64,000 nt of DNA from Boswellia sacra. Its lineage: Eukaryota; Streptophyta; Magnoliopsida; Sapindales; Burseraceae. The notes under the pieces are model-generated. The model searched no databases and was not told the DNA's origin. It saw only the letters and a list, made by a program, of their open reading frames with translations. The stretch is taken from NCBI GenBank assembly GCA_013180625.2, contig SNVD02016092.1:1054001-1118000 (forward strand), in the 5' to 3' direction. The position numbers and the translations under genes are program-made. Below, piece after piece: positions 1-64,000 of the stretch. Numbering within the stretch: position 1 is the stretch's first letter; every line of letters begins with the position of its first letter.

Positions 1-1740
1 AAAAAACAAAAATGGCTAATTAATAACAGGGGTTGTCTCATTATGCACATATTATTCGAAGAACAAACAATTGTACTTTTATTAATGAAATGAAATTGTT
101 TGGAAAAAAATATGCCTTTGAAACGTCTTATTATTTTGCATGATGATAAAAGGAAAAAATCTAACATCTAAGCGAACAGTGAAACTATTAATGTCATCTC
201 TACCTCTCTGCTGGACTACGAATAGGCTCACCATTTTGCTCGTGGCACTATCTACCAGTCGTCTATCTCAAAATCTAGATCATGGAATAGATTCCTCTCA
301 ACTATCTATTTCAACCAAGAATCCTTCACACGCTTTAGATAACGAGCAAATAATCTCCTAGGTCCAAATGCAACCGGCAAATCCATGATCTCTGCTTAAG
401 TCCATATTGTTGACGTAAGAAAGATAATAGAATGAACAATGGGTGAAACCTGCTAAAGGCACACACACGATATAGGTCTCGATTGTCACGTGCTCCAACC
501 TCCACCATGGACAATGCCAATGAATCTGAGCATCTGGAATGACTCAAATCCAGTCAACCCAAGAAGAGTGTCTCTTAAGTATACTCTTTATACGAAGTCG
601 AGGGTTATAATGAAAAATATCCCTTTCAGGCAGTGCTAGAATACATAGCCTCTCTTGAAACTCAATATGAAAAAGAAAAATTAAAAAAAGAAGAAGGAAA
701 AGCTTGCTAAGTCGAAAACCTAAAAGGGGCAGCTTAGCAAAAATTAATGCAAGCCTACTAAGTTGAAAACCCAAAAAGGCAGCTTACGCAAAAGTTGGGG
801 CATAAAAAGAATAAAGAAAAATCCTTATGAGTTGAAAACCTAAAAAGGGCGGCTCATGTGAAAGTTAGGACAAGCTCGCTATGTCAAAAACCCAAAAGGG
901 CGGCTTAGGCAAAAACCGGGGCATTAAAAAAAAAGCAAAAAAAGAAAAAAATTAATCCGCTAAGTTAACAAACCGAAAGGGTGACTTAGGCAAAGATTAG
1001 GGTTGAAAGCAAAATACGTGAAGAAGCAAAAGACTGCCACTAAATCTTTGACTCGCACCAATTCGAACATGATCTAGTCTGATTAATGTTTTAGTAAGAA
1101 TTAGGAGAACAGCTATGAAACTGGATCCCATCTAATGAATAATGGTCATAAGATCTGGGTTGCCTAGACTGTCTGGTGAAATTAGTAGAAACTATGGAAG
1201 AAAGCAGAATTGAAGAAGACGAAGCCAACTAGACGAGGTCTTATCCATCATCTCAGGCAAAGGCAAGACGGAAGGCACTGTCACTCTACCACCTTTGGTG
1301 TGAATGCCTATGGTAGGAATACGAAAGTAAAAAAAGTCAGCAAGATCAGGCATCGACAGTGTCTCAACAGTAGATAAAATGATACTCTCAAAACTAGATC
1401 AATAACAATTAAGCATGGCGTAGAATTCCCCATACAAGGGGCAAAGCTCATGCACGTTGAAGCGAAAGACACGATCATGAGAATCCTAGAAGGTCATGCA
1501 TTCCCTACGGAAAGCAATGTCAAGTCCCACATGTTGAAGGAACTTCAAATTGTAGAGACCGTTGGATTTGAGTCACTTCCAGTCATCATCCTTTAGAAGC
1601 TTCAAGAGAAACTAGAGGGTCTTAAGATAGGCCTCAGACATGTTGAAAAGCACGAAGAGGCATTAAGAAGCGTAAAAGAGAACTCGAGAAATAAGGGAGG
1701 AAATATTGAAAAGTGTGGAGAGAAGCACAAGAGGGGCAGC
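1..1740 (-). pseudogene. Second antisense extra gene of family T, DUF7745-like, decayed
   Basis: This is the minus-strand equivalent of 9550-11290 and 51540-52250. Conceptual translation is broken by many stops and frame changes, but blocks survive. One near 1750-1500 has a W/F-D-P pattern followed by an acidic 'L-Y-E-E-F' type segment. One between 650 and 330 reads about as 'VCVPLAGF', then a Y-D-P and R-Q pattern. These resemble the N- and C-terminal parts of the plant DUF7745 (PMD-associated) family as I remember it; that assignment is inference without a search. The gene lies downstream of the PMD gene on the same strand and converges on integrase in complete copies. The minisatellite at 690-1010 interrupts it, possibly as an intron. 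No intact ORF remains. Confidence 0.45.
690..1010 (-). repeat. Minisatellite, about 60-bp unit, inside the DUF7745-like gene
   Basis: About five imperfect units contain the words 'CTAAGTCGAAAACC' and 'AAAAAGGGC(A/G)GCTTA', spaced about 60 bases. The same array sits at the same relative place in copies B (10260-10575) and E (52250-52650), so it was part of the ancestral element and not a local expansion. Confidence 0.75.
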
Positions 1741-1741
1741 A

Positions 1742-1905
1742 CTTAAATAGTGAAAGAAACAAAGCAAAAAAGGTAAGAGGAGGGAGAACCATTGGTAGGC
1801 AGTGAAGGACTATCGGTCAATTGTCCCACTACTGGTAGGCAGTGGTAGAATAGTAGGCCGATGGTCTAATAGTCGACCAACAGTGGTTAGGACAAGAGGC
1901 CCACC
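1742..1905 (-). promoter_or_regulatory. Putative promoter of the antisense DUF7745-like gene, copy A
   Basis: On the minus strand a TATA-like TATTTAAG (1742-1749) lies downstream of a cluster of short related words (1780-1905). One of them, CGACTATTAGAC (1864-1875, minus), is identical to 12 bases in the family T LTR at 12119-12130. Copy B has the same arrangement with TATATAAG. Promoter function is inferred. Confidence 0.5.
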
Positions 1906-2236
1906 AACTCATTTTTTCGCATATTTTTTCGCTTTCCATTTGCATAGCGACAAGCAATTTTGAGCGCACGACTTTCAAATTTTGTAATTTTGTTCAAAAT
2001 TGATGAAATGATGGTGTAGAAACAAATTTGAACATAAATTTATCAAAATATGTACAGTTTAAGAAGCAAGCACAAAGCTAAAAATAGAAAAATTTCGGTA
2101 AATCTTTGACATTTGCTCACATAATTGATTTCTTTGATTATACATCATGGAAATTTACAAGCATGAAAGTTCATGCATGGCAGCTAAATGAACAAAAGAA
2201 AGAAATCAAGATGAAGGAAGCTAATGGTGACAATTC
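1906..2236. other. Spacer between the two antisense genes, copy A
   Basis: AT-rich spacer between the 3' end of the PMD gene and the promoter-like cluster of the next gene. It is homologous to 9176-9400 and 51090-51360. No coding sequence or recognised signal is visible. Confidence 0.5.
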
Positions 2237-4395
2237 TTACTCATCACCACCACCACCACCACCATCATCATCATCGATAGAGAAGACAGCAACCTTATCT
2301 TTCACTCGAAACGAGCATTCTCCTGATGAATTGTCTAAACCAAGCAAGAAACACATAGTTAGAAAAACTAATGCAATAGAAATCATGCATACATGAAGTA
2401 TAAAGTATTGCTTTGCTTGATACTAGCAAGGCATCTACAAGATATGCCCATGAGAAGCAACTTGCATTCGTAAGATGCACTCCATAGAAGATCATGGTGC
2501 GTGTAATGAATTGCAATTTTATGACTAATAAATATTTAAAGAATAACAAGAAACTTGAGGAACATATAGTTAGAAGACTTACCAGAGTGGTATCATGAGG
2601 AATGAAAGGAACAGGCATGTTCAGATCCTTAGTGATCACATGGCTGCTGGTATGCCCATTAGTAGCCTACGTGTAGACTACATTGCTGGGATAGACCCGG
2701 AGGTCACCAATTACATGACCAGTAGGAATGGCTGAAGTAGCTATAGGGCTGGAGGCTAGCATGGCTACTCAGTAGCAGTAGCAAAAGAGGCAGATGTGCC
2801 AGTACCAGAAGAAGAAATCCTCGATCTCTTCCCATGATAGGTAGAAGAGCTACCAACATGGCTGAAAGAGTCACGAGTACCACTAGAATGAGGATGAGGA
2901 ACCTCATCTAGATCGACCTGGCCTAGAATATACTAATACGACTTGTGCCTGTTCAATATGAGAAACTGTCATTACTGGGAACTCAATCTCACTTAGTGAA
3001 TCCCAGCTGTGTAATCTAGCATATTTGGCTCCACAGCTAAGTCAGCCAAGTCTATCACTAGAATTGGTGGAGAAGAAGGAATCAGAAGATGTTCTAGGAT
3101 TTTGAACCAATCCCAGACTCGGTCATCTAAATACCAAATCATGCTATTAACGCATGGGGGAAAGATACGGTAGTTGATAAATAGGGCAGCAACCCTCATA
3201 GCAGCTAACCAATCCTCTACAAGTCCCCACCACTCAAAACAAATATGTAAAGAATAGAAATGTGGTGAGTTATGATATAAATGAAATACTGACTGTAATA
3301 TCTGTTACCTTGTCCTAGGTCATCATATGAATGTAATCACTAAAGAAGTCCAGCTTGCCAGATCTCTCAAGCTTTGCACGACGTGCAACCCACCTCTTCA
3401 TTTCTAGGAAAAAAAAGGCTTGACAAGCAGGAAGTGGGGAAGGCAAGATGCCTAACTCATGGGCCCACATCTAGTATAAATAAGATAGAATTAGAAATAG
3501 GATTTATACAAAACATGAAGATGCAAAAGAAAAAACATTACCTCAAGCACACGACGAAGCCAGTAATCGCAGTGATGCCTTAACATGCACGATCTAAACC
3601 AAAGTATAACTGGCCGAGAGCAGTGCGGCCCTTCTCAAAAGTTCTCACTTAATCGGGATCTCAGAGGAAAGAAAGCAAAGTCAAGTAGGTAATGTTTGAT
3701 GCATTAGCAAAAAGCGTCGAACCGAGCAAATACATATGAAGCTACGTGCATATTGATCCACCTTAACTATTGTCAGGTTTGATCTCCTTCTCCAATATTC
3801 ATACAATACAGCGCATCGAATCATGATGTTGCTCCTGATCTTCATATCACATCCAATAAGTTGGCGAATCAAATTTACTAATCCCTTGAGTCTATGATAC
3901 AAGCTTCGATAGGTATAACCTCTCCACCACACGTAAGGCCGGTCAGAATGGTGATGTTGAATAGCGTAGTAGTCATTTCACCAACCAAAAGATGGAAAGT
4001 AGGGGTTTTGCCCGCCCACCTCTCACATAGAGTTGCTAGTACTCGATGATCAGCATGCTAAGAAGTAAATGGAAGACAAGTAATAAACTTGTAGAAGACA
4101 GTAGCAGCAATCCTTGGCAACCTCATTCTCTATCTCTAAGAACCAAGTGTGGGCTCCAAAAAAGGACCCGCACATCTTATTCTCATGGAATTCCTAAGGC
4201 GAGAAATTAAAGTCTCTACATGAATACATGCTTAGAAAATTCATAGAAAATAGAAGACTAAAGAATGAAGAAGAATGCATACCTGGTTGATCGTGTGGGA
4301 ATCCATGTCATAGACAATGGGCTTTTAGAAGACCTCTCGACATCAATCTCTAGACTAGATCTCTCACATTCAAGTCAAATGGATAAGATACCTGT
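2237..4395 (-). pseudogene. Plant mobile domain (PMD) gene, antisense in element, copy A
   Basis: This is the longest PMD copy in the window. Read on the minus strand, the first exon lies at about 4390-4283, ending in a GTATGC donor; its ATG is mutated. The second begins near 4210 and carries the PMD core in broken frames. Recognisable pieces are the 'ERW..KT.TFHL..GEMT' block near 4000, 'CGGEVI' near 3925, and a downstream block at 3720-3550 whose frames hold 'GRTALGQLYFGLDRA'. The 3' exons (3200-2990 and 2650-2237) encode residues shared with copies B and E. The protein would end in an Asp/Gly tract from GAT and GGT repeats, then TAA (2237-2239). Stops and frameshifts make it non-functional. 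PMD proteins occur as host factors and inside transposons; the antisense position here indicates the latter. Confidence 0.72.
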
Positions 4396-4500
4396 GATTA
4401 GAAAGAGGTAGTCAAGATGAACACTTAGGAGAAAACCATAGGCAAATCAGATAAAAAATGAAGAAACAGCGCGTGAATGAAGCGGAGGAAGGTGAAAGGT

Positions 4501-4610
4501 CCTTATATCGGCCCTCCACCGCTGGGTGGCTGTCGACTGACCATTGATCAACTATCAAACTATCGATCCACAATCCTCCCACAACTGGCCAGCTGTCCCT
4601 TTAATGAGGG
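4501..4610 (-). promoter_or_regulatory. Putative PMD promoter, copy A
   Basis: A TATA-like GATATAAGG on the minus strand (4501-4509) is preceded, in transcription direction, by a cluster of LTR-like words at 4515-4600. CGATAGTTTGAT (minus, 4554-4565) is identical to LTR positions 12220-12231. The block CCTCATTAAAGGGACAGCTG upstream is also conserved in copies C and E. Confidence 0.5.
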
Positions 4611-4619
4611 GTAAAAGAT

Positions 4620-4800
4620 TAAAAGGCTGAAGAAAGAATAGGAAAGAAAGAAAAGAGAAAAGAAAAGAAAGAAAATGAAAAACAGAATAGAAAAGAAGAG
4701 GGAGAGAAAAGAAAAAAAGAGAGAGAAAGAATAGAGAAAAATAAAAGAAAAGAAAGAAAGAGGAAAGAGAGAAAAAAGGAAACCAAAAAAGAAGAAAAAC
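4620..4800 (+). repeat. Purine-rich (GA/AAAG) tract
   Basis: About 180 bases of nearly pure A and G on the plus strand. Equivalent tracts occur at 22320-22475 and, inverted, at 50205-50280, always just upstream of the PMD promoter region. Long minus-strand ORFs here are Phe/Ser/Leu-rich artefacts of the composition. Confidence 0.9.
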
Positions 4801-5334
4801 TCTGCATTGACCTTAAGACACAACTTGGTAACACTGGTGACAAGCACATGGCCATGGTAACAACTTGGTAACACACAAAGAAAGATGAGTAACATCGATC
4901 AGAATCACATGGAAGAATTCCTTTAGGAACTATAAAGTAGTTTGTTGAAGGGCACACCAAAAAAGGAAAAACTTTGAATTGATTTTGAATCATCAAGGGA
5001 TGTTTGATATTTTGTAGGAATATGCAAGGACAATGGAAAGATCCCCAGTGAGTTCAAAAGTCAACATGACATGAACTCCCAAGTGAAGGGTCCTACGAAT
5101 GCAAAATCTAAAGAGATTAAGAGTAAAGAATGTTGAAGAATAATGAATCATGAATCTTTCTCTAGTGGATTAGAAGAAATCAAGAATAGGAGAGAGAATT
5201 TTCAGGCATGAAACCCAAATAATGCAAAGTCTGAAGAGATCAAAGAAGAATAAAGAATACTCAGCTGAAGGCATGAAGAATGAAAAGGTCTAAAGACTGT
5301 AAAGCAGTGCGTGATAGATGTTTTTCTAGTGGTG
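4801..5334. other. Non-coding internal segment, copy A
   Basis: This stretch is conserved with 22480-23080 and, inverted, 49640-50200. It has many 'GAAG' and 'AAAGAAT' runs and no coding sequence or motif I can name. Confidence 0.5.
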
Positions 5335-5776
5335 ATGCATTAGAAGAAAGCCCAGGAAATAGGTGCACTTATGAGTGTTTTAAGCCCCTAAAATAGGCAC
5401 AAGCCCTGAGAAGAGGTGCAAGTGTTGAAAACCCTAGGAAGTAGGTGCACTTAACAGTGTCTTAAGCCTGTAGAATAAGAGCAAGCTGTAAGAAGATTCA
5501 CACCGAAGAGTGTTTAAAAACCCTAAGAAGTAGGTGCACTTAAGAGTATTTGAAGCCCTTAGAATAGGCTCACTAAAGGGTGCTAAAAAACCCTAGGAAG
5601 TAGATGCACTGAAGAGTGTTAGAAACCTTAGGAAGTAGGTACACTGAAGAGTGTTTTATCTTAGCATCGCAAGGATTCACTTTGTGCATTATAGGGATGC
5701 ATTTGTCTGCACTAGAAGAGTGCATTGCATGCATTATAAGGATGCACCTTAAGTGGACACACTAGCCATTGAGTGA
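5335..5776 (+). repeat. Tandem repeats before the 3' LTR, copy A
   Basis: Repeated units contain 'CCCTA(A/G)GAAGTAGGTGCACT' and 'AGAGTGTTTTAAGCC', followed by units with 'AAGGATGCA'. They continue as CCTTGA-type repeats in copy C (23080-23785) and are inverted in copy E (49300-49640). The copy A array is cut at 5776 by the LTR of copy B. Confidence 0.75.
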
Positions 5777-7843
5777 TTTGAATGGGGCTTTCATTCCGCT
5801 TGAGTGTTGGCGAACATGACACTACGTTAAAGCCTCTTTCGAGACTTAAGGGAACACAAATAAGTCATGGGCACGTATAGAGAAATGGAGTCGCCACCAA
5901 ATTCTTCAATTGGGAATGAACAGGGGTAATTTGATTCCTCGCTTCAGGACCTAAACTACCCTCATCCCTTTAAAGATGGGTTCAAGATGTTAGGTATGAG
6001 CCATTCACCTTGCCTGCATCAAAATCCTTCCTCCACTAGGGTATACCAAATGAAAATAGCTCATGTTCCGTAACAATCAGCCTAAGTTATTCATTTTATG
6101 CACACCTTTCAGTTTTAGATATGTAAGGTGAATTCACTCAATAACAATTGTATATTCATACAAACAAAGGGGGAGGAGAATAGAGTTATATTCCTTTCAA
6201 ACATGAGGAAGAGGTAAGAGGATTACATTGCTCTTCGACAATAAAATAAATTCTACTTCGATCACTTCAAATATTCAATGATATCAAATAATCTATACAT
6301 ATCATATTCATGCAAATCATACATTCAATTAGCAATCAATTCGAGATTTGATAAATAACGAATTCCTCCCATCATTTGTGAGTCTACTCTATGCTTATTA
6401 AGCCTTTTCATACATATTCATGTTATTCATACGTATATTCAATTATTCTAACTAATTGTCCCTCACTATCAATGTGAGTCCGCCATCACTTTATGGCCTT
6501 ACTCTAGTCATATTTCTAAACATGGTATTTATTCAAAATAAAGTCAATCAATTGATTAAAGTTGAAAACAAAGCCATAATCTAAAATCATGGCACTTCGA
6601 CCAAGATTTTATAATTCTATCATGGCAATTATACCTATTGTTATTCTAGCATAATTCATATCAATTTGTCGTGGATCATGGCATTTCTATCCTAAGCATG
6701 GCATTTCTAGCATAATCACATAATTCAAGATTAAAAATGGCTATTCTAGCCCAATTCAAGCATTCAAGGATAAATGTGGTAATTCTTGCCTATTCTTTAC
6801 TATTTTCTAGCATAGTTCAAAACAATCTTTAGGTCTTCCTAGCATGATTCTAATCATGTGCCCTTAAGCATGATTCTAAACATGTATTGCTAAGCATTAT
6901 TCTAAGCACTTCCAAAGAAAATAAATTCCTAAATATGTTTCTAATAAATAAGGGAAAGTATACTTACCTTGACACGCTTATCTATCTCATAAAACAAACA
7001 AGGGTTAAAACAATTCATGATCATCATAAACATGCTCCTAAGCATCAAAATAAATCCTAAAGATGCTTTTTCTAAACATAAATAAACGTGAACATGCTTA
7101 ACTCTAAGCAAGAAAAATAAAGAAGAAAAATAGAGGGAGGAGAGAACTGCTCTCAAGATGTGCATTTTCAGGATTTAGATAAATATAAAATGCCCAAAAA
7201 CTTTAAACAAGAAAGGACTCCTTGAATTCTCAAGTCTGCCTTCAAGAGGGATAAGAGATGATTTTGATGTGTGTTGGAAAGTGAGAACTATGGGGGTTTA
7301 TATAGTTGAGGGCTGAAATTGAAAAATGAAGGAAGAGGATGAAAAAAGAAGGTTAGTTACAAAATTTCCCAAAATTGAAGGGACAATAGTCAGCCAACTG
7401 TTGGAAGAACGTCAGCTAGCACTACAATAACCGACTAACTGTTGGTAGACCACTGGCTGGCACTCCAATAGCCAATCACCTGTCTCACAATAGTTGGCCG
7501 GCTATGGCCCACCGAACCCTTCAATTTTGTATTTTTTCAATGCAGTCCCTTCTAGCCTTCAGTTGTTCAATTATGGGTAACTCTTCGAGTTTTACTTTTT
7601 TTTACAATGCATACAATTTTATGAAAAATAGACATTAGTAGCTTCGTAATGGTATATAACACATCATTAGATTCCTTATAGATTAATGTTTGTGATTTTT
7701 TTAAGTCATATGCTAGTTTTCGAGACTCTTAGCTTGTTTCTTCTCACATTTCTTCATTTGGCTTCCAAGGGCATTTGGATCATTTTGATTGCTTGATGTT
7801 CATCTTCATTTCATCATCAAGCCTAAAAAATCCAATATCTATA
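5777..7843 (-). mobile_element. 3' LTR of copy B
   Basis: About 2,067 bases, aligned by eye to the LTRs at 11771, 13810, 23937, 26150 and 54907. In its own orientation it starts TATAGATA (ancestral TGTAGACA) directly after the PPT and ends TTCAAA (ancestral TTCACA). TATATAAA lies at 7297-7304 (minus). The splice-donor motif AAGGTAAGT survives near 6965, but the upstream ATG has become ATA. Confidence 0.85.
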
Positions 7844-7860
7844 GCTTGCCTCCTACTTTG
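7844..7860 (-). other. Polypurine tract of copy B
   Basis: On the minus strand AAAGTAGGAGGCAAGC immediately precedes the 3' LTR. The same PPT occurs before LTRs in copies C (23923-23936), E (49143-49157) and H (54741-54755). It would prime plus-strand DNA synthesis. Confidence 0.75.
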
Positions 7861-8109
7861 GAGATGTTTATGAGACATAAAAATCAACAAAGCACTCTTG
7901 CTTTGTCTTCTCATCGTGGCATTCTTACCTTTATCTGCAATCTATTAGACTTCTCATCATCTACTTTCCTCTTCAATCCCTAAAAAAAAGAGGTGTGCCC
8001 ACTCAAAGGTTGATGTGCATCATTCTAACACATGTAATCCACTTTTTTAGTGCGATCAGGTGCATCCTTATGATGCACGATGAAGAGGTAGGATGCATGT
8101 TGTGTAGTG
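7861..8109. other. Non-coding segment between PPT and PMD remnant, copy B
   Basis: Conserved with 49158-49330 and 54756-54906, and inverted with 23690-23922. It includes short 'TGATGCA' repeats near 8020-8090. No gene is visible. The PMD N-terminal exons and purine tract present in copies A and C are missing here through a deletion ending near 8090-8110. Confidence 0.6.
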
Positions 8110-9175
8110 CTTAAGAGATCTCATGAGTTGGACATCTTTCGTGATTACGTCCATATGATAACCTGGGACAAGCTAAAAGACATTGTAATTAGTATTTTGT
8201 TCTTACCCATATTATAATCTCAACATATTTGTATTCTTCACAGATTCATTTTGAGCGGTGAGGGCCTGTCAAGGGTTGGTCAACTACTATGCAGGTCGCT
8301 ACCCTATTTGTCAACTACCACATCCTTCTCCCATGCATTGATAGCATGATGTGGTATTTAGATGATCACGTTCGGGATTGGTTCAAAGGCCTTCAGTGTC
8401 ATCTAATTCCTCCTTCTCTACCAACTTTGATGATAGACTCAATGGACTTGGCTATGGAGCTAAATGTGCCAGATTACATGGTTGGGATTCAATTGAGAGA
8501 AATTGAGTTCCCAGCAATGATACTTTCTTATGCTGAGTGGGCTTGAGCCATATTACTATATACTAGGCTAGGTCAACATGCTATTAAGGTACCTCATCCC
8601 TTTGCTAGTGCTACTCGTGGTTCTTCTAGTTGTGCTAGTAGCTCTTTTGCTCGTCATGGGAAGAGATCAAGAGTTTTTTGTTCTGCTACTAACACATCTG
8701 CCTCTTTTGTTATAGCTACTGAGTAGCCACATCTGCATTCAGCCCCTACAACTGCTGCAGCCATTCTAGCTAGCTAGGCGTACCTTATAAATATGGTCTA
8801 CACGTGGGATGCTAATAGACATATTAAAAACCATGTGATCATTGAGGATCTAGCCATGGTTGTTCCCTTCGTTCCTTATGATACCAACTTTGTAAGTCTT
8901 TTGACTATGTATTCGTCAAGTTTCCTATTATTCTTCAAATATTTGTTCATAAAAAATGCAATGGAATACAAGTACCACGATCTTTCATAGAGCGTGTCTT
9001 TCAGATGCAAGCTACTTTTCACGGATACGTCTTACAGATGTCCCACAAATATCAGGTAAAACACTACTCTATGCTTCATGCATACATGATTTCTATCTTA
9101 ATAGTTTTTCTAACAATAGAAAAGGCTTAGGTTGCTGCCTTTTCTACCGATAATGATGGTGATGGTGATGAATGA
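8110..9175 (+). pseudogene. PMD gene remnant (C-terminal exons), antisense in copy B
   Basis: Plus strand, opposite to the element. The conserved PMD core is gone. What remains are C-terminal exons matching copies A and E: an ORF from 8289 with 'DSMMWYLDDHVRDWFKGL' and 'SYAEWA', then a Ser-rich segment and a second block around 8793-8950 with 'YTWDANRHIKNHVI'. An AG acceptor precedes 8253 ('ttcttcacag'). The frame ends in an acidic Asn/Asp/Gly tail and TGA (9173-9175). In-frame stops, for example after SYAEWA, show decay. The same deletion class is seen in copy E but with a different junction. Confidence 0.65.
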
Positions 9176-9399
9176 GGACTTAGTGCAAATTTTTTATTTA
9201 TAGTTACATACATTGTTTATTAAACTGAACATATTTTGATCAATTTACATCCAAATTTGTAAAAATTTATTTCTGTATCAATATTTATTCAATTTTCAAC
9301 AAAATTATAAAATCTAGAAATCACGTGCTCGAGACTTCTCGTCGGCGTGAAGATCTAAAGTTGAAAGTGTGCAAAGGAAAGAACTACAGGGTCATTTGC

Positions 9400-9524
9400 C
9401 CTAACAACCATCGGCCATTTGTTGGACCACCAACTATTGGACCATCGATCGACAGTTCTTCCGTTGCCTACTGGTGGTTTTCCCTTTTCTTGCCTTTTTT
9501 GCTTTGTTTCTTGCTCTATATAAG
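9400..9524 (+). promoter_or_regulatory. Putative promoter of DUF7745-like gene, copy B
   Basis: TATATAAG (9517-9524) sits 40-50 bases after a cluster of words such as CATCGGCCATTTGTTGGACC (9409-9428) and CATCGATCGACAG (9443-9455), related to the repeat module in the LTR U3 and the PMD promoters. The equivalent sites in copies A and E read TATTTAAG. Confidence 0.5.
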
Positions 9525-9549
9525 TGATGCTCCTCATGTGCTTCTCTCC

Positions 9550-11290
9550 ACGCTTTCAATATTTTCCTCCCTCATTTCTCGAGTTTTTTTCGTGCTTCTC
9601 GACGCATCCTCACACTTTTCAACATCTCTAAGGCCTCTCTCAAGACCCTTCAACGTCTCTTAAAGCTTCTGAAGGATGATGACTAGAAGCGACTCGAATC
9701 CAATGGTCTCTACAATTTGAAGTTCCTTCAACATGTGAAGCTTCAAGTTCATTTTGTTAAGGAATGCATGACATTTTAGGATCCTCATGATTAGTCTTCT
9801 ACTTCAACGGACAAGAGCATTACACCCTATATGGGGACTTCGTTGTCATAATTGGTTGTCATTCATCCAGTTTGGAGAGCATCATCCTTCCTACTATTGA
9901 GAGACACCATTAATGTTTGATATTGCCAACTTTCTTCGACTTCCAATTCCTACCGTGGGCATTCACACCAGAGGTGGTAGAGTAACATTGTCTTCCATTA
10001 TGCCTTTGCTTGAGATGATGGACAAGACCTAATCCAGTTCGCTTCACCTTCTTAAATTCTGCCTTCTTGCACAATTTCTACTGGTTTCACTAGATGGCCT
10101 TGGCAACCTAATTTTATGACCATCATTTCTCAGATAGGACCCAGTTTCACAGAAGTTTTCTTGATTCTAGATGAAACATTAATTAGACTAGATTGTGTTA
10201 AGATTGATCTGAGTAAGAGGTTCAGTGGCAGCCTTCTGCTTCTTCATGTATTTTTTTCTTCTAACCCCAATTTTTGGCTAAATCGCCCTATCGAGTTTTT
10301 GACTTAGTAGCGTCATATTTTTCTTTTTCTTTTTAATGCTCTTTTTTTCCCAAGCTGCCTTTCAGATTTTTAACTTAGCGAGCTTGCCCAGCCACCTTTT
10401 TGGATTTTCATTTTAACAGGCTTTTGGTTCTTCTTTTCTTTTTTGCCCTAACTTTTGACTAAGTTGCCCTTTTGGGTTTTCAACTTAGCGGGCTTGCCTT
10501 AATTTTTGCCTAAACTGCCTTTTCAGGATTTTGACTAAGCAAGCTATTTTTCTTACCTTTTTATTTTTCTTTTTCAGATTCGGTTACAAGAGAGGTTGTC
10601 CATTCTAGCACCATCTGAGAGGGATATTTCATATTATAATCCTTGACTCCATAGGAGAAGGAAACTTGAGAGACATTTTTCTTGGATCGACTAGCTTTGA
10701 GTCAGTCCAAATACTTGGATTCGTTGGCACTGTCCATGGTAGAGGTTGGAGCACGTGGCCATCGAGACATATATTGCTTGTGTGCCATTGGCGGGTTTCA
10801 CCCAAGGCTCATTCTATGATCCTGCTAGACTGCATCGGTAGCATGGACTTAAGCAGAGGTCATGGATTCACCGATTGCTTTTGGTCTTGGGAGACTATTT
10901 GCTTGTCATCTAGAGTATATGAAGGATTCCTGGCCGCACTAGACCATCAAAAGGAATTTGTTCCATGATCCTGACTTTGAGATAAATGACTAGTACAAGG
11001 ACTAGGTGAACTTCCAGGCTTCTATTCCTGATTCTCCTATTTGAGCCAGATGGTGCCGTGAGTGATATAGCGAGCCTATTCATGGTCCAGCAATGACGCA
11101 ACGAAGACATTAATAGTTTCATTGTTAGCTTAGATGTTAGATGCTTTCCATTTATTATTATGCAAAACAATAAGACATTTCAAAGGCAAATTTGTTTCCA
11201 AACAATTTCATTTCATTAATAAAAGAGTAGTCATTTGTTCTTTGAATAATATGTGCACAATAAGACAACTCATGTCATTAATTAGCCATT
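9550..11290 (+). pseudogene. DUF7745-like second antisense gene, copy B
   Basis: The plus strand encodes a decayed protein in several frames. The 9690-9900 block, read across frames, holds a 'F.DP.' segment and 'YTLYGDFV'. The 10110-10250 block holds 'MTIISQIGPSFTEVFLIL'. After the minisatellite, frames at 10600-10900 hold 'ISYYNP', then a W-rich region and 'VPLAGFTQGSFYDPARL'. This order (acidic E/Y block, then VPL.G..G..Y.P..) resembles plant DUF7745 proteins; I rate that as plausible, not proven. The 3' end runs into AT-rich sequence by 11290 and faces the C-terminus of integrase on the other strand, giving convergent transcription units. Confidence 0.45.
10260..10575 (+). repeat. Minisatellite in DUF7745-like gene, copy B
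   Basis: About five units with 'TTGCC(T/C)AA' and 'TTTTGGGTTTTCAACTTAGC', spaced about 60 bases. It is the inverted equivalent of 690-1010 and collinear with 52250-52650. Confidence 0.8.
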
Positions 11291-11342
11291 TCTGATTTTT
11301 TGATTAATTATTTTTCTTTCACACTTTTTCTCATTCTTTTTT

Positions 11343-11770
11343 TTTTCACATAGAGTATTTCTTCAACCTGTCCATGTTGATGTGCTTAGTGAACTCATTC
11401 CCTTCCACGTCTGATAGGATGACGGCTTCGTCAGACATGACCTTCGTCACAATAAATGGGCCCTCCCAGTTGGGCTTGAACTTCCCTCTCAGATCAGACA
11501 CCACTAGCCTAGCTTATTTAAGGACCAATTCCCCTTCTTTGAACTTCATTGCATTTATTATCTTATTAAAGGCTCGAGCAACCTGCTTCTAGTATAACTG
11601 CATGTGATACTTGGACTTTATTCTTATCTCATCAATCAAGGCCAACTATTTCCTTCTATTGTGAATCCACTTCCCTTTAAAAATTTTCACTTCCTTTAGA
11701 ACCCTCACTGATTTCATTTCTATCACAATTGGTAGGATCGCGTCTGAACGATACATCACTGAGAAAGGCA
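11343..11770 (-). pseudogene. Integrase C-terminal domain, copy B
   Basis: The minus strand encodes the end of a plant Ty3/gypsy integrase. A segment with 'LIDEIRIKSKYHMQLY' is followed by 'VARAFNKIINAMKFKEGELVL', then 'LRGKFKPNWEGPFIVTKV' and 'EGNEFTKHINMDRLKKY', the usual Tat/Ogre-type C-terminal order. Single stops interrupt it. The upstream part of the same domain continues in frame at 25907, across inserted element C: the Thr-Pro of 'SMGMTP' joins 'FSVMYRSDAILP' at 11769. Confidence 0.85.
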
Positions 11771-13804
11771 TGTAGACACATAATTTTTAAGGCTCAATGA
11801 AGTAATGAAGATGAATATTAAGCAAAAGAAATGACCAAGATGCCCTTGGAGGACAAGAAAGGAAAGGTCAGAAGGAATTGATGAAAGGTCTCAAAAAATC
11901 GATATATGACTTAAAAAATTCATAGAAATTAATCCAGGAAGAATCTGATGGTGCGTTATATAGCTTTCGAAGCTATGGATGTGTCATTTTTGTAGAAATT
12001 CACAAATTGCAAATCGAAGTTGAATTCAAGAAGATAGGTGTGATCGAACGGACAAAGGTTTGAAGGGACCATACTGCAAAAGGACAAAATATGATGGGCC
12101 GAGTATAGAACAACTGGCCGACTATTAGACAACCACCTGCCTGTGGACCTATGATCAACTGGCCATTGAACAGTTGCCCGACTATTGAATGACAATTGGC
12201 TAGCTGCCTGATAGTTTCTCGATAGTTTGATGACAGCCGCTTGGCTATTTATCATTTATTTTTTAAAATTTCCCATTAAAACCTTCTTTTTTGTTGAATT
12301 TGCTACCTTTTTCAAATCCAGCCCTAACTATATAAACCCCTATTCGCTCACTTTTTCACACACCGAATTTTGAAACAATTCTCTCCTCTTCATCTTGAAG
12401 ACATGCTCGAGAATTCAAGAAGTCTTTTATAGTTTAAAGTTTTCAAGCGTTCTGTCGCTCTAAACTCATAAAGGGTATGTCTTAAGAGCAGAATTCTCTT
12501 CTCCCTCCTATCTTCTCTTTTATTTTCCTTGCTTAAAAGCATGATTATAATTTATTTTATGCTTAGAAGCATGACAGGGTTATTATGAATGTTCTGACCC
12601 ATGTTTGTTTTGCGAGATGGATAAGCGTGTCAAGGTAAGTCCGTTATCTTTTTCTTTGTTAGAATCATGTTTAGGAATTTATTTTTGTGAATGCTTAGAA
12701 TCATGCTTAGGAGTATATTATTAGAATCATCTAAGAAATACTTATATTTGCTTTGATACATGCTAGGAAATAGCATAGAATAGGTAAGAATTATCATTTT
12801 GCCCTTGGATGTCTTGTTTGAGGTAGAATAGCTATGATTGATGTTGATTGCTTGAATTAGACTAGAAATGTCATGTTTATGCTAGAATATGCCATGATAA
12901 CTATGATTATGGTAAAATTGCCGTGAATTGATATCGAATTATGCTAGAATATCAATTGCCGTGACAGAATTATCGAATTTAGGTCGAAGTGCCATGATAC
13001 TAGATTATGGCTTAGTTTGATTTACGATTTGTTTATTCACGAATGTATGAATGTTTGTATTATGATAGAAGTGTAATTGTGTGATGCCATAAAGTAGTGG
13101 TGGACTTGCATTAAGGGTGAGGGACCATTACTTAGAATGCTTATTCGAATAACGAATGCGTAAATATACTTATAGAGACTTGATAAGTATTGAATAGACT
13201 CACATATAGTGGTAAGGAATTTACTATTTATTGAGTCTCAAATTTATTGTTTATATTGGATATGAAAGTTGTTACAAATGAATGTATGAAACATTTTTTT
13301 TTGTTTGAAGTAGAATTATTTTATTGTTGAAGAACAAATGATGTAATCATTTTTCCCTTCCCCCATGTTTGAAAGGAAATGTAACTCCATTGTCCTCCCT
13401 CTTTGTATGGATGCTTATATAATTGTCATTGAATGAATAATCACCTAACATGTCTAATAAAGATAAGAATGAAAATGTGTCCATAAAATGAATAACACTA
13501 AGTCGACTAAGTGACAATATGAGCTATTCTTATTTGGTATTTCCCTAGTGGGGGCGAATTTATATCTAGGCGGGTTGAACGACTCGTACTTAACTTCTTA
13601 AGCGCATCTCTGAAGGGTTAACGGTAGTTTAGGTCCAAGGCGATGGATCAAACTGCCCTTATTCTTTCCTTATCGAATAATTTGGTGGTGACTCTGTTCT
13701 CTAGACATACCTATAGCCCGTTTGTATTCTCTCAAGTCTCAAAAGAGGTTTTGACATAGTATCGTGGTCATAAATACTCTGGCAGGATGAAAGTCCTATT
13801 CACA
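11771..13804 (+). mobile_element. LTR 1 of copy C
   Basis: It has TGTAGACA...TTCACA ends and 2,034 bases. Repeated promoter words lie at 12105-12245 and TATATAAA at 12329-12336. ATG (12617-12619) is followed after six codons by the splice donor GTAAGT (12635-12640). It is followed by only GTGGC (the first bases of the internal region) before LTR 2 starts. Confidence 0.88.
12105..12336 (+). promoter_or_regulatory. Family T LTR promoter module
   Basis: The cluster of short related words with alternating GGCC, CGACTATT and GATAGTTTGAT cores ends about 85 bases before TATATAAA (12329-12336). Related clusters precede TATA boxes in the other LTRs (14150-14280 before 14338; 24270-24415 before 24498) and in both antisense genes. 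The TATA box is clear; the role of the repeated words is inferred. Confidence 0.6.
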
Positions 13805-13809
13805 GTGGC

Positions 13810-15733
13810 CATAGACGCAGAATTTTTTAGGCTCAATGAAGGAATAAAGATGGATGGTGAGCAAAGAAAATGACAAAAATACCCTTGAGAGTCAAGAAGA
13901 GAAGGGTGAAAAGAAGTTGGTTTGAAAAACTAATACATAACTTCAAAAAATCAACAGAAATTAATCCAAAAGGAATATGGTAATAAGTCATTCCCCGTTG
14001 CAAAGCTACTAATCTGATTTTCACATAAATTTATGGATCATGAATTGGAGTTGTATTCCAAAAGTTATACGGGATCAAAGGAGTAAAGGTTCGAAGGGAC
14101 TGCATCGAAGGATGATAAAAAAGGAAGGGGCCAAAAGAAATTGGACAGCCAGCCATTAGATAGTCGCCTGACTTCCCAGATAGCCGCCTACCCATCTAAC
14201 AGCCACCTGGCTATTGGCCAATGGTCAAGCGTCCATCAGATGGCCACCCAACTATCTTAAGATGGTCGCCTGACCATTGTTGGTTTATTTTTGGAAATTT
14301 ACTTAGAAAACTTCCTTTTTCATTTACACCCCTCTCCTATATAAACCTTACTCCTTCCACTTTGCAATTGACACCGATTGTCGAATACAATCATCTTTCT
14401 CCCTCTTGAAGACGTGCTCGAGAATTTGGGATGTTTTCTTCAGTATAAATTTTTCGGGTGTTTTATATTGCTCTAAACCCAAAAAGGTACGTCCTGAGTT
14501 GTTTTCCTTTCTCCCTCATATTTTTTCTTTATTTTTCATGGTTAGAATTTAGCATGTTTAGGTCTATTTATGCTTAGAATAAGCATTTTCTAGATTTATT
14601 TTGATGCTTAGAAGTATGTTTAGGGTTTTATGAATTGTCCAACCCTTATTTTTTTCGCATGATGGATAAGCATGTCAAGGTAAGTCCGCTATCTCTCTTT
14701 TATTAGAATCATACTTAGGAATTTATTTTCTGTGCGAATGCTTAGAATAATGGCTATGAGAACACGTCTAGAATCACGCTTAAGAACACGTTATTAGAAT
14801 CATGATAGGAAAACTTATTTGCTTTGATAAATGCTAGGAAATAGCATAGAATAGATAAGAATTACCATTTTGCCCTTAAATGCCATGATTGATACTAGAT
14901 GTTTGAATTAGCCTAGAATATGCCATGAATACCATGAATTAGGCTAGAATATGCCATGAATGCCATGTTTAGGCTAGAATAAGCCATGAGAATCATGGTT
15001 TAGGCTAGCAATACCATGATAACTGATATGAATTATGCTAGAATAGCTATAGGTAGATTTACCATGAGAGAATTTATCAAAATCTAGGCTAGAATGCCAT
15101 GATATTAGATTGTGGCTTTGTATGATTTATGAATATTTATGAATTAAGAAGTGTATTTGTATGATACCATGAAGTGATGGTGGACTCACATTGATGGTGA
15201 GGGACCATCATTTAAAATAAATATTCAGATACATGAATGTATGGAATGTTTTATTTTATTGTGGAATAACAAATGTTATAATCCTCTTCCCTTCCCCTAT
15301 GTTTGATGGAAATGTAATATTTCTCCTTCCTCTTTCTATGTATGAATATACTACTATTTTGATTGAATATTCACTCACATGTTTAATAAAGATAAAAATT
15401 AGAATGTGTGCATAAGATGAATCACTTAAGTAGAGTAAGTAATAACACAAGCTATTCCTACTTGGTATTTCCCAAGTTGAGACAGGATTCACATCCGGGC
15501 GATCGAAAGGCTCGTACGTAACTTCTCAAACCCGTCTCTAAAAGGATGGGGGTAGTTGAGGTCCCAAAGCGAGGGATTGGACTACCCCCATTCATTCCCA
15601 ATTGAATAATTGGGTGGCGACTGCTTTCTCCAAACGTGCCCATGGCTCGTTTATGTTCCTTTAAGTCTCGAAAGAGGCTTTGACACAATATCGTGGTCGT
15701 AAATGCTCTGGCGGGATGAAAGTCCTGTTCACA
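13810..15733 (+). mobile_element. LTR 2 of copy C, adjoining the primer site
   Basis: About 1,924 bases. It starts CATAGACGC (ancestral TGTAGACAC) and ends TTCACA, one base before the PBS. TATATAAA is at 14338-14345. ATG (14662-14664) is followed by the donor GTAAGT at 14680-14685. It differs substantially from LTR 1, including internal indels (15180-15250), so the two are not a recent duplication. Confidence 0.85.
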
Positions 15734-15734
15734 G

Positions 15735-15752
15735 TGGAGACTTTGCTGTGGA
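15735..15752 (+). other. Primer binding site of copy C
   Basis: TGGAGACTTTGCTGTGGA directly follows the LTR. With TGGCAACTCCACTAGGGA (56910) and TGGTGACTCCATTGAGGA (59851) the consensus approaches TGGCGACTCCGCTGGGGA, complementary to the 3' end of plant tRNA-Arg as I recall it, the primer reported for Ogre elements. Confidence 0.65.
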
Positions 15753-16561
15753 TAGGAGAAGTTGATTCTGATGGGAATACCCAATTTTAATACCTTGTCT
15801 TGATATAATGAGTCATTGCATCACTACACTTTTGTACACAATGAGCACAAAATGCCTAAACTAGCTGTGTGGCATTGGCGTGAGATTTCTTTGGCTTCAT
15901 TCGACCGCTAGACGACTCATGTTGGTGTCACCACCTTTGAGCATGTACCATCGAATCAGTATAAAAATAGACCAGACCAAGGAGGCATCTCTCGCTCGAA
16001 GTAGCCCAGACCATTGGACCTTTGAGACTCATGCCCATGTAGATGACTTTAGAAATTTTCAATAGGATGAATATCCAAAACCCATGTTGAAATGCATGTC
16101 TACGGGTGTAAATTCCCCATGATTAAAATAACATCAACTCGAAACCTCATGGCACCATGAACAAATGCCACATGTCAAGTCACTCATAAGAACAAAATGG
16201 GAACATATGCCATGAAGTTAAGGTTATCACGATGTTTTAAAAACCATGTTATAATAATCATGAAGAAACCAACATCACCATGAATGTTAGAATTAGGAGA
16301 GAGAATCTCGCATTCTCACATCTCATGATGATGTCTCGAGAATGAAGCCTGAAATCCTAGGAAAATAGACTAAACCTCACATGTGTGGGACGAATAAGGT
16401 TGGATGGCGAAAAGCGTGTTTATACCCTTGTATGAGCATGCATCATATCATGCATACATGCATGCATCATATCATGCATTAACACCTTTGTTTTTGCAGC
16501 CATCATAGCTTGAGTTAGACGAGGTGGCCATTTGATAAGGTAAGAATAATCAATTGACGAG
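15753..16561 (+). other. Untranslated leader of copy C with putative 3' splice site
   Basis: Non-coding and conserved with 56928-57590 and 59869-60520. It contains an ATGCAT-rich stretch (16436-16480). A textbook acceptor, a pyrimidine run then TTTTTGCAG, ends at 16499, 62 bases before the gag ATG. In copy G the same site reads TTTTGCG and is lost. Confidence 0.55.
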
Positions 16562-17424
16562 ATGGTTGCACCAAATAATAACAATGCTGAAATGTCTTAA
16601 GTGACGGTTGACATCACCGCACTTCAACAACAAGTGGCCTAACTCATTACAGCTTTATGGAATGGGCCCCATCGCATGAACCAATGTCCACCTGAGGGTA
16701 ATAATGATGGCGATGGTGAAACTAGCCAAGGTAGAAATAGAGGGAAAAGCCCGATCAACCATGAAGAACCTGAATCGATCAAGCAAATGGACAAGGACAT
16801 GGAAAAGCTCTAATCCCCTTTGAAAATGAAGGGACTGAAAGGGGTTGAAGACCTGGATGACATCTTGCTTATGGGAAACCAAGAGTTGCCTCCAAAGTTT
16901 CGTCTACAGACTTGCCTAAGTTCAAATGAGAGGAGAATCCCAAAACACATTTAAGGTAGTATGCAGCCATCATGGCTACTACTTCTTTGACGAATGAGCA
17001 CATTTTGAAATACTTCATGCTATCCTTAGAAGATGATACGGTAGCATGGTATCATGATCTCCCAAAGAGAATTCAAGAAGATTGGGAGGAACTTTCCCAA
17101 CAATTCGTGGAGTAGTATCACCATAATACCCAACTGGGGGTAACATTGGGGGATTTGGAGACGATAAGACAAAAGCCCAAGGAGACTTTTTAGGAGTACC
17201 TAGTTGATTGGAGGGCTAAGGCAGCCAAAATGACCACTAGGCTCACAAAGCAGGGCCAAGTTTGGATGGTAATCAATGGAGCCCATGCTTTCATAAGTGA
17301 TAGATTGGCGGGTTTCCCTATCAAATCATTTGAATATTTATGTGACTCGGGCATCCAAATAGAAGAATTGGAGTCCAGACATAAGAGAAACACTCATGGC
17401 TACCCTCAAAGAACTCAAGGGTAG
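16562..17424 (+). pseudogene. Gag of family T, copy C, truncated
   Basis: From ATG at 16562 the frame gives an Asn-rich start, then a segment with 'DITALQQQVA', a charged linker and 'DMEKL', 'LKGVEDLDDILL'. The capsid-like block follows: 'YHDLPKRIQEDWEELSQQF' across 17040-17110, then 'GVTLGDLETI.QKPKETF', 'RAKAAKMTTR' and 'INGAHAFISDRLAGFPIKSF'. This is the standard Ty3/gypsy gag domain order. In-frame stops and a frame change near 16900-17000 disable it. The zinc-knuckle part is missing because the sequence switches to fragment F at about 17425. Copy G (60520-61858) shows what should follow. Confidence 0.8.
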
Positions 17425-17459
17425 TACCACTAGGTCGTGACTTATTTGTGCTATCTGTA

Positions 17460-18301
17460 GTGCTAGGTCCAGTCTATGTGTGGGCTTTTTTAGCTAAGTC
17501 TCTGAGCAATTCTATGGCTTCCTCGGGGTCTTTTTGAAAGAACTCCCAATTACATATCATCTTAACAAATTGGCGCTCCCTAATTGCGACTTCCTCATAG
17601 AAGTAACTAACCAAGCGCCAATTTTCATACCCATGATGAGGATACATGTTTAGCAACTCTTTAAATCTCTCCCAAGTTTGGTACGATGTTTCACTATCTT
17701 TTTGGGAGAAATAGGAAATCTTTCTTTTTAGGCCATTAGTCTTATATTATAGGAAATACTAGTTGAAAAACACTTGGGTCATTTCTGCCCAAGTTCCAAT
17801 GGATCTCGGCTTTAAAGAGTAAAGCCAACTCTTTGCTTTGTCGTTTAGAGAGAAAGGGAAAAATTTTAACCTAATAGAATCTATGGCATTGGCCTGACTA
17901 TGAAAGGTGTTCACTACTTCTTCAAATTCCCTAACATGCACATAAGGGTTTTCACTATCTAAACCATAGAAAGTTGGTAAAAGATGTATCATCCTAAGGT
18001 GAATGTCCAACTTTGGTGTGTTGGGTGGAAATATGATACATGATGGTGTGGCTGTGTGGATAGGATGCAAGTAATCTTTTAGAGTATTAATAGGGTCGTC
18101 CTCATGTTGGCTCATTATATCAGAATTAAAAGATGAAGATGAACTAAGAATTGGATTTTCTTCAGTTGCAAAATCTTGTTGTGGTTCTAATTCTAATTTC
18201 TTCATAAATCTCCTTTGTTTGTCTCTAGATTGCTTTATACATCCGCGTAATTTGTCTCCCTTTTTTCTTTTTTTACACAAGAAAGTTCTCAAATAAAGCA
18301 A
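17460..18301 (-). pseudogene. Athila-like gag of element F
   Basis: The minus strand from 18301 encodes a polar N-terminus with a Ser run, then 'SCIIFPPNTPKLDIHLRMI', 'FYGLDSENPYVHVREFEE', 'IRLKFFPFSLNDKAKSWL' and 'RSIGTWAEMTQVFF'. That is the retrotransposon gag capsid fold (PF03732 type). A frameshift near 17750 moves the reading frame, and the domain continues at 17656-17474 with 'YPHHGYENWRLVSYFYE' and 'EAIELLRDLAKKA'. It aligns block for block with the gag of the LOG-bearing element (31465 on), for example 'LKLFPFSLKDKAKTWL' there. The C-terminal zinc knuckle is missing because the sequence ends at about 17430. Confidence 0.85.
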
Positions 18302-18469
18302 AAAAGCAATAAGATAAAATAAAATATTGTGGAAAAGCCAACCTTTGACAAGTATATGTAGAATAAAAAATATTTAAAAGAAACAAGGTGGCAAAGCCAA
18401 CCTTTCAAATATAAAACAAGAGTATTAAAAGACTATAATTTAAAACGTTAGAAGTTAAGACCATAAAAA

Positions 18470-18593
18470 AAAGTTAGGTGCGTCAAAAAAAGTTTAGATG
18501 CATAAAAATAAAAGTTAGATGCATAAAAATAAATGTTAGGTACATAAAAATAAAAGTTAGTTGCGTAAAAATAAATGTTAGATGTGTAAAAAA
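18470..18593. repeat. 21-bp tandem repeat
   Basis: About five units of the type GTTAGATGCATAAAAATAAA, alternating AAAA and AAAT at the ends, in the leader of element F. Confidence 0.85.
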
Positions 18594-18965
18594 TAGGGGT
18601 GGAAATTTTTGACACGACCCCTGAACCTGACACAACATGACACGTAAATTAGCATTGTGGGTTTGTCTTAAACATGTTTGGGTCGTATTTGGGTTGAAAT
18701 TTTCAACCCGTTTAATAATCGGGTCGTGTTCGGGTTGAGGGTCTGAATCCACGTGTGACACGAACTCGTTTAGTGACACGAGCTCGTCTAATGACATGAA
18801 TTCGTTTAGCGATACAAACCCATTTAGTGATACAAACTCGTATAATGACACGAACCCATTTAGTGACCCATATAACCCGAGTAAAACACAATATCATAAA
18901 GACACGAATTAATTTGACACGATTAAATTTTGAATCGGTAAAATTGCAAACACAAGTCAAAAATT
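18594..18965. repeat. Possible hAT-like non-autonomous insertion rich in GACACGA words
   Basis: It begins TAGGGGTGGAAATTTTTGAC, close to common plant hAT termini (C/TAGGGGTGGCAA). It then has repeated GACACGAAC/ACCCG words, typical of a dispersed plant repeat. I do not see the inverted right terminus, so the class is tentative. ORFs here are repeat artefacts. Confidence 0.4.
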
Positions 18966-19362
18966 AATTTGAATTTTAAACTACTAAAAAAAGGTTAAAA
19001 AAATAAAGAACGAAAACCAGATCAAATTTCATATTGAATACCAAAGCCAGCAGTATAAATATTTAAGTTGATCATTTTATACATAATTGGATTTTATAAA
19101 AGATGAAAGTCTAAAGATAGATGACTTGACTAAGAATATAATGAACTTGAGTATCAATCAACAAGCTGGAGAATCGATTGGTAGTTCTACAACGTGATGA
19201 AGGGCTTAATTGTGTAAGTGTAAAATTAATTGTGTAAGTTATTATGATTTTAATTTCGATATTATCTTGCAATAACTATAATCTTTTACATATTTTTTTT
19301 TACAAGTTGCTTAAGAGTTAAGGAGATGAAATTGATTTTTTTTTCTACTTTTACATATATTT
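18966..19362. other. AT-rich non-coding sequence in element F leader
   Basis: No gene, repeat unit or terminus recognised. It may belong to the same insertion as 18594-18965. Confidence 0.4.
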
Positions 19363-19585
19363 GAAGTTTGTATAGAGCTTGGTGTTTAGTAGACTATTTA
19401 TCGTGCTATAGACTGAAGTTTGTTTAAGACTTGGTATTTAGTGGTCTAATTATTGTGTTGTGGATTAAAGTTTGTATGGGACTTGGTATGTTGTGTATTT
19501 ATATTGTGTTTTGTGGATTAAAGTTTGTTTGAGACTTGCAATTTAGTAGACTGTTTATTATGTTGTGGATTAAAATTTGTATAAT
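19363..19585. repeat. Tandem repeat, about 68-bp unit
   Basis: Three to four units with 'GAAGTTTGT...GACTTGGTATTTAGT' and 'TTGTGTTGTGGATTAAA'. Period varies through small indels. Confidence 0.75.
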
Positions 19586-19777
19586 GATGAAAAAGGAAGA
19601 GAATAATAATTAGAGTTAGGCAAGATTAGGAGAAGTTAGGCAAAGTTCGGCAAAGTTAGGCAAAGTTAAGAAATTATTCAAACCAAAAAAAAAAAAAAAG
19701 AAAAGCAAAGAAACTAAGAGATGAATTTTACAAGAAAAATATATGAAAAATATAAAACATCTTTCGTCTATTTCACC

Positions 19778-19795
19778 TCCCCGACAATGACGCCA
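19778..19795 (-). other. Primer binding site of element F
   Basis: On the minus strand TGGCGTCATTGTCGGGGA, three changes from the tRNA-Asp complement TGGCGCCGTTGCCGGGGA found intact at 31214-31231. It lies five bases after the LTR end. Confidence 0.85.
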
Positions 19796-19800
19796 AATTT

Positions 19801-21204
19801 TGTTTATGCCCAAAAATATCGTGGTTATTATAGTATAAGTTGAGGTGCCGAATCCACAAAGAGGTTTTCGACAAAAGAGGTTAGTAAAACAAACATACTA
19901 AAAAGATAATAAAGACGAAAAAATTAACTTTGAAACAATTGGTTACAAAGAGACTACAATGCATAATAATTGGAAACAATCGATGGTAATTAAGAGGTAA
20001 GGCATCGAGAATCACTTATATGTTTTGTAAATCTAATCCCCACTTTGATTCAACAATTATAACTCAGTTGAAAGTTTCACAACTCAAGCAATCAATCGAA
20101 AAATATGCATAATTGATAAACACATGTATTTGATATGCATAAACGCTTTACAAGCCATATTTACTAACAACTTCATCCTTACCAGCTATCCAAGAGCGAC
20201 AATGTATCTATTGACAATATTGCGGTAAAATATTAACTCATAAAACGAAACTACCAGTAACAATTATAATTCAACACGAATCACGTAAAGAAAGTGTGAC
20301 TGAAATTATATGAAATTGAGAATTATAATTTTTGGATAAAAGACAAATCACAAGATGAGAAAGAGTTTAACACGTAAACAAACACACAAACTTTATAGCC
20401 CTTGAGGAAGAATCAAAGTAGAGAAATAGATAAACTGCACATATATGTTCATCTATAACCTTACCAAGAGTTATAACCTAACTTATAATTCATTCCCATC
20501 ATTTCTAAAGAGAAAATACAAGAGAGAATTGTAATATACAATGATATAATGGAATTCAAATGATTTTTCTCCACTTTCATTCAACTCCTCAAGTTGTCCT
20601 TATATAGGTGATTAAATGGAACTATTTTAATATGAACTAATCTTCCACATTTTCGGCCACCAAACCTTCAACCAACTTGCAGCACATTTTTTACTAACAA
20701 AACGATTCAATTAGGCTTTGTAGAAAACATAAAAGTTGTAGCTTTTTGTCTCATCTTTTTGTGGCCACTAAATTCATGCAATTTGGACAAGTCTACTTGG
20801 AGATATGGTCAAAATACTAAACATGGGTCGGGCTGAGCAACAACTACAATTTAGTTTTGTTGTGTCTCAATTTCGACCCTCAAATGTTGGATTTGGGCTT
20901 TTGATTGTTCTTTAACTTTGTATAAGATTGAGTCATGTTGCTCCAGTCCAAGAATCTTTTCATTTTGATTTATAGATTGAGAGTTACGTCCATTTTATTA
21001 AACCAGCAAAAAGATTTCCCTTAATCACAATTTATGGGCAACACTTTATTTCAAGACAAAGACTAAAAAAATACATAAGACATGAAACAAATGTCAAAGA
21101 GGCATAAGCAAAATAATTATGCTAAAATATCATAAAATTTTTACAATAAACACAAATTAGCATTAATTATTTATGCTTAAGAGTGTATTTTCATGCGCTT
21201 ATCA
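19801..21204 (-). mobile_element. 5' LTR of element F
   Basis: 1,404 bases with TGATAAGCGC...ATAAACA ends (TG..CA). TATATAA lies at 20606-20600 (minus). No second copy is in the window. Confidence 0.8.
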
Positions 21205-22085
21205 CTAGGTAATCGTATGAATGTAATTACAAAAGAAGTCCAAATCGTGAGACCTCTCTAGCGCTACACGACATGCAGCCCACCTCTTCATCCATGGGAA
21301 GGAAGAATCCTTACAAGCAGGGAGAGGAGATGGTAGAACTCCTAACTTGTACGCCTACATCAGTCGTGAATAGTGTAGAATCAGAAATGGAAGCCATACA
21401 GACAAAATACAAAGGTGTAGAGAAGAAAATTGTTATCTCAAGAAGTGGAGTCAGGCTGGATCTCCGTTTCCAATATTCTTACAAGGGAGCGTATCGAATG
21501 GTAGTTCTGCCATTGACCTTCACCTCACGCCTTGAAAGCTATCGAATCAAATTCTGCTGATCCCTCGAGTCTGTAACATATGCATCAACGAGAATGACCT
21601 CTCCACCACATGGAAGGCTAGTCAATGCAGTAATGTCCAAAGGTGTTATAGTCATCTTGCCAATCGGAAGATGAAATGCATGGGTCATGTCCATCCACCT
21701 CTCATATGAGGCAGCCAACGCCCGACAATCGGTGTGTCGAGGAGTATGTGGAAGACATGTGATGAACTCGTAGAAGCTGGTGGCGGCAATCCTATTTCTA
21801 ACAGTTTCATTCCCTATCTCTAGAAACCAACTACGGGCTCTAGAAAATGACCCACACATCCTATTCTCATGACAGTTCTAAAATAAGAAATAGAAATCTC
21901 GACATGAATACATGCACAGAAAATTCTAAAGAAATGGAAAAGGATAAAATACATACCATGTTTATTATGTGGGAAGCTACGTTGTAAACAACTGGCATCT
22001 CTAGGTCCTTTGGAATACCCTTAAACGTCGATTTCCAGACTGGATTGCTCTCATTTAAGTCGAGATGGATTCGATGACCCGCCAT
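21205..22085 (-). pseudogene. PMD gene, antisense in copy C (5' exons, best preserved)
   Basis: Exon 1 is 22085-21957: ATG then 43 codons starting MAGHRIHLDL, ending at a GTATGT donor. The 79-base intron (21956-21878) ends in a TTATTTTAG acceptor. Exon 2 (21877 down to 21539) continues in the same phase: 'MCGSFSRARSWFLEIGNE', then the PMD hallmark 'ERWMDMTHAFHLPIGKMTIT' and 'LTSLPCGGEVILVDAYV'. A premature stop follows at 21539-21541. Further homology runs to 21205, where the LTR of element F takes over, so the C-terminal exons are lost. The clean exon-intron structure shows this was a spliced gene, not retained as processed RNA in the element's sense direction. The PMD assignment is strong; a function is unknown. 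Confidence 0.82.
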
Positions 22086-22189
22086 CGAAAAGGAAAAGTC
22101 AAGACAAATATGAGGGCGATAACTAGAAGTGAATAGGATGAAAAATGGAAAAGTTACATGTGAATGAAGCAACGACAAGACAAAAGGAC

Positions 22190-22320
22190 TTTATACAAGT
22201 ACTTGACTGCCACATGATAGTCAAACCACTAGTCGACTGTTGACTGACCATCAGGCGATTTTCAGCTAGTCGAGCAAATGTTTGAAGGCTGGCCAGCTGT
22301 CCCTTTAATGAGGGACAAAT
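22190..22320 (-). promoter_or_regulatory. Putative PMD promoter, copy C
   Basis: TATAAA on the minus strand (22195-22190) lies about 105 bases before the ATG. Upstream at 22210-22310 are LTR-like words with GTCGACTAG and GGTCAGTCAACAGTCGAC, then the conserved CTCATTAAAGGGACAGCTGG block shared with copies A and E. Confidence 0.55.
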
Positions 22321-22475
22321 TGATAAAAAAAGGAGAAAGAAAGAGAGAAAAATAAGAAAATGAAGAAGAAAAAAGAGAAAAAGAGGAAAGAAAAAAAGAG
22401 AAAAAGAAAAAGAAAAGAGAGAATGAGAAAGAGATAATAGAGAGAAAGAGAGAAAATAAAAAAAAGACTCTGCAT
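22320..22475 (+). repeat. Purine-rich (GA/AAAG) tract, copy C
   Basis: Equivalent to 4620-4800. Composition-driven minus-strand ORFs overlap it. Confidence 0.9.
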
Positions 22476-23079
22476 CGACCCTAAGACATTGAAAGAATAT
22501 TTGAAAAAAATTAGTGACAAGCACTCAGCCATGGCAATAGTTTAGCAACTCATAAGGAAAGAAATGCAACATCAGTTGATAAAATCTACGACCAAAATCA
22601 TGTGAAAGAATTCCTCTAGATACTAGAAAGTAGTTTATCGAGGAACACATCGAACAAGGTAAAAGTTACTTTGATTTTACATTACCAGTAGATATTTGAA
22701 TTTTGCATAAATTTGCAAAGATAAGGGAAAGATCCATAGTGAGTAAGATAATAGATAACATGATAAGAAATTCCCCAGTAAAGAACATGACAAATGCAAG
22801 AGAAGTTAAGAATTAAGGATGTCAAAACATAACAATTCAAGAAATTTCCTAGTGCAATAGAAGAAATTAGGAATAGAAGCAAGAATACTCGAAAGAAGGC
22901 ATGAAATTTAATGAATACAAAGACTGGGAAAGATCAAAGAAGCATGGAGAATACATAGAAGACGGGCATGAAACCTAGCAAATGGAAAGTCCAAAGAAAT
23001 CGAAGAAGGTATGAATGCCTTTGAAAAAGTCCAAGGACTGTAGACAAGTGCATGATGGAAGCCTTCCTAGTAGGCATGC
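22476..23079. other. Non-coding internal segment, copy C
   Basis: Collinear with 4801-5334. Nothing recognisable as a gene or signal. Confidence 0.5.
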
Positions 23080-23785
23080 ATTAGAAGGAAAACCTAAGAA
23101 GTAGGTGCACTTAAGAATGTTTTAAGCTCTTAGAATAGGCACAAGCCCTAAGAAGAGGTGTACTGAAGAGTGTTGAAAACCCTAAGAAGTAGGTGCACTT
23201 AAAAGTGTTTTAAGCTCTTAGAACAGGCACAAGCCCTAAAAAGAGGTGCACTGAAGAGTGTTGAAAGTCCTAAGAAGTAAGTGCACTTAAGACTGTTTTA
23301 AACCCTTAGAATAGGCACACTGAAGAGTTACAAAACCCTAGGAAGTAGGTGCACTGAAAAGTGTTAAAAACCCTAAGAAGTAGATGCACTAAAGAGTGTT
23401 TTATCTTACCTTCATAAAGATGCACTTCATGCATTAGAGTGATGCATTTGTCCACTATAGAAGGGTGTTGCATCATAAGGATGCACCTGTTTGCACAAGA
23501 AAGCTGCATTGCATGTATCATAAAGATGTATTCTAGCCCTTGAGTGGGCATACTAGCCCTTGAATGGGCACAAATTCACCCTTGAATGGGCACCTTAGCC
23601 CCTGGATGGGCACACTAGCCTTTGAATAGTCACACATTCACCCTTGAATGGGCACACATTCACCCTTGAATGGGCACCTCGGCCCCTAAATGGGCACACA
23701 TTTGCCCTTGACCAGGCACCTTAGCCCTTAAAAAGGTACATCAACCCTCGAGTAAGCCCTTCAGCCCTCAAATGGGCACACCTTT
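23080..23785 (+). repeat. Two adjoining tandem arrays before the PPT
   Basis: The first (23080-23410) has units with CCTAAGAAGTAGGTGCACT. The second (about 23530-23785) has roughly a dozen 18-20-base units of the type CCCTTGAATGGGCACAC, with variants (CCCCTGGATGGGCAC, CCTTTGAATAGTCAC). A transition zone carries GGATGCAC words. The second array is much shorter or absent in copies A and E. Confidence 0.85.
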
Positions 23786-23922
23786 TGTAGGAGCAGAAGG
23801 AGAGAAAGAAGATGACGAGAAAGTCTGATAGAATGAGGACGAAGGCAAAGATTTCTAGAGTGAAGAAAGAAAGACGAAGCAAGAGTACTTTGTCTACTTC
23901 TATGTATCACAAACCTCTCCAA

Positions 23923-23936
23923 CGTAGGGGGCAACC
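23923..23936 (+). other. Polypurine tract of copy C
   Basis: CGTAGGGGGCAACC lies directly before the 3' LTR. It matches the PPTs of copies B, E and H. Confidence 0.7.
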
Positions 23937-25906
23937 TATAGATACTGAATTTTTTAGGCTCAATAAAGGAATAAAGATGAATGTCAAGCAAAAAAAAAAA
24001 AAATTGATCGAGATGCCCTTGGAGGCCAAGAAAGGAAAGGTGAGAAGGAATTGATGAAAGGTCTCAAAAGTGACATATGACTTCAAAAAATCATAGAAAT
24101 TAGTCCAGGAAGAATTTAGTGGTGACTCATAGATCATTGCGAGGCTATGGATGTCTAGTTTTTATAGAAATTTACAGATTACAAATCAGAGTTGAATTCA
24201 AGAAGTTAGGTGCGATCCAACAGACAGGTTTGCAGGGACCACGCTACAAAAGGACAAAATAGGAAGGGCTGAGTAGAGAACAATCGGCTGGTTGTCAAAC
24301 AGCTAGTTGACTATTGACTAACAGTCAGCCTACCATCAAACAGTCACTTAGCTATTGAATGATAGCTAGCTGACTATCTGACAGTAGGCCGATGGTTTGA
24401 TGACAGCCACCCTGGCCTTTGTCATTTATTTTCTGAAATTTTGAATTAAAACTTGCTTTTTTAGAATTTGTTTCCTCTCTCAAATCTAGCCCTCACCTAT
24501 ATAAACCCCCCCAGCTCACTTTTCCACACACCAAATTTTGAAATAATTCTTCTTTATTTTTCTTGAAGACACACTTGAGAATTCAAGAAGTCTTTTATAG
24601 TCTAAAGTTTTTATGCATTCTATTGCTCTAAACTCAGAAAGGATACATCTTGAGAGAAGAATTCTCTCCTCCCTCCTATCTTCTCTTTTATTTTTCTTGC
24701 TTAGAATTAAGCATGTTTAAGTTAGTTTAAGCTTAGAATAAACATGATTAGGATTTATTTTTATGCTTAGAAGCATGATGGGGTTATTATGAATGTTCTA
24801 ATCGATGTTTGTTTTGTGAGATGGATAAGCGTGCAAGGTAAGTCCACTATCTTTTCTTTCTTAGAATCATGCTTAGAATCATGCTTAGGAGCACATGATT
24901 AGAATCATTCTAGGAAAGACTTATATTTGCTTTGACACATGCTATGAAATAGCATAGCATAGGTAAAATTAACGTTTTACCCTTGGATGTCTTGTTTGAA
25001 CCAGAATAACTATGATTAGGTTAGAATTGCCATAAATTAATATTGAATTATGCTAGAAAAGCAACTGCCATGATAGAATTATCTAATTTAGGTCAAAGTG
25101 CCATGATATTAGATTATGCTTTGTTTGATTTATAATCTGTTTATTTATGAATGTATAAATGTTTGTATTATGATAGAAGTGTAATTGTGTGATGCCATGA
25201 AGTAGTGGTGCACTCACATTAAGGGTGAGAGACCATTACTTAGAATGAATATTCGAATGAACAAATGTGTGAATATACTTGTAGAGACTTGATAAGTATT
25301 GGATAGACTCACATATGGCAATGAGGAATTCACTATCTATTGAGTCTCAAATTGATTGCTTATATTTGGATATGAAAGTTATTACAAATGAATGTGGATA
25401 TTTTTTATTTGAAGTATAATTATTTTATTATTGAAGAACAAATGATGTAATCCTCTTTTCCTTCCTCCGTGTTTGAAAAGAAATGTAACTCCACTCTCCC
25501 TCTTTCTATGGATGCTTATGTAATTGTCATTGATTGAATAATCACCTCACATGTCTAATAAAGATAAAAATAGAAATGAATGCATTAAACGAACAACGTT
25601 AAGTGGACTAAGTGACAATACAAGCTATTCTTATTTGGTATTTCCCTAGTGGAGGTCGGATTTATATCTGGGTGGGTTGAATGACTCGTATCTCACTTCT
25701 CGAACCCATCTCTTAAGGGATAAGGGTAGTTTAGGTCCCAAAGCAAGGAATCAAATTGCCCCATTAATTCCCAATTGAATAATTGGGTGGTGACTCCATT
25801 CTCCAGATGTGCCCATGGCTCATTTATGTTCCTTTCAGTCTCAAAAGAGGCTTTGACATAGTGTTGTGGTCGCAAATGCTTTGGCAGGATGAGAGCCCTG
25901 TTCATA
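23937..25906 (+). mobile_element. 3' LTR of copy C
   Basis: About 1,970 bases, TATAGATA...TTCATA (ancestral TG..CA). TATATAAA is at 24498-24505. The ATG-donor motif near 24820 has lost one base, which shifts the mini frame. Confidence 0.88.
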
Positions 25907-26149
25907 GGGGGTCATGCCCATTGAGCTTATAGGTGTCGTTCTATAACCCCATAATACAAATGATAGCTTATCAGCCCAATCTTTGTACGCATGTACCATC
26001 TTGGCCAACATCTTCTTGATGTTCTTATTAGCCACTTCTATTGCTCCATTTTGTTATGGCCGATATAGAGACGACTTATGGTGTTCAATCCCATACTTCT
26101 CAAACAAGGCTTTAGTCTCAACCTATAAATGAACCCAATTGTCAATCAC
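25907..26149 (-). pseudogene. Integrase core, C-terminal half, copy B
   Basis: The minus strand reads 'VIDNWVHL', then 'KALFEKYGIEHHKSSLYRP', 'QNGAIEVANKNIKKMLAKM', 'DWADKLSFVLWGYRTTP' and 'SSMGMTP'. This is the second half of the retroviral-type integrase core: the D of the second D position sits in 'VIDNW', and the catalytic Glu region is 'NGAIEVANK'. It is bounded on both sides by LTR insertions and continues at 27948 (N-terminal side) and 11770 (C-terminal side). The usual TDNG is altered. Confidence 0.88.
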
Positions 26150-27947
26150 TATAGGCATTAAATTTTTTAGGCTCGATGATAAAATAAAGATGAATGTTAA
26201 GTAACTGAAATGACCAAAATGCCCTTGGAAGCCAAGGTAAGAAAGGTGAGAAGGAATATATGAAAGTTCTCGAGAACTGATATGTGACTTCAAAAAAAAA
26301 TACATAAATTAATCCAAAAAGAATACGCTAATGAGTTATCTACTTTCATAGAATTTTATGGATCACAAATTGAAGTTGAACTTGAAAAGTTATTTGTGAT
26401 TGAAGAAATAAAGGTCGGAAGGGACTGCATTGCAAAGTGCAAAAATAGAAAGGATCGAAAGGGCAATAACTGCCCAGCTATCAAACAGCAACCCGACTAT
26501 TGACTGATAGCTGCTAGCTATCAAACAGCCGCCTAATGATTTGGCAAAAGCAGCCCGGTTGTTGGTCCCCTGTTTTTGGAAATTTTTTGTTTCGACCTTC
26601 CTTTTTTGTTTCTATGCTTCCTTTTTTAGCTTTACCCCTTCTCTATATAAACATCCCCCTCTTCACTTTTCAAGGGGCACTAATTGTTGAATATAATCAT
26701 CTCTTCTCCTTCTTGAAGATAGGCTCGAGAATTCGATAAGTCTTTTATAGTTCAAAGTTTTTTCAGTTGTTTTATATTGCTATAAACTTAGAAAGGGTAC
26801 GTCATGAGAACAAATTTCCCTTCTCCCTCTTATTTTCTCTTTTATTTTTCTTGCTTAGAGTAAAACATGTCTAGGTTAGTTTATGCTTAGAAAAAGCATG
26901 TATAGGTTTTATTTTAATGCTTAGGAGGATGTTTAGGGTTTTATGAATTGCTTAACCTTTGTGTTTGTTTTGTAAGATGGATAAGCATGTCAAGGTAAGT
27001 CTGTTATCCTTTCTTTATAAGAATGGTGTTTAGGAATTTAATTTCCTTTGTGAATGCTTATAATTATGCTTAGGAGCACATGATTATAATCATGTTAGGA
27101 GAACTTATAATTGCTCTGAAACATGCTAGGAAATAACATAGAATAGGTGAAAATTACCACATTACCCCTTTTGAATGCTTTGATTAGACTATAATAGCCT
27201 TGTTTGATTTCAATTGTTTGAATTAGGCTAGAAATGCCATGATGCCATGAATTAACATGAATTATGCTAGAATGGCAATTGCCATGATAGAATTATCGAA
27301 TCTAGGTCAAAGTGCCATGATATTAGATCATGGCCTTGTATTATTATCGAGTATGTCATGAAAGAACCTTAATAGACGTTGAATAGACCTCATATGGTGG
27401 TGAGGAATTCATCATCTATTCTATTTCGAATTGATTATTGGATGCATGATTCATATGAATGTATGGAATATTTTAAGTATTTAGAGTAGAATTATTTTAT
27501 TGTTGAAAAACAAGCGATGTAATCCTCTTCCCTTTCCCCCATGCTTGATAGAAATATAATCAATTCTCCTCCCTCTTTCTATGTTTGAATATACAATTGC
27601 ATTGATTGAATAATCACCTCACATATCTAAATGAGGATAAAAATGGAATGTGTGTAATAAAATCAACAACTTAAGTGGACTGGATGTTAATATGAGATAT
27701 TCTTATTTGATATACGCTAATAGAGGCCAGATTTTGATATGGGCGGGTCAAATGATTTGGACCTAACTTTTTGAATCCATCTAAGAAGGGATCGAATTGC
27801 CCCTATTCATTCCCAATTGAAGAATTGTGTCACAACTCCATTTCTCTGGATGTGCCAATGGCTCATTTGTGTTCCCCCAAGTCTCGAAAGAGCTTTCACA
27901 TAGTGTCGTGGCCCAAACACTCTGGCGGGATGAAAACCCCGTTCAAA
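26150..27947 (+). mobile_element. Solo LTR of family T inside integrase of copy B
   Basis: About 1,798 bases, TATAGGCA...TTCAAA (decayed TG..CA), TATATAAA at 26644-26651, ATG plus donor near 26975-27000. Flanks ATCAC (26145-26149) and GTCAC (27948-27952) are a 5-bp target duplication with one change. No internal sequence adjoins it, so it is a solo LTR. Confidence 0.88.
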
Positions 27948-28640
27948 GTCACGATGTGATGTGGCACTCTAAATCTGCATATGATATTTTTCTCGATGAA
28001 CTTCGCCATCTGCTTTGGCCCTAATTTACTGTAGGACTCAGCTTCTATCCACTCGGTGAAGTAGTCGATTTCCAACATCACATATCGATGCCTATTAGAG
28101 GCTAAGGACATTATCTCGCATATAATGTCAATACCCCATGCATCAAAGGGATATAGTGTTGTCATTCCTTGTAGCTCTAAAGGTGGTTAGTGAATCAAAT
28201 TTCCATTGATCTGGCGCTAGTGACACCTCCTCACAAAATGGACACAATCTATCTCCATGGTTAACCAGTAAAAGCTTTGCCTCATTATCTTCTCTGTAAG
28301 CATTAGCCTATTCATCTGTGGCCTATATACAACACTATGGATTTCCTCCATGAGCATTCTAGCTTTTTTCTCATCGATGTATCTCAGTTCCATCCCTTGT
28401 AGCATTCTCATGTACATCTCTCCTTGATGACAGCTAAATTTTTGGGCCAACCTTTATAGTACAACCCTGTCTTTCTCATTGGTCTCATCTGATAGAATTC
28501 TGTATTCCAAGTATCTCTTCAGGTCATAAAGCCATGGCTTCTCATCCACTTTGATTTCTATTACATGGCGTTCCATATAGCAAGGACCCCAAGCTTGTGA
28601 TATCACTATTGGCTTTACTACCAAAAATCGAGTACTCACC
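27948..28640 (-). pseudogene. Integrase N-terminal half (zinc finger and first catalytic Asp), copy B
   Basis: The minus strand carries an RNase H-to-integrase linker ('KPWLYDLKRYLEYRILSDET'). The HHCC-type region follows, with 'EIHSVVYRPQMNRLMLTEKI' and 'DCVHFVRRCH', then the core start 'PFDAWGIDIICEI' (first catalytic Asp) and 'YFTEWIEAESYSKLGPKQM'. The order matches Ty3/gypsy pol. Stops occur between blocks. The frame ends at 'VPHHIVT', where the solo LTR begins. Confidence 0.88.
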
Positions 28641-29675
28641 TAAATTGATGCCAAAGAAGCTAAAGCATCAGCCATCTGGTTCTTGTTTCTAGGAAGATGG
28701 GCGAAGGTAGACTACTTGAACCTCCCAATCAATCTTCTAATGTGCTCGAGGTATTGTTTGAGTCTTCCTTATCTTAGATCCCAATCTTCATTGGCTTGAG
28801 AGATGACTTGCTTCGAATCTCCAAACACTTCTATTTCATCAATACCCATTACAGCCATGATTTCTATCCCAAATGCAAAGGCTTCCTATTCAACCATGTT
28901 ATTGGTGACTCTAAACTCTAACTTCTTAGCGAAGGGAATGACTTGTTCAGTTAGTGATACTAGAATAACTCCTATTCTAGTATCGTTTTTATTTATAGCT
29001 TCATCAAAGAGCATCCTCCATCCTACTATTAAGATTGCCACCAAATGTTCATTTGGGAAATCCAACTCTCATGGTTCATCATCAGCGATCGGATTCATGG
29101 CCAAGAATTATGCAACCACTCTTCCTTTCACTACCTTCTTGGTGATGTATTTAATTTCAAATTTTGGACTAGCTCCCTCTCTAGCTTTCCCATCAAGGAC
29201 GATGCTTCATAAAGATCTCCTTCGAGATAGCCTTAATCTTATAAGATTCAAAGTAGTGCCTTGACTTCTTTGAGAGCCATGCCATGGCTAATCATATGTT
29301 CTCCATATAACTATATTTTATCTCGTATGGCGGCAACTTCTCGCTAAGACAATAGATGGCATGTTCTACACCATTCTTGTCTTCTGTGCTAGCATAGCAC
29401 CAATGGCCTCCTCTTCAAGAGCCAAGTAGAGAATCAAATTCTTGCTAGACTTAGGCAGTCTCAAGATAGGTAGATTCTACAAGTACTTCTTAATCTTCTC
29501 AAATGCCTCTTGCCACTAATCGTTTCACTCCACTGGCTGATCATTCTTTAGAAGTTTGAAGATCGGCACATAAACTGTTGTCAAATTGGTATGATATATT
29601 AGATCTTCCCAAGAAACCCTCAAACTTCTTTTTTGGTCTTGGGTGATGGCATATCTGTAATCACCTTAACCTTGT
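28641..29675 (-). pseudogene. RNase H domains, copy B, including the archaeal-type RNase H
   Basis: On the minus strand about 29550-29250 encodes remnants of the first RNase H/tether ('LSKKLPPYEIKY' type words in broken frames). About 29000-28680 encodes the second, archaeal-like RNase H: a 'VILVSLTEQVIPFAKKLEF' block with 'RVTNNM', then 'VFGDSKQVISQ' (catalytic Asp) and 'LPRNKNQMADALASLA' (final Asp). The second RNase H is the hallmark of the Tat lineage of plant Ty3/gypsy elements. The LOG-bearing element interrupts pol at 29676-29680, between RT and RNase H. Confidence 0.78.
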
Positions 29676-29680
29676 CTAGA

Positions 29681-31207
29681 TGATGAACACTTAAAAATGC
29701 ATGTTTAATAAGATTTTAGTTCATCATATTGCATTAATAGTGTCAATAAATTCCTCAACTTAAGCATATTTGTAGCATTTGCATCTTTGGAATTAATTTC
29801 TCTTAATTTTGGTTTCGTTACAGGTTCGGTAAAATGGGCATAACTCTCTATTTATAGATCATAATAGTGCAATTCTTAATGTTTTGGAAAGCTGATTTAA
29901 TTGTCTACAAGATTGCATTTCACAAGAATCATCAAATTCGGGCTCTTAGTGGACAAAAATTGGGCTTGAAGTGAACCCATCTACAGTCTCGGCCCAGTCT
30001 GACCAGGCCTCAGTATTTGGACCGTATCTATCAAAATACGTATCCAAATTGTACAAATCAATATGTTCTAGAAAGCTGAGAGAAATATCTATAACTTTCA
30101 TGAAGACATGTGATTAAAATTCTCAACATTTCAATGTCAAAATTGATGGTCAAAGTCGGTGCCTAATTATCTCAATTGTCAAAGATATTTACAACTAATA
30201 TTTGACAATTATGCCCTTGTAATTTGACAAGTTTGCCCCTGGATGTATCTATAAATAGAGGTGCTTGTGACCCATTAGGGCATCTTGGCCTTGGCTGGAA
30301 CATTTTGGCTTTGGCTAGGATCTTGTATTGTGTTTTGCGTGTTCATGTTATTAAAGAATTTCCTTTTTCTTACATTTTATTTTCTTTCTATTATAATGTT
30401 CTTCTAATTTCTCTTTTGCTAAGGTGAAAGGGTGAAACCCTTGATATGAGAATAAGGATTCTCTAACCCTTAATATGTGCTTAATAATCTTAATCTTATA
30501 ATGTTTATTTAATATGATTTATATTTAATTTCTTAATCAATCTTGACACCACTCGTAAAGTGGAGGTCTTGATCCATTGTCGACAATCCTTGGCACATCA
30601 AATGCTTGGATCCTTTCTAGATGATGTATGGTTCTTCCTTACCGACACGAATCTAGTTAGAACCTTGATTTGTTGTAGACATATGATGATTGGCACATTG
30701 GATGCTTGAACCCATTTACAAGAAGTGGTATAAATATTGGTAATGAAACAAATATAATTCATATAACTAAAATGGGTTAATTATCCTTATTTGAAATATC
30801 AAGGGCGGATCCTCTAACCTTAGCCTTCATTGTTATTGTGTCAATTCCTCTTGTATTTTAATTATTCTATTGTTTATGAACTTTTTATTTTATTTACTAT
30901 GGTAGGTTCTACCACCTTATGAAATTGTTCTTTAATTTACTATGGTTGGTTATACCACCTATTTCCATGGATGGTTTTACCTCCTCTTGCTTTTTGTTTT
31001 ATATTTGAATGATCGGTAATACCACCTACCATCTTACATACTTGTTGATATTATCATGTCACCTCTTTGAATCATCCATATCACATTTGTTTAGCTTATA
31101 ATTTGTAACGCTTAAATTCCTTTCCTCGTGGATCGACCCCGGTCTCACCGGGTTTTATTACTTCGACACTCCTATACTTGGGAGACAATCCTTTTTCGGA
31201 TGTGTCA
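29681..31207 (+). mobile_element. 5' LTR of the LOG-bearing element
   Basis: It begins TGATGAACAC and ends GGATGTGTCA. TATAAATA (30250-30257) is the evident core promoter. Direct repeats of 'ACTATGG(T)GGT...ACC' words occur at 30897-31020. Confidence 0.96.
30250..30257 (+). promoter_or_regulatory. TATA box of 5' LTR
   Basis: CTATAAATAGAGG is an optimal plant TATA context. It is repeated in the 3' LTR at 36935-36942. Confidence 0.8.
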
Positions 31208-31213
31208 AGTTTT

Positions 31214-31231
31214 TGGCGCCGTTGCCGGGGA
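31214..31231 (+). other. Primer binding site, tRNA-Asp type
   Basis: TGGCGCCGTTGCCGGGGA, an exact 18-base complement to the plant tRNA-Asp 3' end used by Athila and some related elements. It starts six bases after the LTR. Confidence 0.93.
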
Positions 31232-31464
31232 AGGTAAAATTTGGCGTACAAAATTGTAAGTATTTTCTTTTCCCATTTCTATTTTATTTTTCTTGTATAC
31301 GTTCATCTCTTTTCTCCCCATTTCTATTTTTATTTTTTCTTGCATGTGTTCATCTTTTCTTTCTCTTTGCATTAATTGGTAGAATTGTTCATAGCCACTC
31401 ATCTTGTCTAAAAAAAAAAAAAAAAAAAAATAAAAATCATGCTCATGCCCAACTAAGAACATTA

Positions 31465-33336
31465 ATGGACTCCATAAATCTTAGGAGAACTTGTGCACAA
31501 TCATGCATAGTCTTCCCTCATGATGCATTATACTTCGACCATGAATCGAATTTCATTCAATTCTTACCCCACTTTCATGGCCTAGATGTTGAAAACCCAT
31601 TTTTGCACTTGAGAGAATTTGAAGAGTTTTGTAACGCTTATAGTGACCTAAATTATAGCATAAATATCTTGAGATTAAAGCTTTTTCCTTTTTCTCTAAA
31701 AGATAAAGCTAAGACATGGCTACAAAATCTTAGGTCAAGATCCATTAGCTCATGGGATGAAATGCAACAACAATTTCTTGAAGAATTCTTTCCTCCCTAT
31801 AGAACAAATTCTCTCAAAAATCAAATCACCAATTTCACTCAAAAACAAGGAGAGACCTTTTACCAATGTTGGGATAGGTATAAAGCATTGCTTAATACTT
31901 GTCCTCATCATGGTTTGGAAACATGGGAACTAGTTTTAATTTTCTATGAAGGTCTTACACATCAAGCTAGGCAAATGATAGAATTATTGTGTGATGGACA
32001 ATTTGAAGATAAATACCCAGATGAAGCCATGGATTTCCTAGACTTACTAGCGAAAAATGCCCAAAATTGGAAAAATGTTGACACTTATGAGGTGCCAAGA
32101 ACATCTAGTAGAGGCATTTATAACTTTAGGGAGAATCGTGATCTTCATGCTAAATTTACATCCCTAGCTAGAAAAGTCGAGGATTTAGAAATGTGGTCTA
32201 TGCAAAAAATTGTTTGTCACACTTGTAATTCTAGTGATCATCCAACGGATGATTGCCCAAAGGTCCCTACCTTTAGAAAAAGTCTCCATGACCAAACCAA
32301 TGTTTTAAACACTTTCCAAATGTCAAATCCTAATCCTTACTCACAAAATTTTGGATGGAAAAATCACTTGAATTTTGATTGGAGGAATGATAATCATGCA
32401 CAATCTTACCAACCTCCCTCTCAGTCATATCAAAATTTTCAAAAATCTCATGATCATGCATCCTATAAAGATCTTAGAGAAACATTGGATTCATTCATTG
32501 CAAAGCAAGAGGCTTTTAATAGTCAAGTTGCTCAAACTATGGCAAACTTGAATGATGCTCTTGAAATGCTTGCATTTGCACTTAATACTCATGAGAAAGA
32601 AGAGTTTCCATCTCAACTAGAGCCAAACTCCATCAATCCACATGTGAGTAATCCAAGGGGCCAACATCTAGATGAAGGTTCGGTAAGTACTCTTCACGAA
32701 GGTAAGGTTGATAAAGAACATATTTTTAACCCCTATGAGAAAGATGATGAATCAATCTTAAAGGGTAAGGAAGAGGTTAATAAAACTACACCTAACAAGG
32801 AAGTGATCAAATCCTCATTTATGCCCTCATGTCATCATGCAAAGGAACACAACCAAAATTTTGACAATAATGAATTTTTCAAGCATGACGAATGTGAGGA
32901 AGCTAATAAGATTAACATGGAAAACTATATCCAAAATGAGAATTTTTCAAGTCCTTCAGAAATTGGGTTAACTAGTTCATTTGAAGCAAATATGCAACTA
33001 GTGCCCATTGCTTCTAAAGAATTTTCATTGCTTGATTTTGTACAGGTGAAAGAGATTAAGAGTTGGGAGCCATGTTTTGAACAAAGGCAAGAAGAAACAT
33101 CCACACTCAAGAATGCATGCCTCAAGGACAAACAAATTCAACTAGTGGTAATCTCTTCCATTCTTACAAATAAAGGAAAAAGAAAGGTACCACCTCAATG
33201 GCATATTTTTTACCGTGGTAAATTACTTTCGAAGAGATTCCTTTTTTTGGCTTTTTTTTACGATTGTTCAAATTTCATCCATCGGTGCCATATGTTTATT
33301 TTTGTTTTTGTTCTTGATTTTTTCTATCATTTCTAG
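31465..33336 (+). CDS. gag: Gag polyprotein of the LOG-bearing element
   Basis: 623 residues from ATG at 31465. The frame is open further upstream, but only across the PBS and leader, so this ATG is preferred. Residues about 20-60 hold 'CIVFPHDALYFDHESNF' and 'FHGLDVENPFLHLREFEEF'. The capsid domain (PF03732 type) continues with 'LKLFPFSLKDKAKTWL', 'SISSWDEMQQQFLEEFF' and 'GLTHQARQMIELL'. A CX2CX4HX4C zinc knuckle spans residues 251-264 and would bind packaged RNA. After that comes a polar, poorly conserved tail. The last 60 residues are hydrophobic and aromatic. No protease motif follows. The complete frame agrees with a young element. It is related to the decayed gag of element F (17460-18301). 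Confidence 0.9.
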   Translation: MDSINLRRTCAQSCIVFPHDALYFDHESNFIQFLPHFHGLDVENPFLHLREFEEFCNAYSDLNYSINILRLKLFPFSLKDKAKTWLQNLRSRSISSWDEMQQQFLEEFFPPYRTNSLKNQITNFTQKQGETFYQCWDRYKALLNTCPHHGLETWELVLIFYEGLTHQARQMIELLCDGQFEDKYPDEAMDFLDLLAKNAQNWKNVDTYEVPRTSSRGIYNFRENRDLHAKFTSLARKVEDLEMWSMQKIVCHTCNSSDHPTDDCPKVPTFRKSLHDQTNVLNTFQMSNPNPYSQNFGWKNHLNFDWRNDNHAQSYQPPSQSYQNFQKSHDHASYKDLRETLDSFIAKQEAFNSQVAQTMANLNDALEMLAFALNTHEKEEFPSQLEPNSINPHVSNPRGQHLDEGSVSTLHEGKVDKEHIFNPYEKDDESILKGKEEVNKTTPNKEVIKSSFMPSCHHAKEHNQNFDNNEFFKHDECEEANKINMENYIQNENFSSPSEIGLTSSFEANMQLVPIASKEFSLLDFVQVKEIKSWEPCFEQRQEETSTLKNACLKDKQIQLVVISSILTNKGKRKVPPQWHIFYRGKLLSKRFLFLAFFYDCSNFIHRCHMFIFVFVLDFFYHF

Positions 33337-33506
33337 TTTGTTTTTATTTTATTTTGTTTGTGTTTATTTTAGTTGTGTGTTTTTTTTATTTTGTTTCCCG
33401 GTCAAGTGGCGGATACAGTACTCCATAGCTTTTAAAGTCAGTTTTTCAGTTCCCTAAAAACTGTTGCTTGCATCCATTTTCTTTTCTTCTCTCTCATTTT
33501 CTTCAC
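33337..33506 (+). other. Short T-rich spacer between gag and the unknown ORF
   Basis: Pyrimidine-rich sequence with no motif I can name. A possible acceptor-like TTTCAG occurs at about 33445-33450. Confidence 0.4.
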
Positions 33507-34055
33507 ATGGATACCATTCTCTCAAAATTGCACAAACATTTTCCCTCTCTTCCTCAAAATGATTTGCTTAAAATTTATAAAGCTTGTGCAGAAAGACTAA
33601 GGTTGTTGATGCGTAAGGGTATTCCTGCTGATTTAAGATGGTTAATTGAAGCCAAGGTTCGATTCTCTTGTGAGTTTTCAGATAATCTTGTTTCCCATAT
33701 GCCAGGTTTGGGAAAAAGCTCTTATGCCAAAAAGCGAAGAGCGAAAAGGTTACAAGTTTGTCCCAGATGTGCAAGATGGACTTGTAACCAGCGTTGCCGC
33801 TCCTTGGGATATTTGTCTAACAATCGAGAGGATAAACTACAGTTCATCAAGAATGGACTGAGTAAGGAGTCTTTGGATGATATCCGAACGACTCTTGAGA
33901 CGCATTCTTGTGGACTTGTGCAGCGTGAAATTTTTAATTTGTGGACACAATTTCGAGATGAGCAGGAACGCTATAGTCTTGGGAATCTGACTCAAAACGA
34001 CCCTGTTTGCCAGTTTATAAGAAAACTGGATGGGAAGCATATCCCCAACTCATAG
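33507..34055 (+). CDS. Unrecognised ORF (182 aa) between gag and LOG
   Basis: ATG at 33507 is chosen over an in-frame ATG at 33468 because it begins MDTILSKLHKHFPSL, a plausible amphipathic N-terminus; both are possible. I do not recognise the family. Visible features are a basic, helix-prone N-terminal half ('YKACAERLRLLMRKGI', 'LRWLIEAKVRF'), then a very basic 'KKRRAKR' and a compact cysteine cluster CX2CX4CX3C in 'CPRCARWTCNQRC'. A charged C-terminal half ends in 'QFIRKLDGK'. Pol domains are absent. It is uninterrupted, as are gag and LOG beside it. It could be a second captured host gene, a nucleic-acid-binding accessory protein of this element lineage, or an exon once linked to another gene. 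Confidence 0.65.
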   Translation: MDTILSKLHKHFPSLPQNDLLKIYKACAERLRLLMRKGIPADLRWLIEAKVRFSCEFSDNLVSHMPGLGKSSYAKKRRAKRLQVCPRCARWTCNQRCRSLGYLSNNREDKLQFIKNGLSKESLDDIRTTLETHSCGLVQREIFNLWTQFRDEQERYSLGNLTQNDPVCQFIRKLDGKHIPNS

Positions 34056-34371
34056 AAGGTGTTTAAGCCGTTTCTGGACGTAAAACCAGAGGAAGATGTG
34101 AGCCACAGTCACAACTACCTGTACATATGCATGCGTGCCATCATTTTTGAATTTTAATACCTCATAGCTGTCATTTTTGAATTTGTATCTTTTGTTTGAC
34201 TTATGGTGTCTTATTTCATCATCTTTTGACCTTTTTTTGCATTATTGTCAACTTTTTCAACAAACAATCGAGCTACCTAGATAGATATCATCATTAACAT
34301 ACCTTTTTGCACTCCATAAATACCACATGTCTTGTTCTCTTCTTCACACATAGTTAGAGAGTCACATAGAC
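34056..34371 (+). promoter_or_regulatory. Region upstream of LOG with TATA-like element
   Basis: It contains CATAAATA (34315-34322), 50 bases before the LOG ATG, followed by a C/T-rich leader. This spacing suits a plant core promoter with a short 5' UTR, so LOG may have kept part of its own promoter. Near 34145-34190 a 'CATTTTTGAATTT' word is duplicated. Function is inferred only. Confidence 0.4.
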
Positions 34372-35022
34372 ATGGAGGGAACTTCAAAACATCGAATCCA
34401 AAGGATATGTGTATTTTGTGGATCTCGACCAGGTAAAAGTGAAGAGTTCGTAGAAGTAGCGAATTATCTTGGTAGGCTACTGGCTGAAAGAAAGATTCAT
34501 GTGGTTTATGGGGGAGGTAGCCTCGGGTTAATGGGTTGTGTGTCAACAGCTGCACATGTAGGAGGTACTCAAGTTTTAGGAGTTATTCCTAAAGCTTTGG
34601 CTGTAGAAAGCATTGTTGGAAAAACGGTTGGGAAGGAGTTACAGGTCTCCTCTATGCATGAACGCATGGCACATATGCTCATCAATTCAGATGCCTTTAT
34701 TGCTTTACCAGGTGGCTTTGGCACTCTTGAAGAAATTTTTCAAATTGCCTCTTGGGCCCAACTGAATCTCCATCAAAAACCCATAGGTTTGTTGAATGTC
34801 AAAAATTTCTTTGATCCTTTGATAAGTTTTGTTGATGCAGCTGTGGAACAGAATTTTATCCCTCATTCAGCGAGAAAGATCCTTATTTCTGCCACTTCTG
34901 CTGGTGAGCTACTTGACAAATTACAAGAAGTTGAGTATGAACCTGACCCAGCTAGTACTCAAATTAATTGGGCAGGAGGGCAAAACAAAAAGTGCAAATT
35001 GGATCTGAATCTCCGTTTGTAA
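34372..35022 (+). CDS. LOG: LOG-type cytokinin riboside 5'-monophosphate phosphoribohydrolase, captured by retrotransposon
   Basis: 216 residues, the normal length for plant LONELY GUY proteins, which release active cytokinin bases from nucleotide precursors in one step in cytosol and nucleus. Residues 11-17 'RICVFCG' and 45-54 'VYGGGSLGLM' form the Rossmann-type nucleotide-binding start. Arg98 in 'MHERMAHM' and Glu121 in 'PGGFGTLEE' (113-121) are the family's catalytic signature. The usual Lys after Arg98 is Met99. 'WAQLNLHQKPIGLLNV' (128-143) is also typical. The C-terminus 'KLDLNLRL' fits an LxLxL (EAR-like) pattern not usual in LOGs. Plant LOG genes normally contain several introns; this one has none, which points to capture from spliced RNA. 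The frame is intact, on the element's sense strand, between unknown ORF and 3' LTR. Activity cannot be judged from sequence alone. Confidence 0.95.
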   Translation: MEGTSKHRIQRICVFCGSRPGKSEEFVEVANYLGRLLAERKIHVVYGGGSLGLMGCVSTAAHVGGTQVLGVIPKALAVESIVGKTVGKELQVSSMHERMAHMLINSDAFIALPGGFGTLEEIFQIASWAQLNLHQKPIGLLNVKNFFDPLISFVDAAVEQNFIPHSARKILISATSAGELLDKLQEVEYEPDPASTQINWAGGQNKKCKLDLNLRL

Positions 35023-36353
35023 TTTTTTTTCTTGTCCTTTATTTTATTTTATTTTATTTTTAGCATGTTATTTTATGAGTCTTTCAGGTCATCTCTCTTG
35101 AATAACAGAAGCTTCAGGTAATGTCTCCTATACTTTATCTCTCTACATTTAAACATTGAGGACAATGTTTCATTTGGTTGGGGGGGAAGGATAGTAGACA
35201 TAAGTGTGTCTTGAAATTTTATTTTTTCTTGCAAAAAAAAAAAAAAGCGAGTTAGTAATTAGATTCAGAGTGCGGTGTAAGGAGTTCAAATCCTCTTGAG
35301 ACGCATTCTGGGTCAGGAATGGCAGAGTAGGGAGGACCAGTTTGAACTCTTGAAACCCATTCTAACCAATTTGTCATTTTATTCTTGCATTTTTGAAGAC
35401 TTATTTGATATTATTTAGTCTTGATTTTTGAATTTTATAACAAGGAGGTCTTATTCATTTCACTTTGAATCATTCAAATCTATGAACTCTCACAACCTTG
35501 TCATTTAATAAATTGTGTGCTTATGTGCTCATTAAGCAAGTATCTATGAATCTTTCTTCACACACACACATACCTTGATGTATGATTGTGGGTGGCGAAA
35601 TGAAATATTGCAATATTTGAGTTCTTTTGTTTTGTTTAGGAAAACAACAAAAGGAAGGGGAAAGTTAAAAAAAAAATGAAAAAATGAAAAAAATGAAAAA
35701 TGAAAGAAAAAAAAAGAAAAAAGAGAGAAAGCAATGGTGGATAAGTTTGGTCTTGTAGCCTCCTTAATTCGAGCAATTAAGCCGAGGGGTGCCTCAACAC
35801 CTAATACCCTAAGACCAACTGGTTTGGGAGCTATTGGCCCAAAGCTCGCTACATGGATTAATGAGAAAGCTTAATGGGATTGAACATTGCACTATCCACA
35901 AGTTTCTAAGCAAAAATAAAGCATCGGCAACCCGAGTCGTTAAGCTCGTAGGGGTGTCTTAACACCTAATGCCCTAAGGCCAACTGGTCTGGGAGTCATT
36001 AGCCTAAGGCTCGCTACATGGGTTAAAGATGCATTCTTTCAAAAAAAAAAAAAAGAAAAAAATGTATAAAATGAATGAATATCCCCTACCTAAGGTTGTT
36101 AGCCTTAACAAATACTAGAACCGATATGGCTTATTTCTAATAAGCCCCATAGTCATGTGTCAACTGAGCACAAAAGAAGGTGTGTGGATATCTTGACTGA
36201 AGGGTACATGAGTCATTTAAAAAAAAAATCAGTTGAGAGTTTGTTTATTTGGATAAAATCAAGGAGAGTGCAATAATGACCACCTTGGATGTAAAATTCT
36301 ATAAATCACTTCTAAATAATAACGCTTTAATTGCTAGGGACTAGCAATAAGCT
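35023..36353 (+). other. 3' untranslated internal region of the LOG-bearing element
   Basis: It holds TTTTA repeats after the LOG stop, then 'ACATTGAGGACAATGTTTCA' with a G-run (35150-35190), a sequence typical of the region after pol in Athila-like elements. A/GAAA tracts follow, then two imperfect copies of a roughly 190-base block with 'CACCTAATRCCCTAAGRCCAACTGG' halves (35745-35880 and 35930-36030). No further ORF of note. Confidence 0.75.
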
Positions 36354-36365
36354 AGTTGGGGGGTG
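36354..36365 (+). other. Polypurine-type tract before 3' LTR
   Basis: A short purine-rich TTGGGGGGTG stretch directly before TGATGAAC. Another G-run at 35180-35190 could be a second PPT. Confidence 0.65.
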
Positions 36366-37893
36366 TGATGAACACTTAAATATGCATGTTTAATAAGAGT
36401 TTAGTTCATCATATTGCATTAATAGTGTCATTAAATTCCTTAACTTAAGCATATTTGTAGCATTTGCATCTTTGGAATTAATTTCTCTTAATTTTGGTTT
36501 CGTTACAGGTTCGGTAAAATGGGCATAACACTCTATTTATAGATCATAATGGTGCAATTATTAATGTTTTGGAAAGCTGATTTAATTGTCTACAAGATTG
36601 CATTTCACAAGAATCATCAAATTCGGGCTCTTAGTGGACCAAAATTGGGCTTGAAGTGAACCCATCTACAGTCTCGGCCCAGTCTGACCAGGCCTCAGTA
36701 TTTGGACCGTATCTCTCAAAATACGTATCCAAATTGTACAAATCAATATGTTCTAGAAAGCTGAGAGAAATATCTATAACTTTCATGAAGACATATGATT
36801 AAAATTCTCAGCATTTCAATGTCAAAATTGATGGTCAAAGTCGGTGCCTAATTATCTCAATTGTCAAAGATATTTACAACTAATATTTGACAATTATGCC
36901 CTTGTAATTTGACAAGTTTGCCCCTGGATGTATCTATAAATAGAGGTGCCTTGTGACCCATTGGGCATCTTGGCCTTGGCTGGAACATTTTGGCTTTGGC
37001 TAGGATCTTGTATTGTGTTTTGTGTGTTTATGTTATTAATGAATTTCCTTTTTCTTGCATTTTATTTTCTTTCTATTATAATGTTCTTCTAATTTCTCTT
37101 TTGCTAAGGTGAAAGGGTGAAACCCTTGATATGAGAATAAGGATTCTCTAATCCTTAATATGTGCTTAATAATCTTAATCTTATAATGTTTATTCAATAT
37201 GATTTATATTTAATTTCTTAATCAATCTTGACACCACTCGTAAAGTGGAGGTCTTGATCCATTGTCGACAATCCTTGGCACATCAAATGCTTGGATCCTT
37301 TCTAGATGATGTATGGTTCTTCCTTACCGACACGAATCTAGTTAGGAACCTTGATTTGTTGTAGACATATGGTGATTGGCACATTGGATGCTTGAACCCA
37401 TTTACAAGAAGTGGTATAAATATTGGTAATGAAACAAATATAATTCATATAACTAAAATGGGTTAATTATCCTTATTTGAAATATCAAGGGCGGATCCCC
37501 TAACCTTAGCCTTCATTGTTATTGTGTCAATTCCTCTTGTATTTTAATTATTCTATTGTTTATGAACTTTTTATTTTATTTACTATGGCAGGTTCTACCA
37601 CCTTATGAAATTGTTCTTTAATTTACTATGGTTGGTTATACCACCTATTTCCATGGATGGTTTTACCTCCTCTTGCTTTTTGTTTTATATTTGAATGGTC
37701 GGTAATACCACCTACCATCTTACATACTTGTTGATATTATCATGTCACCTCTTTGAATCATCCATATCACATTTGTTTAGCTTATAATTTGTAACGCTTA
37801 AATTCCCTTCCTCGTGGATCGACCCCGGTCTCACCGGGTTTTATTACTTCGACACTCCTATACTTGGGAGACAATCCTTTTTCGGATGTGTCA
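36366..37893 (+). mobile_element. 3' LTR of the LOG-bearing element
   Basis: 1,528 bases, TGATGAACAC...GATGTGTCA, near-identical to 29681-31207. TATAAATA is at 36935-36942. It is followed by the CTAGA duplication and then pol of copy B. Confidence 0.96.
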
Positions 37894-38560
37894 CTAGACT
37901 ACTTTTATAACCTTCTTACCAACTATAAACCTAGTAGCTTCCCTAAGGTGACTCTAAAAGCGCACTTCTTCAGATTCAGTTGTAGCTTATACTTCTTCAC
38001 CCCTTTTAGGAACCGATTTAGAGCTTCAAAATGGCCATCTCGAGTTTTGGTTTTCACCATCATGTTATCTATATAAACTTTTATCTCTTTATGTATCACT
38101 TCATGAAATAGTGTCATCACCATTCGTTGGTAGGTCGCCTCTAAACTCTTCAACCTGAAAGGCATCACATTGTAATAGTAGGTTCCCCACTCCATAATGA
38201 AGGCCATTTTCATATTGTTTTTATTGGCCATCATTATCAAATTGTAATCAGAAAATCCATCTACAAATGAGAACATCACACTGGCGATAACGTTGTCTAC
38301 TAATACATCAGTATGAGGCAAAGGAAAGTCATCATTCGATGAGACCTTGCTCAAGTCTTGATAATCAACACTTATTTGATCCTTTCATCCTTCTTTGGAA
38401 CTGGCACGATGTTGGCTAACCATTTCGAATACTTCACGACTTCTAGAAACTTAGCATCAATCTACTTGGAAACTTCTTCCTTGATTTTCTAAGCCCATTT
38501 TGGTCTCAACTTCCTTAACTTCTCTACGGATATGTTGAAATCGTGTGCTCAGCAGTATTT
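37894..38560 (-). pseudogene. Reverse transcriptase, copy B
   Basis: The minus strand from 38560 has broken RT entry blocks. From 38354 it is open: 'SNDDFPLPHTDVLVDN', 'VMFSFVDGFSDYNLI' (first catalytic Asp block), 'YYYNVMPFRLKSLEATYQR' and 'VIHKEIKVYIDNMMVKTKT'. The catalytic box reads YIDN where YVDD is expected. It continues with 'GHFEALNRFLKGVKKYKL' and 'NLKKCAF'. At 37898 it meets the LOG-bearing element; the tether continues at 29675. Several upstream stops and the altered box mean no active enzyme. Confidence 0.9.
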
Positions 38561-39118
38561 CTATCAATTCTAAGCATGTCATCATAGGACCAGGCGAAGA
38601 CTTCTTCATGTTCCTTAAATAAATTTTCAAATCTCTCTCTCTTTAGGAGTTTTATCAAGTGCAATGCATATTTTCTTCATTTTTTCAATTGTAGCAAGAT
38701 TAATGTCATGGGTTTGATTGGTATGGATATCAAATATGCTAGTGAAATGCAAATTATCATACATAATGCCATTAGGATAAACATCAAATAGGTGAGCAAA
38801 ATTATTCTTTATTGCATTGAGTTTTGAAACATATACAATATCTTCTTTTCAAAGAAGTCAGGAACAAATACACCCTCATAGTAGACATCCTTGATCCCTT
38901 CTTCGATAAAGGTAGCAAGGTTGACAGACGGGTCCATTGGCGGCTCTGGAAGATTTTCTTCCTTGATTGTCGTCTTTTTAGTCTCCTTAGCTAGGTCATA
39001 TCCCTGGAGTATGTCCTTGAAAATCTCGAATCTGGGCTCCGACACTTCCTTGTAAACCCATGGTTTAGTAACTCCCACATGCTTTGTATCTTGAGCTTTG
39101 ACAACTTGTTTAACCCTC
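38561..39118 (-). pseudogene. Spacer polyprotein between G-patch and RT, copy B
   Basis: The minus strand encodes 'VNLATFIEEGIKDVYYEGVF' and flanking charged sequence (39078-38809), also present in copy G (61886-62224) as 'VDLAAFIEEGIKIVYYEDVF'. This is an unnamed conserved linker of this pol lineage. The two copies support a real coding region. Stops are present near 38800. Confidence 0.75.
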
Positions 39119-39930
39119 CCTTCATAGGCTCAAAGTCTCCTCATCTTCTTCGGACATATAACCCAACCCTCTTTTAGAAGTTTGGCCTTTAAAATCTAGA
39201 AGAGATGGCAAACCACTTCCATTCTTCCCAAGCCCAATTCCTAGCAAGTATCCTTGTTTCTTTATTATTCTAGCTACAATTGGGCTGACTTCATCTATCA
39301 TGGCTATATGGAAGCCTCCCACGTAAGGTATCTCTCCAGCCTTCACACTTAAAGCAACAAGTGTAATGGTGGAGACAACATGAATGGTCATAATCTTCCC
39401 ATCTATATTGAATCAGATCTTCTGATACGAAGTATAAGGAACTTCACCAAGCAGATGGAGCCATGCCCTGCCTAATAAAGCAGCAAACGTAACTGAATGT
39501 CAAGGACTATAAACTAAGTCATCACTTCAGTAGGTCAAGTCTTCACTAACACCTTGAAATCCCAATAGCACTTCTTTTCGAGTCATCATAGTCCTTGATC
39601 ACCATCTCACAAGGCTCAAGTTCATCTTCACTAACTCCATACTTGTGCAATATCTTCCTAGGCACAATATTGATGGCAGATCAATCATTCAGCATGATAC
39701 AAGGAGACGTCTTTCCACTAATAGTTGTAGTGATAAATAGTGGCTCGTTGTATATTCTTCCTTGAAAAGCTAAATCATCATCAATTAAGGTGATCACACC
39801 CTTCTCATTCACCCCATTGGGTTCCCTTTCGATCACAGTAGTCAACATCTCATTTTGAATGGTAGCCATTGATATCTCCACCTCTGCTAAAGCTTCACCG
39901 TGGCTTGTCTATACTTTTGGGAAGAGATCA
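39119..39930 (-). pseudogene. Aspartic protease and G-patch segment, copy B
   Basis: The minus strand at 39881-39480 contains a retropepsin-like segment: 'FITTTISGKTSPCIMLND' leads to the active-site position, where the expected D-x-G-S-A is N-D-stop-S-A, followed by 'INIVPRKILHKYG'. From 39391 to 39122 there is a G-patch-like block: 'IIKKQGYLLGIGLGKN' and 'KRGLGYMSEEDE'. Protease followed by G-patch before RT is characteristic of Tat/Ogre-type elements. The stop in the active site (TGA for GGA or similar) inactivates it. Confidence 0.8.
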
Positions 39931-41146
39931 ACAAGTCCTAAATGCTAGCATTTGTTTGAGGTTTCTTTAATTGTTTCATGACTTGGTCTTCTTCTTCTTT
40001 CACTTCTTCCTTGGTAATTTCTTTGCCCTTCTCAATAGTCTTCTCTTTCTCGATTGATTTTTCCTTTTCCTTCTCATGGTAAAATTTACCACTCCTTGTC
40101 ACTTCTTTTACATTCTTATTCTCCCCCTTAAGTGCTTCTCCTTTAACTCTCACTTCCTCTTCCTCAACATTATTAAAGTTAGCCTAAAAGTTTAGAAGGG
40201 TTTTGACTTTAGGAATGTCATCCCATATTCCCGTAACTCTTACTTCTTTGCACCTTCTACATAAGCTCTCTCCTCTCATAAGGCTCTCACCATGCATCCC
40301 CTTCCTAACTTTGCTACCCTTCTTCACCTTAAGTCTTCTAGCTAGTGGGCCTCTTCTAACCCCTTTGCTAGCCATCCACTTCTTGGCAAAGGCATTTGAT
40401 GGTGTTGACTTCTTCTTGGCGAATGCCACTTTATCTTCCATCTTAACCTCTTCTTCAACTACTTTCTGTTGTTCTTCTCCCTCATGGTCACTAAGGCATC
40501 CTAATTCAAGCTTTAGGCTTTGCTTGACTCTCTTTACTATAATGTTGGTCCATTCACCTTTCTTGGTAAAAATTTGGGATACCAAAGGGATAGGCTCTTC
40601 TTCCATCCTTTTGACGATCTCCTTAGGCTTATCAACCTTGGGCTTCTTTTTTGTGGTCACCTTTCCACTGGACCCTTCTTGTTAGTTAAGCTTCGACTTC
40701 TCCCTTCTCTTGGCTCTCTAGGCCTTGCTAGATCTACTATGTTCAAAAGAATTCGTGACTTGCTCCTCAGTCAAGCTTGACCTATCATGTTGGTTCATGG
40801 TGGAAGTATCTGATTGTACTTGGGTAATGGAACACTTCTTGTATTAGGTTTTTTCATCTTTAGATCGAGAATTTGACCTATTTATCAAGTCTTGAATCTC
40901 ATGGCAAAGACTAGTGCAATTGTCAATCTTGTAATTGATCACTTGGTGGAATTCACACTTCTTATGATAACTCCAATTCTTTGGCAATGGATTTCGAAGC
41001 TCTCTCAGTGGTAATAGCTGTGAGATTCCTGCAAGATCCCTTCGACTCTTAATCTTGCAAAGATCTTCGATAATAGTCTTTCAAAATGACTAAACTTCCT
41101 TTGTTGGGCTACCGCTTTCACCTCGACATTCTTCTTGCTAAACCCA
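39931..41146 (-). pseudogene. Gag C-terminus and charged linker, copy B
   Basis: The minus strand from 41146 encodes the end of gag: a Lys/Arg-rich segment starting 'SKKNVEVKAVAQQRKF', then 'PLPKNWSYHKKCEFHQV' and 'DNCTSLCHEIQDLI', a Cys/His-containing knuckle-like motif. A long basic/acidic linker follows ('KVDKPKEIVKRMEEEP', 'EVTRSGKFYHEKEKEK') up to the protease. Copy G matches at 61395-61890. The gag N-terminus is not seen because a CACTA element begins at 41147. The plus-strand ORF across 40203-40685 is the shadow of this linker. Confidence 0.75.
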
Positions 41147-41699
41147 CACTACAAGAAAAATGGAAATAGATGACTGACACTTTATGATAAACATCATTAT
41201 ATCAAAAAAAGATGACAAAGTTCTGATAATTATGATCTATCATAAAATTAATGATGTACATATGATATATTTTTTGTCTACCAAGACTTTATGATAGAAT
41301 AGTGATAGAAATTAACTCTATCAAAAACTTTGTGACAGAAATTTATTATTGACCATGTTTGACCAATTTTGAAATTAATATTTTATTAATTAAAATTAAA
41401 AAAAACATTTTTTGGTCAAATAATTTTTTTTTTTAAATATGCAATATGGAACGGTGCATTTGAACCTCAATACAACAAAACCCAGAATTTTTTTGAGTCC
41501 CCAAACTCATCATCCAAACACTCGATCAACATTACTCCCTCTCTCATCCCAACGTCCTTGCCGCCGTTCAATGTCGTCCTCACTATCATTCAACTAACAC
41601 TTAACCACACTACAAATAAACCCAATTTTTTCTAAAGCCATTTGAGGTGGCTTTTAAAGTCGATTGGCTATCCCTATCACTCGCATGCACCTATGCTCT
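41147..41699 (+). mobile_element. CACTA (En/Spm-type) 5' end, element 1
   Basis: CACTACAAGAAAA at 41147 matches the classic En/Spm terminal inverted repeat and interrupts the gag of copy B. About 250 bases of subterminal repeats follow with TATGATAGA/TCTATCA words in both orientations, the usual transposase-binding array. No right terminus ('TTTTCTTGTAGTG') is found in the window. It is interrupted at 41700. Confidence 0.8.
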
Positions 41700-43617
41700 C
41701 TGTTGACCCAGGTATGGCAACCGAAGAGGGGGGGTGAATTGGGTTTTTATTTATAAAAACGGACTTAGAAAACTTTTCTTCAAAGATCAAAATTATTTAA
41801 ATCCTTCTTTGAGAACAAAGGTGAAGAAGATGAAATAGAATACAATCAAGAGAATGGCAATAAAGAACAATCACAAGTGCAAGTAAATGTAAAGAGATAG
41901 GGATAGAGAGAGTGCAAACTCAATTTACGTGGTTCGGCAAACCTTGCCTACGTCCACGGGCTCCTAGCTCCACGAGCTAAGTTTTCCACTAAGTTGTAGA
42001 AATCTTTACAACTTGCTTGATGAACAACCTCACCAAGACTTTTTCCTTCAACTCTTGATAACACCACACCAAGAGTTCTTCTTGATGAACAACCTCACCA
42101 AGGCAACTTCCTTCAACTCTTGATAACACCACACCAAGAGTTCTTCTTGATGAACAACCTCACCAAGGCAACTTCTTCAACCCTTGATAACACCACACCA
42201 AGAGTTCTTCTTGATGAACAACCTCACCAAGGCAACTTCCTTTAACCCTTGATAACACCACACCAAGAGTTCTTCTTGATGAACAACCTCACCAAGGAAA
42301 CTTCCTTCAACTCTTGATAACACACAACAAGAATTCTTCTTGATGAACAACCTCACCAAGGAAACTTCCTTCAACTCTTGATAACACACAACAAGAGTTC
42401 TCTCAAGGATAACTATTATCCTTTACAAGAATATCTCACTCTCACCACAATACAAGAACAAAGATAATTTTTACAACAAAAGTATAACTCTCTTCAAAGA
42501 GTAGATAAAGAATATAAAAGCTCTCTAGACTTGATATTTCTCTTTTTTTTTTTTTGCTTGATAGATACCTCTCTTGCTCTTCTTGAATGCATGGGAGAAG
42601 GGCTTCTTTTATAGGCAAATGAGATGAACTTAATCAAATGAAGACACCAACTCCAAATTTTCTGCCCACCATAAAAACCGTAATCTTCTCTGCCATTTTT
42701 GCCAATTTTTCGTTTGAAATTTGAAAATATGTAAAAAATAAAAGATCTGTACAATTGAATAAGCTTTGCAACGCATCATGAACCAAGTAATTTGGATATC
42801 TGTAGCTCAAGATATGGCCAAAACACCATTCGGTGCTCATGTAACTTGATTTTTCTTTCTTGTATCAGTCCACCGACTTACATGTGTATTATGTTGGCCT
42901 TATGTTTGAAATTTGAATTTATTCAAAGAATATGAAATCTTCTCCATTGAATCATCTTTCCAATGCCACAAGAATCAAGTCATTTAGATTTCTCTAACTC
43001 AAGATATGGATAAAAAATCATTTGGTGCTCAAATGAGTTGATTTTTCTTCTATGTGTCAGTCCACCAAATTGCATGTCAATTATGTCAGCCTTGCATTTG
43101 AAGTTTGAATTTATTCAAAACATATGAAATGTGCTTCATTAAGTCCTCTTTCTAATTCCACAAGAATCAAGTCATTTTGATTTTGCTAGCTCAAGATATG
43201 TCCAAAAGAGTATTTGGTGCTCATGTTAGCTACTTCCATTTGTCTTTCAACTTGCATAATGATTTGGACAACTTTGCACTTGAAATTTGAATTTCTTTAA
43301 AATATATGAAATTTTATAAATTGAGTAATCTTTCCAAAGGCTTAAGAATCACATCATTTGGACATCTATAGAGATATATATGACCAATTGATTGAACATT
43401 GCTCATGTGTCACATTCCTTGAGTCAAACATTGTTCTTAAACTTTGGTGCCTTTAACATGTAGTCTTCTCCTTAGCTTCAACACTTGAGCCTTTTCTTGA
43501 TTTTACAATTGTTTCAATGATATTAATCTTGCACATAAATAAACATGTTAGTAAATCACAATGAATCAATGTGTATTATTATTATCAAAATTATCATGTA
43601 GCCTTAGGGCTAACACA
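41700..43617. mobile_element. 1.9-kb insertion of uncertain class with 7-bp flanking duplication
   Basis: ATGCTCT occurs at 41693-41699 and 43618-43624, exactly bounding a block that begins CTGTTGACCCAGG and ends GGGCTAACACA. It contains 'GGGGGGGTGAATTGGGTTTT' and 'TTACGTGGTTCGGCAAACC...CTACGTCCACGGG', words common in dispersed plant repeats. It also has a minisatellite (42016-42400) and three or four diverged copies of a roughly 180-base unit with 'AAGAATCAAGTCATTT' and 'GCTCAAGATATG' (42770-43400). No long ORF. TG..CA-like ends suggest a solo LTR, but a 7-bp duplication is unusual for one. Confidence 0.6.
42016..42400. repeat. Minisatellite, about 64-bp unit, six copies
   Basis: Units run 'CTTGATGAACAACCTCACCA' through 'CCTTCAACTCTTGATAACAC' to 'AAGAGTTCTT'. 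The last two copies share variants (GGAAACT, CACACAACAAGA), showing stepwise expansion. The minus-strand ORF over it is an artefact. Confidence 0.95.
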
Positions 43618-43680
43618 ATGCTCTATGTTTGCCTCTAATCACAGCTCCACTTCTCACTCACAGGCCAATCTGGTCCATCT

Positions 43681-43920
43681 CACTATAAGAATAGTTGGAT
43701 ACGGCAACACGTTTTTCGCAACACGCGCTGATGCATGTTGCTGAATGATGCATTCCGCAACGTGTATTTCTTGTGTGTTGTGAAAAGCTTCTAAATTTCT
43801 TTTTTAAGCAACACGCATATAATGCCTGTTGTGAAAAATTATATTTTGCAACGTGCATTTTTGCACGTTGCTAAAACTATCAGATTTAGCAACGTGCTCA
43901 ACCCGCCCGTCGCAAAATTT
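43681..43920 (+). mobile_element. CACTA-type 5' end, element 2
   Basis: It starts CACTATAAGAATAGTTGG, followed by a dense array of GCAACACG/CGTGTTGC-type words in both orientations (43703-43915), the typical CACTA subterminal pattern. It lies in leftover sequence of the element 1 region. No matching 3' end was found downstream. Confidence 0.7.
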
Positions 43921-44330
43921 CTAATTGTAATTTTTTTATAATTTACTTTTTATTTTATTGAAATTAAAATTTTTTAACATAAAAAATTTAACTAATATTG
44001 GAAATTTAAAATTTTAAATATTTTTGAACATTAATATAGATATATTAGAATTAAACATAAAAATTTAACTAATATTAGAATTTCAAAAGTTTAAATATTT
44101 TTGAACTTTGGATATAGATATATTAGATTTAAAATTTTTAATGTTAAAAATTTAACTAAATTAGAATTTTAAAAAATTATATAGTATTATAATTTTGAAA
44201 ATTTAAATATTTATCAACATTATATTTTATTTAAATTATATAAAATTATGGTTTAATATAGATATATTAATTATTATGATTTAATTTAAAATTAATTTGC
44301 GAAATTAAATTAAAACAAACAGTGCTCCAA
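43921..44330. repeat. AT-rich degenerate tandem repeat
   Basis: Two to three units of about 85-90 bases with 'TATAGATATATTAGA' and 'AAATTTAACTAAT'. Non-coding, probably inside CACTA element 2. Confidence 0.6.
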
Positions 44331-47300
44331 ATAACACCTAAACGACGTCGTCTAGGATGATTATAAACACATTTTAGACTTTGTTTTGTCTCCATTCCTC
44401 TCCATCTGACCATCCTCCCTCTCATCGTTGAATGCCTCTCAATCTCACCATGCTCTCTCTCACCCTTGAACAATAACTCTCGATCTCACCTTGCTCTTGC
44501 TCTTTCACCATTCTATAAACAATTTGTTCTTCAATTGTTCGTGGAGATGTTAAAGCAGCTTTGGAAATTACTCTACGAGCCTTTGAAGGTAGATTTTATT
44601 TTTGGTATGCCCTTAATCTTTGAACATTAGTGTTATATTGGCTTTTTTTAGGAATATTTCATGCTTTCGGGTTAGGATTTGAGATTTTTTCTTTTAAAAA
44701 AATTGAGGGGTTAGGGTTTGGGTTTTCCCCTTTTTGATTTAGGATACAAGTAATTTTTTGGAATTAGATTTGGAGTTGCATTTTAGTGTCTTTCATTTGA
44801 ATTTGTTGCATTGGTTTGGTATAATTATCTGGAGCTAATGTTAATGGTATTATTGCCTTGCAAGGAAGAGTTTAGTGCTTTCAATGTAGGAAATATATGC
44901 ATGTGTATTTGTTTTTGTAAAGCTTAGTATGGTTCACTGACCAAATTGCTTGCATTGCATCTCAGATTTGTTCATGGATGCTTTAGCAATTGAAATTTGA
45001 TTGCAATCAACGTTTGAAAGAATGGTAAAAGAGGTTTTGCCGTAGGAGCTATTGTTTCACCAAAAGGAAGGTAAGAACCCATCAAGTAAAGTCACTAAAG
45101 ATTTGATTTGACGAAATCTCTGCAAAAATAACCCTAAGATATATTTTAGGAAAAGACCCATCGAGAAAAATCCTAAAGATTGAGATATTCAACAACTTTT
45201 GTATGTTGATCAAAAAAGAAGCTTCAACAGGTTTTTCTCTTCTCTTCTCTTGTCTTCACTTGTTCTTGATTTTTTAGTATAATATCTCTGTTCTTGATTA
45301 TAAAATCTCTACAGTTATTTTACTTCGATTTTGATTGTAAATTTTATATGTGCTAAAATAGACATTTTAGCAGTTTGTTTAAAATTGGTTTGACTGAAAA
45401 ATGTTAAGTATTCGATTTGTTATGAATTTTTGAAGTTGACTATGTAATACTGAATTTCAGTTTTCCTGCTGGAGATTAATTTTAGGAAAATTATTTGAGA
45501 TGCCTAGTAGTCTCATAAAATTATGAAATTTTGCAGATTTTCTTGCCTTTGTGTCTAGTTTAAATCTAGAAGGTTTTATGATTTTAGGAATTAATGGTGA
45601 ATTGTTATGTATTTCTTAATAGAAAAAGGTCAATTCTGGAAATTGCTTGATAGAACTGATGGACCATAAAACGTAAATTATTTGGATTAGCTCCTGAATT
45701 CTTGATGCTATGAAATTTCACATGATTTTATATTTTTATGTATACAAGGTCTTTGTAAAATCTAAGATCATTTGGATGAGTAGATTATTTGTTAAAAATC
45801 TGAGAACTGGCATTGCTTTGTTGTGGATGTCTGAAAGTGAAGTAATTAGTATTTGATTCGACTATGATATGAAGTTGATCATGAATTGAATATGTTATGA
45901 TGAGTTCTTTTGTTATGTTAGAACTTAGAAGAATTTAGTGAATTTTTGAAGGAGATGGCAAGCTAGATAGAACATTGACCCTAGATCTGCTTCAAGTTGA
46001 CCAAGTTTGAGCATCCAGATTTTTGAATTCACGATAACCATTAGTAAGAAGGTAAGTCTTCACTTGTTACCTTTGCATATTAGCATAAATTTCCTATGAA
46101 CTTCAGAAACTGCCCAATGCATAGCTGACTATTTTACATCTTCATTCACTTTCTGCTCAATACTATACAAACCATGTTGCATGATGTGTAATGATGGGAT
46201 TTAAATGAATATACCTTCACGCACTTAAACTTGGATAAAAAAGTTTGCTAAATTCCTTTCAGGTTGCACCTTATGAGAGACTTGCATTAAACAATGGTTA
46301 TTTACTTCCAGAAGGTATGTGCTCTTGCACTTAAAGTTATTAGTGTTGTGCTTTCATTTGGGAGATTCATAGTTATTAATGATTATTATTACATGGTTGG
46401 TAATTTAGGCAAACTGTTGTTAGAATTTAAGGAAACATAATAAAGTACTCTGCTCATGATTTTGTAAAAAAATTTTGGAAAATGTGTATATATGCTAGTT
46501 TCAAATTTGGTGGGCTAATTAGGTGTTAAGATTGCGATAATTCTTTTGTTTTTTTATTTTGTTCTAATTTTGTGTTTCCCAATATTGTTATTAGTTACTC
46601 TAATTGCTTTCTTTTTATCAATTCTTAATTATAAACTAAAAAATAACTTTTTTACTAGTAGCCTTATATTAGCAAACAGATGATAAGCTCTACATCCTAA
46701 TATATATTGTTGTTAGGAGTTGTGATTTTCTTTCCTACCAACAGTTAGGATACACTTCAATGTTCAATTGAGTCCCTGACTTTGCATGTGTATAGGGATG
46801 CTGTTTGCTTAAATTAGTGATTGCTTTGTTATGTAATTATATGAATGAGATAATTGATGAAGTTAATTTATCTAAGGTTTTCCATGTTTGTTTACTGATA
46901 AAACGTGGAAAAGTTGAAGGCTATTATGTTTGGGCTGCAATTTTAACATAATTTATAAAACCCAACAAGAGGAGTTCTACTGGAGATTTAGTTGAATATG
47001 GGAGGAGTTTTGCTGGATATTTGTTGACAACAAGAGGAGTTCTACCGGAGATTTTGCTGCGAATATGGGAGGAGTTTTGCTGACTTAGCTAGTCAAATTT
47101 AAAATATTTGCTCTAGGTTGCTGGAATTTGTCATGTGAACTTTGAATTTGATTTGGTTGGCTATCATGTGATGTTAGCTTTGGATTTGAATTAGAATAAT
47201 AATTTGTGGTTGATAGTTACTGATGATTTAGCTTATGTATTGGTAATGATATACTTGATCTATGGAACTTGTCCTATATTTTGTTATGTGGATGTTATTA

Positions 47301-47340
47301 CTATAAAGTGTTTTTGGACTCAATTGGATGTGCACTTTAA
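44331..47340 (+). other. Non-coding region with transcription-unit character
   Basis: It starts near the palindrome ACGACGTCGT (44343-44352), then a C/T-rich stretch like a 5' UTR and several GTAAG/GTAG donor-like sites and T-rich tracts (for example 44585, 45070, 46050). It has no ORF over about 60 codons and no homology I can name. It could be the intron-rich leader of CACTA element 2, a captured gene fragment or a decayed non-coding gene. Confidence 0.4.
46963..47090. repeat. 65-bp tandem duplication
   Basis: Two copies starting CAACAAGAGGAGTTCTAC (46963 and 47028), each with 'GGAGATTT' and 'ATATGGGAGGAGTTTTGCTG'. Confidence 0.9.
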
Positions 47341-47570
47341 TTTTTAGTTCACATTGAATTTCTAAATGAATTTGAAATACAAGAATGCATAAATTAAATA
47401 ACAAAAAATCATAATTTTACAAAACTAAATTTAAATATTGTGATAGAGATAGAGAATCATAAATTTTATCACAAACAACATAATTTACATGCCAAAAATT
47501 AACCACTAATTTTTGTGCCAGAAATCAAATGCTAATTTTTCAGCCAAAATTAAATTGAAATAAAAAAATC
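47341..47570. other. AT-rich junction sequence
   Basis: Nothing recognised. It separates the region above from the truncated LTR of copy E. Confidence 0.4.
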
Positions 47571-49142
47571 AATTCCTCTCAAACATGGGGTAAATATGAG
47601 TTGGATTTCATCATTTGTTATTCTTCAATAATAAAGTAATTATGCTTCTAAACACTTCAAATCATTCATTCATGTAATTCAAATATTAAATCAATCAACT
47701 CAAGATTTGATAAATAAGGAATTCATCACCGTCATATTTGAGTTTATTCAATATTTATCAAGCCTCTTTAAGCATACATTCGTCTTACATTCATATATTC
47801 ATTCTTAGTAATGGTCTCTCACAATCAATATGAGTCTACCATCACTTCATGGCATCATACAATCACAGTTATTCATTCATATCTCTAATCATTGTAACTA
47901 TTTAAAACAAATCAATCAAAATCATAAATAAAGCCATAAACTAAATTTGATAATTCTATCATGGCATTCTCTAGCCTATTCATAGCAATTTTAGCATAAT
48001 TCAATTGATCATGGCAATTTTAAATATGGCAATTCTAGCCTAATCATGGCACTTCTAGCTTAACTCAATAAATCAATCAAGACAAGCGTGGCAATTTCAA
48101 TCAATCAAGGCAAACATGGCTTGTCTAGCCTAATTAAATTAATCAAAGCAAATGTGACAATTCTTGCCTAACTCTATGCTAATTTCTAGCATGCCACAAG
48201 AACAATCATAAGTTTGATTCCTAATGATGATTCTAATTATGTGCTCTTGAGCGAGATTCTAAACATTTAAACAAGAAATAAAATCCCTATTCATGTTTCT
48301 AAATAAGGAAAGGATCGATGACTTACCTTGACAGGGATTTTGATCTTACAAAACAAAGGTTTAAACAATTCTATAAAACCCTAATCATGCTTCTAAGCAT
48401 TAAAATAAATCCTAAACATGCAAATTCTAATCATAAAAGTAACCTAAACATGCTTAATTCTAGGCAAGAAAATAAAAGAAAAAATAAAAAAGGGGAAGAG
48501 AGAAGACATGCCGTGTTCAAGTTTAGAGCAATGAAAAACGCTCGAAAAACTTTAACTAGAAATGTGTCCTTGAATTTTCAAGTGTGTCTTAGACAAAGAG
48601 CAAAGAGATAGATATTGTGTGTTTGAAAGTGAAGAGGAGGGCTATTTATATAGTGTAAGGGGTGTGATGGAAAAAGAAAGCAAAATTCAAAAAAATTATC
48701 AAAGAACAATCAGCCGATCGTGAGAGGATAGCCAACCAGTGGTGCAACAGCTAGTTGACTGTGGATGAACCACTGGTTGGTGGGTCCATAGCTGATTGGT
48801 GGTGGCCCACCAACCCTTCATTCTTTCATTGTTTCTTCAATGCAGTCTCTTTCTACCATTCGTTTGTTCAATCACGCGTAACTCTTCGAGTTTAACTCAG
48901 ATTTGCGATTCGTAAAATTCTAAAACAATGAGACATTTGTATCTTTACAATGGTATATGTCTTATCATCAAATCCTTCTAGATTGATTTTTTGCAGCTTT
49001 CAAAGTTGAGAGTTGGTTTTCAAAGCTTCTTGATTTCTCACCTTAATTCACTTCTCTTTTCCTTTGAAGGATAATTTTTCATTTATATTGCTTAACACTC
49101 ATTCGTGTTTCATCATCGAGCTCTAAAAATCAAGTGTCTATA
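47571..49142 (-). mobile_element. 3' LTR of copy E, truncated
   Basis: Homologous to 6190-7843; the first 410 bases or so (the LTR 3' end) are missing. TATATAAA is at 48652-48645 (minus). The ATG before the splice donor is lost (GATCAAAATCCC), although AAGGTAAGT survives. It adjoins a PPT at 49143-49157 (minus AGTAGGGGGCAAGC). Confidence 0.85.
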
Positions 49143-49299
49143 GCTTGCCCCCTACTTTGGAGAAGCTTGTGAGACACAAAGATTGACAAAGTACTCTTAC
49201 TTCATCTCCCCTTTTCTCATTTTGACATCTTCTCCCTCATCTCCCCTTTTCAACTCCTACAAAAAAAGATGTGTCCACTTAAGGACTAATGTGCCCATT

Positions 49300-49640
49300 T
49301 GAGGGCTAATTAACATCATTCTAATAAAAGAAAAATGCATCCTCATGATGCATGATGTGCACTCTTTTAGTGCAGACAAATGCTCCTTCTAATGCATGGA
49401 AAACATCCTTATGATGCACAAATTGCACTTTTCTTGTGTAGACAAATGCATCGTTCTAATGCATAAAATGCATGTTTAAGTGCTAACAGGTGCATCCTTA
49501 TGATGCTAATATGAAACACTCTTAAGTGCACCTACTTCTTAGGGTTTTAACATTATTCAATGCACCTACATCTTAGGGTTTCTAACATTTTTCAATGCAC
49601 CTACTTCTTAGGATTTCCTCTCATGCATGCCTATTGGGGA
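49300..49640 (-). repeat. Tandem repeats, copy E
   Basis: Inverted equivalent of 5335-5776 and 23080-23410, with words 'AGTGCACCTACTTCTTAGGG' and 'GATGCA(C)'. Confidence 0.8.
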
Positions 49641-50289
49641 AAACGTCTATCATGCAAGGCTTCATGGTCTTTAGACCTTTCATTCTTCATGCCTTTGTTT
49701 CAGTATTATTCATTAGATCTCTTCAAACTTTGCATTTATTAGGTTTCATGCCCTTTTTTTTGACTATTTATTCATTTTTAATTGATCTCTTCAAACTTTG
49801 CATTTGTTGGGTTTCACGTCGTTCTTCTGAGTATTTCTTGTTTCTTTTCTTCACTTATTGATTTCTTCATATCCAATGGGCAAAGTTCTTGATATGTTGT
49901 GTTGTCTTGGACTCACTAGGGAAAGCTTTTCATGAAGGATTAGGTCTTCGTCCATTCTTGCAAGTTTCAGCTAAATATCAAAAATCTCTTGATGGTTTCA
50001 AATCAATTAGTTTTGACTTTGCAACGTGTTCTTCAACAAATTGCTTTCTTGTCCCTGTAGGAATTCTTTTCATGTGTGTTGATCAAAAATTCTAATGACT
50101 AATATTACTCAACTTTCTTTGTGAGTTACTAAATTATTGCCATGGCTGAGTGCTTGTCACTGGTTTATGTTCAAAATTCTTCAGATTTCGCGTCGATGTA
50201 GAGTTTTTCTTTTTCCTCATTTTTTTTTAATTTTTTTGCTTTCTTCTTTCTTCTTTCTTCTTTCTTCTTTTTTCTTGGCCTTTTACCCT
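49641..50289 (-). other. Non-coding segment and pyrimidine tract, copy E
   Basis: Inverted equivalent of 4600-5330, including a CTT-rich tract (50205-50280) and the conserved CCCTCATTAAGGGGAC block (50297-50312). ORFs here are short and Phe/Ser-rich. Confidence 0.6.
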
Positions 50290-51080
50290 TCTGTCCCTCA
50301 TTAAGGGGACTGCCATAATTCCTTTGAGGCATGTTGAGTTTCCAAGGTTGATTTCTTATGCTGAGTGGGCTCGAGGCACATTACTATATATTAGACTAGG
50401 TCAAACTACAAGTGAGATTCCTCAGCCTTCTGTTGGTACTGGTCACAGCTCTTCCAGTCATGCCGGTAGTTCTTCGACTCGTTATAGAAGGAGATCAAGG
50501 GTTTCCTCCTTTTGGTATAGGTACCTTTGCCTCTTTTGCTACTGCTTCTCAACAGCCACGTCAGCTTTAGTTCCTCCAGCCATTTTATCTGGTCACATGA
50601 TTGGTGATCATTATCAATTTCCTAGCAATGTGATCTGTAAATGGGATGCCAATGGCCAGATCGACAACTATATGATTCATAATAATCCAAACATGGTTGT
50701 CCATTTCGTTCCTAATTATACAACTTTGGTATGCATTCTTACTTTTGTCTTCTTCAAATTTCCTATCATTTCTCAAATTTTGTTAGTCACAAAAATGCAA
50801 TGCAATGCAGGTTTTGAGATCTTCCATAGAGCGCATATTTAGGATGCAGGCTACTTCGCATCGTTATATCCTACAAATGTCTCATCAGTATTAGGTAAAA
50901 ACAAATTCTCTTATGCTTCCATGTATGCATGATTCTTATTTCTAATAGTCTTTCTAAGTATATGCTTATTGCTTAGATTAGACAAGTTGTTAGGAGAATG
51001 CATGTTTGGAGTGAGAGATCGAACAGCTTTAGCCTCAAATTGCTTCATTTTCTATTGCCATCAGGTTTCTGTTGTTTTCC
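50290..51080 (+). pseudogene. PMD gene remnant, copy E, core deleted
   Basis: The upstream block of the gene (ending near 50312) is joined directly to C-terminal exon sequence: 'VEFPRLISYAEWARGTLLY', a Ser-rich linker 'HSSSSHAGSSSTRYRRRSR', then 'VICKWDANGQIDNYMI' and 'VVHFVPNYTTL' before a GTATGC donor at about 50730. An open frame of 172 codons from 50324 survives, better preserved than in copy B. The promoter, first exons and the PMD core are absent. The junction lies about 300 bases further into the gene than in copy B. Confidence 0.65.
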
Positions 51081-51359
51081 TTTTGTTGTTCTCTTAATTT
51101 CATTTTATGTATGAACTTCTAAAGAAATAAGTTGTACAAACTTCAAAATTTCAATGAAAACTTTTTATTTTCATCATTGTACACTATTTTTTAAGCTATA
51201 CATATTTTGATCAATTTTCATCAAAATTTGTGCAAATTTGTTTCTACACCATCATTTATTCAATTCTAAACAAAATTACAAAATTGGAAGTCACATGCTT
51301 GAAATTACTCATTGATATGCGAATCAAAAGTTGAGACTAGACAAAGGAGTCATGGGAGG

Positions 51360-51515
51360 GCTTTCTGCAATAGCTATAACTAGTCAGTGGTTGGATTGTT
51401 GGTCGAATGTCCTACCACTATTGGCAGATGGTGGGGCTGCTGGCTGGTAGTCCACTTACTACATTTTGTTGCCTTTCCCCCAACTTTCTTTTTTGCCTTT
51501 TTTTCACTATTTAAG
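51360..51515 (+). promoter_or_regulatory. Putative promoter of DUF7745-like gene, copy E
   Basis: TATTTAAG (51508-51515) follows a cluster of LTR-like words ('AGTCAGTGGTTGGATTG', 'GGTCGAATGTCC', 'GCTGGCTGGTAGTCC') at 51390-51455, collinear with copies A and B. Confidence 0.5.
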
Positions 51516-51539
51516 GATTGTTCTCTTTCACTTGTTTTA

Positions 51540-52250
51540 CACCTTCCAAATCTTGTTCTCACACTTTTTGAGTTTTCTTGCAAGCTTCTAACACTTCTTT
51601 ATGTCTTTTAGCATGCTTGAGACTACTCTCAAGGTTCTTCAGCCTTGCTTGAAGCTTCTGAAGGACGATGACCAGAAATGACTCGATTATAATGGTCTTT
51701 CAATTTGAAATTTCTTTGACATGTGAAGCTCGATATCCTTTTTTTCAAGGACTGCACGACCTTTTAGGATTCTTACAATATCTATCACTTCAACTGGTGA
51801 GAACTTTGGCCCCTATATGAGGAATTTTCTGCCATACTTGGTTGTCATTTGTCTCGTTCTGAGAGCATCATTCTACCTATTGTTAAGACACCATCAATGT
51901 TCGACCTTGCCGATTTCTTCAACTTTCCATTTTTAGCCATGGTAACCTAGACCAAAGGTGGTAGATTGATATTGTATTCTATCACACCTCTGCTTGGGAT
52001 GATTAATAAAACCTTGTCCAGTTGGCTATGCTTGCTTTAGTTTTGCTTACTTCAGCAATTTCTACTGGTTTCACCAAACAACTCTGGAGATCCACATATT
52101 ATGACCATTATTTCTCGAATGGGACTTGGTTTCACTATAGTTCCCTTGATTCTTGCGGAGACATTGATTAACTAGATCATGTTAGGATCGATCTAAATCA
52201 AAGGTTTCGTAGCGGTCTTCTGCTTCTACAGGTATTTTTCTTTTCAATCC
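51540..52250 (+). pseudogene. DUF7745-like gene, 5' part, copy E
   Basis: Plus strand, collinear with 9600-10250. Frames at 51700-51900 hold 'FFKDCTTF', an E/L/W/Y-rich 'ELWPLYEEFSAIL' and 'MFDLADFFNFPFLA'; 52090-52240 holds 'HYYDHYFSNGTW'-type frames equivalent to copy B 'MTIISQIGPSF'. Stops and frame changes are frequent. The 3' part after the minisatellite is lost to the insertion of copy H. Family call as for copies A and B: plausible, unproven. Confidence 0.45.
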
Positions 52251-52650
52251 TAATTTTTACCTAAGTTACCCTTTTGGGTTTTCAACTGAGTAGGTTTGCC
52301 TTAACTTTTGCCTAAGTCACCCTTTTGGGTTTTTAACTTAGCGGGGTTCGCCCTAACTTTTGCCAAAACCGCCCTTTCAGGTTTCAAATTAGTGGGCTTT
52401 TTCTTATTTTTATCATTTTTTCTTCTCATTTTTTTTTCTTTTTGCCCTAACTTTTGCTTAAATTGCCCTTTTAGGTTTCAACTTAGCGGGCTTACCTTAA
52501 TTTTTGCATAAGCTACCTTTTTGAGTTTTCAACTTAGCATGCTTTTTCTTTTTTCTTTTTACCATTTTTTCTTCTTTATTTGCCCTAATTTTTGCCTAAG
52601 TTGTCGCTTCAGGTTTTCAACTTAGCACGCTTTTTCATATTTTTCTTTTT
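52250..52650 (+). repeat. Minisatellite in DUF7745-like gene, copy E
   Basis: Six or seven units with 'TTTTGGGTTTTCAACT(T)AGC' and 'GCCCTAACTTTTGCC', period about 60, longer than in copies A and B. Confidence 0.85.
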
Positions 52651-52695
52651 TTTTTTCAAATTTGGTTGCAAGAGAGGTCATCTATTTCGGCATGA

Positions 52696-54740
52696 CCTAA
52701 GGGGGTATGAACAAGCCTTTTATCCCGCCAGAGCATTTGCGACAACAATACCGTGTCAAAGCCTCTTTTGAGACTTAAGGGAACACAAATGAGCCATGGG
52801 CATGTTTGGAGAAATAGAGATGCCACCCCAATTATTCAATTAGGAATGAATGGCGGCGATCCGATCCCTTGCTTTAGGTCCCAGACTACTCTCATCCCTT
52901 TAAAGATAGGTTCGGGAAGTTACGAACCATTCACCTCACTGGGATCAAAATTTGGACTATACTAGGGTATACCAAATAAGAATAACTTATATTATTGTAC
53001 AGTTCGCCTAAATGGTCGTTTTATGCACACATTATTCATTTTATCTTTTTTAAAACATGTGAGGTGTATTCAATCAACGATAGTTGTATTGTCATATAAA
53101 GAAAGAGATAGGAGAATATAGTTATAATTCCTTTCAAAGATGGGTGATAGGGGATAGGATTACGTTGCTCTTCAGCAATAAAGATAAGCTACTTCTAGCA
53201 CTTCAATGTATCACCTTCATAGCATTCATTGCATTATAAATTCAATATAAACATCCAAGTTGAAGTTGGATAGATAATGAATTCCTAACCACTATATGTG
53301 AGTCTACTCAATGTCTATCAAGCCTCTTTGAGCATGTATTCATCATATATTCATTTGTTCAAGCATTCAATCTAAGTAATGGTCCCTCACCAATAATATG
53401 AGTCCACCATCACTTTATGGCATCACACAATCATAATTATTCAATTATTCTTCTAAACATGGTAGTTATTTAAAATAAAATCAGTCAATCAATTAAAATT
53501 TAATATAGAGCTATAATCTAGAATCATGGTACTTCTACCTAGATTTGATAATTCTTATCACGGTAATTCTACCTAAGCATGACAATTCTAGCCTATTCAT
53601 AGTAATCATAGTGAATCATGGCATTTCTAGCCTAACACAATCAATCAATATCAAACATGGCTATTCTAGCCCAATCCAAGCACTCAAGCGTAAACATGCT
53701 AACTCTTACCTATTCTATACTATTTCCTAGCATGCTTCAAAATAATCTTTAAGTTAAATTCCTAACATGATTCTAATAATGTGATCTTAAGCATGATTCT
53801 AGACATGTGCTCCTAAGGATGACTTTAAGCATTTACAAAGAAAATAAATTCCTGGCATGATTCTAAATAAATAAGGGAAGGCAGACTTACCTTGACACGT
53901 TTATCCATCTTGCAAAACAAATAAGGGTTAGAACAATTCATAATAACCCTAAACATGCTCATCAGCATCAAAATAAATCTTAGACATGCTTATTCTAAGC
54001 ACATGCTTAATTCTAAGTAAAAAAGACAAATAAAGAAGAAAAGAGGAGGGAGAATAAAGGACTACTATCAAGATGTACCCTTTTCAGGTTTAGAGCAATA
54101 GAACGCCTAAAAAAATATTGAACATGAAAAGACTCCTTGAATTCTTATGTGTGTCTTCAAGAGAGAGAATAGATGATTTTGATGTGTGTTGTAAAGTGAG
54201 AAGGAGGGGGATTTATATAGTTGATGGCTGAAATTGAAAAAGGAAGTAAAACTAGAAAAGGAAGATGTTTAATAGAATTTTCCAAATATGCAAGGAGAAA
54301 AGCCGACTAGCTATGTGAGGATCATTGGCTTGTAGTAAGACAGTGGACTGACTATGGCTAGACTACCGGTCGGTGATAGGACAGCCATAACTAGTGGCCG
54401 ATTGTGGCCCACTCCCTTTTGTTTCACATCTTTTCAATGCAGCCCTCCTTCAACCTTTGTCTGTTTGATCACATGAAACCTTTTGAGTTCAACATCAATT
54501 TGTGATCCGTGAAATTCTATGAAAACTAGACATTGATAGATTTGCAATGGTATATGATTCATCATCAGATTCCTCTTGGATTAATTTCTATGATTTTTGA
54601 ATTCATATGTTAGTTTTTAGGATTCTTGGTTGGTTTCTTCTCGCCTCCCTTCCTTTTGCTTTCAGGGGAATTTTGATCATTTCTATTGCTTGACACCCAT
54701 CTTTGTTTCATCATTGAGCCTCAAAAATCTAGTTTCTATA
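52696..54740 (-). mobile_element. 3' LTR of copy H
   Basis: About 2,045 bases, homologous over its whole length to the other family T LTRs. TATATAAA is at 54219-54212 (minus). ATG and donor are intact on the minus strand (ATGGATAAACGTGTCAAG then GTAAGT, about 53910-53885). PPT follows at 54741-54755. Confidence 0.88.
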
Positions 54741-54906
54741 ACTTACCCCTTACTTTGGAGAGGTTTGTAAGACACAAAAATTGACAAAGTACTCATGCTT
54801 CCTCTTTCCTCCTCCCATCATGACATATTTGCCTTTATTTGCATTTTGTTAGGCTTCTCATCTTCTGCTTTTTGCCTTCAATTCTTGTAAAGGAGGTGTG
54901 CCCACT
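54741..54906 (-). mobile_element. Stub of internal region of copy H
   Basis: PPT and about 150 bases matching 7861-8010. It is then replaced at 54907 by the LTR of copy I in the opposite orientation. Confidence 0.7.
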
Positions 54907-56908
54907 TGTAGACATTAGATTTTTAAGGATTAAGATGAAATGAAGATGAACATCGAGTAATTGAAATGACTGAATTACCCTTGGAAGCCAAAGGAAGAAA
55001 TGTGAGAAGAAGCACGACTAGAGTCTCAAAAACTGACATATGACTTCAAAAAATCACAAAAATTAATGTAGGAAGAATATGATGATTAGTCATATACCCT
55101 TACAAAGCAACAAATGTCTAGTGTTCACAGAATTTTACGGATTGTAAATCGAAGTTGACATCAAAGAGTTATGCATAATCAAATGACTGAAGGTCAGGAG
55201 GACTACATTGAAAAAATGCAAAATTGAAGGGTTCGGTGGCCCACAACTGGCCTGTTGTTAGAGTGCTAGCCAATGGTCTATCAACACCAGCCAGCTATTA
55301 AAGTGCAAGTCGGTAGTCTTCCAATTATCAGTTAGCTGTTGTCCCTTCAATTTTGGAAAATTTGGCCACCAAACTCTCTTTGTCATCCTCTTTCTTCCTT
55401 TTTCAATTTCATCCCTCCAGTATATAAACCCACCTCCTTCTCACTTTCCAACACACATCAAATTCATCTCTTCTTCCTCTTGAAGGCACACTTGAAAAGT
55501 CAATGATTCTTTTCTAGTCTAATATTTTTCACGTGTTTTACATTGCTTTAAACTTGAAAAGGGTACATCATGAGAGCAATTCTGTCATCTCCCTTCTCTT
55601 TTCTTGTTTACTTTTCTTGCTTTAGAATAAGCATGATTAGGTTTGTTTATGCTTAAAATTAGCATGTTTATAATTAGTTTTGAGGCTTAGAAGCATGTTT
55701 AGGATTTTATAGAATTATTTTATCCTTTATCTGTTATGCAAGGCCGAAATGCGTGATGAGGTAAGTCTGCTTTCCTTTCTTTATTAGAAACATGTTTAGG
55801 AGTTTATTTTATCTGTGCATACTTAGAATCATGCTTTGGAGCACATGCTTAGAATCATGCTTAAGAGCACATGATTAGAATCATGCTAGGAAGACTTATA
55901 ATTGATTTTTGAAGTATGCTACGAAATAGCATAGAATCGGTAAGAATTACCATGTTTACCCTTGAATGATTGAATTGGGCTGGAATAGCCATGATTGATG
56001 TGATTAGGCTAGAAATGCCATGTTTATGCTAGAAATGCTATGATCCACTATAAATTGTAATGAATTATGCTAGAATAGCAATAGTTAGAATCGCCATGAT
56101 AGAATTATCAAATCTAGGTCGAAGTGCCATGATTTTAGATTACGGCCTTGTATTTTAATGGATTAATATGAATAAATGTATGGATGGTTAGAATTATGTC
56201 ATTAAGTGATGATGGACTCACATTAATGGTGAGAGACCATTACTTATAGTAATAATTGAATGTATGAATGTGTCTGTAGAGGTTTGACAGACGTTGAATA
56301 GACTCACATATAGTGGTGACGAATTCTTTATCTATCGAGTCTTGACTTGAATGTTTGTATTGAATTTATAATGCAATGAATGCTATGAATGAATGGATAG
56401 TTACAGTGTTAGAAGTAGAGTTTATTCTATTGTTGAAGAACAAATGATTTAATCCTCATCTCATTCCCTTGTGTTTGAAAAGGAATGTAATTTTATTCTC
56501 CTCTCTCTTTCTTTGTTTGAATATAAAACTACCATGGCTAACAATCACCTTATTTGTTTGATGAAGGTAAAAATAGAAATATGTGCATAATATGAACCAC
56601 TTAAGTGAACTATATAATAACATGAGTTATTCTTATTTGGTGTACACTAGTGGAGGTCATATTTTGATCTTGGCGCGGCAAATGGCTTGTACGTAACTTC
56701 CCAAACCCATATCTAAAGGGATGAGGATAGTTTAGGCCTTGAAGCAAGGGATCAGATTGCTCCTATTCATTCCTAATTGAATAATTGGGTGGGAATCCAT
56801 TTCTCTAGATGTGCCCATGGCTCGTTTATGTTCCCTTAAGTCTCGAAAGAGATTTTGACATAGTGTCGTGGTTGCAAATGCTTTGGTGAGATGAAAACCC
56901 CATTCACA
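54907..56908 (+). mobile_element. 5' LTR of copy I
   Basis: TGTAGACA...TTCACA, 2,002 bases, TATATAAA at 55431-55438. The donor context is diverged (CGTGATGAGGTAAGT near 55753-55767). Confidence 0.88.
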
Positions 56909-56909
56909 A

Positions 56910-57590
56910 TGGCAACTCCACTAGGGATAAGGGAAGTTGACTTTGATTGGGATATCGAATTCCAATACCTCGTGTTGATATTTTGAGTCCTTTCATCACT
57001 ATACTTTGCACACAATGAGCAAGAATTAACTAACTAGCCATGTGGGATTGGCATGAGAAGTCCCTGGCTCCATTCAACCCTTAGATGATTCATGTTGGTG
57101 TCACCACCTTTGAGCATGTACCATTGATTTGGTATAAAAAGAAATCAGCCCAAGAGGGCATCTCTCGCACGAAGGAGCTTAGACCATTGGACCCTTGAGA
57201 CTCAAGCCTATATGGATGAATATAGAAATTTTCAATAGAATGAATATCCAAAACCCATGTTGAAATGCATGTCTATAGATGTAAATTCCCCATGATGAGA
57301 ATAGCATCAACCAAACCTGATGGAACCATGAACGAATGCCACATGTCAACTTACACATAAGAACAAAATAGAGGCATGTGCCATGAGCTAAGGTTATCAT
57401 GACGTTTAGAAGCCATGTTATGATAATCATAAAAATTCCAACATCAACTTGAATGTTGGAATTAGGAGAGAGAATCTCGCGTTCTCACATCCCATGATGA
57501 TAACTTGTGAATACGAGCAAAAATCTTCAGAAAAGAGACTCGACCTCACATGTGTGGTAAAAATAAATTTGGAAGGCTGAAAGAATATCT
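56910..57590 (+). mobile_element. PBS and leader of copy I, truncated
   Basis: PBS TGGCAACTCCACTAGGGA (56910-56927), then leader collinear with 15753-16400 and 59869-60380. It ends before the putative acceptor and gag. ORFs are chance. Confidence 0.75.
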
Positions 57591-58629
57591 AAGCCTACCA
57601 ATCAACACTAAAGAAAAAAAACCCTTATCTCCGAAACTAAGTCATCACCATCAGCAAACCTTTTTTCTTGTCTCTCACAAAACCCCATTTCAACATCAAC
57701 ATGCCAAAATTAGAAACTCAAAATCCATAAAAAATCGAATAAAAAAATATATGAATTAAAAAAAAAGAAGGTTAGAATTTATGTAGCCATGATAGATTGT
57801 GGTGGTAGTGGCCATGGGTGACATCGACTGGGTTTGCTGGTGGGGTTGTCAAGGATGACTGTCGTGTCGGCGATGCCAGAGATGAGGTGGCGACATGATC
57901 AGGCAGGGAAGGAAAAAGAGAAAACAAAGTAGAAGAGGAGGAAGAAGAAGAAGAAGAAGAAGAAAAAGAAAAAGAAGAAGAAAGGGAAGAAAAGGGGAAA
58001 AAAGGGGCTTTAACTGGAAAGTGACGAGGTGGTGACGAGATCAGTCAGGGAAGAAAAAAGAAAACAGAGGAGGAGAGGAAGAAGAAGAAGAGAGGGAAGA
58101 GAAAGGGAAAAAGCGGCTTTGATTGGAAAGTGACGAGGTGGGAAGAAAATAGTGAAAAAAAAGTTTTTATTTTTTTATAATATAGAATTCATATTATTTA
58201 ATAAATTTAAAAATCTTTAAGATAAGGAAACTAAAAAAATCTTCAAATTTTATTCTAAATTTTTTTATGTCAAAACATAATATGCAAAAATAAAATAAGT
58301 ATTTTAATATATAAGTAATATTTGTGAATTTCTGGGTTGTGATTTTTGTATATTTAGTTCTAATTTCTATATTATGTAATTATCAAAAATTTTGTTTGTA
58401 AATTTCTATAAACAAAATTAATATTATCATATCTACTCATGAACAAAATTAACATTTTTGTGTATAACCAAACACAATAATTTGATTCCTATAGTAATCA
58501 GGAAGAAGGTTCCTGTGAAACACCAAACAGAGTAATATTACTTTTTCATAGATCAGATTTCCATGTTTTACTTTCCCAGTAATATGAATCACATCCTAAG
58601 ATTCCTATCCCTTGTACCAAACGGCACCT
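57591..58629. repeat. Insertion-like block with GAA-rich tandem duplication and a possible PIF/Harbinger end
   Basis: It separates copy I from the truncated LTR of copy G. At 57875-58140 a unit of about 110-140 bases is duplicated ('GACGAGGTGG...GATCAG.CAGGGA', a (GAA)n tract, 'GGGCTTT(A/G)A.TGGAAAGT'). The right end at 58600-58629 reads 'CTTGTACCAAACGGCACC' followed by TTA, inverted like plant PIF/Harbinger-type termini ('GGTGCCGTTTGGTACAAG'). I found no left terminus. No gene is supported. Confidence 0.45.
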
Positions 58630-59849
58630 TAATTATTTTGCACAATGGAAATGCTTGTCAAGGTAAGTCCGTTTTCCCTCATTTATTAAAATCATGATTA
58701 GGAATTTATTTTCTTCACAAATGCTTAGAACCATGCTTAGGAGCACATGTCTAGAGTCATGCTCAATAGCACATGAATAGAATCATGATGGAAAAACTTA
58801 TGATTGCTTTGAAGTATGCTAGGAAATAATATAGAATAGGTATGAATTATCTTAATTGCCCTTTGAATGCTTCATTATGATAGAATAGCCATGTTTTACC
58901 ATGATTGCTTGAAGTAAGCTAGAATATGCCACGATAACCATGTTAGGGTAGAATTGCCATATTTAGAATTAAATCAATTGAATTACGCTAAAATAGCAAT
59001 AGGCTAGAATGCCATGATAAGAAATATCAAATCTAGGTCGAAGTGCCATGATTCTTGATTATGGCTTTAGCTAGAATTCTAATTGATTGATATAAACACG
59101 TGTATGAATATACGATGTTTAATTGTATGATGGCATGAAGTGGTAGTGGACTCACATTGGTGGTGAGGGACCATCGCTTACACTAATTGAATGCTTGTTT
59201 GAATAATGCCATGAAAGAGCCTTGATAGACATTAAATAGACTTATATATGGTAATGAGGAATTCATTATCTATCGAGTCTTAGAGTGATTGTTTATATTT
59301 GATATTCAAATGTATGATTTCTTTTATGAATGTATGGAATATTTTTAAAGTATTTAAAATAGAATTACTTTACTTTTTAAGAACACTTGATGTAATCCTC
59401 TTCCCCTTCCCCCATATTTGAACGAAATGTAATCTATTCTCCTCCCTCTTTCTATGTATGAATATACAATTGTCATTGATTGATAATCACCTCACATAGT
59501 TAATGAAGATAAAAAGAGAAATGTGTGTAAAATGAACAACTTAGGTGGATTGTATAACAACATGAGTTATTCTAATTTGTTATACCCAATGAAGGCCGGA
59601 TTTTGATCCAAGAGCGATGAATGGCTAGTACGTAACTTCTCAAACCCATCTTTGAAGGGATGAGTGCAGTTTAGGTCTTGAAGGTGAAGGATCGGATTGC
59701 CCCCATTGATTTCTAATTGAATAATTAGGTGGGAACTCCATTTCTTTAGCCGTGCCCATGGTACGTTTGTGTTCTTTTAAGTCTCAAAAGAGGCTTTGAC
59801 ACAGTGTCATAGTCGCAAGCGCTCTAGCAGATTGAAAGCCCTGTTCATA
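58630..59849 (+). mobile_element. 5' LTR of copy G, 5'-truncated
   Basis: Only the part from just before the ATG-donor motif (ATGGAAATGCTTGTCAAG then GTAAGT, 58644-58667) to the LTR end TTCATA is present. The promoter half is replaced by the block ending at 58629. Confidence 0.85.
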
Positions 59850-59850
59850 G

Positions 59851-59868
59851 TGGTGACTCCATTGAGGA
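59851..59868 (+). other. Primer binding site of copy G
   Basis: TGGTGACTCCATTGAGGA, decayed form of the tRNA-Arg-type site, one base after the LTR. Confidence 0.7.
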
Positions 59869-60519
59869 TAAGAGAAGTTGATTCTGATTAAGATACCGAA
59901 TTCTAATAACTCATGTTGATATTTTGAGTCCTTAGATCACCACACATTGCATGCAATAAGCACGAATTACCTAAAATAGCCGTGTGGCATTGGCATGAGA
60001 AGTCTTTGGCTACATTCGACCCTTAGATGACTCATGTTGGTGTCACCATCTTTGAGCATATACCATTGGTTTGGTATAAAAAGAGACTAGCCCAAAGGGG
60101 CATCATCAAACATCATGATTAGAATAACATTAACTCAAACATCATGGAACCATGGACCAATGCCCATAAGAATAAAATGCGGGCATGTGCCATAAGTTGA
60201 GGATATCATGACATTAAGAAGCCTTGTTTTGGTAATCATGGAGAATCCAACATCAACTTGTATGCTAGAATTAGGTGAAAAAATCTTGCATTCCATATCC
60301 TATGATGATGACTTAGGAAGGAGGCTAAAAATCCTGGGAAAAGAAACTCAACCTCACGTGTGTGGAAGAAATAAGGCTGGAAGGTTGGAAGTGTGTCAAT
60401 GCCCTTGTATGAGCATGCATCATATTATGCATGCATGCATCGCGTTAACACCTTCATTTTGCGACCATAATAGCTTGGGTTAGATGAGATAGTTGTTTAA
60501 TAAGACAAGAGGAAGTAGT
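59869..60519 (+). other. Leader of copy G
   Basis: Collinear with 15753-16561. The acceptor found at 16499 is here TTTTGCG. No gene. Confidence 0.65.
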
Positions 60520-61890
60520 CATTGAAATTGTCGCATCCAATAGCAACAACCAATAGATGGTCCAATTGAGAACTAACATGATTGCACTCTAACACCAAAT
60601 GGCCTAACTTGTCGAAGCACTCCAAAGTGGGCCTAACCGCATGAACAAACCACTGCCTAAAGGTAATGGTGATGGTGAGACTAGCCAAGGTAGAAATAGA
60701 GGGAAAGGCCTAGCCAACCAGATGAGCCCGATTCGATCAAGCAGTTAGCCTAGGACATGGAGAAAGTCTAATCTCTCTTGAAGAATAAGGGATTAAAAAG
60801 AGTCAAAGACCTAGATGATATCTTGCTTATACGAGACAACAATTTGCTTCCTAAGTTTTGCACGTCAGATTTGCCCAAGTTAAATGGAGAGGGCAATTCG
60901 AAGACACATCTAAGATAGTATGCTACTGTCATGGCCACCACTCCTTTGTCAAAGGAGTATATCTTGAAGTACTTCATGCTATCCCTAGAAGACGATGTCG
61001 TAGTAAGGTACCATGATCTTCCCAAAAGAATCTGAGGAGATTGGGAGGACCTATCCGATTAATTCATAGAACAACATCGCCACAACATCTATTTGGGCGT
61101 AACTTTGAGGGATTTGGAGACTACGTGCCAAAAGCCCAATGAGACCTTTTCAAAATATGTAGTCCGTTAGAAAGCCAAAGTTGCAAAGATGACCACGAGG
61201 CCTGTGAAGAAGGACAAGTCTGTATAGTGATCAATAGAGCCCATACCTTCATCAGTGATAGACTGGCGGGCTTTCCAATCAAAACCTTTGAAGGCTTGTA
61301 TGATTCGAATATCCAAATAGAAGATTTGAAGCCCATATGGAAAGGAAGCAACAACCATTACCCTAGAAGAAATCAAGGGTAATACCACCAAGCTGGTAGA
61401 TCTAGCAAGAAGAATGTTGAGGTGAAAGCGGTATCCCAACAAAGGAAGTTCAGTCATTTCAAAAGACAATTGTCAAAGATCTTCACAAGATTGAGAGTTG
61501 AAAGGATTTTGCAACCATTACCTTCAAAAGAGCTTCCAAACCCCTTGCCAAGGAATTGGAGGCATCACGAGAAGTGTAATTTCACCAAGTGACCGATCAC
61601 AAGACCAACAATTGCACTTGTCTCCGCCATAAGATCCAAGACTCTATTAATAAGGACTATATTCCTAATCTAGAGCTAAAAGAGCCCAACACAAGAAGTA
61701 ATCCAATACCTAACTATAATCGAGTACCTCCACCAATGACCAACATGATTGGGTTAGACCTAACTGAGGAAGAAGTGATGAATTCTTTTGAAAAAAAAAA
61801 AGGAGGATCAAGTAGGGCTGAGAGAGCCAAAAGAAGGGAGAAGTCCAAGCTTAAGTAATAAGAGGGATCCACTAGAAAGGTTACCATGCA
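60520..61890 (+). pseudogene. Gag of copy G
   Basis: The start codon is lost. Frames give 'ASNSNNQ', then a linker and 'KGLKRVKDLDDILL', the capsid blocks 'EYILKYFMLSLEDDVVVR' and 'GVTLRDLETTCQKPNETF', then 'VINRAHTFISDRLAGFPIKT'. The basic segment 'SSKKNVEVKAVSQQRKFSHF' and a Cys/His motif follow ('HEKCNF...TDHKTNNCTCLRHKI', 61565-61645). From 61650 a Pro/Asn-rich and then Lys/Arg-rich linker runs to 61860. Stops and frame changes are common. Between 61885 and 61895 the sequence jumps from the linker to the segment after the G-patch, removing the protease. Confidence 0.8.
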
Positions 61891-62260
61891 GATAAAGATC
61901 AAGGAAGAGAAGCTTCCAAAACCACCAATGGATTCATCCGTCGACCTTGCTGCCTTTATTGAAGAAGGGATAAAGATTGTCTATTATGAGGATGTATTTG
62001 TTCCTGACCTCTTTGAAGAAGAGGACATTGTATATGCTTCAAAACTCAATGCAATAAAGAATAGTTTTGGTTACTTCTTTGATGTCTATCCTAATGGCAT
62101 TGTGCATGATAATTCGCATTTCACTACCATATTTGACATAAACAACATTCAAACTCATGGCATTAATCTCGGTACAATTGAAAAACCCAAGAACATTTGC
62201 ATTGCACTTGATACAACTCCTTAAGAAAGAGAGAAATTTGAAAATTATTAAAGAAACATG
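61886..62260 (+). pseudogene. Pol linker of copy G, protease-deleted
   Basis: An open frame of 112 codons with 'LPKPPMDSSVDLAAFIEEGI' and 'YFFDVYPNGIVHDNSHF', matching 38961-38620 (minus) of copy B. By comparison with copy B, about 1.6-1.7 kb containing protease and G-patch is missing just upstream. This linker precedes RT and has no name I know. Confidence 0.75.
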
Positions 62261-63020
62261 AAGAAGTCTTCGCCTAGTCCTATGATGACATGCCTGGAAT
62301 CAACAGAAGTATTACTGAGCACACGATTCTGACGTATCCGTGCATGAAGTTAGTCAAGCAGAAGTTGAGAAGGTTGAGGTCGAAATGGGCTTTAAATGAT
62401 CAAAGAGGAAGTCTCCAAGCAAATTGAAGCCAGGTTTCTAGATGTGGTGAAGTATCCATAATGGTTAGCCAACATTGTGTCAACGCCAAAGAAGGATAGA
62501 ATCCAAATGTGTGTAGATTATCGAGATTTGAGCAAGGATCACCAAAGGATGACTTTCCTTTGCCTCACATTAATGTGTTAGTAGACAATGCTGCAGCTAG
62601 TGTGATGTTCTCCTTTGTAGATGGGTTTTCTAGTTACAACTAGATAATGATGGCCAATGAAGACAAGATGAAAACGACCTTCATTACACAATGAAAAACC
62701 TATTACTATAAGGTGATGCCCTTTAGGTTGAAGAATTGCAAGCGCAACATGCCAACAAATTGCGACAACACTGTTTCATGACATGATGCATAAGGAGATA
62801 GAAGTTAATGTAGATAACATGATGGTGAACTCCAAGACTCGAGAAGGTCACTTTGAAGCTTTAGACAAATTCCTAAAAAGGGTGAAGAAGTATAAGCTAC
62901 AACTTAATCCAAAAAAGAATATCTTTGGAGTCGCCTTAGGATGTGCGTAGAGGTAGATCTATACAAGGTTAAGGCAATTATAGAGATGCTGTTGCCCAAG
63001 ACAAAAAAAGAAGTTAGAGG
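62261..63020 (+). pseudogene. Reverse transcriptase, copy G
   Basis: Blocks in shifting frames: 'YDDMPGINRSITEHTIL' (62281), 'LVKQKLRRLRSKW', then 'DDFPLPHINVLVDNAA' and 'SVMFSFVDGFSSYN' (62600-62640), 'YYYKVMPFRLK' and 'EINVDNMMVNSKTREGHF' (62800-62850). The catalytic box again has Asn in place of the second Asp, as in copy B. The tether 'KKEVRGFLG' lies at 63006-63030. Multiple stops. Confidence 0.85.
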
Positions 63021-63039
63021 GTTTCTTAGGATGCACTGA

Positions 63040-63745
63040 TGTGAAATGATCAGTTTCGATAAGCATTTGAGTAGATTAAGAAGTACTTGTAGAATCCGTT
63101 AGTTTTGAGACCACCAAAACCTAACAAGATTCTGATTCTCTACTTGGCTTTTAAGGAGGAGGCCATAGGTGCTATGTTGGCACAAAAAGGTGAGAATGGC
63201 ATAAAACATGCTATTTATTATCTTAGCAAGAAGTTGCTACCATACGAGATGAAGTGCAACTACGTGGAGAAGACGTGGTTAGCCATGGTATGGCTTTCAA
63301 AGGCATTATTTTTAGCCTTATAAGATCAAGGCTATCTGGAAGGAGGATCCAATGAAATATCTTTATGAAGCACCATCTTTGGTGGGAAAGCTAGCAAGAC
63401 GGCTAATCTAGTTGCCAGAATTTGACATTGAGTATGTCACCAAGAAGGTGGTGAAAGGAAGACTATTTATAGAATTTTTGGCAATAAATCCAGTCGACAA
63501 TGATAAACCATGGGAAATGGATTTTCCAAATGAACATCTAGGGGTAATCTCAATAGTGGGATGAAGAATGTTCTTCGATCGAGCTGTCAATAGAAACGGT
63601 GCTAAAATAGGAGTTATTCTAGTCTCACTAACTAAAGAAGTCATTCCCTTCGCTAAAAAGCTAGAGTTTAGGGTCACTAATAATATGGCTGAGTACAAAG
63701 CTTGTGCTTATAGGCTAGAAATTGTGATTGCAATAGGCATGGATA
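63040..63745 (+). pseudogene. RNase H domains, copy G
   Basis: First RNase H: 'LILYLAFKEEAIGAMLAQ' (63130), 'IYYLSKKLLPYEMKCNYVE' and 'TWLAMVWLSKAL'. Then 'EFDIEYVTKKVVKGRLF'. The second, archaeal-type RNase H begins at 63568 with 'FFDRAVNRNGAKIGVIL' and 'VIPFAKKLEFRVTNNMAEY' and 'YRLEIVIAIGM'. It is cut at about 63745, so its C-terminal half is missing. Confidence 0.82.
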
Positions 63746-64000
63746 TGTGGTGTAGCGATTGACTACTTCTCCAAATGGATAGAAGCTGAGTACTATAGTA
63801 AACTGGGGGTAAAGCAGATAGTAAAGTTCGTTGAAAAGAATATCCTATGCAGATTTGGAGTGTCATATCATGTCGTGACTGACAATGGGTTTCATTTCTA
63901 GGTTGAGGCTAGAGCCTTCCTTTGAGAAATATGGAATTAAACACCATATATCATCTCCCTAGTGGCCACAAGCGAATGGAGCTATAGAAGCGGCCAATAA
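63746..64000 (+). pseudogene. Integrase core fused to the broken RNase H, copy G
   Basis: Right after the RNase H break the frame reads 'AIDYFSKWIEAEYYSKLG', 'FVEKNILCRFGVSYHVVTDNG' and, in another frame, 'SPQWPQANGAIEAAN' at the window end. The integrase zinc finger and first catalytic Asp (present in copy B at 27948-28450) are deleted. The TDNG motif is intact here, unlike copy B. Confidence 0.85.

Follow-up and report, generated by a model that had tools for sequence, protein, structure and literature searches.

Did the intact LOG gene found inside an LTR retrotransposon of Boswellia sacra reach its place by an accident confined to one copy, or does it belong to a lineage of elements that carry it? 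The question arises from a 64-kb window (the whole stretch of DNA that was analyzed), for which a sequence-only reading had described an intronless LOG gene on the sense strand of a young element. The explanation we favor, with a probability of about 0.6, is that this element is young, has lost pol and belongs to an old Ty3/gypsy-type family of angiosperms. In this family, the space from integrase to the 3' LTR would house accessory genes: one for a betaflexivirus-type nucleic-acid-binding protein (NABP) to begin with and, in some members, an intronless LOG gene as well. Judged by sequence comparison, the relatives with one or both genes in other plants look like traces of an old mobile cassette and not of a one-off accident.

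Structure and age of the element

One complete LTR element occupies positions 29676-37898 including its target site duplications (TSD), or 29681-37893 from LTR to LTR, and we have next to no doubt about its anatomy. The 5-mer CTAGA lies on both flanks, at 29676..29680 and 37894..37898. The LTRs, at 29681..31207 and 36366..37893 (both +), measure 1527 and 1528 bp, start with TG, end with CA and are 98.4% identical; TATAAATA occurs in the 5' LTR at 30250 and 30729. Adjoining this LTR at 31214..31231 (+) is the PBS-like sequence TGGCGCCGTTGCCGGGGA, presumably a primer binding site of the tRNA-Asp type, and the G-rich polypurine tract TTGGGGGGTG stands immediately 5' of the 3' LTR at 36356..36365 (+). 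Near-identical TG..CA LTRs, the target site duplication, the primer binding site and the polypurine tract together mark an LTR retrotransposon. The LTRs differ by 16 transitions and 15 transversions over 1527 sites, a K2P distance of 0.0206, which at 1.3e-8 and 4e-9 substitutions per site per year corresponds to an insertion age of about 0.8 or 2.6 million years, respectively.

Within the element, gag, NABP and LOG form a row of three intact sense ORFs, all on the + strand. The description of one young, TSD-bounded element with LOG in sense orientation therefore holds. LOG does lie between the primer binding site and the 3' LTR, as had been claimed, but the virus-type gene at 33507-34055 had been overlooked, and the element consists of gag, NABP and LOG without pol. 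It sits inside an antisense gypsy-type pol, splitting an RT-like part (37926-38384, including 38055-38345, -; RVT_1, 3.6e-10) from an RNase H-like part (29381-29673, -; tblastn).

The LOG gene

The LOG frame at 34372-35022 (+) is open for 216 codons without introns, and Arg98 and the motif PGGFGTLEE at residues 113-121 are present exactly where the sequence-only reading had placed them. The protein matches the profiles Pfam Lysine_decarbox (4e-39) and TIGR00730 (2.5e-50); against the equivalog model NF058542 it scores 112.8 bits, short of the curated 300. Its best solved relative is Arabidopsis At2g37210 (2a33; E 2.3e-62), and the predicted model (mean pLDDT 85.8) superimposes on 2a33 chain B with an E-value of 1e-22, a TM-score of 0.95 by target and 0.77 by query, and an rmsd of 1.2. 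The profile, the catalytic Arg with PGGxGTxxE, and the fold, as judged from the sequence and the predicted model, are those of the plant LOG family, and the product is a putative cytokinin riboside 5'-monophosphate phosphoribohydrolase.

A protein search scored 7998 candidates, of which 7955 matched at E 0.001 and the best 120 were listed. By E-value the list is headed by two Xanthoceras models with a double LOG (54-55% identity), and identity among the listed relatives reaches 71%. Intact proteins of 216-217 aa among the listed matches come from Reevesia, Diplodiscus, Pterospermum and Populus, and further LOG proteins from Melia and Parasponia. By alignment count, Arg98 is kept in 114/120 listed relatives, Glu121 in 116/120 and both in 110/120; a loosely defined text search for the stretch around Arg98 hit just 68/120. 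P.G.GT.EE is kept in 101/120, and its loss in the other 19 would be expected of decaying copies. The largest 90%-identity cluster among the listed matches is that of Pterospermum P0120, with 327 member sequences. In a tree of 73 rows built by a quick method (70/120 listed matches picked by hand, the window and two Arabidopsis rows), the window groups with P0004 and P0007 with a support of 89 and is not part of any small set with strong support. The alignment took in 43/120 listed matches.

In a neutral simulation of the LOG frame that counts substitutions only, 32/500 runs (6.4%) kept zero stops, by which constraint on LOG is weakly supported, too weakly for a claim of selection. The window protein ends in LDLNLRL (34999-35019), and an LxLxL C-terminus is found in 96/120 listed relatives; in form this end resembles an EAR repression motif. 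The sequence CATAAATA at 34315, 57 bp upstream of the start codon, is a weak candidate for a TATA box and hence for a promoter of LOG's own.

The virus-type neighbor of LOG

Upstream of LOG, in the env position, an ORF of 182 aa at 33507..34055 (+) is predicted to encode a carlavirus-type Cys-rich nucleic-acid-binding protein. It matches Viral_NABP (1.6e-7) and Carla_C4 (1.3e-6), both above the curated Pfam cut-offs, over residues 34-120, and thus has the profile of the betaflexivirus Cys-rich nucleic-acid-binding proteins. Among 41 aligned relatives, 40 match Carla_C4 and 38 match Viral_NABP (Pfam, E<=0.01), and the Cys pattern searched for was without a match in 13/108 relatives. We assume that p12 of chrysanthemum virus B belongs to the same Pfam family as the window protein.

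The predicted NABP model is poor (pLDDT 60.2), and a fold search with it among viral models gave 0/43 matches at E<=0.001. Ranks 1-8, none of them significant, are all betaflexivirus proteins, the family having been checked for ranks 1 and 8 and being presumed for ranks 2-7. Seven of these eight are named RNA-silencing suppressor or nucleic-acid-binding protein; their TM-scores are 0.13-0.19 by query, and the viral models are 77-144 aa long.

The protein search with NABP scored 364 candidates, 339 of them at E<=0.001, and the best 120 were listed. The listed matches include proteins of Populus, Xanthoceras, Acer, Rhamnella and the asterid Orobanche, and their largest 90%-identity cluster, that of P0151, holds 566 member sequences. 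Cluster sizes of up to 327 for LOG and 566 for NABP, which count sequences and not proven genomic copies, point to many copies elsewhere. An NABP tree of 110 rows, among them 107/120 listed matches after removal of rows of unusual length, places the window in no small set with strong support; the alignment took in 40/120 listed matches. Three scans of a viral contig collection, with NABP, the NABP alignment and LOG, returned no relative.

Comparison of the window NABP with that of a stray plant contig (L001, described below) gave 39, 27 and 67 differences at codon positions 1, 2 and 3, so that third positions change most. The corresponding dN is 0.192 and dS 0.873, a dN/dS of 0.22 (Nei-Gojobori; one pair, no interval). 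NABP looks constrained by this pairwise estimate, and we think it very probable that it has a conserved function.

Absence of pol and presumed dependence on relatives

The gag ORF at 31465..33336 (+) is intact, encodes 623 aa and matches Pfam Retrotrans_gag at 7.2e-21. Residues 4-474 are 52.5% identical to the Citrus sinensis gene model P0248, and residues 456-588 match P0248 674-819 at 33% identity. The ORF thus aligns with P0248 over residues 1-483 and again over 674-819, which leaves it without the protease region, and its end is, as far as the alignment indicates, gag joined to a remnant of later polyprotein sequence. On the other side, window positions 33333-34128, which include the leader 5' of NABP (33337..33506, +), align with positions 1597-2420 of L001. 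Position 1597 falls just past the end of the L001 integrase ORF, and so the region from RT to integrase is missing as well, at the left edge of the leader.

Seven stop-to-stop ORFs of at least 85 aa lie wholly within the element, and none gave a Pfam match to protease, RT, RNase H or integrase. Likewise, when seven pol or gag-pol sequences were run against 33229-36365 (tblastn, E<=0.001), NABP alone was recovered, and no RT, RNase H or integrase. Since everything from protease through integrase, the enzymes of an autonomous element, is missing, the window copy is non-autonomous. The element may resemble the Athila or Tat/Retand lineage of Ty3/gypsy.

Limits of the LOG segment

The order of genes in a relative that has pol sequence is given by L001, a 3.3-kb plant contig (DAIEQH010000041.1) deposited within a Candidatus Nomurabacteria MAG, where it is contamination by a plant retrotransposon fragment. 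It was the one relative among 81 pattern matches in one scan of genome contigs. L001 has RNase H-like sequence (2-253), then an integrase ORF, then an intact NABP, no LOG, and finally a stretch resembling window positions 35113-35190; RT and RNase H ahead of integrase is the order that marks Ty3/gypsy elements, and pol is absent from the window copy. The NABP call in L001 rests on Viral_NABP (3.3e-8), Carla_C4 being below its Pfam cut-off. The part of the window at 34129..34371 (+), which begins the LOG-bearing segment and contains CATAAATA, has no counterpart in L001. The right boundary of the segment is the conserved stretch 3' of the cargo at 35113..35190 (+; CATTGAGGACAATG ... GGGGGG), which is 75.6% identical to L001 2534-2613. 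Because L001 has both NABP and this stretch without LOG, either LOG was added between 34129 and 35112 or it was lost in L001.

No direct repeat of at least 10 nt has one copy on each side of LOG within 34040-35300, which speaks against a separate nested insertion. We reject a separate insertion of LOG into the element on this ground and because the same neighbors occur in other plants. A LINE-type retrocopy is rejected too: there is no poly(A) directly 3' of LOG, and the A-run near 35235 is located past the conserved stretch at 35113-35190. RNA-mediated capture, which had been proposed for LOG, agrees with the lack of introns and does not have a poly(A) tail directly 3' of the gene in its favor. 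A chance nested fragment or a chimeric assembly is unlikely; LOG is in sense orientation, has no duplication of its own, and is joined to gag or NABP in proteins of other plants.

The same genes together in other plants

BLASTP of the window gag, NABP and LOG against 361 relative proteins found five that match two of the three genes and none that matches all three. Gag and NABP are joined in Citrus sinensis P0248, which also has RNase H and a weak protease match and whose NABP is 58.9% identical to that of the window (E 3e-45), and in the JGI protein P0267, which also has an integrase zinc-binding domain. Gag and LOG are joined in P0287 of Acer negundo (gag E 5e-88) and in P0296 of Acer yangbiense. 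NABP and LOG are joined in P0213 of Rhamnella rubrinervis (NABP E 4e-76), which has no NABP Pfam match at E<=0.01 and whose link rests on BLASTP. Carla_C4 and protease in P0248 and gag in P0287 are below the Pfam cut-offs, and the links of NABP in P0248 and of gag in P0287 likewise come from BLASTP. In P0189, a further Rhamnella protein, NABP is fused to a part that resembles the end of integrase; residues 1-111 of P0189 are 70% identical to the L001 integrase ORF. The structure of the joined gene models may reflect annotation artefacts, but each still sets the genes side by side. The LOG relative P0006 and the NABP relative P0124 are both on contigs of 8723 nt, which as a sign of linkage is suggestive only, given that equal sizes are bound to occur by chance among short contigs.

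Relation to known elements

The claim that no standard retrotransposon family carries LOG does not stand. The publications cited here by PMC number are represented by excerpts, to which our statements about them refer. A LOG-type "YgdH" domain has been reported for consensus Ty3/gypsy elements of Citrus and, when the filter was relaxed, of Populus (PMC9289625), which itself cites an earlier report of such a domain (Steinbauerova 2011). LOG in plant gypsy elements is thus already published and not new. The YgdH elements resemble ours in having a LOG-family domain inside a plant Ty3/gypsy element, and Citrus P0248 shares gag (52.5%) and NABP (58.9%) with it. Unlike ours, they are described in the excerpts of PMC9289625 with no virus-type gene beside LOG and no pol-less LOG copies; a count of carla, NABP and silencing suppressor in its text gave 0 for each. 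Orchid Ty3/gypsy elements carry an m6A RNA demethylase (PMC9289625), like LOG a host-type enzyme encoded by an extra ORF in a gypsy element. It differs in being another enzyme whose activity has been demonstrated, whereas LOG here is known from sequence and a model.

The position of the cargo has parallels as well. Plant LTR retrotransposons with additional ORFs (aORFs) between pol and the 3' LTR share the position and sense orientation seen here; those described in the excerpts are env-like or antisense and include no virus silencing suppressor and no LOG (PMC7264820, PMC11963269). The nearest precedent for viral-type cargo in the literature surveyed is the RNA-virus SF1 helicase taken up by insect retrotransposons, which has weak silencing-suppressor activity (PMC6338049). 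In both cases a retroelement carries an RNA-virus-type gene that possibly damps silencing, but the host kingdom and the viral gene differ, and no hormone gene is mentioned in the excerpts of PMC6338049. In the carlavirus chrysanthemum virus B, p12 acts as a silencing suppressor in the cytoplasm and as a transcription activator in the nucleus (PMC7588395). The betaflexivirus Cys-rich proteins, like the window NABP, belong to the Carla_C4 and Viral_NABP families; the window protein differs from them in its length of 182 aa, against 77-144 aa for the viral fold matches at ranks 1-8, and in lying inside a retroelement. Our search of the open-access literature found no report of a virus-type silencing-suppressor gene in a plant LTR retrotransposon or of an NABP-LOG pairing. 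Of the cargo, it is the virus-type gene adjoining LOG that is most out of the ordinary.

Possible roles of the cargo and alternative explanations

Under the explanation we favor, an old family with accessory genes, NABP would stem from an RNA virus and have entered the element through a switch of templates in reverse transcription (the direction of transfer is unrooted), and LOG would have followed later, in the same way, from a host mRNA. Both would be expressed from the LTR transcript or from spliced forms of it. NABP might damp RNA silencing of the element or handle its RNA, and LOG might raise active cytokinin locally and keep cells dividing. Dividing meristem cells that reach the germ line could then receive new insertions, and the window copy would move with the help of relatives that retain pol.

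Taken further, these steps suggest a joint strategy, which we put forward tentatively and hold to be clearly less probable than its opposite. A lineage in several rosid orders, its first cargo also in an asterid, would carry a two-gene offence cassette in the env position, with a virus-type silencing suppressor against host RNAi and a cytokinin-activating enzyme for host cell division, and non-autonomous copies would keep the cassette after the loss of pol. If true, a genomic parasite would be following the strategy of pathogens that induce proliferation, and plant genome parasites would be working with viral tools and with those of hormone-making pathogens. The element provides a direct way to test for silencing suppression by a borrowed viral gene and for a hormone change toward the germ line. 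In addition, many LOG-like gene models in some tree genomes may be transposon genes and not an expanded hormone gene family.

A doubtful, though serious, alternative is that only NABP is a functional accessory gene, in silencing suppression or RNA handling, and that LOG is a later hitch-hiker in some families. L001 would fit this, as it lacks LOG and keeps an intact NABP directly after integrase; the dN/dS was measured for NABP alone; and the lack of an Orobanche protein among the best 120 of 7955 LOG matches agrees weakly. Yet several plants and large clusters contain LOG frames 216-217 aa long, and 110/120 listed relatives keep both Arg98 and Glu121.

It is unlikely that both genes are mere passengers that the element picked up by chance and multiplied along with itself, of no use to it now and intact through the youth of the copy. 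At an LTR divergence of about 2% an unused ORF could still be open, 6.4% of simulated frames remained stop-free even over the longer LOG branch, and 19/120 listed LOG relatives have a damaged motif. What such passengers would not lead one to expect is an NABP whose comparison with L001 gives a dN/dS of 0.22 at a dS of 0.87 and the most changes at third codon positions. Nor would one expect full-length frames of NABP or LOG to recur in Populus, Xanthoceras, Acer and Rhamnella, those of NABP also in Orobanche, and those of LOG in Malvaceae such as Reevesia.

We give little credence to a cargo that benefits the host or is undergoing domestication, whether through virus resistance by a suppressor-like protein or as an extra cytokinin gene; such a role has been proposed for the virus helicases of insect retrotransposons (PMC6338049), but here the genes lie in a recent TSD-bounded insertion, and elsewhere in large clusters, and not at a single conserved host locus. 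Equally improbable is a convergence of short basic Cys-rich stretches in place of homology between NABP and the betaflexivirus proteins, which would suit the limited Pfam span (residues 34-120 of 182), the lack of a fold match at E 0.001 and the low TM-scores, and is countered by the two Pfam models above their cut-offs, the 40/41 and 38/41 matching relatives (E<=0.01) and the betaflexivirus proteins in the top 8 of 43 fold-search rows.

Other features of the window

The window has a GC content of 36%, as AT-rich plant DNA, and a 65-bp tandem repeat in six copies at 42016-42401. Near the antisense RT fragment, a G-patch domain match (2.6e-5) lies at 39125-39412 (-); G-patch has been reported as an additional domain in plant gypsy elements (PMC9289625). 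No second LOG or NABP match was found anywhere in the 64 kb, and a second gag relative, 48% identical, is present at 17477-18055 (-). Two matches to Rfam snoR71 (RF00097) exceed the gathering score, one at 31810-31916 (-), antisense within the gag ORF of the element, and one at 17628-17734 (+), antisense within another gag-like stretch. The snoR71 family may partly describe retrotransposon gag.
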